A DNA stretch of 64,000 nucleotides from Streptomyces uncialis (GTDB lineage Bacteria > Actinomycetota > Actinomycetes > Streptomycetales > Streptomycetaceae). This document shows positions 1-64,000 of this stretch, in pieces; position 1 is the stretch's first letter; each line of letters starts with the position of its first letter. The stretch covers positions 310,001 through 374,000 of the forward strand of contig NZ_LFBV01000002.1 of assembly GCF_001905345.1 (NCBI RefSeq), written 5' to 3'. The position numbers were made by a program, and so were the translations under genes. Under the pieces are notes generated by a model. It saw nothing but the letters and a program-made list of their open reading frames with translations. It did not search any database and was not told where the DNA came from.

Positions 1-255
1 CCCCTGCTGGAAGGAGCCGCAGACCTCGACAACCTCCACGTCCGGGCCGGCACGCTCGGTGACGCCAAAGCGTTGTACGACCACCCTGAGGAAGACAACT
101 GGAGCCCGTCCAACCTCTGGGCCCAGGACCGGACCTGGCTGCTCTGCACGGACCACGATCTATGGGCCACCAAAGTGGCGGGACCCGCCCCGCTCATCAA
201 CGCCTTCCTCGACGACGTGGAAATCGAGGCCCTGCGACTGCCCTGGGCACGGTGA
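1..255 (+). CDS. C-terminal part of an unknown protein (5' end outside the window)
   Basis: The reading frame is open from base 1 to a TGA at 253-255 and gives the last 84 residues of a protein. The product is acidic and tryptophan-rich (NLWAQDRTWLLCTDHDLWAT) and has no membrane segment. It looks like a small soluble actinomycete protein, possibly an immunity-type or regulatory protein, but I do not recognise the family. The start and any upstream domain are missing. The 60-aa internal methionine start at 73 is not the real start, because coding character continues upstream of it. Confidence 0.55.
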   Translation, partial: PLLEGAADLDNLHVRAGTLGDAKALYDHPEEDNWSPSNLWAQDRTWLLCTDHDLWATKVAGPAPLINAFLDDVEIEALRLPWAR

Positions 256-441
256 CATCAGCCCCGCACACCGTGGTTGAAGGTATGTCGTCGCCGGGTG
301 CGAGCGGGTGTTCTCGGCCATTGCGGGCAAGGAACCGGGCACTCCTCCCAGCACCTGGCGTGTCGCCGCGCGGAGAGTTCGACGATCGGCAACCGCGGCC
401 CCGTCCGGGCCCGCGGCAATGTCTTCCTGGGAGACCGCTCC

Positions 442-846
442 GTGTCCGAAGTCATCACGCCCGCTGACGATCCCGATCTCGCCCATCTGATCGACCTCAT
501 CGACATCCTCCCGCCACCGCGGGTGGCGAAGTTCTGGGGTGAGGGCGACAACAGCATCGCGTCCAAGTTGGGATACCGGCTGAACGAGATCCTCAGCGGC
601 CGGGGACGGGCAGACGACGTGGACTATCTGGCGGTGTATGTCCTGAAGTGCCTCGGGCACGGCAACGGGCACATCTCCCAGGAACAGATCACCGAGCACC
701 TGATCGGCGTCGGTGACCTGCCCGCAGCCGGGCACGCGTGGGTGGAGGACGCCACCCGCACCGCATGGACCCTCGTCACCCGCTACAGCCTCCCGCGCTG
801 GCGCGGCATCCGCTCGACCCCCGGCAGGGCATGGATCGGAGACTAA
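442..846 (+). CDS. Hypothetical soluble protein, 134 aa
   Basis: GTG start at 442, preceded at about 8 nt by GGGAG (429-433). The frame is open further upstream to 277, but that extension is arginine/cysteine-rich and not protein-like, so the internal GTG is preferred. The product is helical and charged, with the motif PPPRVAKFWGEGDNSIASKLG near residue 25 and a tryptophan/arginine-rich C-terminus. It has no signal peptide or membrane segment. The family is not recognised. It may form a transcription unit with the membrane protein 67 nt downstream. Confidence 0.55.
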   Translation: MSEVITPADDPDLAHLIDLIDILPPPRVAKFWGEGDNSIASKLGYRLNEILSGRGRADDVDYLAVYVLKCLGHGNGHISQEQITEHLIGVGDLPAAGHAWVEDATRTAWTLVTRYSLPRWRGIRSTPGRAWIGD

Positions 847-913
847 GGTCTCCCGCATACCGCCAGGGTCGGCCGACTGCCTCATACGGTGGGCCGTACA
901 AGGGAAGGACGAC

Positions 914-1318
914 ATGCACCGCAACAGCCTCATGCTGCGCATGCTGCGAAGGGCATGCGGCATCATCGTGGCGCTCGGCGCGGTATGCGCGGCGCTCCTG
1001 CTGCTGGCCGCCGACCCCGACGCGGTGCTGATCACCTACAGACGCGGTGAACTCACCCCGCTGATCACCTTCTTCGCGGCGGCATGCGCCGGCTGGCTCT
1101 GCCTGCGCCTGACCGGACCGCAGGAACGCCCACCGGTCCTACCGGTCATCGCCGTTGTGTCGGCAATGGCCCTCCTGATCGTGCTGTGGCGGACGACCGA
1201 CGGCACGGCCGACGAGCAGCACATCGTCACACCGTCCCCCAGCAGCGGACACTCCCAGCCCGACGGACGGGCCCCGGACACCGCGGTGCCCACAGCAGCG
1301 CCCACCGTCGGGCCGTGA
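914..1318 (+). CDS. Small membrane protein, 134 aa
   Basis: ATG at 914 with a strong AAGGGAAGGA ribosome site just upstream (about 899-908). There are probably three hydrophobic segments: residues about 13-33 (GIIVALGAVCAALLLL), 45-60 and 73-91 (VIAVVSAMALLIVL). They are followed by a Thr/Pro/Ser-rich tail of about 40 residues, likely extracytoplasmic. No catalytic motif is visible. The length and architecture fit the many small actinomycete membrane proteins of unknown role. The 201-aa version starting at 713 is rejected because its N-terminal part is a shadow of the preceding gene. Confidence 0.6.
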   Translation: MHRNSLMLRMLRRACGIIVALGAVCAALLLLAADPDAVLITYRRGELTPLITFFAAACAGWLCLRLTGPQERPPVLPVIAVVSAMALLIVLWRTTDGTADEQHIVTPSPSSGHSQPDGRAPDTAVPTAAPTVGP

Positions 1319-1538
1319 TCGCGCACGGACCCCGGAGCCCCGGACCGCGCCACCCGTGAACACGCCGCCGGTACGAGCCTGCGTGCGGCACATCGTATGG
1401 CGCCGCATCGGCGGTCACGACATCCCATCCGCACGACCCTCGACGGGTTCAGTGCCCGCGACGACTGCTCCGTCATGGAGTCGCCGTCAGCCTTGAGCTT
1501 CGGTGCGGGCCTGGTGTCGGACGGTCAGAGGGGTGAGG

Positions 1539-2165
1539 TCAGCAGGGGAGGGTGGACCTACCGGCGGCGCCGGTGGCACCGGTGGTGCCGTTCGCCGTGG
1601 CCGTGGCGGCCGTGCCGTTGCCGCCGGGCTTACCGGGACAGACCGGGCTGGCCGCGCCGCCGGCACCGCCTGTGCCGCCGGTGAAGACACCGCCTGCGGT
1701 GGAGGCGCCGCCGTTGCCCCCCGCCCCGCCGGGGATGCCGCTTCCGGCGTTGCCGACGCCGCCCACGCCGCCCTTGCCACCGGTGCCGCCGAGCGTGGCG
1801 GCGCCCCCTGCGCCCCCCTTCCCACCGTTGCCGTTGGCGCCGCCCGCGCCGCCGGCACCGCCCTGGCCGCCGATGCTCCCGCTGCCGTTGGCGTTGCCGC
1901 CATTGCCCCCGTTGCCTCCATTGCCGTTGGCGCCGGCAGCACCTCCGAGACCTCCGAGACCACCGATGCCGCCGCCGCTCCCGACCCCGCCCGTGCCGTT
2001 GCTGCCAGGAAATCCGAGGACGCCGAAGCCGCTACGGGCTTCGGAAGCGGCCGGGTCCGCGTGACCGGCGGTGGAGGCGACGGCAGGGGCCGCGGTGAGG
2101 CCGACGACAGCGATGGAGGCGACGAGGAGGGTCCGTGAAGCGGTGAGGGTGCGCGTGAAGCGCAT
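1539..2165 (-). CDS. Secreted glycine-repeat protein, PGRS-like, 208 aa
   Basis: Residues 1-31 form a Sec signal peptide: basic [11 protein letters not shown], a hydrophobic core, then an APAVA-type cleavage site. From about residue 46 to the end the chain is almost entirely GG-X repeats such as GGNGGNGG, GGAGGAGGAN and GGTGGKGG, with Ala/Asn/Lys as spacers. One cysteine pair lies near the C-terminus (VCPGKPGG and the final Cys). This pattern resembles the glycine-rich part of mycobacterial PE_PGRS proteins and fish-antifreeze-like polyglycine-II bundles, but no PE domain is present. A GAGAGG ribosome site precedes the ATG. It is likely an exported surface or matrix protein; function unknown. 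The low-complexity repeats give long shadow frames on the opposite strand. Confidence 0.7.
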
Positions 2166-2783
2166 GAGGTGCCTCTCGATGGATGCAGCCGGAGATACTC
2201 CCCAGCTGACTCGGTGTCAACGTAGCTCGCCCAGGAACGTGGCGCCGTCCACGCGGCCACTCGATGGCCTTAAATGGACTCTTTCACTATATTTTGGCTT
2301 TAAGTTCAAATTCTTCCGCTTCTTCAAGGGTCATGCCGAGGTGTACAGGGCCGGCTCTGCGGGGCGGGTCCAGGTAGAAGCAGCAGCTTGAGCAGCTGGC
2401 CGCGGGCGTGACTTGCCGATGGCCACGACGGCACGTCCGCCGACTGTTCGTGCGCATCGCTACCCGCCTTGGCGCCACCCGCACCCGCACCCGCACCGGA
2501 GTAGAGACTGCCCTTGAGCGTCACGGACCGAGTCCGGTTCATCCGGCATGCGGGGCAAGGTGGTTGGTGCGGTTCCGCTCCTGACCGGCCTGGGAGTCCT
2601 GGCCCAGACACCAGCCGCAAGGTAGCGGGTGATCACACGCTCGCCGCCGTGGCCACCTTCTCGTCGTGCTCGCGCAGCGTCCGCATGACGGTGGCGGGTG
2701 AGGGGTGCTGACCCTTCGAGGTGGACCGCCGGGCGGCCGGGCGTTTCACGAGCGACCACCTAGGAAACGGCCTCGGCGACTGG
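2166..2783. other. Gene-poor interval with an AT-rich patch
   Basis: No convincing gene. Positions about 2265-2330 are markedly AT-rich for this genome (ATATTTTGGCTTTAAG and neighbours). The patch could contain the promoter of the glycine-repeat gene or mark a junction of acquired DNA. Short frames on both strands in 2300-2760 give fragmentary protein-like stretches, for example RTLREHDEKVATAAS on the minus strand, but all are interrupted. A decayed gene is possible and cannot be identified. Confidence 0.4.
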
Positions 2784-3308
2784 TCAGGTGACCGCGGTTC
2801 GTGCCCGGTGCCTGCGTACGGCGTCGCGATTGGCGCAGCGGTGTGAGCAGTAGCGCTGCCGTCCGGTCCGCGAGGTGTCGGCGAAGGCCCTGCCGCACTC
2901 GATCACCTCGCAGCGCCGCAGCCGGTGCATGCCCCGGCCCGCCAGATGCAGTGCGGTACCGACCGCGAACAGTGTGAACAGCACGGAGCCGAGCGGCTGT
3001 TCCGCGTCTCGGTAGTGCAGATGCCAGCCGGTACCGGGGTGGGAGGTCAGTCGCGGGTAGGCGGCTGCCTCGGCCAGCATCCGGTTCAGCAGATCGGCGC
3101 GCTCCTGCTCTCCGGCCGCGTCGACGATCCGCTCCCAGGCGTTCAGTGCGGCCTGGGAGCGGCTGAGATCGTCCGCTGTCACCCGGCGTTCCAGCGTGAG
3201 CCCGGCGGCGCGGCAGCGGTCTGCCAGCTCAACTGCGCTCTCAGGCCGGCGGTTGGCCAGGTCTGCGGCCAGGTTCACCGCGTCCTCGCCGTAAGGGTTG
3301 AGCAGCAT
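2784..3308 (-). CDS. CGNR zinc-finger (ABATE-type) transcriptional regulator
   Basis: This 174-aa protein has the two-part layout of the CGNR/ABATE family. The N-terminal helical domain begins MLLNPYGEDAVNLAADLANR. The C-terminal zinc-binding part has CEVIECGRAF, then YCSHRCANRDAVRRHR, with four cysteines as CX4C...CX3C and the CGNR-like 'CANR'. These proteins are thought to be DNA-binding regulators of adjacent genes. The start at 3308 is chosen because family members begin at this point; the longer 3341 version would overlap the divergent exporter. It lies 26 nt from the start of the divergent MFS gene, which it probably controls. A second CGNR/MFS pair occurs at 54498-56685. Confidence 0.75.
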   Translation of the reverse strand: MLLNPYGEDAVNLAADLANRRPESAVELADRCRAAGLTLERRVTADDLSRSQAALNAWERIVDAAGEQERADLLNRMLAEAAAYPRLTSHPGTGWHLHYRDAEQPLGSVLFTLFAVGTALHLAGRGMHRLRRCEVIECGRAFADTSRTGRQRYCSHRCANRDAVRRHRARTAVT

Positions 3309-3334
3309 AAGACCATTACAGCAGTGTGGTCGGT

Positions 3335-4579
3335 ATGACACAACAAACCGGTGGACGCGCCGGATCCCGGGCCCGTGACCCGTGGCGCTATCGCTGGATC
3401 GTGCTGGGCATCGCCACCTTCACCCAGGCCGCGTCCGGCTTCTTCGTAGGCGGCATCGGAGCGCTCGGCGTCCACCTTCAGAGCGCCCTGGACCTGAGCA
3501 CGGCGCAGCTGGGTCTGCTGGTCTCGGCGGCCCAGCTCGTGCCGTTGGCCGGGCTGCTGGTGGCCGGCGAGCTGCTGGACCGCTACAGCGAGCGCTGGGT
3601 GGTCGGGATCGGGGCGGGCGTGGTCGGGCTGGCTCTGGGTGCGGGGAGCCTGGCGCCGGGATACACAACCCTGCTGGTCGCCCTGTTGGTGGTCGGCATG
3701 GGATACAGCACCGTCCAGCCGGGTGGGAGCAAGTCGGTGGCGTCCTGGTTCGACGCGTCACAGCGCGGCTTCGCCATGGGTATCCGACAGGCCGGGCTCC
3801 CGCTGGGGGCGGCGCTCGCCTCGGCCGTACTCCCGCTCGTCGCCGAGGAGTTCGGCTGGCGGGCGACGCTGCTGACCGGCGGCTTCGTCGCGCTGCTCGG
3901 AGCCGGCCTCTTCATGGGCTGCTACCGTCGGCCACCCACACCGCCCGCCCCGGAGGGCAAGGAACCGTCGGACCCGCTCACGGCACAGCTCCGCGCCCGG
4001 CTACGAATGCTCCGGGAACCGTCCACAGTGAAGATCATGCTGTCGGGAACCAGCCTGATCTCGGTGCAGTACGGCGTGGGCATCCTGGCGGTGCTCCACC
4101 TCCACCAGGCGTCATCGGTCGGCGCCGCGAAGGCGGCCCTGGTCTTGGTGGCCTCCCAGGGTGCGGGCGTTGCGGGCCGGATATGCCTGGCGGCATGGAG
4201 CGACCGGAGCAGGTCCGGGCGCTATGCCATCGTGCTGGTCTGCATGGTCGCTGTGATCGCCGGGCTGGTTGTGCTGATGACACCGGCCGGGAGGGCACCG
4301 GTCGTCGCTTCCGGCGTCTTCGTCTGGCTCGGCTTCTTCGGCTTCGGCTGGTACGGCCCGTGGGTCGCCTACGTCACCGAAGCGGCTCCACCGGGCAGGA
4401 CCGGCTCTGCCCTGGGTCTGGCCATGTCCGTCAACCAGATCGCCATCGTCACGGTGCCGCCCGTGCTGGGCCTGCTGGTCGACCGCACCAGCAGCTTCAC
4501 CCCGGCCTGGGCACTGCTGATTCTGCTGACCGTCATCGCCCTGGCGGTCACAGCCGCCACGGAACGCCGCCCCCGCTAA
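3335..4579 (+). CDS. MFS transporter, 12 transmembrane segments
   Basis: About 414 aa, starting at the ATG at 3335 rather than the GTG at 3326. It has a typical 12-TM major-facilitator pattern: TM1 near residue 20 (WIVLGIATFTQAASGFFVGG), a loop A motif in the first half (GELLDRYSERWVVGIG) and a cytoplasmic loop at about 200-235. The GY..VQPGGSKSVASWFD region and the short loops are like the NarK/CynX-type branch, but the substrate is unknown. No Shine-Dalgarno sequence is seen and the 5' gap to the divergent CGNR gene is only 26 nt, so the message may be leaderless. The pair is likely a regulator plus export pump. Confidence 0.8.
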   Translation: MTQQTGGRAGSRARDPWRYRWIVLGIATFTQAASGFFVGGIGALGVHLQSALDLSTAQLGLLVSAAQLVPLAGLLVAGELLDRYSERWVVGIGAGVVGLALGAGSLAPGYTTLLVALLVVGMGYSTVQPGGSKSVASWFDASQRGFAMGIRQAGLPLGAALASAVLPLVAEEFGWRATLLTGGFVALLGAGLFMGCYRRPPTPPAPEGKEPSDPLTAQLRARLRMLREPSTVKIMLSGTSLISVQYGVGILAVLHLHQASSVGAAKAALVLVASQGAGVAGRICLAAWSDRSRSGRYAIVLVCMVAVIAGLVVLMTPAGRAPVVASGVFVWLGFFGFGWYGPWVAYVTEAAPPGRTGSALGLAMSVNQIAIVTVPPVLGLLVDRTSSFTPAWALLILLTVIALAVTAATERRPR

Positions 4580-4725
4580 CGTCCCGGATCACACGCTGTC
4601 AAAACTTCTGACACGGTCTTCGAGCCGGGAGGACTGGCTGACGCCGCCATCCGCCACGAGGCGTCTGCCTGAGGGTGATCCCTCCCCCGCCCTCCCGCAT
4701 CCGGCGGACCGGCTCGCAGGCTGTC

Positions 4726-4761
4726 GGCTGGGGCGGGGCTTGTTGAAGCTCCGCCCCAGCC
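4726..4761. terminator. Bidirectional hairpin terminator between convergent genes
   Basis: 16-nt arms (GGCTGGGGCGGGGCTT and its near-perfect complement, one G.A mismatch) flank a GTTG loop. It sits between the convergent MFS and amidohydrolase genes and can serve both. There is no U-tract, as usual in streptomycetes. Confidence 0.75.
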
Positions 4762-4831
4762 AGGGTCATCTGCCGTCAGGGATCCGGCCTCCGCGCACGA
4801 CGTGCGTCCCGGTGCGGCAGAGCGCCGTCTC

Positions 4832-7800
4832 TCACCACCCGACCTGAGGGAGCGCCGAGGGGCCTTCGCAGCAGCCGTCCCGGAGCATCTGGTCCGAGAC
4901 GGTGGCCCAGCCTCCGTGCGGCGCCGAGTGCGCGGCGGAGTGGGAGAACGCCCCTTCCAGCACGGCCCGTTCGTACAGCCGACCGCCACGGACGGCGCCT
5001 CTGATCCGGATCAGCGCGTCGAAGTCCTCGAACGGGTTGCCGTCGACGATGGTCAGGTCGGCCAGTTTGCCCGGTTCCACCGTACCGAGGTGGTCGGCGA
5101 CCCCGAAGACGCGCGCGGGGGCCCGGGTCGCGGTGGTCAGGACCTCGGCGGGGGACATGCCGTATCGGTGCAGCGCCCGCATGGCCATGTGCAGATGAAG
5201 TCCGACAGGGGTCAGGGGGGCGTCGGTTCCCAGCAGCAGCCGGCCGCCTCCGTGCACGACCCGGCGGTAGACGCCGACCTCCCGCCGCAGGGACGTCAGT
5301 TCGTCCGAGGTCGGTTGCCTGGCCGCCATGCCTTCGACGGCCGTGACGTCCCACGACGGCATCATCGCCTTGACCCGGGCATCGTCGGCCACCTCGGGAT
5401 GCAGCCCGATCAGCAGCGTCGCGGCGAAGGGCGTGGCGATCATATGGAAGTCGCCCCTGGTGTAGAGCTCCAGGGTGTCCTGGTGGGTATGTCCCTCGGG
5501 GGTCGCGCCGTGCCCGTACTCGGCGCGTTCGGTGGCCTTCAGGTGCGTGGTCAGGTCCTGTCCGGCCAAGAGGCCCTGGGAGCACAGGTGTCCACCGCTG
5601 AGCACCCCGAGGCGTTCGTGGGCGTGACGTGCGGCCTCCTCCATCCGCGCGTAGGGGGCCCGCACATAGGTCTTGACGAAGTCCCAGTCCAGGGCGGCGG
5701 CCCGGGACAGTGAGCGGGCGAATCCCTCACGCGTGCGGTGGGCACGCCCCATGCTGTAGGCGACGCGGGAGCCGTCGAGCAACTCACCGGTCGCCAGCAA
5801 CCGGGGCGCCGCCAGCCGGCCCGCCGCGATGTCGTCCCGCAACCGTGTCTGCTCGTACGCGAACCCGCCCAGGGACACCGTGGTGGTGATGCCGTACGCG
5901 AGCTGGAGTGCTCCCTGCCGGGCACCGTACGTGTACTGCCACGGGTGCGTGTGCGCGTCCCACAGGCCGGGCAGCACCGTACGGTCCGACGCGTCGATGT
6001 GACGGACGGCGGGTCGGCCGGGCCGGTGCGGTTCGACGGCCGTCACGCGGCCCCCGCTGATGAGGATGTCGACGTCCGCGCGCGGTGCGGAACCGGTGCC
6101 GTCCCAGAGCAGGCCGGTGTGCACCACGGTGTCGACGGGCGTCGGACGCCGGTACGTCAGGGTGACCGGCACGGTTCGCGGAGCGCCCGAGGGCGAGCCG
6201 GAGGCGTCGATGGTGAGCAGCCGCAGTCGGCCGTTGGACTGGTAGAGCAGGGTTCGCGAGTCCCCTGACCACGACGGGTGGTCGGCCGGTTCATCGGACA
6301 GGGCGCGGGCGGGGCCGTTGGGCGCGCCGTCCGCGCCGACGGGCAGCAGCCACAGCGCGGATTCGCTGACGCAGGCCAGCCAGTGTCCGTCGGGCGACCA
6401 CACCGGTCCCGAGGCGTACCGGTCGGACAGCGAGACATGCGGGGCCAGTCCGTGCAGTCGCGAGGCGCCGCTGTCCGTGTCCACGACGCGGATGAGGTTG
6501 TGGCCCTCGCGGAAGCGGTTGTTGAGCCGGTTGCGGTCGCACAGGGCGAGGTACCGTCCGCCGGGTGACCAGCTGGGACGGCTGGGCAGCCCGCCGCCTC
6601 CGAGAGATGCCGCCAGGACCCTCTCCTCTCCGGTGGCGAGGTCCTTCACCAAGAGGTTCCCCGCCAGGTCCAGACAGGCCAGGCGGGCACCGTCGGGCGA
6701 GAGCGTCCCGTGGACCCGGCCGCCGGGAGCGAGAACCGTCTCGCGGCCGTCGGCCTGTTCACGGCGGCGTACGGCGTTGAGCCCGTCCCGGTCGTCCGTG
6801 AAGATCAGCGCGCGGCCGTCCGGGGACCACACCGGCCCTTGCACATAGGTGGTGGGGGAACTCCGCGACACCTTGCGCGGAGTGCCGCCGCGCGCACCCA
6901 CCACCCACAGCGAGTTGAGCGCGGCGAAGGCGATGCTCCCGCCGTCCGGTGAGAGATGAGGAAGATGGACACCGCGGACCGGGCGGGACCGCTCGGCCTC
7001 CAGCATGTACTTCTTGACCGTGTACGCGGGCCTTCGCACTTCGAGGGTGGCGTCGAGCGGGATCTCCTCCCCGGCATGGTCCCGGTGCGGCCGGATCATC
7101 CGGAACCGGCCCCCGACGGTGAGCAGCAGCCGCTCGTCGTCGATCCACCGCGGCGGCGCGGCCGCGATCTCGTCGTCGAGCTCCACCGCACGGCCGTCCG
7201 CGAACAACGCGATCGCTTCTGTCCTGGAGGGCCTGGGGGTGCTACGGAGCCAGGCGATGCGGCCCGCGGGGGAGACAGCGGGTGCGAGCAGGTTGCCGGT
7301 GGTGGCCGTGTGCTCGACGGTCACCGGTCCGCCGGTGGCCGGGACGGACGCGATCGTGCGGGCGGTGAGGCCGGAAGCGGCGACTTCGGCGCGTACGAAC
7401 AGTACGCGGGTGCCGTCGTGGGACCACACCGGGTCGAAGTCCTCCCACGCTCCGTCCGGGCGGGGGCCCGGCTGGTCGCGCGCTCCTGTGAGCCGACGCG
7501 GTTCGCCGCCCGCCGCGGACACGGCCCAGATACGGTACGGGCTGCCCTCGACCGGATCGCCACCGCGCTCGGAGCAGAAGGCGATGGTGCGGCCGTCCGG
7601 GGACCAGGCGGGTGCCCGGTCGTCGAAGGGTCCGTCGGTGAGGCGGCGCAGGCCGGAGCCGTCCGCGTCCATCACCCAGATACCGAAGGACCCCCCGCGG
7701 TAGGCGCTCATGACGACCTTGCGGCCGTCCGGCGAGAGGGCCGGGCGGCTGGGTTCGAGGTCCGGTGGCGTGAGCGGGGTGGCGGCCGTTCCGTCCCGGG

Positions 7801-8035
7801 GGACGGACCAGAGGATGTTCTGCACCTCCGCGACGACGCGCTCCCCGCCGTGCGCGGCGGTGGCCATGCCGTTGGTGACGGAGGTGAACCGCAGCCGCAC
7901 CGGTACTGCGTCACCCGCGACGACCGGTGTGGCGGCGGATTCGAGCGCCCGCGCGGGCGCTGTGGTGACCAGTGAGCCTGCCGCGGCTGTGCCGGAGGCC
8001 GCCTTCAAGAAACGTCTGCGGGTCACATGCCACAC
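4832..8035 (-). CDS. Tat-exported beta-propeller/amidohydrolase fusion, 1067 aa
   Basis: The N-terminus carries a twin-arginine signal (TRRRFLKAASG, then a hydrophobic stretch and APARA). Residues about 45-640 hold repeated TolB/PD40 blades, each with a WSPDGR-type motif (APAWSPDGRTIAF, GPVWSPDGRALIF, PSWSPGGRYLAL, GPVWSPDGHWLA). Residues about 650-1040 form an amidohydrolase domain with the metal-binding DAHTHPW, downstream histidines (GGHLCSQG, EYGHGATPEG) and the late LLLGTDAPLTP aspartate. It ends with the usual GKLADLTIVDGNPFEDFDAL. Such fusions are exported hydrolases of unknown substrate, peptide or imide bonds being plausible. The start is a GTG at 8035; a second GTG at 8026 (VTRRRF) is also possible because GAGGA spacing does not settle it. 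The gene is not in an obvious operon. Confidence 0.85.
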   Translation of the reverse strand: MWHVTRRRFLKAASGTAAAGSLVTTAPARALESAATPVVAGDAVPVRLRFTSVTNGMATAAHGGERVVAEVQNILWSVPRDGTAATPLTPPDLEPSRPALSPDGRKVVMSAYRGGSFGIWVMDADGSGLRRLTDGPFDDRAPAWSPDGRTIAFCSERGGDPVEGSPYRIWAVSAAGGEPRRLTGARDQPGPRPDGAWEDFDPVWSHDGTRVLFVRAEVAASGLTARTIASVPATGGPVTVEHTATTGNLLAPAVSPAGRIAWLRSTPRPSRTEAIALFADGRAVELDDEIAAAPPRWIDDERLLLTVGGRFRMIRPHRDHAGEEIPLDATLEVRRPAYTVKKYMLEAERSRPVRGVHLPHLSPDGGSIAFAALNSLWVVGARGGTPRKVSRSSPTTYVQGPVWSPDGRALIFTDDRDGLNAVRRREQADGRETVLAPGGRVHGTLSPDGARLACLDLAGNLLVKDLATGEERVLAASLGGGGLPSRPSWSPGGRYLALCDRNRLNNRFREGHNLIRVVDTDSGASRLHGLAPHVSLSDRYASGPVWSPDGHWLACVSESALWLLPVGADGAPNGPARALSDEPADHPSWSGDSRTLLYQSNGRLRLLTIDASGSPSGAPRTVPVTLTYRRPTPVDTVVHTGLLWDGTGSAPRADVDILISGGRVTAVEPHRPGRPAVRHIDASDRTVLPGLWDAHTHPWQYTYGARQGALQLAYGITTTVSLGGFAYEQTRLRDDIAAGRLAAPRLLATGELLDGSRVAYSMGRAHRTREGFARSLSRAAALDWDFVKTYVRAPYARMEEAARHAHERLGVLSGGHLCSQGLLAGQDLTTHLKATERAEYGHGATPEGHTHQDTLELYTRGDFHMIATPFAATLLIGLHPEVADDARVKAMMPSWDVTAVEGMAARQPTSDELTSLRREVGVYRRVVHGGGRLLLGTDAPLTPVGLHLHMAMRALHRYGMSPAEVLTTATRAPARVFGVADHLGTVEPGKLADLTIVDGNPFEDFDALIRIRGAVRGGRLYERAVLEGAFSHSAAHSAPHGGWATVSDQMLRDGCCEGPSALPQVGW

Positions 8036-8369
8036 GGTTCCTCAGCTCTCCTCGGAGTGAACGGCCCTGACCGGGCCGTGGGTAGCCCCTTGGAGGTGGC
8101 TACCACTCGTCCTGGGAGGAAAACGAGCGGGAGGGGGGTTCGGTGCCATCTTGGCCGAAGACGACTCCTCACCGCTGAGGGCGAGGGTGGGGGCCGAGGT
8201 GCCGACCGGCGGCAGGGGTGTGCGGGCGGATACCGGGTAGCCGCGCACCAGACACCGGTGTTCCCGCCTCCAGGAAGGATCGATCCCATGACGGGCCACG
8301 CACGACCCGGTTCCGGCCCGGCCGCGGGTACGGATCCGTTCCGAGGGCGGCCGGAACCGGCGGGCCGTC
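8036..8369. other. Intergenic region upstream of the DUF3618 gene
   Basis: No intact gene. It holds the divergent promoter space between the amidohydrolase and the DUF3618/DUF4235 pair. A possible ribosome site (CAGGAAGGATCGATCCC) leads into an ATG at 8288. That frame runs into the DUF3618 frame, but its first 50 residues (Arg/Gly/Pro-rich) do not look like protein. Confidence 0.45.
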
Positions 8370-8441
8370 GCAGATCCCGAGCGGACCGTCGAGAGCGTCA
8401 GGGCCGAGGCGGCCCAGATCAAGGAGAAGGCATACCGATGA
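8370..8441 (+). pseudogene. C-terminal remnant of a phage-holin-like (DUF1469) membrane protein
   Basis: In the frame ending at the TGA at 8439-8441, the last 23 codons read ADPERTVESVR followed by AEAAQIKEKAYR. This resembles the C-terminal tail of the holin-family proteins that normally precede DUF3618 and DUF4235 genes in streptomycetes. The frame is closed by a TGA at 8289, and none of the transmembrane part is present. The stop codon overlaps the ATG of the DUF3618 gene (ATGA), the coupling expected of the intact operon. The gene therefore appears to have lost all but its tail. Identification is by motif memory, not a search. Confidence 0.5.
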
Positions 8442-8875
8442 CCGAGCGAACCCCCTCTCCTGACGACGAGTCGCCGCTCGTCGTCGAGGAGATGCGTGAA
8501 CAGATCGAGCAGACACGTGAGGAGTTGGGACTGACGGTCGAAGCTCTGGCGGCGAAGGCCGATGTGAGGAGCCGGCTGCGGGAACAGGCCGCCGGGAAGG
8601 CCGCCCAGGTGCGCGGCGCCGCGGAGCAGGCCAAGCAGCTGCTGAAGGAGAAGACGCCCGATCCCGTGGTCGACCGGGCCGCCCGGACCGCGGCGCAGGT
8701 GCGGAACGCCGCCTCACGTGCGGGAGAGCGCGCCGCGAGCGGGGCACCCGGCACTCTGCCGGAGCGGACGGGCCGGGTCGCGGCCAAGGCATGGAACCAC
8801 CGCGCTCCTCTGTTCGGCGTCGGGGCCGCGTTCGTTGTCCTCCTTGTCGTCCGACGCGGCCGGAGGCGTCGATGA
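8438..8875 (+). CDS. DUF3618 domain protein
   Basis: 145 aa with ATG at 8438 and an excellent AAGGAGAAGG ribosome site. Residues about 15-60 contain the DUF3618 signature (EEMREQIEQTREELGLTVEA, then LAAKADVRSRLREQA). A long Ala/Lys-rich amphipathic helix follows, then a single C-terminal membrane helix (APLFGVGAAFVVLLVV) ending in an arginine cluster. In actinomycetes these genes sit with holin-like and DUF4235 genes and are often induced by envelope or osmotic stress. Here the stop overlaps the next start by 4 nt (ATGA), so the two are translationally coupled. Confidence 0.85.
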   Translation: MTERTPSPDDESPLVVEEMREQIEQTREELGLTVEALAAKADVRSRLREQAAGKAAQVRGAAEQAKQLLKEKTPDPVVDRAARTAAQVRNAASRAGERAASGAPGTLPERTGRVAAKAWNHRAPLFGVGAAFVVLLVVRRGRRRR

Positions 8876-9138
8876 AGGCGTCCAAGATCGCCTACCGGCC
8901 GGTCGGCCTGGTCCTGGGCGCCGCCGGCGGCATGCTCGCCGCGGCGGCCTTCAGGAGGACGTGGAAGATGATCGAGCACGACAAGGACGCTCCCGACGCC
9001 ACCGACGAGGACCGCGCATGGCCGGAGATCCTCGTCGCCGCAGCGCTGCAAGGGGCGATCTTCGCCGTGGTGAAGGCCACCGTCGAACGGGCGGGCGCCA
9101 CCGCCACCCGACGGCTGACGGGCACCTGGCCGGCCTGA
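8872..9138 (+). CDS. DUF4235 domain protein
   Basis: 88 aa, matching the usual length. It begins MKASKIAYRPVGLVLGAAGG with a hydrophobic first segment, then FRRTWKMIEHD, the acidic DATDEDRAWPEI and a second hydrophobic helix (LVAAALQGAIFAVVKATVER). This is the DUF4235 pattern. The ATG lies within the DUF3618 stop codon, and a perfect hairpin terminator follows at 9169. It is probably a small membrane protein acting with DUF3618; molecular role unknown. Confidence 0.85.
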   Translation: MKASKIAYRPVGLVLGAAGGMLAAAAFRRTWKMIEHDKDAPDATDEDRAWPEILVAAALQGAIFAVVKATVERAGATATRRLTGTWPA

Positions 9139-9168
9139 CCCCGTCGCGCCTTCGGAGCGGAGGCCGAG

Positions 9169-9204
9169 GCCGGGCCGGGACGGGTGTGCCCGTCCCGGCC
9201 CGGC
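9169..9204 (+). terminator. Perfect 16-bp hairpin terminator
   Basis: GCCGGGCCGGGACGGG, a TGTG loop and the exact complement, 30 nt after the DUF4235 stop codon. It ends the DUF3618/DUF4235 operon. Confidence 0.8.
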
Positions 9205-9391
9205 GTCCGTCGGGGCCGCGGAACGCGGCATCCGGGCGGACAGTATCGGTCTTCCACCGTTTACCGCGTGCGGTACGGCAGTGGGGACGGGAGAGTGGGA
9301 GTGGGCGCGTTCCGGCGGCCGGGCCGTCACCGGACAGGCCCACCGGGATCACACCCTCCCCTGGCGGCTCGGCCCGGCCCGCACGGACCAC

Positions 9392-9456
9392 CGGCGGTCA
9401 GCGGCGGTCAGCGGCGGTCAGCGGCGGTCAGCGGCGGTCAGCGGCGGTCAGCGGCG
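9392..9456. repeat. Tandem 10-bp repeat, six copies
   Basis: GCGGCGGTCA repeated head to tail; the first copy lacks its first G and a seventh is truncated as GCGGCG. It lies in the 401-nt space (9139-9539) between the DUF4235 terminator and the next gene, about 85 nt upstream of that gene's ATG. The rest of the interval shows nothing else identifiable. The 10-bp period matches one helical turn, so it could be a protein-binding array or simply a slippage-prone microsatellite. Confidence 0.85.
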
Positions 9457-9539
9457 ACGGACCATGGCACGTCTTCCGGCTCACCGCCCGTGGACGACCT
9501 CACCCGGGCCGCCTGGCCCGTGACACGCACAGGAGCCCC

Positions 9540-9989
9540 ATGACCACAGACCCGAACGGCCAAGAGGAGCATTCCCGGTCGTCACATCGTCGGCCCGACG
9601 GCACAAGCGACGCGACCGTACTGGCGCTGGGAGTCCTGTCGGAGGCGCTGGAGACGGTGGAACGGGCCCGCGGCAGCCTCTACGCCTTCCATCAGCTCAC
9701 CGGCGGCGCCGACCTCAAGCTGGACCGGGCACTGGAACTGCTGCGCGCCGCGGGCCACCACGCACAGGCCGACCTGCTGGAGCGCGAGATCGTGGGCCGC
9801 AACGTCATTCCCGGACACTGGACCTTCCAGATCGTCGAGGCGTACAACAGCCACTACTACCGGCCCTTCACCGACATCGAGGCCCGTCTCCGGCGCGAAC
9901 TGCTCGACGGACACGAGCACGTTCACGAGGCGGAGATGAAGGAAGCCCGCCGCACCCACGGACACCCCGGACACACTCCGGAGCCGTGA
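9540..9989 (+). CDS. Conserved hypothetical protein, 149 aa
   Basis: ATG at 9540 with AGGAG at 9531-9535. It is a soluble, mostly helical and histidine-rich protein. After a polar N-terminus it reads ALGVLSEALETVERARGSLY, then a conserved-looking core LLEREIVGRNVIPGHWTFQI and EAYNSHYYRPF, and ends with repeated His/Glu. No membrane segment and no catalytic motif that I recognise. A terminator hairpin follows 10 nt after the stop. The neighbourhood (DUF3618/DUF4235, STAS proteins) suggests a stress-associated role, but this is inference only. Confidence 0.7.
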   Translation: MTTDPNGQEEHSRSSHRRPDGTSDATVLALGVLSEALETVERARGSLYAFHQLTGGADLKLDRALELLRAAGHHAQADLLEREIVGRNVIPGHWTFQIVEAYNSHYYRPFTDIEARLRRELLDGHEHVHEAEMKEARRTHGHPGHTPEP

Positions 9990-9999
9990 GTCGGACCTA

Positions 10000-10030
10000 C
10001 GTGGGCCGTGTGGTTCTCCCACGGCCCACG
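10000..10030 (+). terminator. 11-bp hairpin terminator
   Basis: CGTGGGCCGTG, a 9-nt loop and the exact complement, directly after the stop at 9989. Confidence 0.75.
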
Positions 10031-10283
10031 GTTCTCACCGGAACCGTCCGGCCCCCTCCTCCCCGGGGACCGGCACGGGAGAGAACTCCGGCAGCCACCA
10101 CGTCCGGCATCACGGCCGTCGACGTTCATACCTGGCCGTCAGGCATGGGCCGTATCCGGGTGGGGTAACGAGAGCAATGGCGGTCGGACCGCATGCATCC
10201 TGGGGTGGCCCGTACTGTCGCGGGTCGGCCCGGGAGATGGTGAGCTGGACCGCGGGACTCCGGTCGGGGAAAGAGGTACGGGC

Positions 10284-10658
10284 ATGCGGGAGATCGCCGG
10301 CGGGCTGGGCTGGAAGCGCCGAGGGCATGTGTGGCTGGTTCAGATCCCGGCGGACGGCGGGAAGCAGGATCTGCCCGGCCCGAGGGCGGTGCTGCGGGAG
10401 CTGGGGGCGGAACGCGGCGCGGCCGTCGTCGTCGACACGTCCGCCGTCAGGGACGCGAACGGACGCCTGCTGGACTGGCTCGCCGGTCTCGCCCGGGACA
10501 CACGGCTGTGCGTGGTCGCCCCGTCCCTGACGGTACGGCAGCGTCTCGCCGGCACCGCGGGCCCCTCGTCCATGCGGGTGACGGGGTCACTCGGTGAGGC
10601 CCTGGACGTCCTCGGACCGGAATCCACCCTGGGGATCGAGGCCCGCCTGCCGGGGTGA
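10284..10658 (+). CDS. STAS-like protein, 124 aa
   Basis: ATG at 10284 preceded by GGGGAAAGAGG. The chain has an alternating beta/alpha pattern with AAVVVDTSAVRDANGRLLDW and LCVVAPSLTVRQRLAG, then VTGSLGEALDVLG near the C-terminus. This is the layout of anti-sigma-factor antagonist (STAS) domains, in which the segment after the central strand carries the phosphorylatable Ser/Thr (here TSAV). The similarity is weak and I am not certain of the family. A clearer STAS gene follows at 11312. No cognate anti-sigma kinase is in the window. Confidence 0.5.
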   Translation: MREIAGGLGWKRRGHVWLVQIPADGGKQDLPGPRAVLRELGAERGAAVVVDTSAVRDANGRLLDWLAGLARDTRLCVVAPSLTVRQRLAGTAGPSSMRVTGSLGEALDVLGPESTLGIEARLPG

Positions 10659-11311
10659 ACGCGTCTCCGGCGCGAGCGAGTACTACGGCGGTGTGCCGAC
10701 GATCGGCTGTCCGCCCAACGGCCGAACCTGCCCTGGGACGACGGCCCTCGCCGCGCCGCCCCTCCGCCCTCCGCACGGCCCTCCCCCTCAGCCCGGCCCG
10801 GGACCCCGTCTCGCACCGGCCCGGGTGCGCCTCGCATCCGTACCGGCCCCGCCGACAGGCGCGGCGCACCGTCCTCCAGCCCGAGCAGGGTCTGCTTCAC
10901 CTCACCTGAGGTCTTCCGGGCTGCGCGGCACGCGGTAGTCCGGGCGGCCTCTGTCCAGCACGTGCGTTTGCCGGGGGGAAGCCGGGGCAGCAGCGCGGTA
11001 CGTGCTTCGGAACGGCAGGCACATCAGCAGGGCCGGACGGGACACTGTCCCCCGGCAAGTGGCGAGGTCCTCCGAAGGACCGTCGCTCGTGCGGCCCTGC
11101 CCTCCCGAGCAACGTGATCCAGCCGTATGGAGTTGGTCCCCGTGCGAGTTCCCTCCGCCGCCCGGTCCGCCCGGTCCGCCCGGCCTTCCCCGCCCACTCG
11201 TCGCGACAACGACCCTCCCGTCACCCCCGGCTCCGTCCTTCACCGGCCCCCGGCCTTCCGTGGCCCCGCCCTCGTCTGCGCCGCACCGCCCCGGCATGCC
11301 GGGGGTGCGGC
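10659..11311. other. 653-nt interval without a convincing gene
   Basis: Several arginine/proline-rich frames cross this interval on both strands, but none has a ribosome site plus protein-like composition. Positions about 11157-11190 carry three imperfect copies of CCGCCCGGT. It probably contains the promoter of the STAS gene at 11312. Confidence 0.4.
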
Positions 11312-11806
11312 ATGATCCGGCCCTCAGCGTTCGCACACCGCACCACCTTCGCCCCGGACCCGGCCACAGGTTCCGATTGGGCCACCATCCGCCTGCAAGG
11401 CGAGCTGGACCTGGAATCAGGCACGGAGTTCAGCTCGACCGTCGGGCTGTGCCTGGCCTGCGGTCCCGCGGGCATTCGCGTCGACCTGACCAGCCTCCAG
11501 CTCATGGACTGCACCGGACTCCGCCATCTGGAGGAAGCGGCCGCCAGGGCGCGGGAGGCCGGTGTCGCCTTCAGCCTCATCGGCGCGCCCCCGCCCCTCG
11601 TACGACGAGTGCTCCTCCTCACCGGCTCCCCCACGCTGCCCCAGCCGCCCCGCACTTCACGCACCCGGGAGCACCCTGCCCCGGACCGGGCCGTACCGAG
11701 CCGCACACGCCACGGCTACTGGACGCGGATCCTGCGGCTGTGCATGCTCACCGCCGCCGGCGGCACCATCATCGGCTCACTCCTCCTGACAGTCCAAGGG
11801 GCGTGA
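11312..11806 (+). CDS. Anti-sigma factor antagonist (STAS domain) with a C-terminal membrane anchor
   Basis: 164 aa from the ATG at 11312. Residues about 15-105 form a clear STAS domain: WATIRLQGELDLESGTEFSS, the core IRVDLTSLQLMDCTGLRHLE, then GVAFSLIGAPPPLVRRVLLL. The canonical D-S-S-G-L loop reads D-C-T-G-L, so the phosphoacceptor would be Thr. After a Pro/Thr-rich linker the last 25 residues form a hydrophobic segment (LCMLTAAGGTIIGSLLLTV), which is unusual because most STAS antagonists are soluble. The likely role is partner-switching control of a sigma factor, tethered to the membrane. A start further upstream is possible, but the 5' sequence is low-complexity. Confidence 0.75.
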   Translation: MIRPSAFAHRTTFAPDPATGSDWATIRLQGELDLESGTEFSSTVGLCLACGPAGIRVDLTSLQLMDCTGLRHLEEAAARAREAGVAFSLIGAPPPLVRRVLLLTGSPTLPQPPRTSRTREHPAPDRAVPSRTRHGYWTRILRLCMLTAAGGTIIGSLLLTVQGA

Positions 11807-11965
11807 CCGACGGGAGGTCCGCGAAGGCCGGCCGTCACGGAGCTCCGGGCCGTTCCGGCCGCGCCGGACGCTCCGCAACAGCAGCCGGACGACCGCGACG
11901 CCGACGACGACGAGTCCGATCCCGGCGATGCCCTGCCCTTCCCCGCAAGGTCCGCCCCCAAAGCG

Positions 11966-11997
11966 GCCGAACCGCCCGGTCTACCGGGCGGTTCGGC
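11966..11997. terminator. Hairpin terminator overlapping the carboxylate-amine ligase 3' end
   Basis: Perfect 15-nt arms (GCCGAACCGCCCGGT and its complement) around a CT centre. The structure includes the last codons and stop of the convergent minus-strand gene, and it can also stop transcription from the STAS gene. Confidence 0.75.
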
Positions 11998-13078
11998 GGG
12001 CGCAGGCGATGACCATGTCCCCCAGGCTCTGCGTGCGGTTCAGGAGTTCGCGCTGTGCCCTCGCGCCGGTACCGTTCGCGAGCAGTGCGAAGAGCGCTTC
12101 CCGCGCGGGCAGGGCGTCACCGCTGTCCTCCAGCGCTTCGCGGACATGGTCGTACAGGGCACGCACCACCTCGTCCGCCGGGGCGGGGCGCATGGTGAGC
12201 GGGTGGAGAAGCTGGCCGTCCAGTCCGGAACGGGCCGCGCGCCAGGAGGCCAGGCGGAGAAGTTCCGTCCGGTGCGGTACGGGGGGCTCGTCCGCCTTCC
12301 ACTGCCGGGCGGCGGTCTCCACCAGGGCGCGGGCCAGGGTGGCGACGAGGACGGTGGTGGAGGCGTCGAGGCAGACGTCGGCGATCCGGAACTCGACGGT
12401 GGGGTACGACCGGGAGAGGCGGGCGTCGAAGTAGATCATCCCTTCGTCCCGCAGCACGCCGGTACCGATCATCGCTTCGACATAGGCGTGGTACCGGTCG
12501 GCCGTGCCGAAGAGATCGGTCGGCCCGGCCGAGGGCCAGCGGTCCCATACCCGGCTGCGGTAGCTGTGGTAACGGCTGTCCCGGCCCTGCCAGAAGGGCG
12601 AGTTCGCGCTCATCGCGAGGAGAACGGGCAGCCAGGGCCGGACGCGGTCGAGGACCGCCACACCCTCCTCGTCCGACTCCACCGACACATGCACATGGCA
12701 GCCGCAGGTGAGCTGCTCGTACGTGGTCAGCCCGAAGTGCTCCTCCAGCCAGCGGTACCGCTCACCGGAACCCACCGATGGGCTGACCGGCAGCGGCGAG
12801 GTCCCCAGCGCGACGACGGTCGCCCCGTGCCGTCCGGCGTGGCGGGCCGCGTCGGCCCGGCAGTCGGCGATCTCCCGTGCCAGCTCACCCATGTCGGTCT
12901 GCGGCCGGGTGGCGAACTCCAGCTGCTCCCGGTGCAGCTCCGCCTCGAACACCTCCTCCTTGCGCTCCGAGGCCTCACGCGTGGCGGCCGCCAGCACCGC
13001 CGTGGCCAGCGCCCGCGGCTCCCCACTGGCCTCGTCCACCAGGAGAAGCTCCTCCTCCACACCCACACTCCGCACCAT
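11981..13078 (-). CDS. Carboxylate-amine ligase, YbdK/GCS2 family
   Basis: 365 aa, close to the usual length of about 370. It starts MVRSVGVEEELLLVDEASGE with the conserved GVEEE metal-binding glutamates of glutamate-cysteine ligase type 2. Further motifs are EVFEAELHREQLEFAT, the HVHVSVESDEEG histidines (TCGCHVHVSV), LLAMSANSPFWQGRD, YRSRVWDRWPSAG and IYFDARLSRSYPTVEFRIAD. The family joins a carboxylate to an amine using ATP; the substrate in actinomycetes is usually unknown and need not be cysteine. A GAGGGGAAGG ribosome site precedes the ATG. The longer 570-aa frame is a fusion with non-coding sequence and is rejected. Confidence 0.9.
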   Translation of the reverse strand: MVRSVGVEEELLLVDEASGEPRALATAVLAAATREASERKEEVFEAELHREQLEFATRPQTDMGELAREIADCRADAARHAGRHGATVVALGTSPLPVSPSVGSGERYRWLEEHFGLTTYEQLTCGCHVHVSVESDEEGVAVLDRVRPWLPVLLAMSANSPFWQGRDSRYHSYRSRVWDRWPSAGPTDLFGTADRYHAYVEAMIGTGVLRDEGMIYFDARLSRSYPTVEFRIADVCLDASTTVLVATLARALVETAARQWKADEPPVPHRTELLRLASWRAARSGLDGQLLHPLTMRPAPADEVVRALYDHVREALEDSGDALPAREALFALLANGTGARAQRELLNRTQSLGDMVIACARRTAR

Positions 13079-13289
13079 CACTGCCTTCCCCTCGCCCAGC
13101 TGCGCGTACCGGCGAACGGACCGGCGACAGGAGGGGCGCACCGTACGAATCCGGTGCCGGTCCCCACAGCGCCTGGCCATCGGCCCGGACACACCCCGCA
13201 TGCCCCGTCCGGGACTCTTCACGCCCGGACCCGCGCGGGGCAGCGTGAGGGGTGGTCGAACGCCTTCCGTCAGGTTCGCCCCCGGCCGG

Positions 13290-14057
13290 TCAGATCCGGG
13301 GCGGGCCGCCGCGTCCGTCCCTCGGGCCGAACGCCTCCAGGGCGTCCACGTCGCTCGCGCGGGCCCGGAGGAAGTAGTCGGCCCACTCGGCGGCGTCCGG
13401 GTACGCGGAGTCGCGGACGATCTCGTGGACGGCCGCGTCGAGGTCGAAGTCCGTGGTGCGCAGCTCCGCGCCAGGGCCCAGCAGCGCCCAGTGCGCCCCG
13501 GTCCGGCCGTAGGGCATGCCGACACTGCCGGGATTGATGACGAGACGTCCGTGGACGAGCCGGACGAAGGGCATGTGGGTGTGCCCGAGGACGACCGTAC
13601 GGATGTCGTCGTCCAGTTCGCCGAACACGTCCCGCCAGCGGTCGAGCCGGGAGTCGACGAGGACGACCTCCTCGTCGTCGCGGGGAGTGGCATGGCAGAA
13701 GAGGACGTTGCCCAAGCCGCGCAGTGACAGGGTGCGTGACTTCGGCAGGCCGGCGAGCAGGTCGAGATGGTCCGGGCGCAGTTGCCCGGCCGCCCAGGCA
13801 GTGAGGGGGTCGGTGTCCGGGCCGCTCAAGCCGCTCCGGTGTTCGAGGAGTTCACGGTCGGCGTTCCCCCCGATCCACAGGAAACGGTCTCCGAGCGAGG
13901 TCAGCCGGTCCAGGACCTGGGTCGGCTGAGGACCGGTCGCTATGTCACCGGTGAGGACGACGAGGGACGCGGCTCGGACGTCCGGCTCGGCGAGTACCGC
14001 TTCCAGGGCGGGCAGTACTCCATGGATGTCGGACAGTACGGCGACACGGCTCGGCAT
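13290..14057 (-). CDS. Calcineurin-like metallophosphoesterase
   Basis: 255 aa. All metal-binding motifs of the family are visible: VAVLSDIHGVLPAL (D-x-H), VLTGDIATG (GD), IGGNADRELL (GN[H/A]D-type), LFCHATP (H) and VLGHTHMPF (GHTH). A NPGSVGMPYG segment follows, as in YfcE/MJ0936-like phosphodiesterases. The C-terminal helices contain WADYFLRARASDVDALEAFG. It is a cytosolic enzyme with likely broad phosphodiesterase activity. The gene lies 211 nt upstream of the ligase gene in the same direction, so cotranscription is uncertain. Confidence 0.9.
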   Translation of the reverse strand: MPSRVAVLSDIHGVLPALEAVLAEPDVRAASLVVLTGDIATGPQPTQVLDRLTSLGDRFLWIGGNADRELLEHRSGLSGPDTDPLTAWAAGQLRPDHLDLLAGLPKSRTLSLRGLGNVLFCHATPRDDEEVVLVDSRLDRWRDVFGELDDDIRTVVLGHTHMPFVRLVHGRLVINPGSVGMPYGRTGAHWALLGPGAELRTTDFDLDAAVHEIVRDSAYPDAAEWADYFLRARASDVDALEAFGPRDGRGGPPRI

Positions 14058-14278
14058 GAGGCCGAGTATGCGACGACACCCCGGACGGACGGGAGCGGGT
14101 TCGCTCCCGGCATAGGCCCGGAGGGGGCGTCGTGCGCGAGGGCTGTCGTCCGGGCCGGGGCCGTCGTCCGTTCGGGCCGCGGGGACGTCCTACGTCCGGG
14201 GCGGGGCCCGCCGTGTGTCCGAGCGGGGCGGGGCCCTCGTATGTCCGGGGCGGGGTGGTCCGCCTGGCGGCTCAGCGG

Positions 14279-14821
14279 TCAGAGGACCGTGAGCGACCAC
14301 TTCGCGAGGCAGGCCACCTCGATGATTCCCGGCCCCGGCAGGGCCAGGGTGCCGCGGAAGGGGCCTGAGCTCAGGTGGAGTTGGGTGCTGCGTCCACCGG
14401 AGATCGAACTGTGCCTCACCGTCGCGTGGAACTTCTCCACCTCAAGCCTCACCTGTGCGGGCGGGCCGGTGTAGCGCAGGGCGTCGGGGAAGCGGCCCGA
14501 GGCGGTGGCGGAGAGTTCGGCCAGTGAGTCGCCGGTGCCGAAGCCGAGCTTCCAGCGGGGAGAGAGCCCGCCGGGCTTCCCGGTCGCGACGTGCGTGTAC
14601 TCCTTCGGCACCAGGGCTCTGGCATGCCCCTTGCCCCAGCAGTAGTTGATCAGTTCGCGGCCCTGCTCCAGCCGGTCCGGGGTGTCGGTCATCCCGTACA
14701 CCTGAAGGGCCGACAGCAACCCGCCCCTGAACTCCAGCACCGTGGCCACTCCCGCCGGGGCGTGGGTGACCCGGACCGATCCCTTGCCCCAGCCCGAGTG
14801 GATCAGCTCTATCCCGTCCAT
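14279..14821 (-). CDS. Conserved hypothetical protein, 180 aa
   Basis: Starts MDGIELIHSGWGKGSVRVTH at 14821. It appears to consist of two similar beta-rich halves, each with a W-G-K-G motif (HSGWGKGSVRV and NYCWGKGHARA), then a region with FHATVRHSSISGGRSTQLHL. No signal peptide or membrane segment. The repeated WGKG motif is a useful handle, but the family is not recognised. The in-frame extension up to 15322 overlaps the next gene and is not supported. Confidence 0.6.
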   Translation of the reverse strand: MDGIELIHSGWGKGSVRVTHAPAGVATVLEFRGGLLSALQVYGMTDTPDRLEQGRELINYCWGKGHARALVPKEYTHVATGKPGGLSPRWKLGFGTGDSLAELSATASGRFPDALRYTGPPAQVRLEVEKFHATVRHSSISGGRSTQLHLSSGPFRGTLALPGPGIIEVACLAKWSLTVL

Positions 14822-14914
14822 GCCCAGGATTGTGCCAGCGCGCCGGGACGGACCGACGCCCGGCCCGCGCCACTCCTCCCGCTCCCACCTCGCCCACCTC
14901 GCCCTCCGCGTCTC

Positions 14915-14942
14915 CCGGCATCCGGCATCCGGCATCCGGCAT
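14915..14942. repeat. Tandem 7-bp repeat, four copies
   Basis: CCGGCAT repeated four times without interruption, in the 130-nt gap between two minus-strand genes of unknown function. Confidence 0.85.
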
Positions 14943-14951
14943 CCGCGCGGG

Positions 14952-15458
14952 CTACGCCGTTCCGAACGGGCTCGCCGGTGGGGGTTCGATGGGGGTGACC
15001 ACGTGCTTGGCCACCGAGACACCGCTGCTGCCCCGGTGGGTGATCCCCGCCTCGGCCTCCGTGCGCAACCCGACGACCCACAGCGCCGGGAACGTGACGA
15101 AGACCGACGCCAGGGAGGTGAGTCCCGGTGCCGAGGACATCGACGCCGTGACCCCGAAGTAGATGATTCCGGCCAGACCGGCGAGCAGGAGGAACGCGCA
15201 GAACCAGGTCCAGCCCCGGAAGCGGGCTTGCCGACGACGGGTGTCGGCGACGCTGTACACGACGATGGCGAGGGACTGTTCGCAGGTGCCGCATCTGACC
15301 TTGCGTCGCAGTGGCTCGTCACCGTCCGCAGGACGCTCGATCGTCCATAGGGTGGTCTCGTAGTCCCAGCTCACCGCGTTGGGGCCGCTCGGACGGCCCA
15401 CGGTGTTCATCCGGTGACCCACCTGTGTCTCCTGGACGCGAGCGACGTTGACCGGCAT
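14952..15458 (-). CDS. Membrane protein with a cysteine-pair N-domain, 168 aa
   Basis: The start at 15458 (MPVNVARVQETQ) is chosen because GGAGGGG lies 6 nt upstream; the 15473 ATG has no such site. A soluble N-terminal part of about 80 residues holds a CGTCEQSL knuckle (VRCGTCEQSLAIVVYSV), suggesting a single-site metal or redox motif. Two membrane helices follow (WTWFCAFLLLAGLAGIIYFG and LASVFVTFPALWVVGL). The C-terminal tail contains GITHRGSSGVSVAKHVV. The family is not recognised. Confidence 0.6.
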   Translation of the reverse strand: MPVNVARVQETQVGHRMNTVGRPSGPNAVSWDYETTLWTIERPADGDEPLRRKVRCGTCEQSLAIVVYSVADTRRRQARFRGWTWFCAFLLLAGLAGIIYFGVTASMSSAPGLTSLASVFVTFPALWVVGLRTEAEAGITHRGSSGVSVAKHVVTPIEPPPASPFGTA

Positions 15459-16116
15459 GCCCATCCCCTCCATGGCCGCGCTGCCGAACTCGACATGGGC
15501 GATTGTGAGGACAACACGCCTTGCCTGTCACGTGGTTGACAGGACGAAAATCGGAGAGGATCGGCGGTCGAGTGTGCCGGGGAGCGGTGACCCGGTCGGA
15601 GGCTGGTCCTCCTCACCCTGTTCCAGGCTGACCAAACCGCCCGTGCGGGTGGTGTCGTCGGGTGGGTGGGGCGGCAGCATCACCCGGACCGGCGGTTTGC
15701 CGGAGTGGCGCGACCCGGCGCCGATGGAGTGCTGTGAAGACTGTCGGTCGTCCACCTTCCTCCAGCGCGATGAGGGGTGCCCATGTGCCGGGCAGGCCAG
15801 GAATCCGTTGTGATCAGTGCGCCCGAACGTCCAGCCGTCCCCGGGTCGTCGGTGCGCCCGGGTGCGGGGCCGACGGCCAGACGTGGCCGGGCCCGCCGTA
15901 CACGGCCGCTGCGGCCGCCCCGCCCACCCCGCTGCGCACCGCCGCCGACCCGCCGTGGCCTGTTCACGCACCGCTCCCCCGCCGGGGGGCGCCGCCCTGT
16001 GCCGTGACGCCGACGGACGACCGGCGGAAGGCGGCGAGTGGGCGTCCTCCTCTACCGCGAAGACGGCCGACTGTACGACGGACTCCCGGGGGCATCCGAC
16101 GGCCGGGGCGGAGAGG
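15459..16116. other. 658-nt interval without a convincing gene
   Basis: Overlapping frames on both strands are Arg/Pro/Ala-rich without recognisable motifs or ribosome sites. AAAATCGGAGAGGATCG near 15546-15562 is slightly AT-richer and could be promoter DNA for the minus-strand membrane protein. I see no RNA gene. Confidence 0.4.
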
Positions 16117-16803
16117 TCAGCGGCGCGACGTACCGGAGGCATCGACCCGGCCCTGGCCCTGACCGATCGCGAGCAGCGCGCGGTCCAGGACCTCTTGGAC
16201 CTGGCCGAGGGCCGAGATGGTGCTCACCAGACCTGCGGCCCGGTAGTGGCCGACGACCGGCGCGGTCTCGCTGCGGTGGATCTCCAGCCGTCTGCGAACC
16301 GTCGCCTCGCGGTCGTCGTCGCGCTGGTACAGCTCACCGCCGCAGACGTCGCAGGCTCCCGCGACTTCAGGCGGGCTGTGGTCCACATGGAAGATGTGTT
16401 CGCGGTTCCGGCGGCACAGCCGTCGTCCGGCGATCCGCCCGACCACCTCGGCCTCGGGTATCTCCAGGTCGAGCACGGCGTCCAGTCCCGACCCCGAGTC
16501 GGCCAGGATGCCGTCCAGCGCCTCAGCCTGGGGGATGTTGCGGGGGAAGCCGTCCAGCAGGAATCCGCGTTCGGTGTCCGGGCGGCCAAGGCGCTCCGCG
16601 AGCACACCGATCGTGATCCCGTCCGGTACCAGCCGGCCGGAGCTGATGTGCGTACGGGCGTTCCGCCCGAGCTCGGTGCCCTGGTCGATGTGCTCGCGGA
16701 ACAGGTCACCGGCGGAGATGTGCTGGATCGACAGACGCGAGGCAAGACGTACGGCTTGCGTGCCCTTGCCGGCTCCGGGCGGCCCGATCAGGAGGATGCG
16801 CAT
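16117..16803 (-). CDS. Adenylate kinase (probable second copy)
   Basis: 228 aa. It starts MRILLIGPPGAGKGTQ with the Walker A loop GPPGAGKGT. The AMP-binding motifs are present (ISAGDLFRE, GFLLDGFPRN), and the LID carries a zinc knuckle (LCRRNREHIFH, then CDVCGGELYQRDDD). It reversibly transfers phosphate between ATP and AMP in the cytosol. The housekeeping adk of streptomycetes lies in the secY ribosomal-protein cluster; this copy stands alone, so it is probably a paralogue. The LID sequence between the cysteine pairs is lengthened and histidine-rich compared with the usual C-x2-C-x15-C-x2-C. Substrate preference may differ, but this has not been shown. Confidence 0.9.
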   Translation of the reverse strand: MRILLIGPPGAGKGTQAVRLASRLSIQHISAGDLFREHIDQGTELGRNARTHISSGRLVPDGITIGVLAERLGRPDTERGFLLDGFPRNIPQAEALDGILADSGSGLDAVLDLEIPEAEVVGRIAGRRLCRRNREHIFHVDHSPPEVAGACDVCGGELYQRDDDREATVRRRLEIHRSETAPVVGHYRAAGLVSTISALGQVQEVLDRALLAIGQGQGRVDASGTSRR

Positions 16804-17185
16804 CGATGAGGTGTCCCTTCGTCATACGTGGCCAGGGTCGGTCTCAGGATTCGAGGCAGCTGGGCGTCGTGACTGCGTGGAGGCCCTTTGCGCGTTCCCA
16901 CCGAGGATAGGGACCGTCGACTCTCTTCGCCCGGGTGCCCACGTATGACCTTGGCCTCCCCCGGGATGCCGAGCGGGTGCGGGTGGCAGCGCCGTCGGCC
17001 CGAGCGCCCTCACGACGGACGGCACGGAACGCGCCTTCGTCCCCGTACCGCCGTCGCCCTGGCTGCGGGCCGGGTGCCGCACGCGTACCGGCACCCCGTA
17101 CGGTGCCGACCGCCTGGCGGACGCCGGGGCGGTGTCAGTGGGTCGTGCCACGATGGCCCGACATCACCACGACCGGGAGCGACGC
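16804..17185. other. 382-nt divergent intergenic region
   Basis: Lies between the adenylate kinase and DUF4259 starts. No gene, hairpin or repeat stands out. It presumably holds both promoters. Confidence 0.4.
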
Positions 17186-17581
17186 ATGGGTACCTGGGAC
17201 ATCGGCCCCTTCGACAACGACACCGCGGCCGACTTCGGCGGCAGGCTGGACGAGGCGGCGGCGGACGTACGCGGCTCCCTCGTCCGGGAGGCGCTGGACT
17301 CCGGTGGCGGCGAGGAGAAGGTCGCGGCCGCCGCGCTCGTCGCCGCCCACTGTCCCGGTGGTGAGCCCGTCGACACCGCCTACGGGCCGAAGCAGCCCCT
17401 GCCGGACCTCAGCGGCCTGCGGGACCTCGCCCGTACCGCTCTCGACGGACTGGTGGACAGGCCTTCCGAACTCTCCGAGCTGTGGGCCGAGTCGGGCGAC
17501 GACAGCTGGCGGGCCGGTGTCGTCCGGTTGCGGGATCTCCTCGCTTCCACGCCTGCGGGAGGAGCCGCCCGCCCGGTGTGA
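17186..17581 (+). CDS. DUF4259 domain protein
   Basis: 131 aa beginning MGTWDIGPFDNDTAADFGG, the characteristic opening of the DUF4259 family. The helical body contains LDEAAADVRGSLVREALD and AAAALVAAHCPGGEPVDTA, and the later ESGDDSWRAGVVRLRDLL is typical of the family C-terminus. A GGGAGC ribosome site precedes the ATG at 17186. The protein is cytosolic and its biochemical role is unknown. It is convergent with the TmrB-like gene, with 26 nt between the stops. Confidence 0.9.
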   Translation: MGTWDIGPFDNDTAADFGGRLDEAAADVRGSLVREALDSGGGEEKVAAAALVAAHCPGGEPVDTAYGPKQPLPDLSGLRDLARTALDGLVDRPSELSELWAESGDDSWRAGVVRLRDLLASTPAGGAARPV

Positions 17582-17607
17582 GGGCCACCGGCCGTGGCGC
17601 CCGCTGT

Positions 17608-18135
17608 TCAGGCCGGGTTCGCGACGCTCGCCATGATGATGTCGGCGACACGGTGGGGAGCGATGCCCACGGTGTCGATGACCTCGGCCTCACGACGGAG
17701 CCAGGGCAAGGACGCCTGGTAGGCGGCGAGATGGTCGAGGCGCCACTGGCGGGCGCCGACGCTCTCTTCCTTGGTGTCGGTCCCGATGCGTTCCACCAGT
17801 GTGTCCTGGTCGGCGTGCAGGAGGAAATGCCGCACCGGGACACCGGCACGGGTGAGGCCCGTGCGCATCTCCGTCCAGTACTGCTCGACCAGGACGGTCT
17901 GGGTGACCACCAGGACACCGCCCACATGGTCGAGCACCTGCCGCGCGGTCTCCACCACGAGTCCGCGCCAGGGCGGGAAGTCCTGGAAGTCCCGGTCGGG
18001 CACGCCGAGGACGTGCCACAGCATCTCGCCGACCTTCTCCGCGTCGAAGAGCCGGGAGTCCGGGATGCGTGAGGTCAGCTCCTTCGCGGTGGTGGTCTTG
18101 CCCGCGCCGAATGTGCCGTTCAGCCACACAATCAT
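17608..18135 (-). CDS. TmrB-like P-loop ATP-binding protein
   Basis: 175 aa. It starts MIVWLNGTFGAGKTTTAKEL with Walker A GTFGAGKTT, matching the opening of TmrB (tunicamycin resistance) and related nucleotide-binding proteins. Other features are SRLFDAEKVGEML, the VVTQTVLVEQYWTEM Walker-B-like strand, and a nucleotide-kinase-like HADQDTLVERI with arginines downstream (RQWRLDHL). It could be a small-molecule kinase or a resistance protein. Assignment to tunicamycin specifically is not warranted. Confidence 0.8.
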   Translation of the reverse strand: MIVWLNGTFGAGKTTTAKELTSRIPDSRLFDAEKVGEMLWHVLGVPDRDFQDFPPWRGLVVETARQVLDHVGGVLVVTQTVLVEQYWTEMRTGLTRAGVPVRHFLLHADQDTLVERIGTDTKEESVGARQWRLDHLAAYQASLPWLRREAEVIDTVGIAPHRVADIIMASVANPA

Positions 18136-18248
18136 GCTTGCGACCCTAACGGAGCCACGTCGGCGGACGGGGAACGCTCACCCGGCCCTCACTTCTCCCC
18201 CGCGCGCACCGCCCCACGTCGCGAGGGGACGCGCGGCGCCGCCGTTCG

Positions 18249-19259
18249 TCACCGGACGGGGAGCGTGCGTACCAGGGGGTGGTGGGAGCAGCGGAAGCCG
18301 CCGGCGAAGGGGGTGACGGCGTCGTAGGGGAGGGTGTGGACGGTGACGTCGTGGGCGGTGAGGGACTCCGCGAGCCGGTGCAGGCGTTCGTCCACGAGGA
18401 CCTCGCCGGGGGCGAGGACGAGGCTGTTGCCCGCGAGGAGGTTGACCGCGTCCCACAGGTCGACCTCGATGATTTCCCAGTCTGCGAGGAGCGCGGGCAG
18501 TCCGTCGGTGAACTGTTCCCGGCAGACGACGGCCAGGCCCTCGCGGACGGCGGTGAGACCGTCGTCCAGGTGGATGACGCGGTCGGACAGCGGCACCGGG
18601 TGCACACGGTGGTCGTCGCCGAGGAGTTCTTCGAGCCAGCGGACACCCGCCATGTCGGTCGCGGCGCCGCTGCCGTGGCCGACCAGGATGTCCTTGCCGA
18701 ACAGCAGCACATCGCCGCCTTCGAGGAACGGTCCGGTGGCCGTCCGGAGGTCGGGGACCGGGACGGGGGCGGGCGGCGGCACGACCGAGCGGCGGGCGCC
18801 CCGGGCGGCGGCCTCGTCGATGACCGGGCGCAGTCCGAAGCGTTCCTTGTAGCGGGCGGGCAGCCGCAGCGCGGTCTCGATGACGTGGTCACCGATGACG
18901 AGCAGGGGGTCCCGGACGAACGTCTGCATGCTGAACTGTCCGCCGTCCTCGTAGGACCGCAGTTCCATGGGGGTGAGCGCACGGGGGCGGTGGACGGTGG
19001 TGCCCCGGCCGGTGAGGAAGCGGGCCAGTCCCTCGACCTGTGCGACGCAGGCTCCGTAGCCCTCCGGGTCCGCTTCGGACCATGACCGGCCCGCCCAGCG
19101 CGGCAGTTGGGCCCGGGTGCGTTCGGGGAGGAATCCGAGGGAGTCGGGTACTCCGTGGGCGAGTCCGGCGGGGAAGGTGAAGTCGATGACGCGTCCGACG
19201 ACGGTCTCTTCGAGCACCCCCCATTCATGGGTGACGTGGATCCGTCGGGGCGCGGGCAT
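18249..19259 (-). CDS. Amidinotransferase/arginine-deiminase-fold enzyme
   Basis: 336 aa, start at 19259 supported by AGGAG upstream. The guanidine-modifying (GME) fold is indicated by MPAPRRIHVTHEWGVLEETV at the N-terminus, the EGGDVLLFGKDILVG strand, RVIHLDDGLTAV (catalytic His), DLWDAVNLLAGNSLVLAPG, and the nucleophile cysteine in AGGFRCSHHPLV. Members transfer or hydrolyse amidino groups of arginine-type substrates. The set of substrates is open because the family includes deiminases, StrB-type transferases and glycine amidinotransferases. No aminoglycoside or other biosynthetic neighbours are present. The enzyme is cytosolic, without a signal peptide. Confidence 0.8.
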   Translation of the reverse strand: MPAPRRIHVTHEWGVLEETVVGRVIDFTFPAGLAHGVPDSLGFLPERTRAQLPRWAGRSWSEADPEGYGACVAQVEGLARFLTGRGTTVHRPRALTPMELRSYEDGGQFSMQTFVRDPLLVIGDHVIETALRLPARYKERFGLRPVIDEAAARGARRSVVPPPAPVPVPDLRTATGPFLEGGDVLLFGKDILVGHGSGAATDMAGVRWLEELLGDDHRVHPVPLSDRVIHLDDGLTAVREGLAVVCREQFTDGLPALLADWEIIEVDLWDAVNLLAGNSLVLAPGEVLVDERLHRLAESLTAHDVTVHTLPYDAVTPFAGGFRCSHHPLVRTLPVR

Positions 19260-19390
19260 GCGCGGGCTCCTGCCTGGGAAGGGGCGTTCGTCCGGGCAGT
19301 GGAGCACACGGGCGCGCGCGGCGCGGGTACGCGCCGGGAGGAGTCCTCCGGACGGGTCGGTGTCCGGGTGAGCGGGGCGCCCGCCGGGTG

Positions 19391-19756
19391 TCAGACGGAG
19401 TCGGGGCGGCAGAGGTCGAAGCTGTAGGAGGCGGTGCACTCGGTGACGGTCGGGATCACACCGCTGCCGCGCACCAGTTGGAACACGCTCACGACGACCA
19501 GGGCGATGAGCAGTGCCTTGTACGTGGTGGTGAGCCGGGACTCGTGGCGCAGGCCGGAGAAGGTGCGCACGGTGAAGCTGATGGCGACCACCGCGGCGAC
19601 GAGGGCGGTGATGTTGAGATAGCTGTACGAGGTGAGTTCGCCGTTGAGCACCGACCTCGACTCGATGTTCAGGGGGAGCACGAACGGGAGCAGCGCGACG
19701 AGGGCGATGGCTATGCCGAGGCGCTTGGTGAGCTGTCTGTCCTGGGTGGTGGTCAT
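19391..19756 (-). CDS. Small membrane protein, 121 aa
   Basis: The ATG at 19756 starts MTTTQDRQLTKRLGIAIALV. It has three predicted membrane helices (residues about 12-32, 44-62 and 79-98), with VVAISFTVRTFSGLRHESRL between the last two. The C-terminal part has two cysteines (TECTASYSFDLCRPDSV), possibly a disulfide outside the cell. Family not recognised. It is 131 nt downstream of the amidinotransferase-like gene's neighbourhood on the same strand and may be independent. Confidence 0.65.
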   Translation of the reverse strand: MTTTQDRQLTKRLGIAIALVALLPFVLPLNIESRSVLNGELTSYSYLNITALVAAVVAISFTVRTFSGLRHESRLTTTYKALLIALVVVSVFQLVRGSGVIPTVTECTASYSFDLCRPDSV

Positions 19757-19923
19757 CGCGTGATCGTAGCGCGGTGGCCTGCGGGGACGGGGTGCTTCCG
19801 GGCGGGGCGGAAGGTGTCGGGAGAGGCCGGGCGGTGGCGGCAAAGGACCGGAGGACAGCGGCCCGGTGGGGTGGCGGCGGGGTTCCCTCCCGGGGGCGTC
19901 GCGGCTCCTGGGGCGCCTCGGCC

Positions 19924-21327
<1,404 letters not shown>

Positions 21328-21498
21328 CGGCGGTCTCCTCAAGCGTGGATCGTCCGGAGGGCGGGCACGCGTGGTGACCCCCGGCCGTGATAGCACGGCC
21401 GGGCGGCGGTCGGGTGGTGCGGCGGCGTCGGCCGGGCGGGGCGGGGGGCGGTTGTCACCCGGACGGCCCTGTCGGTGTGTCTGTCCCCCCGGTGGGGG

Positions 21499-22086
21499 TC
21501 ATGTCCGGGGCGCGGGGCCCGTCGCTGCGTCGAGCAGGATGCGGGCGGCGTCCCGGGCCTGGTGTGCCGCATCGGGGGAGCCGTTGATCCCAGCGACGGC
21601 CATCGCGCCGTTGGCGAGGAGGGCGAGGTGGTCGGCGGTCGCGTCGGGGGCGCCGAGCTGGGCGGCCAGGTCCGCGAAGTGGTCGCGCAGGGCGGCCTTG
21701 TGGGTGCGGGCGATGTCCGTGACGCCGTCGGAGGTCCCGCCGAGTTCGCCGAAGGCGTTGATGAAGACGCAGCCCCGGAAGCCGGGCTGGGCGAACCAGT
21801 CGGCGAGGTAGTCGAAGACGTCGAGGACGCGGTCGTACGGGGTGTCGGCGCCGGTGGCCTGGGCGTGGGCGGCGATCCCCTTCCGGACGGCCTGGTCGCG
21901 GCGCCGGAGCACCTCCTCGACCAGGATCTCCTTGCTGGGGAAGAGCTGGTAGAGGCGTTTGAGGGAGACACCGGACGCGGTGCGGACGGCGTCCATGCCG
22001 ACGGCCTGCACCCCGCGTTCGCCGAAGAGGGCGCGAGCGCTCTCCAGGACCTGCCGCCGTGCGGTCTCCGCGTCCATCGCCGTCAT
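21499..22086 (-). CDS. TetR-family repressor
   Basis: About 195 aa. The N-terminal helix-turn-helix reads ARALFGERGVQAVGMDAVRT, then ASGVSLKRLYQLFPSKEILV. The C-terminal ligand-binding domain contains FDYLADWFAQPGFRGCVFIN and an ANGAMAVAGINGSPD helix. Start choice: ATG at 22086 (MTAMDAE) or 22077 (MDAE), both just after AAGGAG. The 22107 ATG falls inside an operator palindrome and is less likely. It is divergent from the alpha/beta hydrolase at 22183, and two palindromes between them are the probable binding sites (autoregulation plus control of the hydrolase). Confidence 0.85.
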   Translation of the reverse strand: MTAMDAETARRQVLESARALFGERGVQAVGMDAVRTASGVSLKRLYQLFPSKEILVEEVLRRRDQAVRKGIAAHAQATGADTPYDRVLDVFDYLADWFAQPGFRGCVFINAFGELGGTSDGVTDIARTHKAALRDHFADLAAQLGAPDATADHLALLANGAMAVAGINGSPDAAHQARDAARILLDAATGPAPRT

Positions 22087-22098
22087 CACTCCTTGCGG

Positions 22099-22149
22099 GA
22101 GAACCATCGTTCTCGTATCGTACAGGGCAACGGGAGAACGACCGTTCTC
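22099..22149. promoter_or_regulatory. Twin palindromic operators for the TetR repressor
   Basis: GAGAACCATCGTTCTC (22099-22114) and GAGAACGACCGTTCTC (22134-22149) share perfect 6-bp arms, GAGAAC/GTTCTC, around a 4-bp centre. Their centres are 35 bp apart. Both lie in the 96-nt gap between the divergent TetR and hydrolase genes. Confidence 0.8.
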
Positions 22150-22182
22150 TGCGTGGTGCACCGCTGTGAACAGGGAGTTCCC

Positions 22183-23052
22183 ATGTCCGTCCACGACACA
22201 CGGTTCGCGACCGAGACCATCGACGGCGTCGATGTCTTCTACCGGGAGGCGGGGAGCCGGGACCGGCCCACGCTCGTCCTGCTGCACGGCTTCCCGACCA
22301 GCTCCCATATGTACCGGAACCTGATCGCCGACCTCGCCGACGAGTACCACCTCGTCGCGCCCGACCACATCGGCTTCGGCGCGTCGGCCGCCCCGGACCC
22401 CGGCTCCTTCCCGTACGGCTTCGAGAAGCTGACGGAGGTGACACTGGCGCTGCTCGACCGGATCGGGGTGGACCGGTTCGCGCTCTACGTACAGGACTAC
22501 GGCGCGCCCATCGGGCTCGGCATCGCCGCCCGCCACCCGGAACGGGTCACGGCGATCGTGACCCAGAGCGGCAACGCCTACCAGGAGGGCTTCACCCCGT
22601 TCTGGGACGTGCTGTTCGCCCATGCCCGGGACCGGGCGGCGAACGAGACGGCGGTACGGGAACTGCTCACCGCCGAGGCGACCCGCTGGCAGTACACCCA
22701 CGGGGTGCCCGCCGACCGGCTCGACCGGATCGCACCGGAGACCTGGACCCTCGACCAGGCGCTGCTCGACCGCCCCGGCAACCAGGAGATCCAGCTCCAG
22801 CTCTTCTGGGACTACCAGTTCAACCTGGACCGCTACCCCGCGTTCCAGAAGTACTTCCGCACCCACCGTCCGCCGCTCCTCGCCGTCTGGGGGCGCGGGG
22901 ACGAGATCTTCGGGCCCGCCGGGGCCGAGGCGTTCGCCCGGGACCTGCCGGACGCGGAGATCCATCTGCTCGACGCCGGGCACTTCGCGCTGGAGACCCA
23001 CGGGGCGGAGATCGCCACCCTCGTCCGGGACTTCCTGCGCCGGTCCGTGTGA
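22183..23052 (+). CDS. Alpha/beta hydrolase (haloalkane dehalogenase-like)
   Basis: 289 aa, ATG at 22183 after CAGGGAG. The oxyanion motif is LLHGFPTSSHMYRNL. The nucleophile elbow VQDYGAPIG places Asp rather than Ser at the nucleophile, as in haloalkane/fluoroacetate dehalogenases and some epoxide hydrolases. The acid is in WGRGDEIFGP and the catalytic His in DAGHFALETHG. A tryptophan/aromatic cap domain spans about residues 135-210 (LFWDYQFNLDRYPAFQKYF). It is probably a cytosolic hydrolase of a small xenobiotic or metabolite, induced when that ligand releases the adjacent TetR repressor. Confidence 0.85.
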   Translation: MSVHDTRFATETIDGVDVFYREAGSRDRPTLVLLHGFPTSSHMYRNLIADLADEYHLVAPDHIGFGASAAPDPGSFPYGFEKLTEVTLALLDRIGVDRFALYVQDYGAPIGLGIAARHPERVTAIVTQSGNAYQEGFTPFWDVLFAHARDRAANETAVRELLTAEATRWQYTHGVPADRLDRIAPETWTLDQALLDRPGNQEIQLQLFWDYQFNLDRYPAFQKYFRTHRPPLLAVWGRGDEIFGPAGAEAFARDLPDAEIHLLDAGHFALETHGAEIATLVRDFLRRSV

Positions 23053-23234
23053 CCCCCGGATCATCCGGCGGGGCCCGTCCATCCGCCGCGTGATCCGCCG
23101 GGACAGCGGGCGATCCGGGCCTCGTGGTCGATACGGGCCTCATGGTCGATACGGACCGCGCGGCTGATGCGTGCCGACCGCGCGGCTGATCCGGACCGTG
23201 CGTGGGGACGGGCCGTGCGTGGGGGCGGCCCGGA
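23053..23234. repeat. Short dispersed direct repeats between hydrolase genes
   Basis: TGGTCGATACGG occurs twice and ACCGCGCGGCTGAT occurs twice within about 100 nt (23121-23200) between two convergent genes. There is no gene here and no strong terminator hairpin. Confidence 0.5.
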
Positions 23235-24440
23235 TCAGGCGCGGGACCCGCCGGGGCAGAACACCGTCTCCAGCACGGCGACGACCGGTTCCTCCCGTTC
23301 GAGCCAGTCGCCGTTGACGTTGAAGGTGAGCTGACGGCCGCCGTCGGCGGTACTCACCGTCCAGGTGAGCGAGCCGTGCAGACCGCCGGAGTGCTCCCAG
23401 GTGCGGACCCCGCAGGACAGCAGCCGGGACTGGAGGCCGAGTCCGTACGTCTGACGGCCCCGCGGGTCGATCCGGACACCGTCGAGGAGTTCGGCGCGCT
23501 GGGCGGGCGGAAGCAGCCGGCCGGACAGCAGGGCCCGGTAGAAACGGTTCAGATCGCGGGTGGTGGAGACCAGGTCCCCCGCCGCCCCCGCCCATGACGG
23601 GTCCTGACGGGTGCTGTCGAAGATCCGGCCCGCCGCGTCCTTGCTGTAGCCGCGCCCGTGCGGCCCCGGCAGATCCGGCGAGTGCCCGGGCGCGCTGGTG
23701 CCCCGCAGACCCAGCGGTCCGGTGACGCGCTCCCGCAACTGGGCCGCGTACGACGCGCCGCCCGCCTTCTCGATGACCATGCGCGCCAGGACGTAGTTGG
23801 TGTTGGAGTACTTCCAGCCCCGGCCGGGCGGGAAGACGGGCCGGTGCCTCATGGCGAAGGCGACCAGGTCGCGGGGGGTGTACGCGTGATAGCGGTACCG
23901 GGGGAAGCCGGGGCCGAGGCGCCGCTGGAACTCGGCGTCGTCGGTGTAGTTGTGGACGCCGCTGGTGTGGTTGACCAGCTGACGCAGCGTCACCCCCCGG
24001 CCGTCGTGGCCGTTGCCCCGGACGAGGCCGGGCAGCCAGTGGTCCACGGTGTCGTCGAGGGACAGCGCCCCGCGCGCCTCCAGCTGGAGCAGCAGGGTCG
24101 CGGTGAAGGTCTTGGTCACACTGCCCATCCGGAACCGGTCCGTGTCGCGGCGGGGCCGCTCGGTGCGCAGGTCCGCGACCCCGGACCGGCCCGTCCAGCT
24201 CCGGCCGCCCGGACCGTCCACCCGGGCCAGGACACCGGGCAGACCTGACTCGGTGAAGACGTCGAGGGCCCGCTGAGTGGCCTCGTGCCCCCGCTCCCCG
24301 GCCCCAGGAGCGGTACCGGGAGCGGCACCGGCCGGTACGGCACCGGTACCGAGGACGGCCGCCAGCAGGACCGCGCACACGGCGGCCGTCCTCCCTCGTC
24401 GCCGCCGCCCGTCCGTCGTTCCCGTGCTGCTGCCGCGCAT
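23235..24440 (-). CDS. Exported serine hydrolase (class C beta-lactamase/DD-peptidase fold)
   Basis: 401 aa from the ATG at 24440 with GGAGG 6 nt upstream; the in-frame GTG at 24461 lacks this. A signal peptide covers about residues 1-40 (basic start, AVCAVLLAAVLGTGAVPAGA). Active-site motifs are S-x-x-K in GSVTKTFTATLL, Y-x-N in KYSNTNYVLA and H-x-G in WEHSGGLHGSL. Two late cysteines (LLSCGVRTW and VFCPGG) may form a disulfide. Proteins of this type are D-Ala-D-Ala carboxypeptidases, esterases or beta-lactamases; activity cannot be told from sequence alone. Confidence 0.9.
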   Translation of the reverse strand: MRGSSTGTTDGRRRRGRTAAVCAVLLAAVLGTGAVPAGAAPGTAPGAGERGHEATQRALDVFTESGLPGVLARVDGPGGRSWTGRSGVADLRTERPRRDTDRFRMGSVTKTFTATLLLQLEARGALSLDDTVDHWLPGLVRGNGHDGRGVTLRQLVNHTSGVHNYTDDAEFQRRLGPGFPRYRYHAYTPRDLVAFAMRHRPVFPPGRGWKYSNTNYVLARMVIEKAGGASYAAQLRERVTGPLGLRGTSAPGHSPDLPGPHGRGYSKDAAGRIFDSTRQDPSWAGAAGDLVSTTRDLNRFYRALLSGRLLPPAQRAELLDGVRIDPRGRQTYGLGLQSRLLSCGVRTWEHSGGLHGSLTWTVSTADGGRQLTFNVNGDWLEREEPVVAVLETVFCPGGSRA

Positions 24441-24727
24441 CGCCCGCCTCCGGATCGCCACCGGGGCGGGGCCCGCCCGCCCGGATGGTGGGGAGGACCC
24501 GCCGTCCCGCGGGGAAGTTGACGGCGGGACCGGAGATCAGGGATGTGTCAGGGTCGGGTGGCGGGCGGGTGGTACGGGACGTAAGGGGCGGACGTACGGG
24601 TCCCGGCGACATGGACGGCCTCGCGGAGATACGGGGGCATCCGCGCGGGCACAGCGGGCGGCCCACGCCGGACGGGTGGGACACCGGGCGGAGAACCGGA
24701 TCGGGGGTACGCGGCGATAGAGGGAGC

Positions 24728-25321
24728 ATGAGGCCGATACGCCCCGCGGGGGCAGGAGGGGGCGACGACGCGGCATTGCTGCGGTCCGTCGCCCGGGGGG
24801 ACACCGACGCCCTCAGCGTGTTGTACGACCGGCACGCGGGCTGGCTGCACACCCGGTTGAGCCGCCGCTGCGCGGACCCGGAGACCGTACGCGAAGTGCT
24901 CCAGGACACCTTCGTCACCGTATGGCGGTCCGCCCGTGCCCATCGCGGGTCCGAGGTGGGCGGCTGGCTGTGGGTGATCGCGGCACGGCGGCTGGTGGAC
25001 ACCCGGCGGGCGCAGGAACGCCACGAACGGACCGCCGTCCCGGAGCCCTGGGACGGCGCGGGCGCGCCCTCGGCGGAGGAACGGGTCCTGGCGGGACTGG
25101 AGTACGGGGACGTGGGGGCCGCGCTGGAAGGTCTCTCGCCGGAGCTGCGGGACGTGCTGCGGGCCACCGTGATCGACGGACTGACCACCCGTGAGGCGGC
25201 CCACGCGCTCGGCATCCCCGAAGGAACCGTCAAGACCCGGGCGGCACGCGCCCGTCGCGAACTGCGGGTCGCGCTGGAGCGGCTCGCGCCCCGGACCCGT
25301 CCGCTGGGAGGCACGGCATGA
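24728..25321 (+). CDS. ECF RNA polymerase sigma factor
   Basis: 197 aa. Region 2 spans about residues 20-90 (LYDRHAGWLHTRLS, VLQDTFVTVWRSA, GWLWVIAARRLVD). Region 4 spans about 130-185 (LSPELRDVLRATVIDGLTTR, then EAAHALGIPEGTVKTRAARA). It directs core polymerase to its own target promoters. The ATG at 24728 follows AGGGAGC. The stop codon overlaps the ATG of the anti-sigma gene (ATGA). It is the first gene of a five-gene coupled operon. Confidence 0.9.
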   Translation: MRPIRPAGAGGGDDAALLRSVARGDTDALSVLYDRHAGWLHTRLSRRCADPETVREVLQDTFVTVWRSARAHRGSEVGGWLWVIAARRLVDTRRAQERHERTAVPEPWDGAGAPSAEERVLAGLEYGDVGAALEGLSPELRDVLRATVIDGLTTREAAHALGIPEGTVKTRAARARRELRVALERLAPRTRPLGGTA

Positions 25322-26433
25322 GCACACGACCGGTGAACGGCCCCGGGGACCGTCCCCAGGACGGGCGGCCCGGCGACACCCCCGGCCGGGGCGCGGACGA
25401 CGGCTCGGACGATCCGCGCGGGCGGGGCGGGTGGCACGGACCGGGTGACTGGCATGTCAGCGACCGGCTCGCCGCCCGCTACACCGGCGGCTCGATCACG
25501 GAGTCCGGCGCATGGTCGGTGGAGAAGCACGTGGAGTCGTGCGGACCGTGCGCGGCCAGGGTCTCGGCCGCCGCCCGGGCCGGAGCGGCGGGACCCGTCC
25601 TCGGCCAGGTCCGCGCCGCGCTTCTCGCGGAGGTACTGGCGGACGCCCCCGAGGACTCCCGCGCCCCGGGCCGGGCGAACGACCGGCGCGGGCGACGGGC
25701 CACGGAGCGGCTGACCGGCCGGGTGACGGACCTGGTGCGGAACCGGCGGCTTCGGGGCCGGGCGGCGGACCCGGGGGCGGTACGTGCGAGGCACGGGGTC
25801 GCGTTGCCGCTGCCGGTCGCCCGGTTGCTGTGGGCGGCGGGTCCCGCGCTGCGCGGGTCCTGGGCCGTCGGCGTCCTGCTCGTGGCGTTCGGCGCGCTGC
25901 TGCTGGCGCACGGCACGGGGCTCGCCGGGGACGCCCGGCCGCTGCTGCTGGCGGTGGCCCCCGCGCTGCCGCCCCTCGGGGTCGCCCTCTCGTACGGGGC
26001 GGGCAGCGACCCGCTGCACGAGATCACCGCCGCGACCCCGGCCGGGGGTCTGCGGCTGCTGCTGACCCGTACGGCGGCGGTGCTCCTGCTGAGCCTTCCG
26101 CTGCTGACGGCCGCCGGGGCGCTGCTGCCCGCCGCGTCCGGGGTCCCCGGGGCGGCGGCGTGGCTGCTGCCGGGGCTCGCGCTGACGACGGGCTCGCTCG
26201 CGCTGGGCTCGTTCATCGGCTGCCGCCGCGCCGCGTCCCTGCTCGCGGGCGGCTGGCTCGCGGCGGCGTTCCTGCCCCCGCTGCTGTCCGCGCCGGGGCG
26301 TACCGGGGGTCTGCCGCTGCCCCTGCACGCCACCGGGCCCGCCGCGCAGGCCGGCTGGACGCTGGCCGCCCTTCTCTGCGCGGCGCTGGTCGTCATGCGC
26401 CGCGCGTCCTTCGATCGTATGGAGAAACTGTGA
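25318..26433 (+). CDS. Zinc anti-sigma domain fused to a polytopic membrane domain
   Basis: 371 aa. Residues about 46-90 contain a ZAS motif H71-x3-C75-x2-C78 (VEKHVESCGPCAARV), as in RsrA/ChrR-like anti-sigma factors. A charged linker of about 90 residues follows, then about six hydrophobic segments from residue 180 to 360. The loop between helices 2 and 3 (SDPLHEITAATPAGGLRLLL) resembles the cytoplasmic loop of ABC-2-type permeases. The protein could hold the sigma factor at the membrane and also be a transporter subunit. It overlaps both neighbours by 4 nt. A typical anti-sigma factor has one membrane helix, so the multi-helix domain is unusual. Confidence 0.75.
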   Translation: MSTRPVNGPGDRPQDGRPGDTPGRGADDGSDDPRGRGGWHGPGDWHVSDRLAARYTGGSITESGAWSVEKHVESCGPCAARVSAAARAGAAGPVLGQVRAALLAEVLADAPEDSRAPGRANDRRGRRATERLTGRVTDLVRNRRLRGRAADPGAVRARHGVALPLPVARLLWAAGPALRGSWAVGVLLVAFGALLLAHGTGLAGDARPLLLAVAPALPPLGVALSYGAGSDPLHEITAATPAGGLRLLLTRTAAVLLLSLPLLTAAGALLPAASGVPGAAAWLLPGLALTTGSLALGSFIGCRRAASLLAGGWLAAAFLPPLLSAPGRTGGLPLPLHATGPAAQAGWTLAALLCAALVVMRRASFDRMEKL

Positions 26434-27347
26434 GCACGACAGAGGGGCCGTGGTACGGCGTCCCCGGGACGCGCGCGGTCGACATCACCGCGCTGACGGT
26501 CCGGCACCGGCGGACACTCGCCCTGGACGGGGTCGACCTGGCGTTCGGGACGGGGGTGCACGGTCTGCTCGGCCCGAACGGCGCGGGAAAGACCTCGCTG
26601 ATCCGGGTACTCGCGACGGTCGCCGCGCCCTCGTCGGGCCGGGTCGTGCTGCTGGGTGACGACGTGTCGTCCCCGGCGGGGCGCTCGGCGGTGCGCCGGA
26701 GGCTCGGATATCTCCCGCAGGAGTTCGGGTACTACCCCGGCTTCACCGTACGGGAGTTCGTCGGGTACGTGGCCTGGCTCAAGGAGATGCCCCGGGACAC
26801 CGTGCCGGAGGCCGTGGAGCGGGCGGTGCGCAGGGTCGGGCTGGGCGACCGTATCGACGACCGGGTGCGGACCCTGTCCGGGGGGATGGTCCGCCGGGTC
26901 GGGATCGCGCAGGCCGTCGTCAACGACCCGGAACTGCTGCTGCTCGACGAGCCGACGGCGGGGCTGGACCCGGAGCAGCGCGTCGAGTTCCGCGCGCTGC
27001 TGCGGGAGCTGGGCGGCACCACCACCGTGATCGTGTCGACGCATCTGGTGGAGGACGTGGCCGCCGCGTGTTCCCAGGTGGCGCTGATCGACTCCGGCCG
27101 GGTCGCGTACCGGGGTACCACCGAGGGCCTCGCGGCGCTGGGCGGGACGGCCGGGCCGGAACCGGGCGGCGGCCCGGACGGGGACGGCAGCCCGCTGGAA
27201 CGCGGGTACACGGCCGCGCTGCGCCGCCATCGCGCCGAACGCGGCACGGGCCACGGCCCGGGCTCCGCCTCGGGGTCCGGCTCGGTGCGGGGCGCGGGCC
27301 GGCGGGCTCGGGCGTCGGTCGGCGGCCGGTCGGGGTGGCGCCGATGA
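26430..27347 (+). CDS. ABC transporter ATP-binding protein
   Basis: 305 aa, GTG start at 26430 within the preceding stop codon. Walker A is GLLGPNGAGKTSLIRV, Q-loop YLPQEFGYYPGFTV, signature LSGGMVRRVGIAQAV, Walker B LLLLDEPTAGLD and the H-loop VIVSTHLVEDVAA. This is the arrangement of exporter-type (ABC-2) ATPases. The C-terminal 70 residues are Gly/Ser/Arg-rich and probably disordered. It is likely partnered with the membrane proteins on both sides. Confidence 0.9.
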   Translation: MSTTEGPWYGVPGTRAVDITALTVRHRRTLALDGVDLAFGTGVHGLLGPNGAGKTSLIRVLATVAAPSSGRVVLLGDDVSSPAGRSAVRRRLGYLPQEFGYYPGFTVREFVGYVAWLKEMPRDTVPEAVERAVRRVGLGDRIDDRVRTLSGGMVRRVGIAQAVVNDPELLLLDEPTAGLDPEQRVEFRALLRELGGTTTVIVSTHLVEDVAAACSQVALIDSGRVAYRGTTEGLAALGGTAGPEPGGGPDGDGSPLERGYTAALRRHRAERGTGHGPGSASGSGSVRGAGRRARASVGGRSGWRR

Positions 27348-28717
27348 GCGCCGTCGGGACCCGCCCCGGACCCACGGTGTCCGGGACCGCGCGGACGCGC
27401 GGCACGGTACGTGCCCACCCGGTGCGGGCCGAGCTGCTGCGGGGGCTCGCTCCGTGGGCCGGTGTGCTCGTCGGGTGCGCCCTCGGGCTCGCCATGGCGC
27501 TCAGGGCGTCGTGGTGGCAGGGCAGTTGGTCGGAGACCCAGTCAGCGCTCCGGTACGCCGGCGTGCTGTTCGGAGCGCCGCTGGCGGGGGCCGCGGGCTG
27601 CTGGCAGGGGGCGCGGGAGCACCGCAGGCGTACGGTCGAACTGCTGGCCAGCACCCCGCGCGGCCCGTTGGCGCGGCTGCTGGCGGCGGCGCTGCCCGGG
27701 GCGCTGTGGTCGGCCGCGGTGTATCTACTGGTCGCCGCAGCCGCGTTGCTGGCGTGTCTGCCGTACGCGGGGCCGGGGCGGCCGGAGTTCACGGCGACGC
27801 TGACGGACGCGGTGTTCCTCGTCGCGGTGACCGTGATCGGCCATGTGTGCGGGTCGCTGGTCCCGCGCAGGCTCACCCCGCCCGGGTACGCGGTCGTGCT
27901 GCTGCTCGTGTTCTCGTTCACCGCGACGGCGTCCTCGGGCGTCCGGCATCTGACGCCGATGGACGCGGAGAACGTCATGTCGGGGTCGGTCGCCGTGTGG
28001 TGGCAACCCCTGGCGTCGGCCGTCTGGTTCACCGGGCTGGCGGGAGCGGTGGTGCTCGCCCACGCGGCGCGCCGCCGGTACACGGCCCTGGTACCGCTGG
28101 CCGCGGCGGCGGTCGCGGCCGTCCTGATCGTCCAGACCGGTGACCGGATGTGGCGTGATGACCCGTTGTCCCGTCGCGAGGTGTGCGACACCAAGGCGGT
28201 ACCGGAGGTCTGTGTGGCCGCTTCCGAATCGCCGCTGCTGCCGCGGGTGACGGCCGCGCTGTCGCCGCTCACCGACAAGCTGGCGGACGTCGAGGGAGCG
28301 CCCCGGCTCACCGGTCTGCGGCGCGAAACCCGGCCCGGCGAGGCCCCGCTGCCGGAGCTGCGTCCGGGACTGTCCGTCGTACGCGGTGAACTGATCGACG
28401 CGACGGGTTACCTGACCGCGACGGCCTCGAATCTCGTGGCTCCCCCGGCCGTGTGCGGACCTCCCGCGCCGGATGGGGTGTCGGAGGTCCCGGGCGCGGT
28501 GGAGCTGTGGCTGCTGCCGTCGTCCGCGCGGGCCGAGTGGCTGGCACGTCAGCGGGGTTGGGCGGCCGGTGACACCGGCGAACTCGCCCGGCTGGAGCGG
28601 CGGGCCGAGGCCGCCGAGCGGCTGGCCGGGCTGCCCGACGAACGGCGCCGGGCCTGGCTGACCGGATTCTTCGCGGCCCTCAAGGACTGCGCGCCCGGGA
28701 AGACGCCGCCGCTGTGA
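27344..28717 (+). CDS. ABC-2-type membrane subunit with a large extracytoplasmic part
   Basis: 457 aa. About six membrane helices occur in the first 270 residues (APWAGVLVGCALGLAMALRA, YAGVLFGAPLAGAAG, LWSAAVYLLVAAAALLAC, AVFLVAVTVIGHVCGSL, GYAVVLLLVFSFTA). A coupling-like segment (EHRRRTVELLASTPRGPLAR) resembles the ABC-2 permease loop. Residues about 275-457 are soluble and contain several cysteines, probably outside the cell. Starts within the ATPase stop codon (ATGA). Confidence 0.75.
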   Translation: MSAVGTRPGPTVSGTARTRGTVRAHPVRAELLRGLAPWAGVLVGCALGLAMALRASWWQGSWSETQSALRYAGVLFGAPLAGAAGCWQGAREHRRRTVELLASTPRGPLARLLAAALPGALWSAAVYLLVAAAALLACLPYAGPGRPEFTATLTDAVFLVAVTVIGHVCGSLVPRRLTPPGYAVVLLLVFSFTATASSGVRHLTPMDAENVMSGSVAVWWQPLASAVWFTGLAGAVVLAHAARRRYTALVPLAAAAVAAVLIVQTGDRMWRDDPLSRREVCDTKAVPEVCVAASESPLLPRVTAALSPLTDKLADVEGAPRLTGLRRETRPGEAPLPELRPGLSVVRGELIDATGYLTATASNLVAPPAVCGPPAPDGVSEVPGAVELWLLPSSARAEWLARQRGWAAGDTGELARLERRAEAAERLAGLPDERRRAWLTGFFAALKDCAPGKTPPL

Positions 28718-29361
28718 CGCTGACGAGCGGTTCCCTGGACCCCGGCCCGTCCGTGGCCGCGCCGCGCGGCCGTCGGCTGTATCTGCGGTCACGGCGGCTG
28801 ACCGGCTCGGTCGTCGCGCTGGCGGTGACCGCCGCGCTCACCGCATGGGCCGACCGGGGTGCCGGTGCGGGCGACCCGTCCGTCCGGGCGTCGCTGCTGA
28901 CGGCCGCCCCGCTGGCGGCGGCGGCCGTCATCGGGACGGGTCTGTACACGCACAGCGACGAGCTGGACCGGACCGCCGCGCACCGCTGGTGGCCGCGGCG
29001 GTTCGCGCATCTCGTGGTCCTGTCACTGACGGCCTCGGTCCTGCTGGGGTGCGCGGTGCTCGGGACCGGCGGGGAGCACGGTGTCCAGGCGATGGTCCGC
29101 AACACGCTCGGCGCGACCGGCACGGCCGCCCTGGCCGCGGTGGTCATCGGCGCCCGGCTGAGCTGGCTGCCGCCGATGGTCCAGCTGATGGGCGCGTACA
29201 TGGCGGCCCTGACCGGTGCCGTCGGCGGCGGGTGGGTGACGCCGCTCGTCTGGCCCGCTCAGCCGGGTGACCGGGCCGGTGCGTGGCTGGCCGCCCTCGC
29301 GCTGTTCCTGGCGGGGGCGGGTCTCCACGCGTGGCGCGGGGCGGGCCGACGGGACGCGTGA
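28714..29361 (+). CDS. Polytopic membrane protein, last gene of the sigma/ABC operon
   Basis: 215 aa, GTG start at 28714 overlapping the previous stop (GTGA). Five or six hydrophobic segments are visible, including LTGSVVALAVTAALTAWA, LLTAAPLAAAAVIGTGLYT, HLVVLSLTASVLLGCAV, GTAALAAVVIGARL and AAGLALFLAGAGLHAW-like helices near the end. A cytoplasmic-facing HRWWPRRFAH segment follows the second helix. The family is not recognised. By position it is probably a further permease or accessory subunit of the same transporter. Confidence 0.7.
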   Translation: MTLTSGSLDPGPSVAAPRGRRLYLRSRRLTGSVVALAVTAALTAWADRGAGAGDPSVRASLLTAAPLAAAAVIGTGLYTHSDELDRTAAHRWWPRRFAHLVVLSLTASVLLGCAVLGTGGEHGVQAMVRNTLGATGTAALAAVVIGARLSWLPPMVQLMGAYMAALTGAVGGGWVTPLVWPAQPGDRAGAWLAALALFLAGAGLHAWRGAGRRDA

Positions 29362-29373
29362 GACGGACGCGGC

Positions 29374-29970
29374 TCAGGAGGCCGGCTCCCGGCGCATGCA
29401 CCAGACCCGGGGGCCGCCGTCCGGGAGCGTGGTCCCGGCCGTCACCCTGAAGCCCAGGCGCTCGTAGAAGCGGACGTTGCGTTCGGTCGCGGTCTCCAGG
29501 AACGCGGGGTGACCGGCGCGGTCGGCGGCCTCGATCCCGGGGCGCAGCACCGCGGCGCCGAGGCCCTTGCTCTGGATGCCGGGGTCCACGGCGACGGTGG
29601 CGAGGAACCACACCGGTTCCGTCGGCCGGTGGGGGGCCAGTGCCTCCTCGGCGGCCATGAACGCCGGTGCCCGGTCACCCGCGAGTTCCGTCACGAGGGG
29701 TCCGACCTCCGCGAGGCCGGGCGCGGGGTCCTGTTCGGGGGTGGTCCAGGCGGCGACGCCGAGGCCGTCGTCGGCGACCCAGACCCGCCCGTGGGCCAGG
29801 CCCACCCGGGTCAGGAACAGTTCCTGGAAGCGGCGGACCCGCTCGGTGTGGTCGTCGGCGGCGACGACATGGCGGGTGAACGGGTAGTCCGCGAAGGCAC
29901 GGGCGAGGGTGCGCACGGCGGCCGGTACGTCCGCTTCGGTCGCGGGGCGGACACGGTCGTCGGTGGTCAT
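29374..29970 (-). CDS. GNAT-family N-acetyltransferase
   Basis: 198 aa, ATG at 29970. The N-terminal strand/helix reads VRPATEADVPAAVRTLARAF. The acetyl-CoA-binding region is LATVAVDPGIQSKGLGAAVL (Q-x-x-G-x-G/A), followed by FLETATERNVRFYERLGFRV. These are typical of GCN5-related transferases. The acceptor is unknown: a small molecule or a protein. It is convergent with the sigma/ABC operon and 49 nt downstream of the SARP gene stop on the same strand. Confidence 0.9.
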   Translation of the reverse strand: MTTDDRVRPATEADVPAAVRTLARAFADYPFTRHVVAADDHTERVRRFQELFLTRVGLAHGRVWVADDGLGVAAWTTPEQDPAPGLAEVGPLVTELAGDRAPAFMAAEEALAPHRPTEPVWFLATVAVDPGIQSKGLGAAVLRPGIEAADRAGHPAFLETATERNVRFYERLGFRVTAGTTLPDGGPRVWCMRREPAS

Positions 29971-30019
29971 GGGGTGCCTTTCGGGAGAAGGGTGACTGTG
30001 CTGTCCCGGGGAAGGACGG

Positions 30020-33000
30020 TCATCGGCCGTCCCGGGTTGCCCGCGGCCGGTCGCCGTGGTCCGGGGTCCCGGGGGCGGTGCCGTCCGCGCGGATCGTCGT
30101 TCCGAGCGCCCGGCCCGCGTGGGTCTCGGTGTCGAACCGGTCGCCGTCGAGCGCGGCGCGCACGGCCCGGGTGATCCGGTCCACGTCGCCGCGTTCGGCG
30201 GGCGGCAGCGGCGCGTCGACCTCCTCGCGGGCGGCGGCGGCAGCGCCGAGGAGCCGGGCGGCGGCGCGGGGGCGGCCGTCGAGGGCGGCCGTTCCGGCGA
30301 GTCCTTCCAGCGCGAGGGCGACGGCCCGGGGGTCGGCCACGACCCGGGCGACCGCGAGTCCTTCCTCGTGCAGGGCGCGCGCGGTACGGGCTTCGCCGCG
30401 CAGTTCCGCGACGAAGCCGAGTTCCGCGAGGAGCAGGGCGACGGCGACGTCCACGCCCCGGGCCCGGTTCCAGACCAGACAGCGGCGCAGCAGGTCCTCG
30501 GCGGTGGCGAGGTCGCCGCGCCGCCGGGCGCCGAGTCCCAGTCCCAGTTCGGCGAGCTGGCGGCCGAACTGGTCGCCGTGCCGGACGGCGAGCCTTCGGG
30601 CGCGTTCGTGCAGGGCGTCCGCCTCGGCCGGGTCCCCGGCGAGGAGGGTGACCCGGCCGAGTCCGGAGAGCAGGTAGCAGAGCTCGGGCCACAGCCGCAG
30701 TTCCTCCGCGACGCGCAGGCATCGGCGGTGCAGCCGTGCGGAGGTCCCGTAGTCGCCGGCGATCTCGGCGAGGGAACCGAGGGTGGGGACGACCTGGAGG
30801 CGTCCCCAGTCGTCCCCGAGCGCGTCGAAAAGGGCAAGGGAGCGTTCTCCGTCGGCGCGTGCCCCGGTGAGGTCGCCGCGTGCCATCCGCTGCCAGGAGC
30901 GGACGCTGAGGACCGCCGCGGTGCCCCACGGGTCGTCGAGGGCGGCGACGGCGTCGGCGGCGCCGATGGCGAGGCGTTCACTGCCCGCGAGGTTGTCCCA
31001 GCCGAGGAGGGAGGCGAGGTACCAGCGGGCGCGGGCCCGGCGGACCGGGTCGGTGGTGACGCGGGCGTGGGCCGCGAGCGCGGGCGGGTCGGCGGCGGGG
31101 TCGTGCGGGGAGGCGTCCGCCGGGGGCACGGGGCCGGCCGGGCCGGGTGTCTCCCCGAGGACGAGTCCGGCGCCGAGCCGCCAGACCCCTGCCTCGGCGG
31201 CGAGGGCCGCGTCCCCGGGTGCGGCGGGCAGCGCGAGGACCGCGTCCAGCCAGTGGCGGGCCTCGGTGAGACGGCCCCGCAGATGCCAGTACCAGGCGAG
31301 GGCCCCGACCAGGCGCAGCGCGGAGGTGGTGTCGCCGTCCTGGACGGCGCCGCCGAGCGCGGTGCGCAGTCCGGGGGACTCCTCGTCGAGGCGGTCGAGC
31401 CACCGGCGTTGCCCGGGGCCGCGCAGCTCGGACGCGGCGCGTTCGGCGAAGGCGACCAGATGGGCGCGGTGGGCGCGCCGGACGTCCGCCGTCTCGCCCG
31501 CCGCGTCGAGCTGTTCGCGGCCGTACACGGCGACGGACTCCAGCAGCCGGTACCGCAGCCCGTGGTGTCCCGGGGCGGCGACGACCAGGGAGCGTTCGAC
31601 CAGGCGGGCGAGGAGGTCCGCGATCCGGTCCCGGGGCACGGGCGGGCCCGCGCACACCGCTTCGGCGCCTTCCAGGGCGCAGCCGTCGCGGTGGAACGCG
31701 AGACGGCGCAGCAGGGCGCGTTCCTCGTGGTCCAGGAGGTCCCAGCTCCAGTCGATCATGGCGCGCAGGGTGCGGTGCCGGGCGGGGACTCCCCGGTTCG
31801 CGGTCGCCAGCAGCCGGAACCGGTCGTCGAGCCGCCCGGCGAGGCCGTCGAGACCGAGGGAGCCGACGCGGGTGGCGGCGAGTTCGAGGGCGAGGGGGAT
31901 GCCGTCGAGACGGCGGCAGATCGCGGTGACGGTGGCGGTGGCCGGGCCGTCGGTGCGCACGGCCGGCGCGGTGCGGGCGGCGTGGGCCCGGAAGAGGGCG
32001 ACGGCCTGCGGCTCGGCCAGCGGTGCGACGGCGAGCACCGACTCGCCGGGGACGCGCAGGGGTTCCTGGCTGGTGGCGAGCACCCGCAGCATGGGCGCGG
32101 ACCGCAGCAGACGGGACGTCAGTTCCGCCACAGGGTCGGCGAGGTGTTCGCAGTTGTCCAGGACGAGGAGGAGGGGCCGGTCCGCGACGGCGGCGGCGAG
32201 CCGGTCGACGCGGTCGGGGGCGCGGCCCGGAGCTCCGGCGGCCGGGGCGCCGGGGGCTGGCGGGCCGGGCCGGGGTGGGCGGCGCGGCGCCGGTGGCTCG
32301 TCGCGGACCCCGAGCTCCGTCGCGACGGCTTCGACGACGGACGAGGCGGGCGCGTCACGGGCGACGGCGGCCAGTTCGACCAGTGCCACCTGCTCGCCGG
32401 TCGCCGCGATCCGGTGGGCGGCCTCCAGCGCGAGCCGGGTCTTGCCGACACCACCGGGGCCCGTGAGGGTGAGCAGTCGGCCGGTCCGCAGCCGGGTGAC
32501 GGTGTCCTCGACGGCGTCCTCCCGTCCGACGAGCGCGGTCAGCGGTACCGGCAGCCGGGAGCCGCCCGGGGTCAGAGCCGGGTCCTGGCGCAGGATCGAC
32601 CGGTGGAGGGACGCGAGGCCGGGGCCGGGGTCGACGCCGAGTTCACCGGCGAGGCGCGCGCGCAGCTCGTGGTAGGCGGCGAGGGCCTCGCCCTGGCGTC
32701 CGGCGCGGTACAGCGCGCGCATCTGCGCCGCGCGGAAGCGCTCCCGCAGAGGGTGGCGCTCCACCAGTTCGGCCAGCTCACCGAGGAGTTCGGGGAATCC
32801 GCCGAGCTGGAGCCGGGCCTCGGCGTGGTCCTCGGTCGCGACCAGGCGTTCCTCCTCCAGCCGTTCGACCACCGCCCGGGTGAGGAACGTGTCACGGAAG
32901 TCGGCGTAGGCGGGCCCCCGCCACAGCGCGAGCGCCTCGGTCAGCAGCCCGGCGCGCCGTCGCGGGTCGTGGCTCGCGCGGGCCTCGGCGGTGAGCCGCG

Positions 33001-33319
33001 CGAAGCGTTCCGCGTCGACCGTGCCGGGGCCGGTGACGAGCCGATGGCCCGCGGGGGTCGCCGCGATCAGTTCCCGTCCGCCCGGTTCGGCGTCCTCGAG
33101 GGCACGGCGCAGCTGGGACACCTTGGTACGCAGTACCCGGGCGGGTTCGGCGGGCGGATCGCCTTCCCACAGGCCGTCGATCAACTGTCCGGGCGGGACG
33201 GGACGGCCGGCGTGGGCGAGCAGCGCGGCGAGCAGCGCGCGGACCTTGCGTTCGGGTACGCGTACCGGCGTCCCGCTGTTGGTCCACACCTGAAGGGGAC
33301 CGAGCACCCCGAATCGCAT
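30020..33319 (-). CDS. SARP-type transcriptional regulator with NB-ARC and TPR domains, 1099 aa
   Basis: Begins [19 protein letters not shown], the opening of AfsR/SARP regulators. Residues about 10-90 form an OmpR-like winged helix ([20 protein letters not shown]), and 95-245 a BTAD helical domain. The NB-ARC ATPase starts near 265, with Walker [17 protein letters not shown], Walker [15 protein letters not shown] and [15 protein letters not shown]. The last 450 residues are TPR-like helical repeats. Such proteins activate secondary-metabolite or export genes. It is divergent from the 14-TM exporter at 33515 across a 195-nt gap and is a plausible regulator of it. Confidence 0.9.
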
Positions 33320-33514
33320 CGGCCCAGCCTATGCCCGGTGATCGTCCCCGCGGACCGGCGGCCGCGCCGAGGGACGGAAGCCGGGGGTGCGGGGAGGCAC
33401 GGTGAACCCGGGGCGCCGGGGGCCCAGCGAGGCGACCGAAACATTTCCAGGACCGGCGCCACGCATCCTCGACCCGTCGCACCGACACCGCGCGGTACCG
33501 CCGAGGAGGCCCCC

Positions 33515-35113
33515 ATGCCGTCGTACGCACCACCCCGTCCCACGCATCGGGCGGGCCCGAGGCAATGGGCCGGGCTCGCCGTGCTCTCGCTCCCGCTGCT
33601 GGTGCTCGCGCTGGACGTCAGCGTGCTGTTCCTGGCGGCGCCGCAACTGGTCGCGGATCTGCGGCCGAGCGGCGCCCAGACCCTGTGGATCATGGACATC
33701 TACGGCTTCGTGATCGCGGGGTTCCTGGTCACCATGGGCACGCTCGGTGACCGGCTGGGGCGACGGCGGCTGCTGCTGACCGGCGGGGCGGTGTTCGCCG
33801 TGGCGTCGGTCCTCACCGCGTACGCGACCAGCGCGGAGATGCTGATCGCGGCCCGCGCGCTGCTCGGGGTGGCGGGGGCCACGCTGATGCCGTCGACGCT
33901 GTCGCTGATCAGCACCATGTTCCTGGACGCGCGGCAGCGCGCGCAGGCCATCGCGATCTGGATGACGACGATGACGGTGGGGGTCGCGATCGGGCCGCTC
34001 GTCGGCGGTGCGATGCTGGAGCACTTCTGGTGGGGCTCGGTGTTCCTGCTCGCCGTCCCGGTGATGGCCGTGCTGCTGGCCCTGGGGCCGGTGCTGCTGC
34101 CCGAGTACCGCGATCCGCGGCCGGGCCCGCTGGACATGCCGAGCATCGCGCTGTCCCTCGCGACACTGCTTCCGGTGATCCATGGGCTGAAGCACCTGGC
34201 CTCCGAGGGGCCCGGCCCGGTGACGGCGGTGGCCGTGGCGGCCGGGGTGCTGTGCGGGGCGCTGTTCGTACGACGGCAGCGGCGGCTCGCTCATCCGCTG
34301 CTGGACCTGTCGCTGTTCTCGAACCGTACGTTCTCGGTCGCCCTCGGCCTGCTGCTGTTCGGGCTGGTCGCGATCAACGGCGTGCAGTATCTCGCACCGC
34401 AGTACTTCCAGTTGGTCGCGGGCATGTCCCCGCTGCGGGCGGGCCTGTGGATGCTGCCGGTGGTCCTGGCGGCGACGGCGGGCATGATGCTCGCGCCCCC
34501 GCTGGCGCGGCGGTTCGGCCCGGCGCGGGTGATGGCGGGCGGCGCGCTGCTGTCGGTGGCGGGCTTCGCGCTGGTCAGCCAGGTGGACACGGCCGGCGGG
34601 CTGTCCACCCTGGTGACCGGGTCGGCCATCGCCATCGCCGGGATCAGCCCGCTACCGGTCCTGACGACCGAACTGGTGGTGGCCGCCGCCCCGCTGGAGA
34701 AGACGGGCTCGGCGGCGGCGATGTCCGAGACCAGCGGGGAGCTGGGTGTCGGTCTGGGGGTGGCGCTGAACGGGAGCCTCGTCGCCGCGGTGTTCGCCGC
34801 CCGGACGGCTTCCGAGCCTGCGGCGGGCGACGATCTGGCGAGCACTCTGACGGTCGCCGGGACGCTGCCCTCCCCCGCCGGTGACGAACTGACGGCCACC
34901 GCCCGGGACGCGTTCACGGCGGGCCTCAACATGGTCGGGGTCGCCGGGGGCGCGCTGATGCTGCTGCTCGCGGTCGGCGCCGGATGGGCGCTGCGCGGGA
35001 CGCGGAGCGCGACGGACGACGCGACGAACAGGGCGGCGGACGAAGCCGGGGACGACGCGGCGGGCGACGACGCGAGCCACCGTGCGGCGGCCAGGGTCGA
35101 CAAGGCCGGGTGA
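33515..35113 (+). CDS. MFS drug exporter, QacA/EmrB-like, 14 transmembrane segments
   Basis: 532 aa, ATG at 33515 with GAGGAGG at 33503. TM1 carries the membrane aspartate LALDVSVLFLAAPQLVADLR. Motif A is GTLGDRLGRRRLLLTGG, and motif C-like glycines lie in ARALLGVAGATLMPSTLSLI. Fourteen hydrophobic segments are present, then a charged tail of about 45 Asp/Ala residues. Likely a proton-coupled drug or metabolite exporter. Divergent from the SARP regulator. The in-frame stretch upstream to 30056 is an antisense shadow of that gene. Confidence 0.9.
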   Translation: MPSYAPPRPTHRAGPRQWAGLAVLSLPLLVLALDVSVLFLAAPQLVADLRPSGAQTLWIMDIYGFVIAGFLVTMGTLGDRLGRRRLLLTGGAVFAVASVLTAYATSAEMLIAARALLGVAGATLMPSTLSLISTMFLDARQRAQAIAIWMTTMTVGVAIGPLVGGAMLEHFWWGSVFLLAVPVMAVLLALGPVLLPEYRDPRPGPLDMPSIALSLATLLPVIHGLKHLASEGPGPVTAVAVAAGVLCGALFVRRQRRLAHPLLDLSLFSNRTFSVALGLLLFGLVAINGVQYLAPQYFQLVAGMSPLRAGLWMLPVVLAATAGMMLAPPLARRFGPARVMAGGALLSVAGFALVSQVDTAGGLSTLVTGSAIAIAGISPLPVLTTELVVAAAPLEKTGSAAAMSETSGELGVGLGVALNGSLVAAVFAARTASEPAAGDDLASTLTVAGTLPSPAGDELTATARDAFTAGLNMVGVAGGALMLLLAVGAGWALRGTRSATDDATNRAADEAGDDAAGDDASHRAAARVDKAG

Positions 35114-35316
35114 CGCGGGGGGCGTGTCCGCGGTGACGACACCTGTCACGGCCGCCGCCGCCCGCACCCCCAGCGGTGACCAACGCGGGTGTTCGGGAGC
35201 CGGGTTGGAGCCTGGGGCGCGGCGTCCCAGACGGGTGACGGTGACCCGGCCGAACGGTTCCGGTGCGGGCCAGGGCGGGAACGGGACGGCCGTCGGGCGG
35301 ATGGTACGGTCGCGGG

Positions 35317-35331
35317 ATGAGCGGTACCTAG
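35317..35331 (+). CDS. Candidate leader peptide MSGT in the exporter 5' leader
   Basis: ATG AGC GGT ACC TAG. A TANNNT-type -10 hexamer (TACGGT, 35304-35309) lies 7 nt upstream, so transcription could begin at or next to this ATG and the ORF could be leaderless. Codons 2 to 4 make up the outer 5' arm of the inverted repeat that masks the exporter's ribosome site. Translation is inferred, not shown. Confidence 0.35.
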   Translation: MSGT

Positions 35332-35471
35332 AGGTTCTCAGGGTCGACCGGGCGTCCGGCCGCCGTCACGGCGGATACGGGGACGAACCCGGCGGCGACG
35401 TCTGTCCGTGTGCCGTTTCCGCACGGAGCCCCCGTGCGGCGCGCGTCTTCCTGAGAATCCGGAGTACCGCT
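35320..35471 (+). promoter_or_regulatory. Structured 5' leader sequestering the exporter ribosome binding site
   Basis: AGCGGTAC (35320-35327) pairs with GTACCGCT (35464-35471), and TTCTCAGG (35335-35342) with CCTGAGAA (35450-35457). The result is two perfect 8-bp helices separated by an internal loop. The enclosed 107 nt contain local hairpins CCGCCG-TCA-CGGCGG (about 35359-35373) and CGCACGG-AGCCC-CCGTGCG (about 35420-35438). The GGAG ribosome site (35461-35464) of the exporter lies in the closing stem. This is the architecture of a translational attenuator or riboswitch. I do not match it to a known Rfam class. Confidence 0.55.
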
Positions 35472-35475
35472 TCCC

Positions 35476-36882
35476 ATGTCCTTCCTTGCCCGTGACGGGC
35501 GGCCGAGCGCTGCCGTCGGCCGTCCCCGGTCCCGTCGGCTGACCCTGCTGGTCCTCGCCCTGTTGCAGTTCCTCATCGCCGTCGACGTCACCGTCGTGAA
35601 CATCGCGTTGCCCTCGATCGGCACCGACTTCGGTGCGGACGCCCGTCAGCTCACCTGGGTCGTGACGGGATACACCGTCGTCGGCGGCGGGCTGCTGATG
35701 GTCGGCGGCCGGATCGCCGACCTCCACGGCCGCCGCCGCACCCTGTTGGTGGGCGCGGCGGTGTTCGGTCTGGCGTCGCTGGCCGCCGGACTCGCGACCT
35801 CGCTGGAGATGCTGGTGCTGGCCCGCTTCGCCCAGGGTGCCGGTGAGGCGCTCGCCGCTCCGGCGGCGATGTCGACGCTGGCACTGCTCTACCCGGACCC
35901 GGCGGCCCGCTCCAGGGCGCTCGGGGTCTGGGCCGCGGTCGCGAGCAGCGGTCTGGTGCTGGGCTTCCTGCTGTCGGGTCTGATCACCCAACTCCTCCAC
36001 TGGCGCTGGATCTTCCTGGTCAATCTGCCGCTGATCGCCGTGGTGCTGGTGGGCGTACGGGTGCTGGTGGTGCCCGACGGGCGGCGGGCCGCGCGGCAGC
36101 CGCTCGACCTTCCCGGGGCGCTGCTGCTGACGGCCGCGCCGCTGCTGCTGATCCACGGTGTCATCGAGTGGGGCGAGCAGCGTCCCGATGTCCTGTCGGC
36201 CGCCGGGACCACGCTGGCCGGTGTGCTGTGCGCCCTGGCGTTCCCGGTGGTGGAGCGGCGCTCACCGCATCCGCTGGTTCCGCTGTCGTTCTTCCGCGAC
36301 CGGGTACGGGTCGTCGCCAACCTGGCGACGGCGCTGCTCAGTGCGGCGCTGTCGACGTCGTTCTTCCTGCTGACGCTGTTCGTGCAGCGGGATCTCGGGC
36401 TCTCGCCGATCGCCGCGGGGCTGTGGTTCCTGCCGCTGGCGGTGACCCTGATCCTTGCGACCGTCGTCGTGCCCGGTGTCCTGCGGCGGGTGGGCGACGC
36501 GCGGGGCGCGGTGCTCGGGATCGTGGCCACCGGTCTCGGCTGCGGCTGGCTCGCCGTGTCCCCGTCGGATTCGGCCGCCGTCGCGGTGCTGCCCGGGATG
36601 GTGTGCGTCGCGTCCGGTATGGGGGTCGCCCTGGTGGCGTTGCAGAACGCGGCCCTGCACTCGGTCACCGAGGACGACGCGGGTATCGCGTCCGGGGTGC
36701 AGCGGTGCGCCGATCAGCTGGGCGGGGCGGGCGGTGTGGCGCTGTACGTGGGGATCGGGTTCTCGTCGCTGCCCGGCGGTGACACCGATCCGTATGCCGT
36801 CGCGTACGGGATGGCGATCGTCGGGCTGACCGTCGCGGCGATCGGTGTGCCGCTGCTGAGCCGGGGCGGGCGCACGGCGTAG
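35476..36882 (+). CDS. MFS multidrug exporter, EmrB/QacA-like
   Basis: 468 aa, ATG at 35476. TM1 contains LALLQFLIAVDVTVVNIALP (motif D1, with the Asp). Motif A is GGRIADLHGRRRTLLVGA, motif C QGAGEALAAPAAMSTLALLY, with a WRWIFLVNLP motif in the first half. About 14 membrane segments. Likely effluxes antibiotics or toxic compounds. Its ribosome site is buried in a long leader helix, implying translational control. It ends at a tandem hairpin terminator shared with the convergent lipoprotein gene. Confidence 0.9.
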   Translation: MSFLARDGRPSAAVGRPRSRRLTLLVLALLQFLIAVDVTVVNIALPSIGTDFGADARQLTWVVTGYTVVGGGLLMVGGRIADLHGRRRTLLVGAAVFGLASLAAGLATSLEMLVLARFAQGAGEALAAPAAMSTLALLYPDPAARSRALGVWAAVASSGLVLGFLLSGLITQLLHWRWIFLVNLPLIAVVLVGVRVLVVPDGRRAARQPLDLPGALLLTAAPLLLIHGVIEWGEQRPDVLSAAGTTLAGVLCALAFPVVERRSPHPLVPLSFFRDRVRVVANLATALLSAALSTSFFLLTLFVQRDLGLSPIAAGLWFLPLAVTLILATVVVPGVLRRVGDARGAVLGIVATGLGCGWLAVSPSDSAAVAVLPGMVCVASGMGVALVALQNAALHSVTEDDAGIASGVQRCADQLGGAGGVALYVGIGFSSLPGGDTDPYAVAYGMAIVGLTVAAIGVPLLSRGGRTA

Positions 36883-36899
36883 CGGGGCCGTGAACGCGG

Positions 36900-36974
36900 C
36901 CGAGCCGTGCCCGGGAACGGTCCCGGTGCACGGCTCGGTGCGGGTCGCGGCGGGCCGGGGTCCCCGGCCCGCCG
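36900..36974. terminator. Tandem hairpin terminators between convergent genes
   Basis: Hairpin 1: CCGAGCCGTGC (36900-36910) with GCACGGCTCGG (36928-36938) and an inner CGGGA/TCCCG extension. Hairpin 2: CGGCGGGCCGGGG (36948-36960) with the exact complement (36962-36974). Serves the exporter and the MmpS-like gene. Confidence 0.75.
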
Positions 36975-36979
36975 GACCG

Positions 36980-37429
36980 TCAGACGATCGGGGAGACGGC
37001 CACGCAGCCGGCGGCGGAGGCGGCACCCTTGCCGGCCTCCTCGGCGATGGGCTTGCCCTTGTAGATGATCTTGCAGGCGACCTCGGAGTCACCGGTCGGG
37101 TCGACGGCGAGCGGCAGGACCGAGGGCGGCATGATGCCGCGCAGGGTCACGGTCTTCTTCCACGGGAGGGTCGGGTTCTCGACCGTGGCCAGCTTCGGGT
37201 TGGTGGCGGTGCCGCCGCCCTCCGCGTACTGGATGCTGGCGATGCTCTTGCCGGTGACCTCGTACGTGACCTCGTACTTCTCGTTCATCGACTTGTCCAC
37301 CGCCTTGTCGACCTCTTCGGTCGCCTTCTCCTTGGCCGCGTCGGTGACCTCGGAACAGGCGCTGAGGCCGAAGACGAGGCCCGCGACGGTCAGCGCGGCC
37401 AGGGCGGAATTACGGATGGAACGGTGCAT
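36980..37429 (-). CDS. MmpS-like exported lipoprotein
   Basis: 149 aa. A type II signal peptide ends in the lipobox LVFGLSAC near residue 25, followed by a helical Lys/Glu stretch (TDAAKEKATEEVDKAVDKSM). The beta-rich C-terminal domain (YEVTYEVTGKSIASIQYAEG, WKKTVTLRGIMPP, VACKIIYKGKPIAEEAGKG) is like the MmpS/DUF4333-type extracytoplasmic domains. Two cysteines may pair. In mycobacteria such proteins assist MmpL exporters. No MmpL gene is present here, so the partner is unknown. The start at 37429 is chosen to give a normal signal peptide. Confidence 0.7.
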   Translation of the reverse strand: MHRSIRNSALAALTVAGLVFGLSACSEVTDAAKEKATEEVDKAVDKSMNEKYEVTYEVTGKSIASIQYAEGGGTATNPKLATVENPTLPWKKTVTLRGIMPPSVLPLAVDPTGDSEVACKIIYKGKPIAEEAGKGAASAAGCVAVSPIV

Positions 37430-37860
37430 GAGGGACCCCCGGGTCATGATGGTGAGACCCGCACACAACCGTAAAGCGGTGGTAAAAGTCAAACCGGTCG
37501 GACCCTCCGAAGAGCAGGTCAGCGCAGCCGCGGTGACCCTCCCCCAGGTGGCACGGGGGACGCCGGGGGCGGCCTGCGGGAAGGTGTCCCGTTCGCGCCC
37601 CGCGCGCGCTTGCCCACCACGGCACGCGTGTCGGCCGTTCCGGGTGTCCCGTTCGCGCCGGATGAGTGCCGCCGGCGCCGCGGGCCACGTCCGGGGCGGA
37701 ACGGATCGTCCACCGCACCGGTACTCGCTCCGGGGCTCACACCACCCACCCGTGACCCCGAAATGTCACCGAAAGTGTCTGAACGATCACAGGTTTGGGT
37801 AGCTTCGGGGCTGTGCGGCGCGGTCGCGGCGTACGGCAATCCCCCACCAGGAGCCATCCG
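37430..37860. other. Divergent intergenic region, 431 nt
   Basis: Lies between the lipoprotein and methyltransferase genes. AT-richer DNA at about 37755-37805 (AAATGTCACCGAAAGTGTC and TTTGGGTAGCTT) includes a TANNNT hexamer, TAGCTT at 37800-37805, about 55 nt before the TTG start of the methyltransferase. It is a probable promoter. No other gene. Confidence 0.45.
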
Positions 37861-38895
37861 TTGAGCAACACCACCGTCCGCCAGGACGACGCCCCGCCCC
37901 TCGGCCATCTCATGGAGCTCGCTTCCGGGTTCATGGCCTCGAAGGTCCTCCTCGTCGCCGCCCGCCTCGGGCTGTTCACCGCTCTCGCCGAACAGCCCCT
38001 GACCGCGCCGGACCTGCGGACCCGGCTCGGTCTGCACCCCCGCTCCGCCCGCGACTTCTTCGACACCCTGGTCGCGCTCGGCGCCCTCGACCGCGACGGC
38101 GACAAGTACGCCAACACCCCGGCGGCCGACTACTACCTGGTGCGCGGCAGGCCCGCCTACGCGGGCGGCTTCCTGGAGATGAACGACAGCAGGATGTACG
38201 CCCTGTGGGCCGACCTCGAAACGGCGCTGCGCACCGGACTCCCGCAGAACGGCATCACCGATGGCGACGACGGGATGTACACCGCCCTCTACCAGGACCC
38301 CGACCGGCTCGCCGTCTTCCAGGAGGCCATGACCGGGCTGTCCATGGGGTCCGCGCACGCCCTGGCCGAGGTCTTCGACTGGGCGCCGCACCGCAGCGTC
38401 GTGGACATCGGGTGCGCGGAGGGCGCCGTCCTCACCCATCTGCTGGACCGCCACCCGCATCTGCGGGGCATCGGCTTCGATCTGCCCGCCGTGGCACCCG
38501 GTTTCCACCGGCGCCAGGAGGAATCCGGCCTCGGCGACCGGCTGGCCTTCCAGCCCGGCGACTTCTTCGCCGACCCGCTCCCCCGGGCGGACGTGCTCGT
38601 CCTCGGACACATCCTCAGCGGCTTCGCGCTCCCCCAGGCCCGCACCCTGCTCGACAAGGCGTACGAGGCGCTGGCGCCGGGCGGCACCCTGATCGTCTAC
38701 GAGTCCCTGCTGGACGACGACCGGCGCGAGAACGTCCATGGGCTGCTGATGAGTCTGACCATGCTGCTGGAGACACCCGGCGGCTTCGAGTACACCGGCG
38801 AGGACTGCCGCGGATGGCTGGCGGAGGCGGGGTTCAGCGAGAGCCGGGTCCACCATCTGTCCGGCCCGGAGTCCATGGTCGTCGCGGTGAAGTAG
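37861..38895 (+). CDS. SAM-dependent O-methyltransferase (acetylserotonin-OMT type)
   Basis: 344 aa with a TTG start at 37861 and AGGAG at about 37849-37853. The N-terminal dimerisation/winged-helix region has LMELASGFMASKVLLVAARL and GLFTALAEQPLTAPDLRTRL. The SAM-binding motif I is SVVDIGCAEGAVLTHLLDRH. Later motifs are RLAFQPGDFFADPLPRADVL, LILSGF-type and TLIVYESLLDDDR. Members methylate hydroxyls of aromatic or polyketide substrates. No biosynthetic cluster adjoins it. The rare TTG start suggests moderate translation. Confidence 0.85.
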   Translation: MSNTTVRQDDAPPLGHLMELASGFMASKVLLVAARLGLFTALAEQPLTAPDLRTRLGLHPRSARDFFDTLVALGALDRDGDKYANTPAADYYLVRGRPAYAGGFLEMNDSRMYALWADLETALRTGLPQNGITDGDDGMYTALYQDPDRLAVFQEAMTGLSMGSAHALAEVFDWAPHRSVVDIGCAEGAVLTHLLDRHPHLRGIGFDLPAVAPGFHRRQEESGLGDRLAFQPGDFFADPLPRADVLVLGHILSGFALPQARTLLDKAYEALAPGGTLIVYESLLDDDRRENVHGLLMSLTMLLETPGGFEYTGEDCRGWLAEAGFSESRVHHLSGPESMVVAVK

Positions 38896-38922
38896 GCGCC
38901 GCCGTCCGGGGTCCGCCGCCCG

Positions 38923-38964
38923 CCCGTTCCGCCGCCGTCCCGCGCGGGGCGGCGGCGGTACGGG
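38923..38964. terminator. 19-bp hairpin terminator
   Basis: Arms 38923-38941 and 38946-38964 pair with one mismatch and one G-U around a GCGC loop. It lies between the convergent methyltransferase and DUF4230 genes. Confidence 0.75.
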
Positions 38965-39046
38965 CCCGTCCGCCCCGCCTGTCGGTCCTGGCGTCCGTCG
39001 CGGACCGGGGTGTCCGGCCGACGCACCTCCGGTCGGCCCACGGTCG

Positions 39047-39700
39047 TCAGCCGGCGCCGTACACCACCTTCACCTCCTCGAAGCCGAGCGACCGCAGCAG
39101 CCCGCGCAGCATCGTGGTGGTGTTGGCCTCGGCGCGGTCGACAAGGCTGGTCTCCTGGGCCGCGTCGGCGATGTGCCGGGCCGCCAGCCGCTGCACCGCG
39201 CGCTCGTCGCCGGGGTTGTCGGAGAAGAAGTCCCCGAGGCGGTCGAGGAGTCCGCGCTGCTTGGACACCGCGTAGGAGCGGTCGGGGTCCAGCGCGGGCT
39301 CGGCGAGCCGGGCGTGCGGCAGCCGCAGGGTCGCGGAGCCGCGGTCCTTGTCGACGGTGACGGCACCCTCGTCGATCCGTCCGAGGTCGACGTACGCGTC
39401 GACCGAGCCCGCGCCGACGTACAGGACGCGTGTACCGCGCAGCGCGTCCGGCAGATAGCGCGCGTCCTTCTCCAGGTCCACCACCACCTGGAAGTTGCCG
39501 GACGCGGCCTGGTAACGGCTCATGTCCTGGATGGACTTGAGAAGCACCGGGCCCGTACGGTCCTTGGTCTCCTCGCCGAACATCCCGTCGAACCCGGAGG
39601 ACAGCCGGGCCCCCGTGACGAACACCCCGGCCGCCAGCGCCGCCACGGCGAGCGCCAGCGCCCACCGGGGAGCCTTCCTCACCACACCACCCAGGAGCAT
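39047..39700 (-). CDS. DUF4230 family membrane-anchored protein
   Basis: 217 aa, ATG at 39700 after a strong AAGGAGGAG site. A single N-terminal membrane helix (APRWALALAVAALAAGVFV) precedes an extracytoplasmic domain. That domain contains the DUF4230 features: VLLKSIQDMSRYQAASGNFQ, VVVDLEKDARYLPDALRG, GSVDAYVDLGRID, then RLPHARLAEPALDPDRSY and a C-terminal AEANTTTMLRGLLRSLGFEEV. The role is unknown. Divergent from the GH109-type gene across 198 nt. Confidence 0.85.
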   Translation of the reverse strand: MLLGGVVRKAPRWALALAVAALAAGVFVTGARLSSGFDGMFGEETKDRTGPVLLKSIQDMSRYQAASGNFQVVVDLEKDARYLPDALRGTRVLYVGAGSVDAYVDLGRIDEGAVTVDKDRGSATLRLPHARLAEPALDPDRSYAVSKQRGLLDRLGDFFSDNPGDERAVQRLAARHIADAAQETSLVDRAEANTTTMLRGLLRSLGFEEVKVVYGAG

Positions 39701-39776
39701 GACTCCTCCTTCCGTCGGTAGACGATTGCCCCGGACTGCGTGGATCAGGCCATGCCGCGGCGAGCGGCCCGGGCGA

Positions 39777-39806
39777 AGAGTCCATGCACTCGCGCCAAGA
39801 GTCCAA
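39777..39806. promoter_or_regulatory. Direct repeat AAGAGTCCA x2 in a divergent promoter region
   Basis: Two exact copies of AAGAGTCCA at 39777-39785 and 39798-39806, 21 bp apart (two helical turns), between the DUF4230 and GH109-type genes. Spacing and location suit a dimeric activator or repressor site. Confidence 0.4.
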
Positions 39807-39898
39807 ACGGGCCCCTTGCGCATCAGGGGACCCACCGACCATCGTCCTTCGTGAGGTTCATGACAAAGCCACGCACCATCAGCTCCCCTGGAGGCTCG

Positions 39899-41359
39899 AT
39901 GAACGACGAGGCAGTACAGGACCGGTCCCCCGAGGACGGCGACGACGGGCCGATGAGCCGCCGTTCCGTGCTGCGGACCACGGCGGGCGCCGCGGGCGCG
40001 GGGCTCGCGCTGGGCGCGCTGGGCGCGGGTCCCGCCGCCGCGGCCGGACCCGCCGACGCGGTCGCCGCGGCGGCCGGACGGGAGCCGGACGCGACGCCCG
40101 CGCGCAAGGGCCGCACGATGGCGGGGGTTCCCTTCGAGCGCCGCACCACCGTCCGGGTGGGGATCATCGGGCTCGGCAACCGCGGCGGCTCGATGGCCGA
40201 TCTCTTCCTGGCGCTGCCGGGGGTCCGGGTGGTCGCCCTGTGCGACCCGGTGCGGGACAAGGCGGAACGCGTCGCCGCGAAGGTCGTCGCGGCGGGACAG
40301 CCCGCCCCCGCGGTGTACGCCAAGGACGAGGACGACTACGAGAACCTGTGCGCACGCGGCGACCTGGACTTCGTCTATGTGGCGACGCCGTGGGAGACGC
40401 ACTTCGCGATGGCGAGAGCCGCGATGCTGAGCGGCAAGCACGTGGGGGTGGAGTGTCCCGTCGCGATGCGGCTGGACGAGCTGTGGGCGCTGGTCGACCT
40501 GTCGGAGCGGACCCGGCGGCACTGCATGCAGCTGGAGAACTGCGCCTACGGCCGCAACGAGATGCGGGTGCTGCGGATGGCGCACGCGGGCAAGTTCGGT
40601 GAACTGCTGCACGGCGCGGGCGCCTACAACCACGATCTGCGCGGTCTGATGTTCGACGACGACTACTACGAGGGACCCTGGCGGCGGCTGTGGCACACCC
40701 GGCTGCGCGGTGATCTGTACCCGAACCACGGTTTCGCCCCGGTCGCCAACTACATGGACGTCAACCGCGGTGACCGGGTGGTGAGCATCTCCAGCTTCGG
40801 CACCCCGGCGCTGGGGCTCGCCGAGTACCGCGAGGCCCATGTACCGGCGGGGCATCCGAGCTGGAAGGAGTCGTACATCGGCAGCGACCGTACGGTCAGC
40901 ATGCTCCGGACGGCGAAGGGCCGGATCATCCGGCTGGAGCACGATGTGTCGACCCCGCACCCGTACAGCAGGATCAACAGCCTCGGCGGGACCAAGGGGG
41001 TCTTCGAGGACTACCCCGCGCGTATCTACATCGAGCCCGACCACCTGGACGACCGCTGGGCGGACTTCTCCCGCTACGCCGAATGGGACCACTGGCTGTG
41101 GAAGGAGCACGCGAACCCGCCGGGCGGCCACGGCGGGATGGACTACATCATGCTGTTCCGGCTCACGCAGTGCATGCGGCTGGGCCTGGTACCGGACTTC
41201 GACGTGTACGACGCGGCGACCTGGACGGCGCCCGTCCCGCTGAGCCACGCGTCGGTCAAGGCACAGGGCGCGCCCCAGGCGATCCCCGACTTCACCCGGG
41301 GCGAGTGGCGCAAGGCCCGCGCCGGGACGGACTCCGAACGGCCCGCGAACGACGGATGA
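39899..41359 (+). CDS. Tat-exported Gfo/Idh/MocA oxidoreductase, GH109-type glycosidase
   Basis: 486 aa, ATG at 39899 with GGAGG at 39890-39894. The N-terminus has a twin-arginine signal ([20 protein letters not shown]). The Rossmann motif is [20 protein letters not shown], and the family catalytic segment is [20 protein letters not shown], then [41 protein letters not shown] and [20 protein letters not shown] match GH109 alpha-N-acetylgalactosaminidases, which use tightly bound NAD+ in hydrolysis. Export by Tat fits folding with cofactor inside the cell. Probable glycosidase acting outside; substrate not proven. Confidence 0.85.
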
Positions 41360-41364
41360 CCGGT

Positions 41365-41414
41365 GGTGCCCGCCCCGCCCGACGGACGGCGGTCCGCGGG
41401 CGGGGCCGGGCACC
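41365..41414. terminator. Hairpin terminator between convergent genes
   Basis: GGTGCCCGCCCCGCCCG... pairs with its complement ending GGCACC, with one bulge, around GGCG. It lies between the GH109-type gene and the exported-protein gene. Confidence 0.65.
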
Positions 41415-41420
41415 CGGTGG

Positions 41421-41900
41421 TCAGATGCCCTGCGACGCCATCTCGATGATGGAGCGGTAGTAGGCGGCGGTCGACACCACGCAGGCGCGGTAGGTGCGGT
41501 TCTGCTTGACGACCAGGTAGTAGTCACGCAGGTTCTTCCAGTACTGCACCAGGTATCCGAGGCCCGGGACGAACCCCGGCGGCCTGGGAACGAGGGCGAA
41601 CGCCGCCGAACATTCCAGGATGCGTTCCGTGGCCTGCGACAGGACGCCCGCGACCTCGGCGTTCATGTTCCAGCCGGCGGCGAGCTCCGGGGTCCAGATG
41701 GCGCCCGCGATCTCCCGCAGCCGCTCCTGCTCCTCCGGGGTGGGATCGCTCTGGAACCGCGCCTGGGCCGTGCCCGTGGCGCGGTCGGCGCCGCGGTGGT
41801 CGGCGGCCTGGGCCGCCGACCCGAGCGCGCCGACGGCGAGTGTCGCTCCGGCGGCGAGCAGCGCCGTCGCCGTGGTCCAGCGGGTCCCGCGTGTGCTCAT
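41421..41900 (-). CDS. Exported protein of unknown function, 159 aa
   Basis: The start at 41900 gives a clear signal peptide (TATALLAAGATLAVGALGSA, then AQA cleavage). The mature part is helical: DPTPEEQERLREIAGAIWTP, then a segment with conserved-looking Cys and aromatic residues (LECSAAFALVPRPPGFVPGL, YLVQYWKNLRDYYLVVKQNR, YRACVVSTAAYYRS). Two cysteines could pair. Family not recognised. A GAGGGGGAAC ribosome site precedes the ATG. Confidence 0.7.
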   Translation of the reverse strand: MSTRGTRWTTATALLAAGATLAVGALGSAAQAADHRGADRATGTAQARFQSDPTPEEQERLREIAGAIWTPELAAGWNMNAEVAGVLSQATERILECSAAFALVPRPPGFVPGLGYLVQYWKNLRDYYLVVKQNRTYRACVVSTAAYYRSIIEMASQGI

Positions 41901-42214
41901 GGTGTTCCCCCTCGGTTCCCGTGCGGGCCGCCCGGATGGCGGTCCGGTCGTGGTGCGTGGGCGGATCGACGCTGACACGCCCGCCAGGAGCCGTCAACGA
42001 GGCCTCGTCGGACGGTGGTTGTCGGACAGCACGCCGCACGGCCGCGGGGCGCGTCCGTGGTCCGTGGGCCCGGCGCGGCCGGCCTCCGTGCCGGGTCCGG
42101 CTGCCCGGACAGAGCGCGCGGGGACGGGTGCGGGCGTACCGCGCGGGGGCCGGTAGCGTGTGCGGCTCGATCTTGGACGGGCGCCGGGGAGGCGCCCGGG
42201 AGAGGGGGTTCGGG
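41901..42214. other. Divergent intergenic region, 314 nt
   Basis: Contains the promoters of the exported protein and the DUF1266 gene. A perfect 8-bp hairpin (CGGGCGCC-GGGGA-GGCGCCCG, 42178-42198) lies immediately before the DUF1266 ribosome site. No gene. Confidence 0.5.
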
Positions 42215-43489
42215 ATGGACACGGGGGTCGAGGACGAGGTCCATGACGAGGTGTTCCCGAAGGTGGCCGCCCCTGCGGACGGCAGCCGGTGGACCGCGCC
42301 GACGGACATCGAGCAGCGGCTGCACTCACTGTGCGCGAAGGACAACGACCACGCCTATCTGCGGACCGTCGCGCTGGAGGGCGTGTACTACCCGGTGCGG
42401 CTGGACGTGGCACGGGCCCGGCGGGAGGACGGCGACGACGCGTCGGCCGACCTGCCGATGCTGACCGTCGACGCGCCGGACGGACGGACCGTGGCACAGG
42501 TCTACACGACGGGACTGCTGCCGCGTCCGCATCCGTATCTGGTCTACGAGTACGCCTCGTTGGGACGGCTGGCGTTCGATCTGCCCGCGCACGTCGATGT
42601 GCTGGCCGTGAACGTCGCCACGCCCTGCGAGCGCTACTTCGCGACCGACGCCGAGGAGCGGAAGGCCTGGCTGGAGTCGCACAACGAACTGTTCGACCCG
42701 GACGCCCTCGCGGACCGGGTGGTGACCCTGCGCTCCGGCGGTCCGGGGCAGGGCGATCTGCTGCACGGTCTCGCGTGCGGCGCGCATCTGTGCTTCGCGA
42801 ACGGCGAACCCTGGAACGCCCACCACTGGCACGGCGGCAAGGGGCACACGGGCGAGGTCGACCGGATGGCCGAGGGCTGGGACGTGGGCGACCGGGACGA
42901 CTGGCTGGACACCCAGGAACGTCTGCTGCTCCGGGAGGTGAGCCCCTGGGGCTGGGACTTCGTGCTGGACGCGCGGACCTCGCTGCTGGAAGGCGCGGCG
43001 GACGGCGGAGCCGATCCGCGGCGGTGGCGGGATCACGCCGAGGAGGTGCTGCGGGCGCGGCTGGCGGAGGCCGGACGGGCGACCGCCGAGCAGACCGGCG
43101 AACTCGTGCACAAGGTACGGGCGCTGGTGGGTTCGGTACTGCGGTACGAGTCCCGGTTCCGGGCCGACGGACTGCTGCCGCCGGGCGGCCGGATACGGTC
43201 GGTCGCGGCCTGGGACCTGGGCCGGGCCTCGCAGATGGCCCGCTGGGGGCGGGGCGCGCGGTACGCGACGCAGGCGGAGACGTACGCGGCGCTGGAGCGG
43301 GTGTCCCGGGTGGCCAGGGTGATGTACGGCTCCTGGGAGGAGTTCTCGGCCGGGTACGTGCTGGGGCGGTGTCTGCACTTCGACGAGGAGAGCTTCGGGT
43401 CCTGGTACACGGAGGTCCTCGACGCGCACCGGGCGCTGACCACCGACCCTGACGGACCGTGGCGGACGGTGCCCTTCACGGCGGACTGA
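42215..43489 (+). CDS. DUF1266 domain protein, 424 aa
   Basis: ATG at 42215 with GAGAGGGGG upstream. The first about 200 residues form an alpha/beta domain, and the mid-region holds NAHHWHGGKGHTGEVDRMAE and AEGWDVGDRDDWLDTQERLL. The C-terminal about 110 residues match DUF1266 (WDLGRASQMARWGRGARYAT, VMYGSWEEFSAGYVLGRCLH, FDEESFGSWYTEVLDAH). The protein is soluble, with no signal peptide. In actinomycetes DUF1266 proteins are often near toxin/immunity or secretion loci, but none is evident here. Confidence 0.75.
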   Translation: MDTGVEDEVHDEVFPKVAAPADGSRWTAPTDIEQRLHSLCAKDNDHAYLRTVALEGVYYPVRLDVARARREDGDDASADLPMLTVDAPDGRTVAQVYTTGLLPRPHPYLVYEYASLGRLAFDLPAHVDVLAVNVATPCERYFATDAEERKAWLESHNELFDPDALADRVVTLRSGGPGQGDLLHGLACGAHLCFANGEPWNAHHWHGGKGHTGEVDRMAEGWDVGDRDDWLDTQERLLLREVSPWGWDFVLDARTSLLEGAADGGADPRRWRDHAEEVLRARLAEAGRATAEQTGELVHKVRALVGSVLRYESRFRADGLLPPGGRIRSVAAWDLGRASQMARWGRGARYATQAETYAALERVSRVARVMYGSWEEFSAGYVLGRCLHFDEESFGSWYTEVLDAHRALTTDPDGPWRTVPFTAD

Positions 43490-43532
43490 CCAGGGGCGCC
43501 CGGCACCGGAGGGCCGCACAGGTCCGGCACTT

Positions 43533-43605
43533 CGGGACCGGGTACGTCCAGCGGTTCCGGCGCCGGGCGTACCCGATCCCGAAAACGCCGGGCGTACCCG
43601 ATCCC
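43533..43605 (+). repeat. Terminator hairpin followed by a duplicated 3' arm
   Basis: CGGGACCGGGTACG (43533-43546) pairs with CGTACCCGATCCCG (43568-43581, one mismatch) across a 21-nt loop. The 20-nt block CGCCGGGCGTACCCGATCCC at 43561-43580 is repeated exactly at 43586-43605 after GAAAA. It probably ends the DUF1266 transcript, with a recent tandem duplication of the 3' arm. Confidence 0.6.
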
Positions 43606-43806
43606 CAATCCGCACCGTCGGCACAGAGTCCCCGTTACCCCGGGGCGGAACGGGGAGTCACCCACGCTCCCGGAACACGGAATTCACCGGACCGACGGAG
43701 CGGAACGCATTCACCGGCGCCCACGCGGCACTCCAACTGCCCTCCCCCGCAAGGCGTTCGGGACCGCCATGAGCCGCTCGCTGCGCCCGGGAATTCCGCC
43801 ATACGG

Positions 43807-43822
43807 GTGAGAGCGCTCTCAC
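43807..43822. promoter_or_regulatory. 16-bp perfect palindrome resembling a LacI-family operator
   Basis: GTGAGAGCGCTCTCAC. The GAGCGCTC core is shared with LacI-family (CebR-type) sugar-regulator boxes. It lies 338 nt upstream of the S33 peptidase gene; no sugar-uptake gene adjoins it in this window. Confidence 0.4.
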
Positions 43823-44159
43823 TCCCGCAGCGATTCCCCAGGAGGCCGCATAGGCGAACCCACGAAGCCGCCTCTTCACATGGACGGAGCTTCTGTTCTC
43901 CATTTGTTCACCTTGTGCGCCCTCGGAGTTCCGGCATTTCGAGCACCCCGGAGGAGGGCTATGGCGCGCGTCACAGGGAACCCGGGGGTAGGACCGGACA
44001 CCACCCGGCGTGAACGCAAGGGTGCCGACTCCCCCTGACTCAGGGGGGATTACCCCACCCGGGAGCGACTGGTGTACCCCAGTGATCACGCGCGACGGGG
44101 GTCCTACGTTGGGGTGACCGGCGTTCGCCGGGACTCCACCGCTCTGGAAGGGAACCCCC

Positions 44160-45737
44160 ATGCCCCGCTCCTCGCGCGCCATCCGTACCGCCGCGCTCGG
44201 CGCCACCGCCGCCGCGGTCTGTCTGTCGGTCCTGCCTGCCGCCCCCGCCGGGGCCGCCGGTCCGGCGGCCGACCCGGGGCGGGCCGGTCCGGCCGCCCGC
44301 TTCCACCATCAGCAACTCGACTGGCGCAGTTGCGTCCAGGGCCCCGGTGACCAGGTCGGGAAGGACCTGGAGAAGGCGGGCGCGCGCTGCGCCGGGGTGA
44401 CGGTCCCGCTGGACCACCGGAACCCCGAAGGACGGACGATCACCATCGCCGTCTCCCGGATCGAGGCGACGGACCGGGCCCGCAGGATCGGGCCGCTGCT
44501 GCTCAACGGCGGTGGCCCCGGCGGCCCCAGTCTGGGTGACGCGCCGGCGGCCCGGGACGCGATGAAGGACGTGGCGGGCCGCTACGACATCATCGGCGTC
44601 GATCCCCGGTTCGTCGGCCGCAGCGCCCCCGTGGACTGCGGCTGGCCCACCGGGACCGCGTTCCGGTCGGCGGGGAAGGACCGGGCCGGGTTCGACCGGA
44701 CGACCGCGCTCTTCCGGGACCTGGCCGAGCGCTGCCGGACCGCCGTGGGCGATGTGCTGCCGTTCGCGAGCACCCGTGCCACGGCACGGGACATGGACAT
44801 CATCCGTGCCGCGCTCGGTGAGCGGAAGATCTCCTACCTCGGTTACTCGTACGGGAGTTATCTCGGTCAGGTGTATGTGTCGATGTTCCCGGGCCGCGCC
44901 GACCGGGTGGTCCTCGACGGGGTCATCGACCCCGTCGCGTACGGCCCGCGGCTGCTGGCGGGCGCGACCGCGGAGAACCGCGCGGCTCTGGAGAACTGGG
45001 CGGCATGGGTCGCGGACCGCCACCGCGCCTATGGGCTGGGGACCTCACGGAAGGCCGTGGTGCGGACCGTGGAGGGGGTGCAGCACTCCGCTGAGCGCGC
45101 GCCGTTCCGGCTCGGGGAGTTCACGCTCGACGAGCACACCGTCCCCGCGCTGGTCTTCGGCTCGTTGTCGGACGACAACGCCGCGGCGTTCGACCGGTTC
45201 GCGCGCATGGTGCGGGAGATGCGGCAGGCCGCGTCCGGTACGCAGGTCTCCCCGTCACCGGATGTCGCCGAGACCCTGAAGTTCGTGTTCACCGGCGCGG
45301 TCTCGGCCGGTGGCAGTGCGCAGAACGCCATCCTGTGCGCCGACAAGGCCGCCCCGCGTGATCCGGAGGTGTACTGGCGGGACATCGAGCGGGCCCGTGC
45401 GAAGGACGCGCTGCTGGGTCCGTTCACCCAGAACGCCAATCCGTGTGCCTTCTGGGACCGGCCGGCCGAGCGGCCGACGAAGGTGACCGGTGACTTCCCG
45501 GCGCTGCTGGTCAACTCCGTCGGGGACCCGCGGACCACGTACCGCGGGGCGCGGGTGGTGCGTGCCGACTGGAGCTCGTCGCGCCTGATCACCCTTCAGG
45601 GCTCGGACCAGCACGCGGTGTACGGCTTCTTCGGCAACCGGTGCGTGGACGACCGGGTGAACGCCTATCTGGCGACGGGTGAGCTGCCCGCGAAGGACTC
45701 GACCTGCCGTCCGGAGCCGGGGCAGGGTACCCGCTAG
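44160..45737 (+). CDS. Secreted S33 tripeptidyl aminopeptidase
   Basis: 525 aa, ATG at 44160. Signal peptide at residues 1-33 (AVCLSVLPAAPAGAAGPAA). The alpha/beta-hydrolase catalytic motifs are GPLLLNGGGPGGPSLGDAPA (oxyanion), DIIGVDPRFVGRS, nucleophile LGYSYGSYLGQVYVSMFPGR (GYSYGS), the acid in LLVNSVGDPRTTYRGA and His in TLQGSDQHAVYG. Disulfide cysteines are present (DWRSC, RCAG, DCGW and others). It matches the Tap/SlpD-E family of Streptomyces peptidases that release tripeptides from proteins outside the cell. Followed by a very strong hairpin terminator. Confidence 0.9.
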   Translation: MPRSSRAIRTAALGATAAAVCLSVLPAAPAGAAGPAADPGRAGPAARFHHQQLDWRSCVQGPGDQVGKDLEKAGARCAGVTVPLDHRNPEGRTITIAVSRIEATDRARRIGPLLLNGGGPGGPSLGDAPAARDAMKDVAGRYDIIGVDPRFVGRSAPVDCGWPTGTAFRSAGKDRAGFDRTTALFRDLAERCRTAVGDVLPFASTRATARDMDIIRAALGERKISYLGYSYGSYLGQVYVSMFPGRADRVVLDGVIDPVAYGPRLLAGATAENRAALENWAAWVADRHRAYGLGTSRKAVVRTVEGVQHSAERAPFRLGEFTLDEHTVPALVFGSLSDDNAAAFDRFARMVREMRQAASGTQVSPSPDVAETLKFVFTGAVSAGGSAQNAILCADKAAPRDPEVYWRDIERARAKDALLGPFTQNANPCAFWDRPAERPTKVTGDFPALLVNSVGDPRTTYRGARVVRADWSSSRLITLQGSDQHAVYGFFGNRCVDDRVNAYLATGELPAKDSTCRPEPGQGTR

Positions 45738-45770
45738 CACGGCTCCTGTCCGGCTCTCCGTCATTCTCCG

Positions 45771-45818
45771 CCGATGTGTGCGGTACCCCGGTCCGGCCCG
45801 GGGTACCGCACACATCGG
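45771..45818 (+). terminator. Perfect 20-bp hairpin terminator
   Basis: CCGATGTGTGCGGTACCCCG (45771-45790) and its exact complement (45799-45818) around an 8-nt loop whose ends can add one more pair. It lies 33 nt after the S33 stop and is the strongest hairpin in the window. Confidence 0.85.
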
Positions 45819-46224
45819 CATATGCCTTTGGGGAATTACAGAGGGTGCACGCCGACCGGCCGACCACAACCCCACGATCCGCCACTTCATCGACGAATTC
45901 ACCGGCGCATCGGCGGCAATTCCCCCCCGGGTCACCTGCTACGACCCCGACCGCCCGCGCACCGGCGGATCGAATTCCCGCCAAATGCTCCGCGGTGTGC
46001 GCGGCTTCAGCCATTTGGGGCAGGCGGTGGGCGTGGGGGCGCACGACTGTGCCTGTCGCGCTCTTCCGTTGCTCCCCCGTGCATCCGGCCACCAGTCAAT
46101 TCCCGGTGAATCGGACAGTATTGGCATGGCACCACTGATGTGCTGGGGGTGAAGGTTGATCGAGAAGAGACCCGACGGGTACCGATCGGCGGGACTCACG
46201 GGAGATTGTGTCGAGGAGCAGCTC
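45819..46224. other. amfR upstream region, relatively AT-rich
   Basis: About 400 nt without a gene, with AT-richer patches (GGCATATGCCTTTGGGGAAT at 45817-45836, and AATTCCCGCCAAATGCTCC near 45974). The promoter and regulatory sites of amfR are expected here. In S. griseus amfR is under the AdpA/BldD developmental regulators, but I did not identify their exact sites. Confidence 0.4.
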
Positions 46225-46833
46225 ATGACGAAGGTTCTGCTGGTGCACACGGTGTCCCTGTGGCGGGCGTCCTTGGCTTCGCTGCTCAGCAGGGACCCTG
46301 GCCTCAAGGTGGCGGCCACCGACCTGGACGGTGTGCCCGCGGCCCTGGCGGAGTCACCCTCGGACATAGTTCTCACGGATCTCGACTGTCCGGATTCCCG
46401 GGACATCATGAGGCTGGTGGAATCCTTGCGCGGCGGCCGCCAGGGGCAGCACATCGCCCTGGCCGTGCTCGCCCGCCGGAATCGTATCGGGGATCTCCGT
46501 ACCGCGTTCGAGGCGGGGGCCACCGGATACATCGACAAATTCGGTCCGGTGGATCACCTGTGTGAAGTGGTGCGGAAAGTCGGGGCGGGTGGCCGTCATA
46601 TCGACGAATCCCTCGCTTTCACCCTTCTCCAGGCCTCGGAGGTACCGCTTTCCTCGCGTGAGTTGCGAGTTCTCTCGCTGGCCGCGGACGGTGAGTCGGT
46701 GGCGTCGATAGCGCGTTCCCTGTGTCTGGCGAGCGGTACGGTACGCAATTACCTCGCCGCGGCGATACGTAAGACGGGGGCGCGCAACCGGCTCGACGCG
46801 ATAAGGCTCTCCAAGGAATGCGGGTGGTTGTGA
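46225..46833 (+). CDS. amfR: AmfR/RamR-type response regulator
   Basis: 202 aa, ATG at 46225 after GAGGAG. The N-terminal receiver-like domain begins MTKVLLVHTVSLWRASLASL. The acidic pair normally after strand 1 is replaced by His-Thr, although a central aspartate remains (VLTDLDCPDSRD). So it is an atypical receiver, like RamR, which works without a cognate kinase. A C-terminal LuxR/NarL helix-turn-helix follows (LSSRELRVLSLAADGESVAS, IARSLCLASGTVRNYLAAAI). It should activate amfTSBA, which lies convergent to it. The 225-aa longer start at 46156 lacks a good ribosome site. Confidence 0.85.
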   Translation: MTKVLLVHTVSLWRASLASLLSRDPGLKVAATDLDGVPAALAESPSDIVLTDLDCPDSRDIMRLVESLRGGRQGQHIALAVLARRNRIGDLRTAFEAGATGYIDKFGPVDHLCEVVRKVGAGGRHIDESLAFTLLQASEVPLSSRELRVLSLAADGESVASIARSLCLASGTVRNYLAAAIRKTGARNRLDAIRLSKECGWL

Positions 46834-46933
46834 ACCGCCCTCGCGCGACGCGGCCCACCGGGAAGCCGGTCGGGTCCGGGGCAGCCGTGGCACCCGGCCG
46901 TGAGCGGTCAGGGTGGCGGCCATGGCCCGGCTC

Positions 46934-48937
46934 CTATCGGGGTTGGGGAATCCGGTGGTCGGGTGCCCAGTGGCCCGCGAGGTCCCGGTAGCGGGCGGAG
47001 CGGGCGAGGAGTTCGTCCGGGGTGCCGTACTCGGTGGCCGCGCCGTCCATGAGCAGGACACGGTCGGCCCGCCGGGCGGACGCGAGACGGTGGGCGATGA
47101 CGACGAGGGTCCGGGGGCGGCGGGCGAGCGCGTCCTCCGCCCGTGCCTCGGCCGCCGGGTCGAGATGGCTGGTGGCCTCGTCCAGGACGAGCAGCGGGAC
47201 GGTGGTGAGATGTGCGCGCACCAGCGCCAGCAACTGCCGTTCGCCCTGGGACAGCCGGGCGGGGCCCACCGGTGCGTCGAGCCCGCCGACCCGCTCCGCG
47301 AGCCGGTCCGCGCCCAGCTCGGCGAGGGCGTCGGTGATCTCCCGGTCGGTGGCGCCGGGACGCAGATAGCGCAGATTGTCGCGGAGCGTGGCGGTGAAGA
47401 TGTATGCCTGCTGCGGCAGCAGGGTGCGCAGGGCGGTGGGTTCCGGGCCGTCCGGGGACGCCGCGGGCCGTCCCAGCCAGCGCACCTCGCCCCGGGTCGG
47501 GGGCAGCACCCCGGCGAGGAGGGCGGCGAGCGTGGACTTGCCGCTGCCGCTCGGGCCCACCACGGCGAGCCGTTCACCGGGACGCAGGCCCAGGTCGAGC
47601 CCGTCGACGACCGGCCGGGCGGCGGGCCCGTACGCGAAGCTCACGGAGCGCAGTTCGGCGGTGAGCGGGGCTTCGGGCAGGGCGTGGCCGTGGCGGGGGT
47701 GCGCCGCGGGCGGGGACGGCAGGGACAGCGGCCGGGTGAAGCGGTCGAGGACGACCACCAGTCGTCCTCCGGCGGTCCCGAGGACGGTCAGCAGCGCGTG
47801 CACGGCCGGTGCGAGCGACTGGGTGAGATAGGTGAAGGCGCCCAGCAGCCCGCCGGTGGTGAGTCCGTGGTCGAGCAGCCAGGGCGCGGTGAGCAGCAGC
47901 AGGATCGGGGGCAGCGCCCCGCAGAGTCCGAGGGCGACGATCCGGGCGGCGGCCCAGCGGGCGAGACTGCGGGCGGCCCGTGTCTGGTCGTCGGTGAGCC
48001 GGGCGGCCCGTTCGCGCACCTGCGGGGAGCCGCCCGCCGCCGCGATGTCGGTGAGGGCGCCAGCCGTCGTACCGGTATGGGCGGCGAACGCCTCGTCGGC
48101 GTCGAGGTAGGCGCGCTGATGGACGGCCATGGGGGCGAGGGTGACGGCGAACAGGGCGATCCCGGCGAGGAGCGGGGGCAGCACCACGAGCAGCAGCCGG
48201 GGGGACAGTACGGCCATCCCGGCCAGCGCGCCGACGGCGGTGAACACGAATGAGCGCAGGGACAGCACGAGTCCGCCCCATCCGTCGCGGGCGATCTCGC
48301 TCTGATGGGTCACCCGGGACACGGACCGGCTGTCGGCGGGGCCGCCGTCCAGGGCCTCCCCCAGCCCGCGGGTGACGGCACGTCGTACCAGGCCGTCCCG
48401 CAGCGGTTCGACCAGGTCGGCGAGGCCCGCGAAGACCCCCCGGGTGGCGAGCGCGGCGGGCAGCACCGCGAGAGCGGCGACGGCCAGCCACAGCAGTCCT
48501 ACGGCCGGGGCGCCGTCGAGGAAGCCCCGGTCGAGGGCCTGGGCGACGGCGTATCCGCCGATGAGGGTCTGGCCGAACTCCAGCAGCGACCAGGCCGAAA
48601 GCCGGCCCATGGGTCCGGTGCGCGCGCGCAGGAACGGCCGGGCCTCACGGGTGACCCTGCGCAGGGAGCCTTTGGTGGCGGCGGTGGCGCTGACGGTGGC
48701 CGCGGTGGCGGGCCGCTCGGTGTCGGGGGCCGTGCCGGTGTCGGCGGGCCGCTCGGTACCGGGAGCCGTAGCCGCGTCGGGGGACGTGCCGGTGTCGGCG
48801 GGCCGCTCGGTACCGGGAGCCGTAGCCGCGTCGGGGGACGTGCCGGTGTCAGGGGCGTCGGCGGGCCGCTCGGTGCCGGGGGAGGTACCGGGAGCGGTGG
48901 CGGAGGGGCTGCCGGAGGGCGTGCGGGGGGCGCTCAT
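46934..48937 (-). CDS. amfA: ABC exporter subunit AmfA (TM + ATPase), lanthipeptide export
   Basis: 667 aa. The first about 95 residues are a disordered Ala/Thr/Pro/Asp linker built of 18-residue repeats. A type-1 exporter membrane domain of about six helices follows, then an ATPase: Walker A VVGPSGSGKSTLAALLAGVL, signature RLSQGERQLLALVRAHLTT and Walker B LLVLDEATSHLD with the catalytic Glu. It forms a heterodimer with AmfB: this subunit has the canonical DE while AmfB has DD. The start at 48937 overlaps the amfB stop by 4 nt (ATGA). Exports the mature AmfS peptide. Confidence 0.85.
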   Translation of the reverse strand: MSAPRTPSGSPSATAPGTSPGTERPADAPDTGTSPDAATAPGTERPADTGTSPDAATAPGTERPADTGTAPDTERPATAATVSATAATKGSLRRVTREARPFLRARTGPMGRLSAWSLLEFGQTLIGGYAVAQALDRGFLDGAPAVGLLWLAVAALAVLPAALATRGVFAGLADLVEPLRDGLVRRAVTRGLGEALDGGPADSRSVSRVTHQSEIARDGWGGLVLSLRSFVFTAVGALAGMAVLSPRLLLVVLPPLLAGIALFAVTLAPMAVHQRAYLDADEAFAAHTGTTAGALTDIAAAGGSPQVRERAARLTDDQTRAARSLARWAAARIVALGLCGALPPILLLLTAPWLLDHGLTTGGLLGAFTYLTQSLAPAVHALLTVLGTAGGRLVVVLDRFTRPLSLPSPPAAHPRHGHALPEAPLTAELRSVSFAYGPAARPVVDGLDLGLRPGERLAVVGPSGSGKSTLAALLAGVLPPTRGEVRWLGRPAASPDGPEPTALRTLLPQQAYIFTATLRDNLRYLRPGATDREITDALAELGADRLAERVGGLDAPVGPARLSQGERQLLALVRAHLTTVPLLVLDEATSHLDPAAEARAEDALARRPRTLVVIAHRLASARRADRVLLMDGAATEYGTPDELLARSARYRDLAGHWAPDHRIPQPR
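48737..48844 (-). repeat. 54-bp in-frame direct repeat in amfA
   Basis: Two near-identical 54-bp units (48737-48790 and 48791-48844) plus a partial third. Each encodes 18 residues (PDAATAPGTERPADTG-type) of the N-terminal linker. The frame is kept, so copy number can vary without disrupting the gene. Confidence 0.85.
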
Positions 48938-50706
48938 CGGGTGTCGTCCCCTGTTCCGGTCCGGAACACCGCCCGGTAGCCGGGGTCGGCCCACAGTTCG
49001 GTGTGCGGGGCGTGGGCGCGGACCCGGCCGCCGTCCAGCCAGATCACGCTGTCGGCGTCGGCGGCCGTCGACACCCGGTGGGCGACCACGATCCGGGTGC
49101 GGTGGCCGGTGCCGTGGATGAGCGCCCGCTGGACGAGCCGTTCGGTGACGGTGTCGAGGCTGGACGTCGCGTCGTCGAGGACGAGGAGCCGCCCGGGGTG
49201 GGCGAACGCCCGTGCCAGACCGAGACGTTGCCGTTCACCGCCGGACAGCGGGGCCCGGTCGAGCGGGGTGCGGTAGCCGTCCGGGAGCAGGGCGATGAAC
49301 TCGTCGGCCGCCGCGGCCCGCGCGGCGGCGCGGACGGCCGGTCCGTCGGGTGTGACGGCGCCGAAGGCGATGGTGTCGCCGACGGTCGCGCCGAGCAGGG
49401 CGGGGCGGGCGAACGCGAAGGTCACCTCGGTGCGCAGCAGCAGCGGGTCGACCCCGTCGAGGGGGACGCCGTCGAGGGTGACCGTCCCGGTGTCGGGGTC
49501 GAGGAGCCGTCCGGCGACCGCCGCGAGCAGGGACTTGCCGGAGCCGGAGGGTCCGACGACGGCGACCGTCGCGCCGCCGGGCACCGTGAGGTCGACCCCG
49601 GTCAGCAGGGGGCGGCCGTCGCGGACGACGCCGACGTCCCGCAGCCGGAGTTCGCCGGGGCCGTTCCCGGGCAGGACGCGGCCGTGGTGCGCGAGCGGGG
49701 GCAGCCCGCGCAGTTCGTCGAGACGGCGGTCGGCGGCCCGGCCCCGGGAGATGGCGCCGAGCGCGCCGGTCAGCGCGCCGAGGCCGACCGCGAGGACCGC
49801 GTACCGGGCGACGGCGAGCAGGTCACCGGTGGTGAGCGCGCCCTGGGACAGACGCAGTCCGCCGACCGCCAGGACCAGCAGGGTCAGCAGCGGCAGCAGC
49901 GCGGCGGCCCCGCCGACGGCCCGGCCCTGGACCTGCCAGGTGCGCCGTCCGTGGGTGGCGAGCCGGTCGAGGGGTTCGAGGGCGCGGGCCCGTTCACGGT
50001 CGGCGGTGGCGGCGGCCCGGACGGTGGCGATGCCGTCCAGCGCCTCGCTGAGCCGGGTCGCGATCGTGGACTGTTCGCGCTGGTAGTCGGCGGCGGCGGT
50101 GGCCGTGTCCCGGACCAGTGCGCGCAGCAGCAGGGCGAACAGCGGCAGTCCGGCCAGCAGCGCCAGCCCGGTCCAGGGGTCGATGAGGAACAGGCAGAGC
50201 GCTCCGCCGAGCGGGAGCAGGACGGTCCCGGCGGCGGTGGCGATGGTGACGGGGACGGCTCCGGCCTCACCGGCGTTGGCGGTGAGACGGGTGGTCAGGT
50301 CGCCGGGGCGGAAGCGGTCGGCGTGGTGCGGGGCGGCGTGCAGCACCCGGTCGAGCACACCGCGGCGCAGGAAGGCGGTGTGCCGTGCGGTGGTGGTCCC
50401 GCCGATCACGGCGACGGCGCTGTCGAGCAGGATCTCGGCCGCGGTCAGGGCGGTGGCGAGCAGCAGTCCGGCCCAGGGGACGCGACGGGTGGCCAGCAGG
50501 GTGTCGAGGGCGGCGCCCAGTACGGCCGGCAGGGCGAGGGCCGCTCCGGCGGCGGCCACGGAGCACAGCGTGACGGCGGCGAGCGGCAGCCGTCCGGCCC
50601 GCGTCCGGTCCTCCCGGTGCGGCTCAGGCCCGGTCGCGGGGGGCCCGGCGGGGCCGGGGTGGTGCTGGTGGCGGGGGCCGCCCGTGGTGGGTGGGCTGGT
50701 GTTCAC
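48934..50706 (-). CDS. amfB: ABC exporter subunit AmfB (TM + ATPase), lanthipeptide export
   Basis: 590 aa, GTG start at 50706 with GGAAGGA 7 nt upstream; the in-frame ATG at 50736 lies upstream of that site. A type-1 exporter membrane domain spans about residues 45-320 (LPLAAVTLCSVAAAGAALAL, PWAGLLLATALTAAEILL). The ATPase has Walker A VAVVGPSGSGKSLLAAVAGR, signature PLSGGERQRLGLARAFAHPG and Walker B RLLVLDDATSSLD. The residue after Walker B is Asp instead of Glu, as in the degenerate site of heterodimeric exporters. It pairs with AmfA. A hairpin separates it from amfS. Confidence 0.85.
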   Translation of the reverse strand: MNTSPPTTGGPRHQHHPGPAGPPATGPEPHREDRTRAGRLPLAAVTLCSVAAAGAALALPAVLGAALDTLLATRRVPWAGLLLATALTAAEILLDSAVAVIGGTTTARHTAFLRRGVLDRVLHAAPHHADRFRPGDLTTRLTANAGEAGAVPVTIATAAGTVLLPLGGALCLFLIDPWTGLALLAGLPLFALLLRALVRDTATAAADYQREQSTIATRLSEALDGIATVRAAATADRERARALEPLDRLATHGRRTWQVQGRAVGGAAALLPLLTLLVLAVGGLRLSQGALTTGDLLAVARYAVLAVGLGALTGALGAISRGRAADRRLDELRGLPPLAHHGRVLPGNGPGELRLRDVGVVRDGRPLLTGVDLTVPGGATVAVVGPSGSGKSLLAAVAGRLLDPDTGTVTLDGVPLDGVDPLLLRTEVTFAFARPALLGATVGDTIAFGAVTPDGPAVRAAARAAAADEFIALLPDGYRTPLDRAPLSGGERQRLGLARAFAHPGRLLVLDDATSSLDTVTERLVQRALIHGTGHRTRIVVAHRVSTAADADSVIWLDGGRVRAHAPHTELWADPGYRAVFRTGTGDDTR

Positions 50707-50740
50707 GCCGGGGTCCTTCCGGGGAGCCGGTCGCACGCGA

Positions 50741-50771
50741 CCGGTCCCGGGCCACGAGGGCCCGGGACCGG
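50741..50771 (-). terminator. Hairpin between amfS and amfB
   Basis: CCGGTCCCGGGCC (50741-50753) and its exact complement (50759-50771) around a 5-nt loop. Its position, after the precursor gene and before the transporter genes, suits partial termination that raises the ratio of amfS to amfBA message. Confidence 0.75.
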
Positions 50772-50851
50772 GGAATCACAGCCGGGAGTGACGGGCGGGT
50801 GCGTCGGCCGGACCGGCGCAGCGGCTCATCGAGCGGACTCCCGGCGGATCA

Positions 50852-50980
50852 TCACGGGGTGCAGAGCAGCGCGCTCAGCGAGCTGTACTCACACACGATC
50901 AGGCTGACCTGGCTTCCCGTGGCGGTGTCGCCGAACTCCTCGGTGGGGGTGTCCAGGGCCTGAAGGTCGAGAAGAGCCAT
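50852..50980 (-). CDS. amfS: AmfS class III lanthipeptide precursor, 42 aa
   Basis: The leader begins MALLDLQALDTPTEEFGDTA, very close to S. griseus AmfS and S. coelicolor RamS (the LxLQ recognition motif is present). The core starts near TGSQVSLIVCEYSSLSALLC and ends TP. Two Ser-to-Cys windows (SLIVC and SSLSALLC) fit the two lanthionine rings plus dehydroalanine of SapB-like peptides. AmfT dehydrates the Ser residues and closes the rings; AmfBA exports. The mature peptide would be a surfactant for aerial hyphae. An AAAGGATC ribosome site precedes the ATG. Confidence 0.92.
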   Translation of the reverse strand: MALLDLQALDTPTEEFGDTATGSQVSLIVCEYSSLSALLCTP

Positions 50981-51009
50981 GATTGATCCTTTCTGGGGAC
51001 GGATGGATC

Positions 51010-53667
51010 TCATTGGGTTTCGGCCCCTGGCTGGGGCCGGTCTGTGGGCCGCGTGAGCGGCGGGAGGAACGGCAGCGCGGCGGGTTCGTCGCCGAAGGCG
51101 CTGCCGAGGGCGAGCAGGCAACCGGCGGTGCCGGTGGCGAGGTCCATGGAGCGGCGCAGCATCTGCTCGCCGGGGAACGCGAGGCCGCCCGCGTAGGGCA
51201 CCGCGTGCAGGGCGAGCAGCCGGCTGTGCCGGAGGATCACCCGCTGCCGTTCGGCGGGGTCGCCGAAGGGGGTGCGGGCGAGGAGCAGGACCAGTCCGGC
51301 GGCTCCGCGGAACAGACCGGGCTGGATGTAGAAGGAGGAGCGCAGTCCGGGCTCGATCCGCAGCCGCGCGTCATGCATCCCGGGGTCGTGGCGGTGCGCC
51401 AGGTAGTCGTCGAGGACGAGGGCGAGACCCGCGCTGCCGCCGCCGAGATAGGGCAGGGTGCGTTTGCCGTCGAGGACGAGCAGGGCGTCCTCGGGGCCGG
51501 TGCGGCAGCGTGCCAGGTCCTGGCGCAGCGCGGTGGCGGCGAGGTCGAGGTACGCGGGGTCGCCGGTGCTCTCGTGGCGGCGCAGGAACAGCAGCGCGAG
51601 GCCCGCGGCGCCGTGGAGGAGTCCCGTACGGCGGATCGGGGTGGTGGAGTGCAGGGCGCGTACGGCGAGTTCGGTGCAGCGGTCGGCTGCCTCGGCGAGT
51701 TCGGCGGCCTCGGCGCCGGTGGCGGCGCGGGCCAGGTCGCCCAGTGCCAGGGCGATGCCCGCGTGTCCGCTGTGCAGGTCGGCGGATCTGCCGTCGAGCG
51801 GCTGGCGGGCGATCAGTCGCGCGGTGGCGAGTGCCTCTTCGGTGCGGCCGAGGCGGTTCAGGGTCCAGGCGATGCCGGCGAGGCCGTCGTAGAAGCCGAT
51901 CGGGGTGCCGGAGGCCGGGTCCTTGACGCGGTCGAGGAGCCATTCGAGGCTCTGGGGGCAGACCGGGGCGCCGGTCTGCTGGAGGGCGTACAGGACACCC
52001 GCGGCGCCGTAGCCGAAGCTCTGGCCGCCGACCGGGGACGCGAACTGGGCGATGTCGCCCGGGAAGCACCGGTCGTCGCGTTCGGGGGTGCGGGAGGCGA
52101 GGATGGCCTGTGCGATCGAGTCGCGGCTGCGCGGCCAGTCGGCGGGTTCGGGGACGTCCCAGTCATCGGCCACCGCGCCCCGGGGTCCGGCCGTGTCGGC
52201 GGCGGTGTTCCGGGCGGCGGGCCGGGGCCCGGTGACGGGCGCGCCGTCGGGGTTGCGCAGGATCTCGGCGAGGGCGGGCGCCAGTTCTTCCTCGGTGACG
52301 GGGAAGGTCCGGGTGATCTGGCGCACCAGATGGCGTGCCTTGACCCGGTCGATGGCGAACAGCATCGTCAGCGGGGTCAGCAGCGCGATCCGCAGACAGG
52401 CCAGCGCGTACCGGTCGATGTCGACGCCGCGCCGGTCGGCGGGGGCGACGAAGGACGGGTTGGCGACGATCTGCCGCTGCCGCTCGTCGGCCTGGGAAGC
52501 GGCCTCGAAGTCCAGCAGGACGACCCGTGAGTCGTCGTCGCTGACGATGACGTTGGCCATGTGCAGATCGCTGATCACCAGGCCCCGGTCGTGCACGGCG
52601 TGCACCGCGTTCTCGACGAGGCCGTACATGTGCCGTGCCCACGCGGCGTGTTCGGCGAGTTCGGCTTCGGTGACCTCGGAGCGGGCCAGCGGATAGCGGC
52701 GGGCCAGCACGGTGCTGAGGGTGGTGCCCTCGATGTGTTCCAGCGCGAGGAAGCGGTGTCCGTCGATGTCGAAGGAGTCCAGCAGCGCGGGGACGCAAGG
52801 GAGCCCGGCGAGCTGTTCGAGTGCGGCGCGTTCCCGTTCGAGCCGGGCGACCGCGTCGGCGCCGTCGGCGGCGAGTCCGGCGTGCGGACGGCCTTCCTTG
52901 AGGACGACACGGTCACCGGAGCGGTTGTCGCGGGCCAGGTAGACACCGCCGCCGTTGGAGAAGTGCAGAGCGCCCTCGACCGTGTACGGCATGACGCCGG
53001 CGGAGGCGGAGCGGGCCGCGACATGGGGTTCCAGGAAGGCGGGCACGGTCACCCAGGAGGGGACCCGGAAGGAGGGTCCGCGCAGATCGGGTACGAGGGT
53101 GCCCTCGGGGTCGGCCACGGCGGGTACGGTGCGGCCGTCCGTGTCGATGCAGAATCTGCGGGCGAAGGCGCCGTAGCGCACGTACACGGGTCCGTCGCCG
53201 CAGCGCAGATCGCTCAGTACGTACGGTCCCGGCTCACCGGCGAGCAGCTCCGTCAGTTCCTCGACGATCGCGGGGAACTGCTCCTCGGAGTGCGGGTAGA
53301 CGGTGATGAACTTGCCGCTTCCGGCGCGGTCCGCGTACTTGGCGTTGCGCAGATGCAGCAGCCGGGGCCCGGGGACGAACTTCATGGGCAGCCGGTGGGT
53401 GACACAGACGGCGAGGACCCGGCGCAGCACGCTCTCGGCGTTGTCGAGCCCGGCGGAGACATGGATCTTCCAGCCCTGGGCGGGCAGTCGGACCCCGGGC
53501 GGGGTGAAGGACAGCCAGTCCCCCCGCGACTCGGCCTCCCAGCCGTCCGGGGCGCCCTCCCGGGCGGGGCCGAACAGCTCGGGCCCGCCGGTCGACCCGC
53601 CGCCGCTGTGGGGGGCGTCGTAGAAGTCGGGGTCCGTCTGGCAGTACGCGGCGTACTCGGGATTCAT
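51010..53667 (-). CDS. amfT: AmfT class III lanthipeptide synthetase (LanKC)
   Basis: 885 aa, the usual RamC/AmfT length. Three modules: an N-terminal lyase-like domain at about 1-220 (containing RLLHLRNAKYADRAGSGKFI); a Ser/Thr-kinase-like domain at about 230-500 with glycine loop FSNGGGVYLARD, Lys in VVLKEG near 257, catalytic VISDLHMANV (Asp near 367) and LLDFEAA; and a C-terminal LanC-like cyclase from about 540 (FGYGAAGVLYAL, DLHSGHAGIALALGD, LLHGAAGLALLFL). The cyclase lacks the C-H-G zinc set, as expected for class III. It phosphorylates, dehydrates and cyclises AmfS. The GAGGAG ribosome site supports the ATG at 53667. Confidence 0.92.
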   Translation of the reverse strand: MNPEYAAYCQTDPDFYDAPHSGGGSTGGPELFGPAREGAPDGWEAESRGDWLSFTPPGVRLPAQGWKIHVSAGLDNAESVLRRVLAVCVTHRLPMKFVPGPRLLHLRNAKYADRAGSGKFITVYPHSEEQFPAIVEELTELLAGEPGPYVLSDLRCGDGPVYVRYGAFARRFCIDTDGRTVPAVADPEGTLVPDLRGPSFRVPSWVTVPAFLEPHVAARSASAGVMPYTVEGALHFSNGGGVYLARDNRSGDRVVLKEGRPHAGLAADGADAVARLERERAALEQLAGLPCVPALLDSFDIDGHRFLALEHIEGTTLSTVLARRYPLARSEVTEAELAEHAAWARHMYGLVENAVHAVHDRGLVISDLHMANVIVSDDDSRVVLLDFEAASQADERQRQIVANPSFVAPADRRGVDIDRYALACLRIALLTPLTMLFAIDRVKARHLVRQITRTFPVTEEELAPALAEILRNPDGAPVTGPRPAARNTAADTAGPRGAVADDWDVPEPADWPRSRDSIAQAILASRTPERDDRCFPGDIAQFASPVGGQSFGYGAAGVLYALQQTGAPVCPQSLEWLLDRVKDPASGTPIGFYDGLAGIAWTLNRLGRTEEALATARLIARQPLDGRSADLHSGHAGIALALGDLARAATGAEAAELAEAADRCTELAVRALHSTTPIRRTGLLHGAAGLALLFLRRHESTGDPAYLDLAATALRQDLARCRTGPEDALLVLDGKRTLPYLGGGSAGLALVLDDYLAHRHDPGMHDARLRIEPGLRSSFYIQPGLFRGAAGLVLLLARTPFGDPAERQRVILRHSRLLALHAVPYAGGLAFPGEQMLRRSMDLATGTAGCLLALGSAFGDEPAALPFLPPLTRPTDRPQPGAETQ

Positions 53668-54134
53668 ACTCGCTCCTCACAGGTTCCGAAGTTCCGGCTG
53701 GATGTTCCGACCGGCTGATGGGAGAAACGTTTCCACAGTGTTGCGGCGCGGCACAGTCGTCGTTGTCACCTCTCGCCGGCACGTCGCCGCCGTGCGAAGT
53801 GCACACGGTGGACGTGGACTTCACACCCTCCCGGTGTGCGTCATGACCGGGGCCGGGTCAAGTGCCACCACCCGCCGACGAGGGCGACCGTGACGCGATC
53901 CGTCCAGGTCAGCACCTGTCCGCCGACCAGGCGCGGCCCGACGGCCCGGCCGGGGTGCCGGGCGGAACGGTGAGAGGGCACAGGCGGGAAGGGCGGCGAA
54001 CGCACGTCCGGGATGACGACGTGCACAGGGCGTTCCGCATGTCCGGGTGAGGTTCCGCGTCATCTCCATGACGTTCCGCGTCTCCGTGACCCGGGGCGGG
54101 TGGCCGGGGTGGCCCGGGGGACGGGGTCACCGCC

Positions 54135-54183
54135 GGTGGCGGGTGGCGGGTGGCGGGTGGCGGGTGGCGGGTGGCGGGTGGCG
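54135..54183. repeat. Tandem 7-bp repeat, seven copies
   Basis: GGTGGCG repeated seven times exactly, in the amfT-CGNR intergenic region. Slippage-type repeat. Confidence 0.9.
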
Positions 54184-54274
54184 GGGAGAACGGCCCACCG
54201 AGGTCGCGGCGGAGGGCCTGCCGGGTCCGGGCGGCGACGAACCGGGTTCGCCGCCGACGCGGTCGCCGCCACGC

Positions 54275-54353
54275 GTCGGACGTGGATCACGTCGGGCGTG
54301 AATCACGTCGGGCGTGAATCACGTCGGACGGGATCGCGTCGGACGTGGATCGC
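54275..54353. repeat. Tandem 16-bp repeat, five units
   Basis: Units of the form GTCGGRCGTGRATCRC; units 1-3 and 5 are 16 bp and unit 4 is 15 bp. Each contains a GATCACGTC/GATCGCGTC element. Non-coding. Could be a protein-binding array about 150 nt downstream of the CGNR gene's 3' end, or a microsatellite. Confidence 0.8.
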
Positions 54354-54497
54354 GTCGGGCCAGGGCGCGGGAATCGCCCGCTCGGCCGGCCCACGGGTAC
54401 CGGCTCGGCCGAGCGGCCGTGGGAGGCCAACGCAGCCGGGCGGCCGTGCGAGCCCCGCGCTACCGTGCGGAGGCTCGACGCACCGCCTGACCTGGTG

Positions 54498-55100
54498 TCA
54501 CGAGGCGTCCGCAGCGCCTCGGCGCTGCTTGTCGCGGTAGCGGCGGGCCTTCACGATGCTGCCGCAGGCACGCATGCTGCACCACCGGGCCGTCCGGCTG
54601 CGCGACCCGTCGTAGAACAGCCATCGGCACTCCGGGTTGTCGCACGACTTCAGCCGCGTCCATGTCCCCGTGAGCACGGCCCCGTGCACGGCGGCGGCGA
54701 GCCGTGCGACAACACCCCCGGGGCCGTCCTCGCACGGCTCCAGCGAGGCGGCCGTCGCACCACTCCCCACGTCGAGGCGGACCGAGGCGGCGTGCCGTGC
54801 GGCGAGGCCGTTGAACGTGTCGACGGCCCCGTGGGGCGGCTGCTCGCCCTGGGTGTTGGCCGCGGCCATCGTCCGTAGCGCGTCGCGCAGGTTCCGCAGC
54901 ACCGACAGGTCATGTGCGGTCATCGACGGGCCCTTGTCCAGCATCCCCTCGGCGACCAGCCATTCGGTCGCGGCCGTCACGTCGGCCAGCGCGTCGCGGC
55001 CGTTGTAGATGTCGTCGGTGTCGACGAATCTGCGGACCGCTTCCAGCGCCCCGGGCGCCGCGTTGCTGGGGTCGTTGTGCATGTCGGAGCCGTTGTCCAC
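54498..55100 (-). CDS. CGNR zinc-finger (ABATE-type) transcriptional regulator
   Basis: 200 aa, GTG start at 55100 with GAGGAGG 7 nt upstream. The N-terminal helical domain contains VRRFVDTDDIYNGRDALADV and DLSVLRNLRDALRTM. The zinc-binding C-terminus has LKSCDNPECRWLFYDGSRSR, then RWCSMRACGSIVKARRYRDK (four cysteines as CX4C...CX3C, with CGSI in place of CGNR). It is the presumed regulator of the divergent MFS gene at 55255. A perfect inverted repeat and promoter lie in the 154-nt gap. Confidence 0.85.
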   Translation of the reverse strand: MDNGSDMHNDPSNAAPGALEAVRRFVDTDDIYNGRDALADVTAATEWLVAEGMLDKGPSMTAHDLSVLRNLRDALRTMAAANTQGEQPPHGAVDTFNGLAARHAASVRLDVGSGATAASLEPCEDGPGGVVARLAAAVHGAVLTGTWTRLKSCDNPECRWLFYDGSRSRTARWCSMRACGSIVKARRYRDKQRRGAADAS

Positions 55101-55144
55101 GTCGAAGCCTCCTCGGTCGCGGGCCCCTCGTCGTCGCGTTCCGC

Positions 55145-55201
55145 TTGACGATGTCGACCCGCCCTCCTAGCGTCACCATCGTAACCCGTTTGATGGTGAC
55201 G
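55145..55201 (+). promoter_or_regulatory. Promoter and inverted-repeat operator for the MFS gene
   Basis: -35 TTGACG (55145-55150), 17-nt spacer, -10 TAGCGT (55168-55173). The inverted repeat CGTCACCATC (55171-55180) / GATGGTGACG (55192-55201), 10 bp perfect with an 11-nt centre, overlaps the -10 and start region, so a bound regulator would block initiation. Confidence 0.75.
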
Positions 55202-55254
55202 ATCGAGAGGGCGCCGCGGGCACCGGCGGTGCGCGCGCGGAGGGAAGGTCTGCG

Positions 55255-56685
55255 ATGACCCAGGACAAGGACACGCTCAGCGACGTGCGCGCCGACCGGT
55301 CCGCGGCACCGCCCACCCGTCGCGGGCTCGGGCTGCTGGTGATCTGCGCCGCGCAGTTCCTGGTGGCGCTGGATCTCTCGATCGCCAACATCGCCATGCC
55401 GCGTATGACCACCGAACTGGGCTTCGCGCCCGCCTCGGCAGGTCTCGTGCTGTCCACCTTCGCGCTGGCCTTCGCCTCGACCCTCCTGCTGGGCGGCCGG
55501 GTCGCCGACCTGTACGGGCGCCGGCGGGTCTTCATCACCGGCCTGCTGGTACTGGGCGCCGCGTCGGTCCTGGCGGGCGCCGCGTGGAGTCCGGCCGCCC
55601 TGCTCACCGGGCGGGTCCTCCAAGGGCTGGCCGCGGGGTTCATCGCGCCCTCCGCCCTGGGTCTGCTGACCGCGACCGTTCCCGAGGGGCCGCGGCGGGA
55701 GCGGGCGTTGGGGATCTTCGGCGCGATCATGTCCGCGGGATTCGTCAGCGGCATGATCGGTGGCGGTGTGCTCACCGAGTTCCTGGACTGGCGCTGGACG
55801 ATGTACATCAATGTGCCCGTGGTGATCGCGGCGGTGGCAATGGCGCTGCGTTTCCTGCCCGAGAGCCGTGTCGACGGAGCCGGGCGGCTGGATGTCCTGG
55901 GCGGTCTGCTGTCGGCGGGAGCGATGCTGTGCGTCGTCCACGCGCTCGAAGAACTCGGAGCCGGTACGGCGTGGGCGTCCACGTCGCTGTTCCTCGCCGT
56001 CGGCGTCTGCCTGGCACTGGCGTTCGTCAGGGTCGAGCGCCGGAGCCCCCACCCCCTCCTGCCCCTGTCGCTGTTCCGGACACGGGCCGTGGGCGCGGCG
56101 AATCTCATCGGTCTGGTGATGGTCGCCGCCTACGGCGGAATGCTCGTCATCGTGACCCTGTATGTGCAGGAGGTGCTGGGTTACGGCGCGCTGGCCACCG
56201 GAGCGGTGTTCGCGGTCTCGGGCGTCATCGGCATCGGCAACAGCGTGCTGACCGGCAGGCTCCTCCAGCGCCGACGGCTCGACCGGATGCTGCTGGCCGG
56301 CATCGTCATCGCGACGACCGGGCTGCTGCCTCTCGCCTTCCTGCCCGAGCGGGGCGGGTTGCGGCTGGTCCTCATAGCCACCTCGGTCAACGCCTTCGGC
56401 CATATCGTCGTACTGGTCGTCTCCAGCGTCGCCGCGAACGACGGCGTGCCCGCCGACCACAAGGCCGTCGCCGGGGCCGTGATGAACACCGGCCAGCAGT
56501 TGGGCATCGCCCTGGGGGTGGCCCTGCTGACCTCCCTGGCCGCCACGGTCACCGCAGCCCAGCCACGGCCCGAGACCGCGGCGGCGCTGGTCACCGGCTG
56601 GCGGTGGGCCCTGGCACTGAGCGCGGCCATGGCGTTGTCGACCGTTCCGATCGCCCTGGCCCTGCGCGGGAGGCTGCGGACATGA
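55255..56685 (+). CDS. MFS multidrug exporter, EmrB/QacA-like
   Basis: 476 aa, ATG at 55255 with GGAGGGAAGG upstream. TM1 has AAQFLVALDLSIANIAMPRM (membrane Asp). Motif A is GGRVADLYGRRRVFITGLLV and motif C GRVLQGLAAGFIAPSALGLL; WRWTMYINVPVVIAAVAM follows. About 14 membrane segments. A probable proton-driven efflux pump, controlled by the divergent CGNR regulator through the inverted repeat at 55171-55201. The GNAT gene follows 54 nt later on the same strand, possibly cotranscribed. Confidence 0.9.
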   Translation: MTQDKDTLSDVRADRSAAPPTRRGLGLLVICAAQFLVALDLSIANIAMPRMTTELGFAPASAGLVLSTFALAFASTLLLGGRVADLYGRRRVFITGLLVLGAASVLAGAAWSPAALLTGRVLQGLAAGFIAPSALGLLTATVPEGPRRERALGIFGAIMSAGFVSGMIGGGVLTEFLDWRWTMYINVPVVIAAVAMALRFLPESRVDGAGRLDVLGGLLSAGAMLCVVHALEELGAGTAWASTSLFLAVGVCLALAFVRVERRSPHPLLPLSLFRTRAVGAANLIGLVMVAAYGGMLVIVTLYVQEVLGYGALATGAVFAVSGVIGIGNSVLTGRLLQRRRLDRMLLAGIVIATTGLLPLAFLPERGGLRLVLIATSVNAFGHIVVLVVSSVAANDGVPADHKAVAGAVMNTGQQLGIALGVALLTSLAATVTAAQPRPETAAALVTGWRWALALSAAMALSTVPIALALRGRLRT

Positions 56686-56739
56686 CTCCTGTCCCGGTGC
56701 GGTCCCGGAAATGACGACTGGCAAAGGAGAGGCACCCTC

Positions 56740-57315
56740 ATGACGGATTTCACGACCCGCCCGCTCGCACCCGGGACCTGGAAGGACTTCGAGCGCGTCA
56801 TGGGCTCGAACGGAGGCGCCCGCGGATGCTGGTGCATGCACTGGCGGCTCCCGTTCAAGGAATGGCAGGCCGGCGCGGGCGACGGCAACCGGGACGCGCT
56901 GCGCACCCGCTCGGCACAGCGGCCACCACCCGGGCTGGTGTGCTATCTGGACGACAAGCCCGTGGGCTGGGTCGGGATCGGCGCACGCCCGGAGTACCCG
57001 CGCCTGCGGCGTTCACCGGTCACCAAAGCTCTCGATACCACACCGGTCTGGGTGATCAACTGCTTGTTCGTCCGGCGCGACCACCGCCACCGAGGGCTCC
57101 AGACGAAGATGATCACCGCCGCGTGCGGCTTCGCCGCCGAGCACGGACAGCACACGGTCGAGGGCTTCCCTGTCGACCCCGCGCCAGGCAGGACCGCCGG
57201 CGCGGACAACGCGATGACCGGCATCGCGTCCGCGTTCCGGGAAGCCGGGTTCACCGAGGTGGCCCGCCGCAGGAAGGACCGCCCGGCGATGCGCCGTACC
57301 GTCGGAGGCACTTGA
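56740..57315 (+). CDS. GNAT-family N-acetyltransferase
   Basis: 191 aa, ATG at 56740 with CAAAGGAGAGG upstream. The N-terminus carries CWCMHWRLPFKEW, typical of a GNAT subgroup with a Cys/Trp-rich start. The core is LVCYLDDKPVGWVGIGARPE, then VWVINCLFVRRDHRHRGLQT and a FREAGFTEVARRRKDRPAMR end. The acetyl-CoA loop RDHRHRGLQTKM lacks one of the usual glycines. The small-molecule acceptor is unknown. Its position just after an efflux gene raises the possibility of a paired inactivation-and-export unit, but this is inference. Confidence 0.85.
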   Translation: MTDFTTRPLAPGTWKDFERVMGSNGGARGCWCMHWRLPFKEWQAGAGDGNRDALRTRSAQRPPPGLVCYLDDKPVGWVGIGARPEYPRLRRSPVTKALDTTPVWVINCLFVRRDHRHRGLQTKMITAACGFAAEHGQHTVEGFPVDPAPGRTAGADNAMTGIASAFREAGFTEVARRRKDRPAMRRTVGGT

Positions 57316-57374
57316 CGGCCCTGACCGGGCAGCCCTGTGCGCACACCCGGAAGGGCCGCCTGGTCCCATGGGAT

Positions 57375-58382
57375 TCAGGCCAGGACGACGGGGTTGCTGA
57401 GCGCGGCCATATGCCCTCCGGGGTGGCGTACCTCGACCCGGACGAACGCCGAGTCCGCCGCGCTCACGCGCCACTCCACCACGGCCGCTCCCGAGCTGGT
57501 GAGCGGGGCGCGGTGCGCCGTTCCCTGTTCGGTGTGGAAGCTGACGGTTCCGGACGGCACACCGCGTACGTCGACCCGGGCCACGACCGGCTCGCCGCCG
57601 GTTGCCAGCCGTTCACCGATCCCGGCGCTCCGGTCTCCCGCGGAGACCGTGAACGACAGCTCGACCGCGGTGGATCCGGCGATCCAGCTCCGGCCCGCGC
57701 GGATCGCGGCAAGGATCTCGTCGGCGCTCAGTTCCTCGGCCAGCACGACGGTGTGCGGCACACCGAGCTGGCCCTTGAGGTGGGTGTCGCTGTTGCCTGT
57801 CGCGGGCCGCCACCGTCCCTGGTGGAGGTCCGCGGCCAGGCTTCGGCCCCATTCGGCCAGGGCCGCCTCGTTGTCCGCCTGCCACGGCACGTCCGAACTC
57901 CAGGGCCCGTTCCACACCTCGACCGCGTCGAACCCCTGGTACGGGTACATGAAGGTGCCCGAGGGGTAGGGCGCGTGCGGGTGGGCGGCGACACAGAGTC
58001 CCCCGGCCCGGTGGACCTCGGCCAGCTGCCGCTCGATCACGTCGTCCCGCACCCCGTAGCGCCAGTCGACCACATGCCCCGGCGGGAGTCCCAGGGCGAG
58101 CCAGTGTCCGGTGCGGGTGACGACCTCCTGGCCCAGGATCACCAGCAGATCGCCGTCCGCCTGACGGCTCCAGGTGTCATGTGTGGCGGCGGTGTTGTGC
58201 TCGGTGGCCGCGAGGAAGTGGAGTCCCGCCGCACGCGCGTCGGCCACGACCTGCTCCGGTGTCAGCTCGCCGCCGCTCGACGCCAGCGAGTGCAGATGGC
58301 AGTCACCCCGGTACCAGCCACGCCCGTGGCGGACCGGCGCCGGTGCGGTCCCCGCTCCCGCCGCGCTCTTCGGGACGCGCAT
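57375..58382 (-). CDS. PHP-domain metallohydrolase (CehA/McbA-like)
   Basis: 335 aa. The PHP motifs are WYRGDCHLHSLASSGGEL (DxHxH), FLAATEHNTAATHDTW (EHN), VILGQEVVTRTGHWLALG, AHPHAPYPSGTF and TGNSDTHLKGQLG (a late D-x-H). The C-terminal about 100 residues are a beta-sandwich-like domain. CehA/McbA proteins hydrolyse ester or carbamate bonds with bound metals. It starts 3 nt after the stop of the XRE-family gene, so the two are cotranscribed. Confidence 0.85.
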   Translation of the reverse strand: MRVPKSAAGAGTAPAPVRHGRGWYRGDCHLHSLASSGGELTPEQVVADARAAGLHFLAATEHNTAATHDTWSRQADGDLLVILGQEVVTRTGHWLALGLPPGHVVDWRYGVRDDVIERQLAEVHRAGGLCVAAHPHAPYPSGTFMYPYQGFDAVEVWNGPWSSDVPWQADNEAALAEWGRSLAADLHQGRWRPATGNSDTHLKGQLGVPHTVVLAEELSADEILAAIRAGRSWIAGSTAVELSFTVSAGDRSAGIGERLATGGEPVVARVDVRGVPSGTVSFHTEQGTAHRAPLTSSGAAVVEWRVSAADSAFVRVEVRHPGGHMAALSNPVVLA

Positions 58383-58385
58383 CGG

Positions 58386-59228
58386 TCACACCTCCCGGTC
58401 CGGCGACACGGAGCCCCGGGGCTCCCCCGCCGCGCTCAGCTCGCGCAGCGTCCGCGCGGTGAAGTCGTCGAGCGGGTAGAACAGCTCGATCGCCAGTTCC
58501 GACAGGGTGACGTCGGCCGGGGCACCGAATGTCGCCAGGGTGCCGAACATGGAGAGTTCACCGAGCGGGCTCCGTATCCGCAGCGGGACCTGGATGGGCC
58601 CCGGCACGGCGGCCGGGGGCGCGTCCGTGTCCTGGCCGGTGGGGTGCGGATAGCCCAGCACCTCCTCATGGAGGGCGCGCAGCTCACCGTCCCCGGTGGC
58701 GACGGCCTGACGGCGCAGCCGTTCGAGGAAGAGTTCCCGGACCTCGGTGCGGTTGGCGAGCCGGGGTGCCAGTCCGTCGGGGTGCAGGGTCAGCCGGAAC
58801 ACGTTCGGCCGGGGCTCCAGCACATGGGGCGGGATGCCGTCCATGAGCACGCCCGTCGCGCGGTTGGCGTCGACCACGTTCCACCAGCGGTCGACCACCA
58901 CGGCGGGAAAGGGCTCATGGGCCCTGAGCATGGTGTCGATCGCGGACCTCACCAACGCCATGTACGTGTCGTCCAACCCGCTTTCCCGGTACGCGGGGGC
59001 GTGACCGGCGGCCAGCAGCAGGGTGTTGCGTTCCCGCAGCGGGATGTCCAGAGCGGTGGACAGCCTCAGCAGCATCGTGCGGCTCGGGCGGGCCCGGCCG
59101 GTCTCCAGACAGGACAGATGCCGGGCGGAGATGTCCGCGAGCAGGGAGAGGTCGAGCTGGCTGTACCGGCGCCGGGTGCGCCATTCGCGCAGCAGGACAC
59201 CCGACGGGGAGGGCTGGTGCTGTTCCAT
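58386..59228 (-). CDS. XRE-family regulator with MmyB-like ligand domain
   Basis: 280 aa. The N-terminal helix-turn-helix is GVLLREWRTRRRYSQLDLSL, then LADISARHLSCLETGRARPS. Residues about 90-265 form an MmyB-type C-terminal domain (FPAVVVDRWWNVVDANRATG, LRLTLHPDGLAPRLANRTE-type, ELAIELFYPLDDFTARTLRE), thought to bind a small, perhaps lipid-like, ligand. It is 3 nt upstream of the PHP hydrolase gene and is divergent from the membrane protein at 59368. Probably controls one or both. Confidence 0.9.
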   Translation of the reverse strand: MEQHQPSPSGVLLREWRTRRRYSQLDLSLLADISARHLSCLETGRARPSRTMLLRLSTALDIPLRERNTLLLAAGHAPAYRESGLDDTYMALVRSAIDTMLRAHEPFPAVVVDRWWNVVDANRATGVLMDGIPPHVLEPRPNVFRLTLHPDGLAPRLANRTEVRELFLERLRRQAVATGDGELRALHEEVLGYPHPTGQDTDAPPAAVPGPIQVPLRIRSPLGELSMFGTLATFGAPADVTLSELAIELFYPLDDFTARTLRELSAAGEPRGSVSPDREV

Positions 59229-59367
59229 GGCCGCGAGCGTAGTCACGGGGGACGGTCGGGGCCCATGACCTGTGAGGTCATTGAGCTGATGAGGTGTGCG
59301 GTGCGATGGTCGGGGCCGGACCGGGCGGTGTCCCGTCCCGGCCCCCCGTCGACCAGAGGAGTACCCC

Positions 59368-59802
59368 ATGACCGTCCCGGCCACGACCGGCGCGCGACCG
59401 GTGCGCCCCGTCTCCGCCCCGGATCTGCTCCGTACCGGTCTGCGGGCCGATGCCTGGAGCACCGCCGTCCTCGGCGCGGTCCTGCTCTTCGGTGGCGAGC
59501 GGATCGGTGACCCGCTCGGCCTTCCGCTGCCGTGGTCGATGGCGTTCGGGATCGGCATGCTGGCCGGGGCCGTCGTGCTCGCGCTGATCGCGCGGCGTCG
59601 GCCGATTCCGGCGGGGCTCGGCTGGACGGCCGTCACGGTCAACACGGTGTGCGCCGCGGCGATGCTCGTCCTCGCCTTCGTGGACGTCCTGCCGCTCACG
59701 GTCGCGGGGAAGGTGTTCATGGTCGTGGGAGCGCTGGTGGTGGGCGGCTTCGCAGCCGTCTACGTCGTCGCGCTGCGGCGGTCGGCCCGCTCCGGCGGAT
59801 AG
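59368..59802 (+). CDS. Membrane protein, four helices, 144 aa
   Basis: ATG at 59368 with AGAGGAG. Four hydrophobic segments are predicted: about 29-48 (AWSTAVLGAVLLFGG), 56-75 (MAFGIGMLAGAVVLALIA), 84-104 (GWTAVTVNTVCAAAMLVLAF) and 112-133 (VFMVVGALVVGGFAAVYVVA). Short charged ends. No recognised catalytic motif. Divergent from the XRE regulator and a candidate target of it. Confidence 0.75.
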   Translation: MTVPATTGARPVRPVSAPDLLRTGLRADAWSTAVLGAVLLFGGERIGDPLGLPLPWSMAFGIGMLAGAVVLALIARRRPIPAGLGWTAVTVNTVCAAAMLVLAFVDVLPLTVAGKVFMVVGALVVGGFAAVYVVALRRSARSGG

Positions 59803-59900
59803 GCCGGGCGGCCGGCCGACCCGACGAACCGCCGCTTCTTCAGCACGGGCGGGAGGGGGATCAGGCGGCCACGGGGCGAACCTCGCGGATGCCGTGGTGC

Positions 59901-59977
59901 GCTCGGCGCGGGCGGGGCTCAGGCCGACCACGTCGGTGGTGTCGCCCTCGGCATCCGAACGCTCGGCGCGGGCGGGG
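59901..59977. repeat. 17-bp direct repeat, two copies 60 bp apart
   Basis: GCTCGGCGCGGGCGGGG at 59901-59917 and 59961-59977 in the non-coding space between convergent genes. Confidence 0.7.
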
Positions 59978-60040
59978 CGTCAGGGAGAGCGCGGACGCGG
60001 ACGACACGCTCGCCGAGTGCGCTCCGGGCGGGCGCGGGGC

Positions 60041-60310
60041 TCAGGCGGCGTGCGGCTCGGAGCCGGTCGGGGCGGCGGTGGCGGCGGGGGCCGCCCGGGT
60101 GGGGCGCGGCAGGGTGGCGGGGCGCGGACCCCGCGCGGGCGGACGCTGACGGGCCTCGGACCACTCCATGACCAGCCGCTGGTACTCGCGCCGCTGTTCG
60201 GTGCTCAGTCTGCCGCCCGCGCGTGTCCACAGCGCGCGGATGTCCTCGTTGACCTCGGCGGCCGTGCGTGGCGCCTCGGTCCGGTGGGCCGGATCGGAAG
60301 TCGTGGACAT
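60041..60310 (-). CDS. Conserved small protein, 89 aa
   Basis: The ATG at 60310 starts MSTTSDPAHRTEAPRTAAEV. The core NEDIRALWTRAGGRLSTEQR, then REYQRLVMEWSEARQR, is a pair of helices of a kind often seen in streptomycete small proteins. The C-terminus is Pro/Ala-rich and disordered. Function unknown. No Shine-Dalgarno site, but a good -10 hexamer lies 7 nt upstream, so translation is probably leaderless. Confidence 0.7.
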   Translation of the reverse strand: MSTTSDPAHRTEAPRTAAEVNEDIRALWTRAGGRLSTEQRREYQRLVMEWSEARQRPPARGPRPATLPRPTRAAPAATAAPTGSEPHAA

Positions 60311-60317
60311 ACGGCGA

Positions 60318-60323
60318 ATCATA
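60318..60323 (-). promoter_or_regulatory. -10 hexamer of a leaderless promoter
   Basis: On the minus strand TATGAT lies exactly 7 nt before the ATG at 60310, placing the transcription start at the initiation codon. Confidence 0.5.
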
Positions 60324-60580
60324 CGGTTTTGGTTGTGAGGATCTCGTCAGATTTACGCGGGTTCTTGATCTTGACGTACCGTCGGCCCGGCGTGAGCCCG
60401 GGCACCCGGCACGGTCACCCGCCCGGCCGGTTGCCTCCCGGCACGATGTGACCGTACGAGCCGGGGCCCGGGTCGGTCGCGTCCGGTGGTCCCTTCCGGC
60501 GAGGGCGGCCGGTGTCGTCGCGGACGCGCTACGGGAGCGGCGGACCGGGAGCCGCACCGGGGAGTGCGTCCCGGTACGGG

Positions 60581-61435
60581 TCAGGAGGCCGCTATACGGC
60601 GCAGCCGTTCCTCGTCGCTCGTGCGCGGGCAGGTGGCACAGGCCTCCGCCGGGCGGATCGTGTAGTAGAGGCAGCAGCCGAGCCGGGTACGGGTGGGATG
60701 GGTCCGGCCGTCGGCCGAGGTGAGATTGCGGAACGCGGCGCCCCCGGGGTAGGGGGAAACGGCGCCGGGAAGCACCGCGTCCGCCTCGCGGACCCCGCGG
60801 TCCTCCTCGTCGAGCATCCGGCCGAGGTACCAGATGGCGGAGACCAGGTCGTCGCTCACCATGCCCCACAGCGCGCGGGGACCGCGGCGTACCCGGGGAC
60901 CGGTCGCCGCGAGCAGCGGTCGGACGTGGTCGGCGAGGGCGGCGCGCAGTTCGGCGCGCAGCGACTCCTCGTCGGGCAGCACCCGGACGCCGGGCAGTCC
61001 GGCGGCGGGGTCGCCGGGCAGGCAGGAGAAGCCGCCGGGGACGATCTCGTAGCGGTCGCTCGTCCGGCTGATCCGCAGATCGGCGGGGCGGACGCGGGGC
61101 ACCCGCCGTTCGAGGTACCAGGGGCCGCTGATGAGCAGCGCCGCGGTCCACAGATAGCCGTGCAGTGCGCGGGAGGCGACGACATCGGGCCGGGCCTCGT
61201 GGTCGTAGCGCAGGCGGACACCCGCCGCGTGGTTGTCCAGCCAGGCGTGGAGGAAGTCCTCACGGCACGCCAGTTCCGCGCCGTCGAACCAGCCCTGACG
61301 GACCGTCGCCGAGGGTTCGGCGGTGTGGACGTCGAGGGCGGGACAGTAGGCGATGAGGCGCTGGTAGGTCGCGGTCAGCAGGGCGGAACAGCTCACGGCA
61401 GGGGCGGGCGGGGCCGACGCCGGGGCCAGGAACAC
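60581..61435 (-). CDS. FhuF-like siderophore ferric reductase (2Fe-2S)
   Basis: 284 aa, using the GTG at 61435 (AGGAG 5 nt upstream); the GTG at 61441 overlaps that site and the ATG at 61507 is too far. The C-terminal cluster motif is GCCLYYTIRPAEACATCPRT (C-C-x10-C-x2-C), which ligates a 2Fe-2S centre in FhuF proteins. The body has ELACREDFLHAWLDNHAAG and SAIWYLGRMLDEEDRG. It would reduce ferric iron in imported siderophore and so release it in the cytosol. An iron box lies upstream, and the siderophore synthesis genes are divergent. Confidence 0.85.
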   Translation of the reverse strand: MFLAPASAPPAPAVSCSALLTATYQRLIAYCPALDVHTAEPSATVRQGWFDGAELACREDFLHAWLDNHAAGVRLRYDHEARPDVVASRALHGYLWTAALLISGPWYLERRVPRVRPADLRISRTSDRYEIVPGGFSCLPGDPAAGLPGVRVLPDEESLRAELRAALADHVRPLLAATGPRVRRGPRALWGMVSDDLVSAIWYLGRMLDEEDRGVREADAVLPGAVSPYPGGAAFRNLTSADGRTHPTRTRLGCCLYYTIRPAEACATCPRTSDEERLRRIAAS

Positions 61436-61518
61436 GGACACTCCTAGAACACCGTCAGGGAACGGGGGTGGGGGGCATGAGAAAATCGGGGTGACGGACG
61501 GCGGCAAATCCGTCGGGC

Positions 61519-61537
61519 TAAGGAAAGGCTCACCTTA
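61519..61537 (-). promoter_or_regulatory. Iron box (DmdR/IdeR-type) of the FhuF-like gene
   Basis: TAAGGAAAGGCTCACCTTA, 14 of 19 positions matching the TTAGGTTAGGCTAACCTAA consensus, about 80 nt upstream of the GTG at 61435. Fe(II)-DmdR binding would repress the gene in iron-replete cells. Confidence 0.7.
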
Positions 61538-61584
61538 CTAGCACCGGTGGGGTGACACGCCAATCAACATGACGCCAGGACGAA

Positions 61585-61615
61585 TTGACATTCTTAGGCA
61601 TGCCTAACCTAAGCT
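61585..61615 (+). promoter_or_regulatory. Siderophore promoter with iron box
   Basis: A perfect -35 TTGACA (61585-61590) and a TAAGCT -10-like hexamer (61610-61615). TTAGGCATGCCTAACCTAA (61594-61612), 15 of 19 to the iron-box consensus and dyad-symmetric, lies between and over them. Strong evidence for iron repression of the ATP-grasp/IucC operon. Confidence 0.8.
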
Positions 61616-61635
61616 CTCGGCTCGTGTTCCCGATC

Positions 61636-62835
61636 ATGAGGATGTACCTGCTCGCGCTGAACCCCACCGACTCCGTCACCGAGGGGTTCCTCCCGGCCGC
61701 GCGGACCCTGGGTCTGGGGGTCACCGTGCTCACGGACCAGCCCGCCGCGCACCGCGCGCGGTACCCGGACACCGAGGTCCTGGAATGCGATGTACGGGAC
61801 TTCCGGGCGGTGATCTCGCTGATCTCGGCCCGGCGCCCCCCGGACGCGGTGTTCACCAACAGCGACCATCTCCAGACCCAGGCCGCGCTCGCGGCCGAGT
61901 ACTTCGCACTGCCCGCGAAGGACTGGCGGGCGGCCCTGCGCACCAAGGACAAGGCCCTGCTCAGACGGCATCTCGCGGCGGCCGGGGCGGACCGGGTGTT
62001 CTCCCTGGAGATCCCCGGCCGCACCCCGCCCGCCGAGGTCCTGGCCACCACCGGCGAGCCGCCGTTCCCCTGTGTGGTGAAACCGCGCGAGGGGGTCGCC
62101 AGCGAGGACGTCGTCATGGCCGGTACGGCCGGGGAGCTGCTCGCGCGCTGCGAGGAGATCCGGGCCCGCCGCCCCGGGACCGCGCTGGTGGTGGAGGAGT
62201 TCCTGGAAGGCGAGCTGTACACCCTGGAGACCCTCGGTGACGGGCGGACCAGGCATGTGCTCGGCGGATTCCGCACGGAGCTCTCCCCCGCCCCGTACTT
62301 CATCGAGGAACGTCTGAGATTCGTCCCCGCCCATCCCCCGGACGTGGTGTCCCGGATAGTCTCCCAACTCGACGCCCTGGGTGTGGGCTTCGGTTCCTGC
62401 CACACCGAATTCGTGGTGGGTCCGGACGGCCGCGCCCGGATCATCGAGGTGAATTACCGGGCCATCGGGGACCAGTGCGACCTGCTGCTCGCCGAACTGC
62501 TCGGCATTCCGCTCTTCGAGCATGTCCTGCGCACCCATCTGGGTGAACCACTGCCCGCCGACCTCGGCGCCCGCACGGACGGCGCCGCGCTCCTCGACTA
62601 TCCGTACGCGCGCCACCCCGGCACCCTCACCGCGGCCCCCGGCCCCGCCGATCTGACCTTCGGTGACGTCCGGCTGACGTACCGTCCGCTGCGGGAGACC
62701 GGTGAACGGCACGACCTGTACCACACCAACCGCGACATCCTCGGTGTCGTCCGGGCGACCGGCCGGGACCAGGGCTCCGTGGACACCGCCGTACGGGACT
62801 TCCTGGCCGCCCAGCAGTGGGAGATCACACCGTGA
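61636..62835 (+). CDS. ATP-grasp ligase of the siderophore locus
   Basis: 399 aa from ATG 61636 (MRMYLLALNPTDSVTEGFLP); ATG 61642 is also possible. The frame upstream overlaps the promoter, so 61585 (a TTG within the -35) is not a start. The ATP-grasp signs are PCVVKPREGVASEDVVM (Lys), ALVVEEFLEGELYTLE (ATP-contact Glu), and FGSCHTEFVVGPDGRARIIE, then VNYRAIGDQCDLLL (metal-binding E/N). It probably forms an amide or ester bond in siderophore assembly. The stop overlaps the IucA/IucC start by 4 nt (GTGA). Confidence 0.8.
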   Translation: MRMYLLALNPTDSVTEGFLPAARTLGLGVTVLTDQPAAHRARYPDTEVLECDVRDFRAVISLISARRPPDAVFTNSDHLQTQAALAAEYFALPAKDWRAALRTKDKALLRRHLAAAGADRVFSLEIPGRTPPAEVLATTGEPPFPCVVKPREGVASEDVVMAGTAGELLARCEEIRARRPGTALVVEEFLEGELYTLETLGDGRTRHVLGGFRTELSPAPYFIEERLRFVPAHPPDVVSRIVSQLDALGVGFGSCHTEFVVGPDGRARIIEVNYRAIGDQCDLLLAELLGIPLFEHVLRTHLGEPLPADLGARTDGAALLDYPYARHPGTLTAAPGPADLTFGDVRLTYRPLRETGERHDLYHTNRDILGVVRATGRDQGSVDTAVRDFLAAQQWEITP

Positions 62836-64000
62836 CCGAACGGACCGCCACGGACGAGGACCGGCATCTCGTCCGGGTCCTGAGCGCCCTGCTCCGGGAG
62901 GACGTGGCCGGGCTGCGCACCCGGACCACCCGGGTGGAACGGGCCGACGGGAGCTGGCTGCGGCTGCCGCTGCCCGCAGGCGGCTCATTGACCCTGCCGG
63001 TGGAACCGGACGGCTTCCAGTGCGAGCTCGCCGCCCGGCTGCCGCTGCTGCGCCACGAGGACGGCGGGGGCGCACCGTCCGACCTGACCACCACCGACGC
63101 GGTGCTCGGCGCGCTCAAGGACCTGGCCGACCCGCCGGACCGGCCCGGCTTCGACGCGTTCGCCGAGGAGTGCCGGCTGTCCCTCACCGCGGAGCTGCTG
63201 CACCGCGACACCCGTGACGAGATCACGGCGCGGCTCAGCGGCACCTACGGTCCCGACCCCGCCCGCTGGACGGACCCGCTCCCCTTCGACGCGCTCGCCG
63301 CCCGGCTCGACCACCCCGTCTACCCCACCGGGCGCGGGCGCAGCGGTCTGACGCCCCGGCAGCTTCGCTCCTACGCGCCGGAGTTCCATCCGGCGTTCCG
63401 GCTGCGCTGGCTCGCCCTGCCCCGGACCACCGTGACCGACGAGGGACTGAGCACGACACCCGGCTGGCCGTCACCGTCCGAGCTGGGGCTCGACCGCGCG
63501 CTCGACGACGACCATGTCGCCCTGCCCGTCCATCCCCTGACCCTCGGCCGCCCACTGGCGGACGCCCTCGCGCAGCGGGGGCTCACCGGCCGGGCGCGGC
63601 TCGCCGACCGGCCGCACACCGAGGTCGTGCCGACCCTGTCCATGCGGACCGTGGCCCTCACCGGCCGGCCCGGGGTCCATCTGAAGCTGCCGCTGGCGAC
63701 CGCCACCCTCGGACGGCTCAACCGGCGCACCATCAAACCCGGCACCCTGCTCGACGGCGCCGTCTGCCAGCGTCTCCTCGCGGCGGTCACCGCACGGGAA
63801 CCCCGGTTCGCGGACACGGTGCTGCACGCCGACGAGACCCGTTACGCGCACGCCGGGCATGAGCTGCTCGCCGTGCTGCGCCGTGGCTGGCCGGACGGAC
63901 TGGACGGTTCGGTGGTGGTGCCGATGGCCGCGCTGACCGCCCCGGAGCCGGGCGGCGCCCTGGTGATAGACCGGCTCGCGGACCGCTTCCACGGCGGCGA
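62832..64000 (+). CDS. IucA/IucC-family siderophore synthetase (partial, 3' end beyond window)
   Basis: GTG at 62832; 389 codons are visible and the frame is still open at the end of the window. The N-terminal part of an NRPS-independent siderophore (NIS) synthetase is recognisable: DHPVYPTGRGRSGLTPRQLR, EFHPAFRLRWLALPRTT, ALPVHPLTLG, VVPTLSMRTVALTG and HLKLPLATATLGRLNRRTIK (the IucA/IucC ATP-binding region). These enzymes adenylate a carboxylate such as citrate or succinate and couple an amine or alcohol. The FhuF-like domain expected at many C-termini would lie outside the window. Translationally coupled to the ATP-grasp gene. Confidence 0.85.
   Translation, partial: MTERTATDEDRHLVRVLSALLREDVAGLRTRTTRVERADGSWLRLPLPAGGSLTLPVEPDGFQCELAARLPLLRHEDGGGAPSDLTTTDAVLGALKDLADPPDRPGFDAFAEECRLSLTAELLHRDTRDEITARLSGTYGPDPARWTDPLPFDALAARLDHPVYPTGRGRSGLTPRQLRSYAPEFHPAFRLRWLALPRTTVTDEGLSTTPGWPSPSELGLDRALDDDHVALPVHPLTLGRPLADALAQRGLTGRARLADRPHTEVVPTLSMRTVALTGRPGVHLKLPLATATLGRLNRRTIKPGTLLDGAVCQRLLAAVTAREPRFADTVLHADETRYAHAGHELLAVLRRGWPDGLDGSVVVPMAALTAPEPGGALVIDRLADRFHGG

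Follow-up and report, generated by a model that had tools for sequence, protein, structure and literature searches.

How is an exporter gene whose ribosome-binding site is bracketed by RNA helices brought to expression, and what part might a four-codon reading frame at the 5′ end of its leader play? The question is raised by a leader in the 64,000-nt stretch of Streptomyces uncialis DNA analysed here (the window). We read it as a ribosome-mediated translational attenuator built on a putatively leaderless upstream open reading frame (uORF), and give this reading a probability of roughly 80%.

Two helices bracket the ribosome-binding site of the exporter

The original prediction, made from the sequence alone, had described two perfect 8-bp helices, about 107 enclosed nucleotides with two hairpins, a complete MSGT reading frame on the 5′ arm and a −10-like hexamer whose spacing would start transcription at this frame. 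All of these features were located in the sequence, and the predicted fold reproduced the helices and the two main hairpins together with an additional 3-bp hairpin (Table 1), in an interior that is not conserved in relatives. The minimum-energy fold lengthens the inner helix, with one G-U pair. No sigma-70 −35/−10 pair or −35 consensus was found upstream of the window uORF. The exporter Shine-Dalgarno (SD) sequence had been placed inside the closing helix, which held in part: GGAG does lie between the helices, but it is only partly paired, with unpaired probabilities of 0.40 for G35461, 0.28 for G35462, 0.97 for A35463 and 0.003 for G35464, the base that belongs to the outer helix. These per-base values thus describe an SD sandwiched by two helices and not fully paired.

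Table 1. Coordinates of the leader and the exporter in the window.
Feature	Position	Strand	Remarks
−10-like hexamer TACGGT	35305-35310	+	6 nt 5′ of the uORF ATG; predicted +1 is the uORF ATG
Leaderless (predicted) micro-uORF, MSGT*	35317-35331	+	ATG AGC GGT ACC TAG; counterparts in lmrA and Sinosporangium
Outer helix, 5′ arm, AGCGGTAC	35320-35327	+	inside the uORF; perfect 8 bp with 35464-35471
Inner helix, 5′ arm, TTCTCAGG	35335-35342	+	perfect 8 bp with 35450-35457
Inner helix, extended 5′ arm	35333-35342	+	directly 3′ of the uORF stop; pairs with 35450-35459
Enclosed 107 nt	35343-35449	+	main hairpins 35343-35396 and 35407-35445, plus one 3-bp hairpin (fold)
Inner helix, 3′ arm	35450-35459	+	fold
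Exporter Shine-Dalgarno GGAG	35461-35464	+	11 nt 5′ of the exporter ATG
Outer helix, 3′ arm	35464-35471	+	forms the spacer from SD to ATG (fold)
LmrA-clade MFS (DHA2) exporter, 468 aa	35476-36882	+	NF000031 profile match, tree

A related possibility is that stalling on the uORF switches an intrinsic or Rho-dependent terminator 5′ of the exporter, as for lmrC. Such a mechanism is indeed used by lmrC, and are5sc is induced in transcriptional reporters, according to the available text of two reports (PMC8546547, PMC12421871); moreover, blocked translation could bring about further loss through Rho. We nevertheless regard transcription attenuation as unlikely at this locus, given that no intrinsic terminator (hairpin followed by a T run) was detected in 35114-35520 and that the pairing adjoins the SD, an arrangement suited to translational control.

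The layout is improbable by chance

The leader and its exporter lie in a GC-rich context (0.70-0.78 GC in 2-kb steps along the window), and shuffled leaders average −81.6 kcal/mol. The native leader had a fold z-score of −3.46, none of 200 shuffles being as stable. Two collinear helices of at least 8 bp joining the first 30 nt to the last 30 nt arose in 0 of 2000 dinucleotide shuffles, and a single helix of this length in 41 of 2000. We also scanned for the whole layout, defined as a GGAG-start pair with an upstream −10-spaced uORF of 3-8 codons and a helix of at least 8 bp. Across both strands of the window, 204 GGAG-start pairs yielded one match, the leader itself. The same scan of other loci (846,108 bases over both strands) gave 1214 pairs, 22 uORF candidates and 10 matches, all preceding LmrA-clade exporters; since some loci overlap or duplicate one another, the 10 matches amount to 7 distinct leaders. 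When the leader was masked, a −10-spaced uORF preceded 0 of 202 GGAG-start pairs in the window, and with the leaders of 56 loci masked, 1 of 611.

The exporter is a relative of LmrA

Among 57 families, the LmrA profile NF000031 matched the window exporter best, at 609.9 bits, below the 850-bit cut-off. The protein is 65% identical to LmrA and 70% identical to an exporter of Sinosporangium siamense (L009). In the exporter tree, which carried a warning of meeting long branches and in which L024 was entered with 46% of columns, the window exporter grouped with L009 (100/95), and this pair joined LmrA weakly (85/38). The three formed one group (100/100) with a clade of 40 rows that holds L053 and the 39 exporters with a type I leader, and the type II exporters fell outside; the leader types are described below. 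From the sub-cut-off score and the tree grouping, we take the window exporter to be a relative of LmrA and not LmrA itself.

The lmrA locus was recovered as L028/L029, scoring 1077 bits, the sole match above the LmrA cut-off in a search of 392 genomes in which the best few candidates per genome were scored. A gamma-glutamyltransferase gene follows the exporter in L028/L029; lmbA, the neighbour of lmrA, encodes an enzyme of this kind. In the lmrA leader, TAAGGT precedes a uORF that begins with GTG and reads SGI*, and a 12-bp helix is present; judged by these sequence features, lmrA carries the same kind of leader as the window exporter. In the portions of the literature available to us, LmrA is a proven lincomycin exporter, which confers lincomycin resistance and is required for self-protection (PMC8546547), and its gene flanks the lincomycin cluster (PMC12945683) and is also activated by GlnR (PMC10704036). 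Among the matches listed from open-access papers, none mentioned attenuation by a uORF at lmrA or at related exporter genes.

A predicted leaderless uORF recurs before the homologues

Homologues were drawn from a contig scan (18 loci) and from exporter searches of 392, 392, 394, 250, 150, 60 and 150 genomes, which with repeats amount to 1,788 genome-searches, the best few candidates per genome being scored. After removal of duplicates (L027, L029, L030, L049, L050, L063 and L065) and distant loci (L025 and L026, with 30-31% identity and from other phyla), 64 non-redundant exporters were kept; L082-L088 re-found genomes already in the set and were not added. A leader with a putatively leaderless uORF precedes 58 of these 64, 57 found by script and one, L075, by eye (uORF MGVFTK*, −10 spaced 10 nt). 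The other six comprise two partial matches, which start only at residue 109 (L019) and residue 67 (L053), and four distant relatives with 42-43% identity (L020-L023). The peptide filter of the script was written after the peptides had been seen; the unfiltered list gives the same uORFs save those of L009 and L063, which it missed on account of their spacing.

The 57 scripted leaders start their uORF with ATG (49) or GTG (8). The motif TAnnnT, the −10 consensus of Streptomyces according to the accessible text of PMC8079986, stands 7 nt from the uORF start in 49 of them, 6 nt in 5, 8 nt in 2 and 9 nt in 1, so that 54 of 57 have it at 6-7 nt within a detection window of 5-9 nt. The uORF start codon is accordingly predicted to be the transcription start. 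Plasmid-borne relatives were not found at E 1e-60.

The leaders are of four types

Type III, with the peptide pattern M[SC]G[TI], comprises the window (MSGT), S. siamense (L009/L063; MCGI*) and lmrA. These are its only three members in the exporter searches, in which the best few candidates per genome were scored, and in one contig scan, so coding constraint in this type is read from M[SC]G[TI]* as such; nothing new was added by 150 relatives of genome G000, 60 of G813 and 150 of G314. The GGAG keeps its position and the inner helix is retained in all three leaders. When the inner helix was aligned by reading the predicted pairs by eye, its 10 columns comprised 4 compensatory changes (one bulged in L009), 1 one-sided change, from G-U to A-U, and 5 invariant pairs. 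Of the three leaders, only that of the window forms a perfect outer helix; L009 has a weak one and the lmrA fold has none. With the start codon counted, the leaders measure 162, 123 and 275 nt, and their enclosed parts differ in sequence and length. Covariation, which had been proposed as a check on the structure, is thus present in the inner helix across three leaders, but neither the outer helix nor the hairpins of the interior show conservation.

Type II comprises short leaders with uORFs that end in VTK*, VTE*, FTK*, FSK* or FIK* (...[VF][TSI][KE]*), 13 found by script together with L075. In all 13 scripted leaders, the uORF is followed by [CT]TCC[AG]GG, which pairs with the exporter GGAG segment; that segment reads CC[TC]GGAG in most leaders, TTGGAG in L014 and L018 and TCTGGAG in L017. 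The fourteenth leader, L075, sets CTCCAGC against TCTGGAG. Over the 14 sequences, 3 of the 9 pairs of this anti-SD helix show both-sided changes in some sequence. In the enclosed region of the short type II leaders, mean column identity is 43%. A search of genus genomes with the type II motif, limited to its VTK/VTE form, returned 9 matches in 7 of 199 genomes, and a reversed-pattern control returned 2. Two of the nine (L089 and L095) have the uORF layout, both before LmrA-clade exporters; the other 7 were judged from their surroundings to be chance matches.

These comparisons bear on whether a riboswitch operates here, in which binding of a small ligand (conceivably the drug) to the enclosed hairpins would open the helix, the uORF being incidental. 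The layout is compatible with this and the enclosed part is highly structured, but that part varies in sequence and length within type III and in the short type II leaders, while the position of the uORF, its −10 spacing and the arm after its stop codon are retained. Furthermore, no Rfam family reached its gathering score in the window, the only sub-threshold match at E up to 5 scoring 14.8 bits against 40, and no Rfam match fell on the leader in 20 loci, where the sole match was a tRNA in L055. A riboswitch is therefore very improbable, and a conserved aptamer in the leader is disfavoured by the unconserved interior and the lack of an Rfam family. The original prediction had the helix opened by translation, a ligand or a drug; the recurrent uORF, the covarying inner helix and the lmrA leader largely support the layout and the uORF that it described, nothing speaks for a ligand aptamer, and a drug-stalled ribosome would be what opens the helix.

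Type IV, with the uORF MMAVAVTE*, has two leaders (L061:1285-1452 and L062:1316-1491), and in neither did the script detect an exporter SD. The first 8 nt of the uORF in L061 are complementary to the exporter start region, as are 6 nt in L062.

Type I consists of 39 long leaders with a uORF of 17 or 18 codons, MS.AS.AA.AAVTRT.R*. Over its last 11 sense codons, diversity at codon positions 1, 2 and 3 is 0.112, 0.109 and 0.260, and this third-position bias points to coding constraint, as expected of a translated peptide. An RNAalifold consensus of 38 of the 39 leaders (L031 was left out for its length) contained 40 pairs, 5 of them with both-sided changes; its covariation term was just −1.34. 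The V-T pair of the peptide is invariant and a CGCTAGCGGCGG hairpin is conserved in these leaders (L035, L040, L042, L047, L052 and 34 further loci). The type I leader looks like a separate multi-hairpin attenuator, and no description of it was present among the matches listed from open-access papers. The remaining alternative, constitutive damping, in which the helix just holds exporter translation low and senses nothing, can appeal to the strong folding of GC-rich leaders even when shuffled, but we give it little credence because it leaves unexplained both a uORF at near-fixed distance from its promoter in 58 of 64 homologues and the coding constraint of the sister type I.

Covering the uORF lowers the predicted cost of opening the ribosome site in types II and III

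We then computed the cost of opening the exporter ribosome site, once for the free leader and once with its uORF blocked, using same-size blocks placed elsewhere as controls. Covering the uORF cut the opening cost in 13 of 13 type II leaders, by a mean of 7.0 kcal/mol, and in 12 of the 13 the uORF block surpassed every control block. The cost also dropped in all three type III leaders. For the window it fell from 13.7 to 8.0 kcal/mol with a block reaching +17, corresponding to a ribosome on the AUG, and to 10.4 kcal/mol with a ribosome on the last codon. Control blocks equalled the last-codon block in 6 of 23 cases for the window, 2 of 14 for L009 and 0 of 51 for lmrA. In the model, covering the 5′ arm of the window leader lets the SD re-pair with other sequence, and it does not become single-stranded. 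The start-codon block did better than the last-codon block in 3 of 3 type III leaders, and worse in 13 of 13 of type II; as in type III this block lies within the last-codon block and yet scores better, the measure depends on alternative pairings. The contrast suggests that type III may be tuned to stalling at the start codon, and that in type II the relevant stall may lie close to the uORF end. Blocking had no effect in type I (mean 0.85 kcal/mol, compared with 1.10 kcal/mol for control blocks) and was mixed in type IV, where control blocks did as well in 0 of 19 and 9 of 21 cases.

A drug-stalled ribosome may expose the exporter SD

For the window leader, read as a translational attenuator, we infer the following course from start site and uORF translation to drug-dependent stalling and induction. 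Transcription would start on the ATG of the four-codon uORF. Without drug, ribosomes loading on the 5′-terminal start codon would finish the uORF rapidly, and the arm 3′ of its stop codon would pair beside the GGAG and close the exporter ribosome site. An antibiotic bound at the peptidyl transferase centre would hold the ribosome on the uORF; a lincosamide is the likeliest candidate, or else another agent that causes stalling on the start codon or immediately after it. The footprint of this ribosome, from 35317 to about 35333-35342, would remove the 5′ arm and expose the GGAG, and the exporter would be made only when needed.

More tentatively, and at less than even odds, the whole exporter clade may use leaderless uORFs as drug sensors, with initiation on a 5′-terminal start codon throughout and the stall position encoding drug specificity. 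The window and lmrA would then represent stalling at the start codon (lincosamide-like), and [VF]T[KRE] an internal or final Thr motif responding to another drug class.

In translational attenuators of the ermC/cat type, a drug-stalled ribosome on a short uORF opens the structure that hides the SD. The principle is ordinary; what looks new, judged by the matches listed from open-access papers, is the (predicted) leaderless form of the micro-uORF, which recurs with diverged sequences across an exporter clade. We compared the window leader with known systems as far as the accessible portions of the cited papers describe them. cplR of Clostridioides difficile, which combines translational with transcriptional attenuation (PMC10201436), likewise has a short uORF, an SD-hiding structure and opening by a drug-stalled ribosome, the last being what we would expect of the window leader; in contrast, a search for an intrinsic terminator in the window leader found none, its uORF lacks an SD and is predicted to be leaderless, and the target is an LmrA-clade MFS exporter. 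The leaders of the Streptomyces ARE5 ABCF genes lmrC, are5sc and tiaA are also actinobacterial with short uORFs such as MLV, and toeprinting showed that lincosamides, pleuromutilins and streptogramin A stall ribosomes on the start codons of the are5sc and tiaA uORFs (PMC8546547, PMC12421871). These two uORFs, however, have ribosome binding sites, lmrC acts via a premature terminator, and the targets are ABCF genes.

Leaderless uORFs before regulated genes have been described for the leader peptides leuL, trpL and ilvL in S. lividans (PMC8079986) and for candidate Cys-rich uORFs in mycobacteria, where initiation occurs on ATG or GTG at +1 (PMC4633059). These are read as amino-acid sensors by their codon content, whereas MSGT has no codon run and stands before a drug exporter. 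The trpL leader of S. meliloti also begins with its ATG at the RNA 5′ end and is linked to multidrug resistance, but there the peptide, peTrpL, acts in trans on smeABR (PMC7298713).

If the proposed mechanism is true, the lincomycin pump and its relatives would be drug-inducible at the level of translation through a sensor of great simplicity, a four-codon ORF that has no leader of its own, and leaderless attenuation would reach beyond amino-acid genes into antibiotic resistance. The uORF peptides of the four types would then form a ready-made panel for matching short sequences to the drugs that stall ribosomes on them, and for studying how peptidyl-transferase inhibitors affect leaderless initiation.

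Two neighbouring genes complete the locus. A second MFS exporter gene lies directly upstream of the leader (33629-35110), its best NCBIfam models being QepA and LfrA, both below their cut-offs, and a large SARP/AfsR-like regulator is encoded beside the two exporters on the minus strand (30020-33319).
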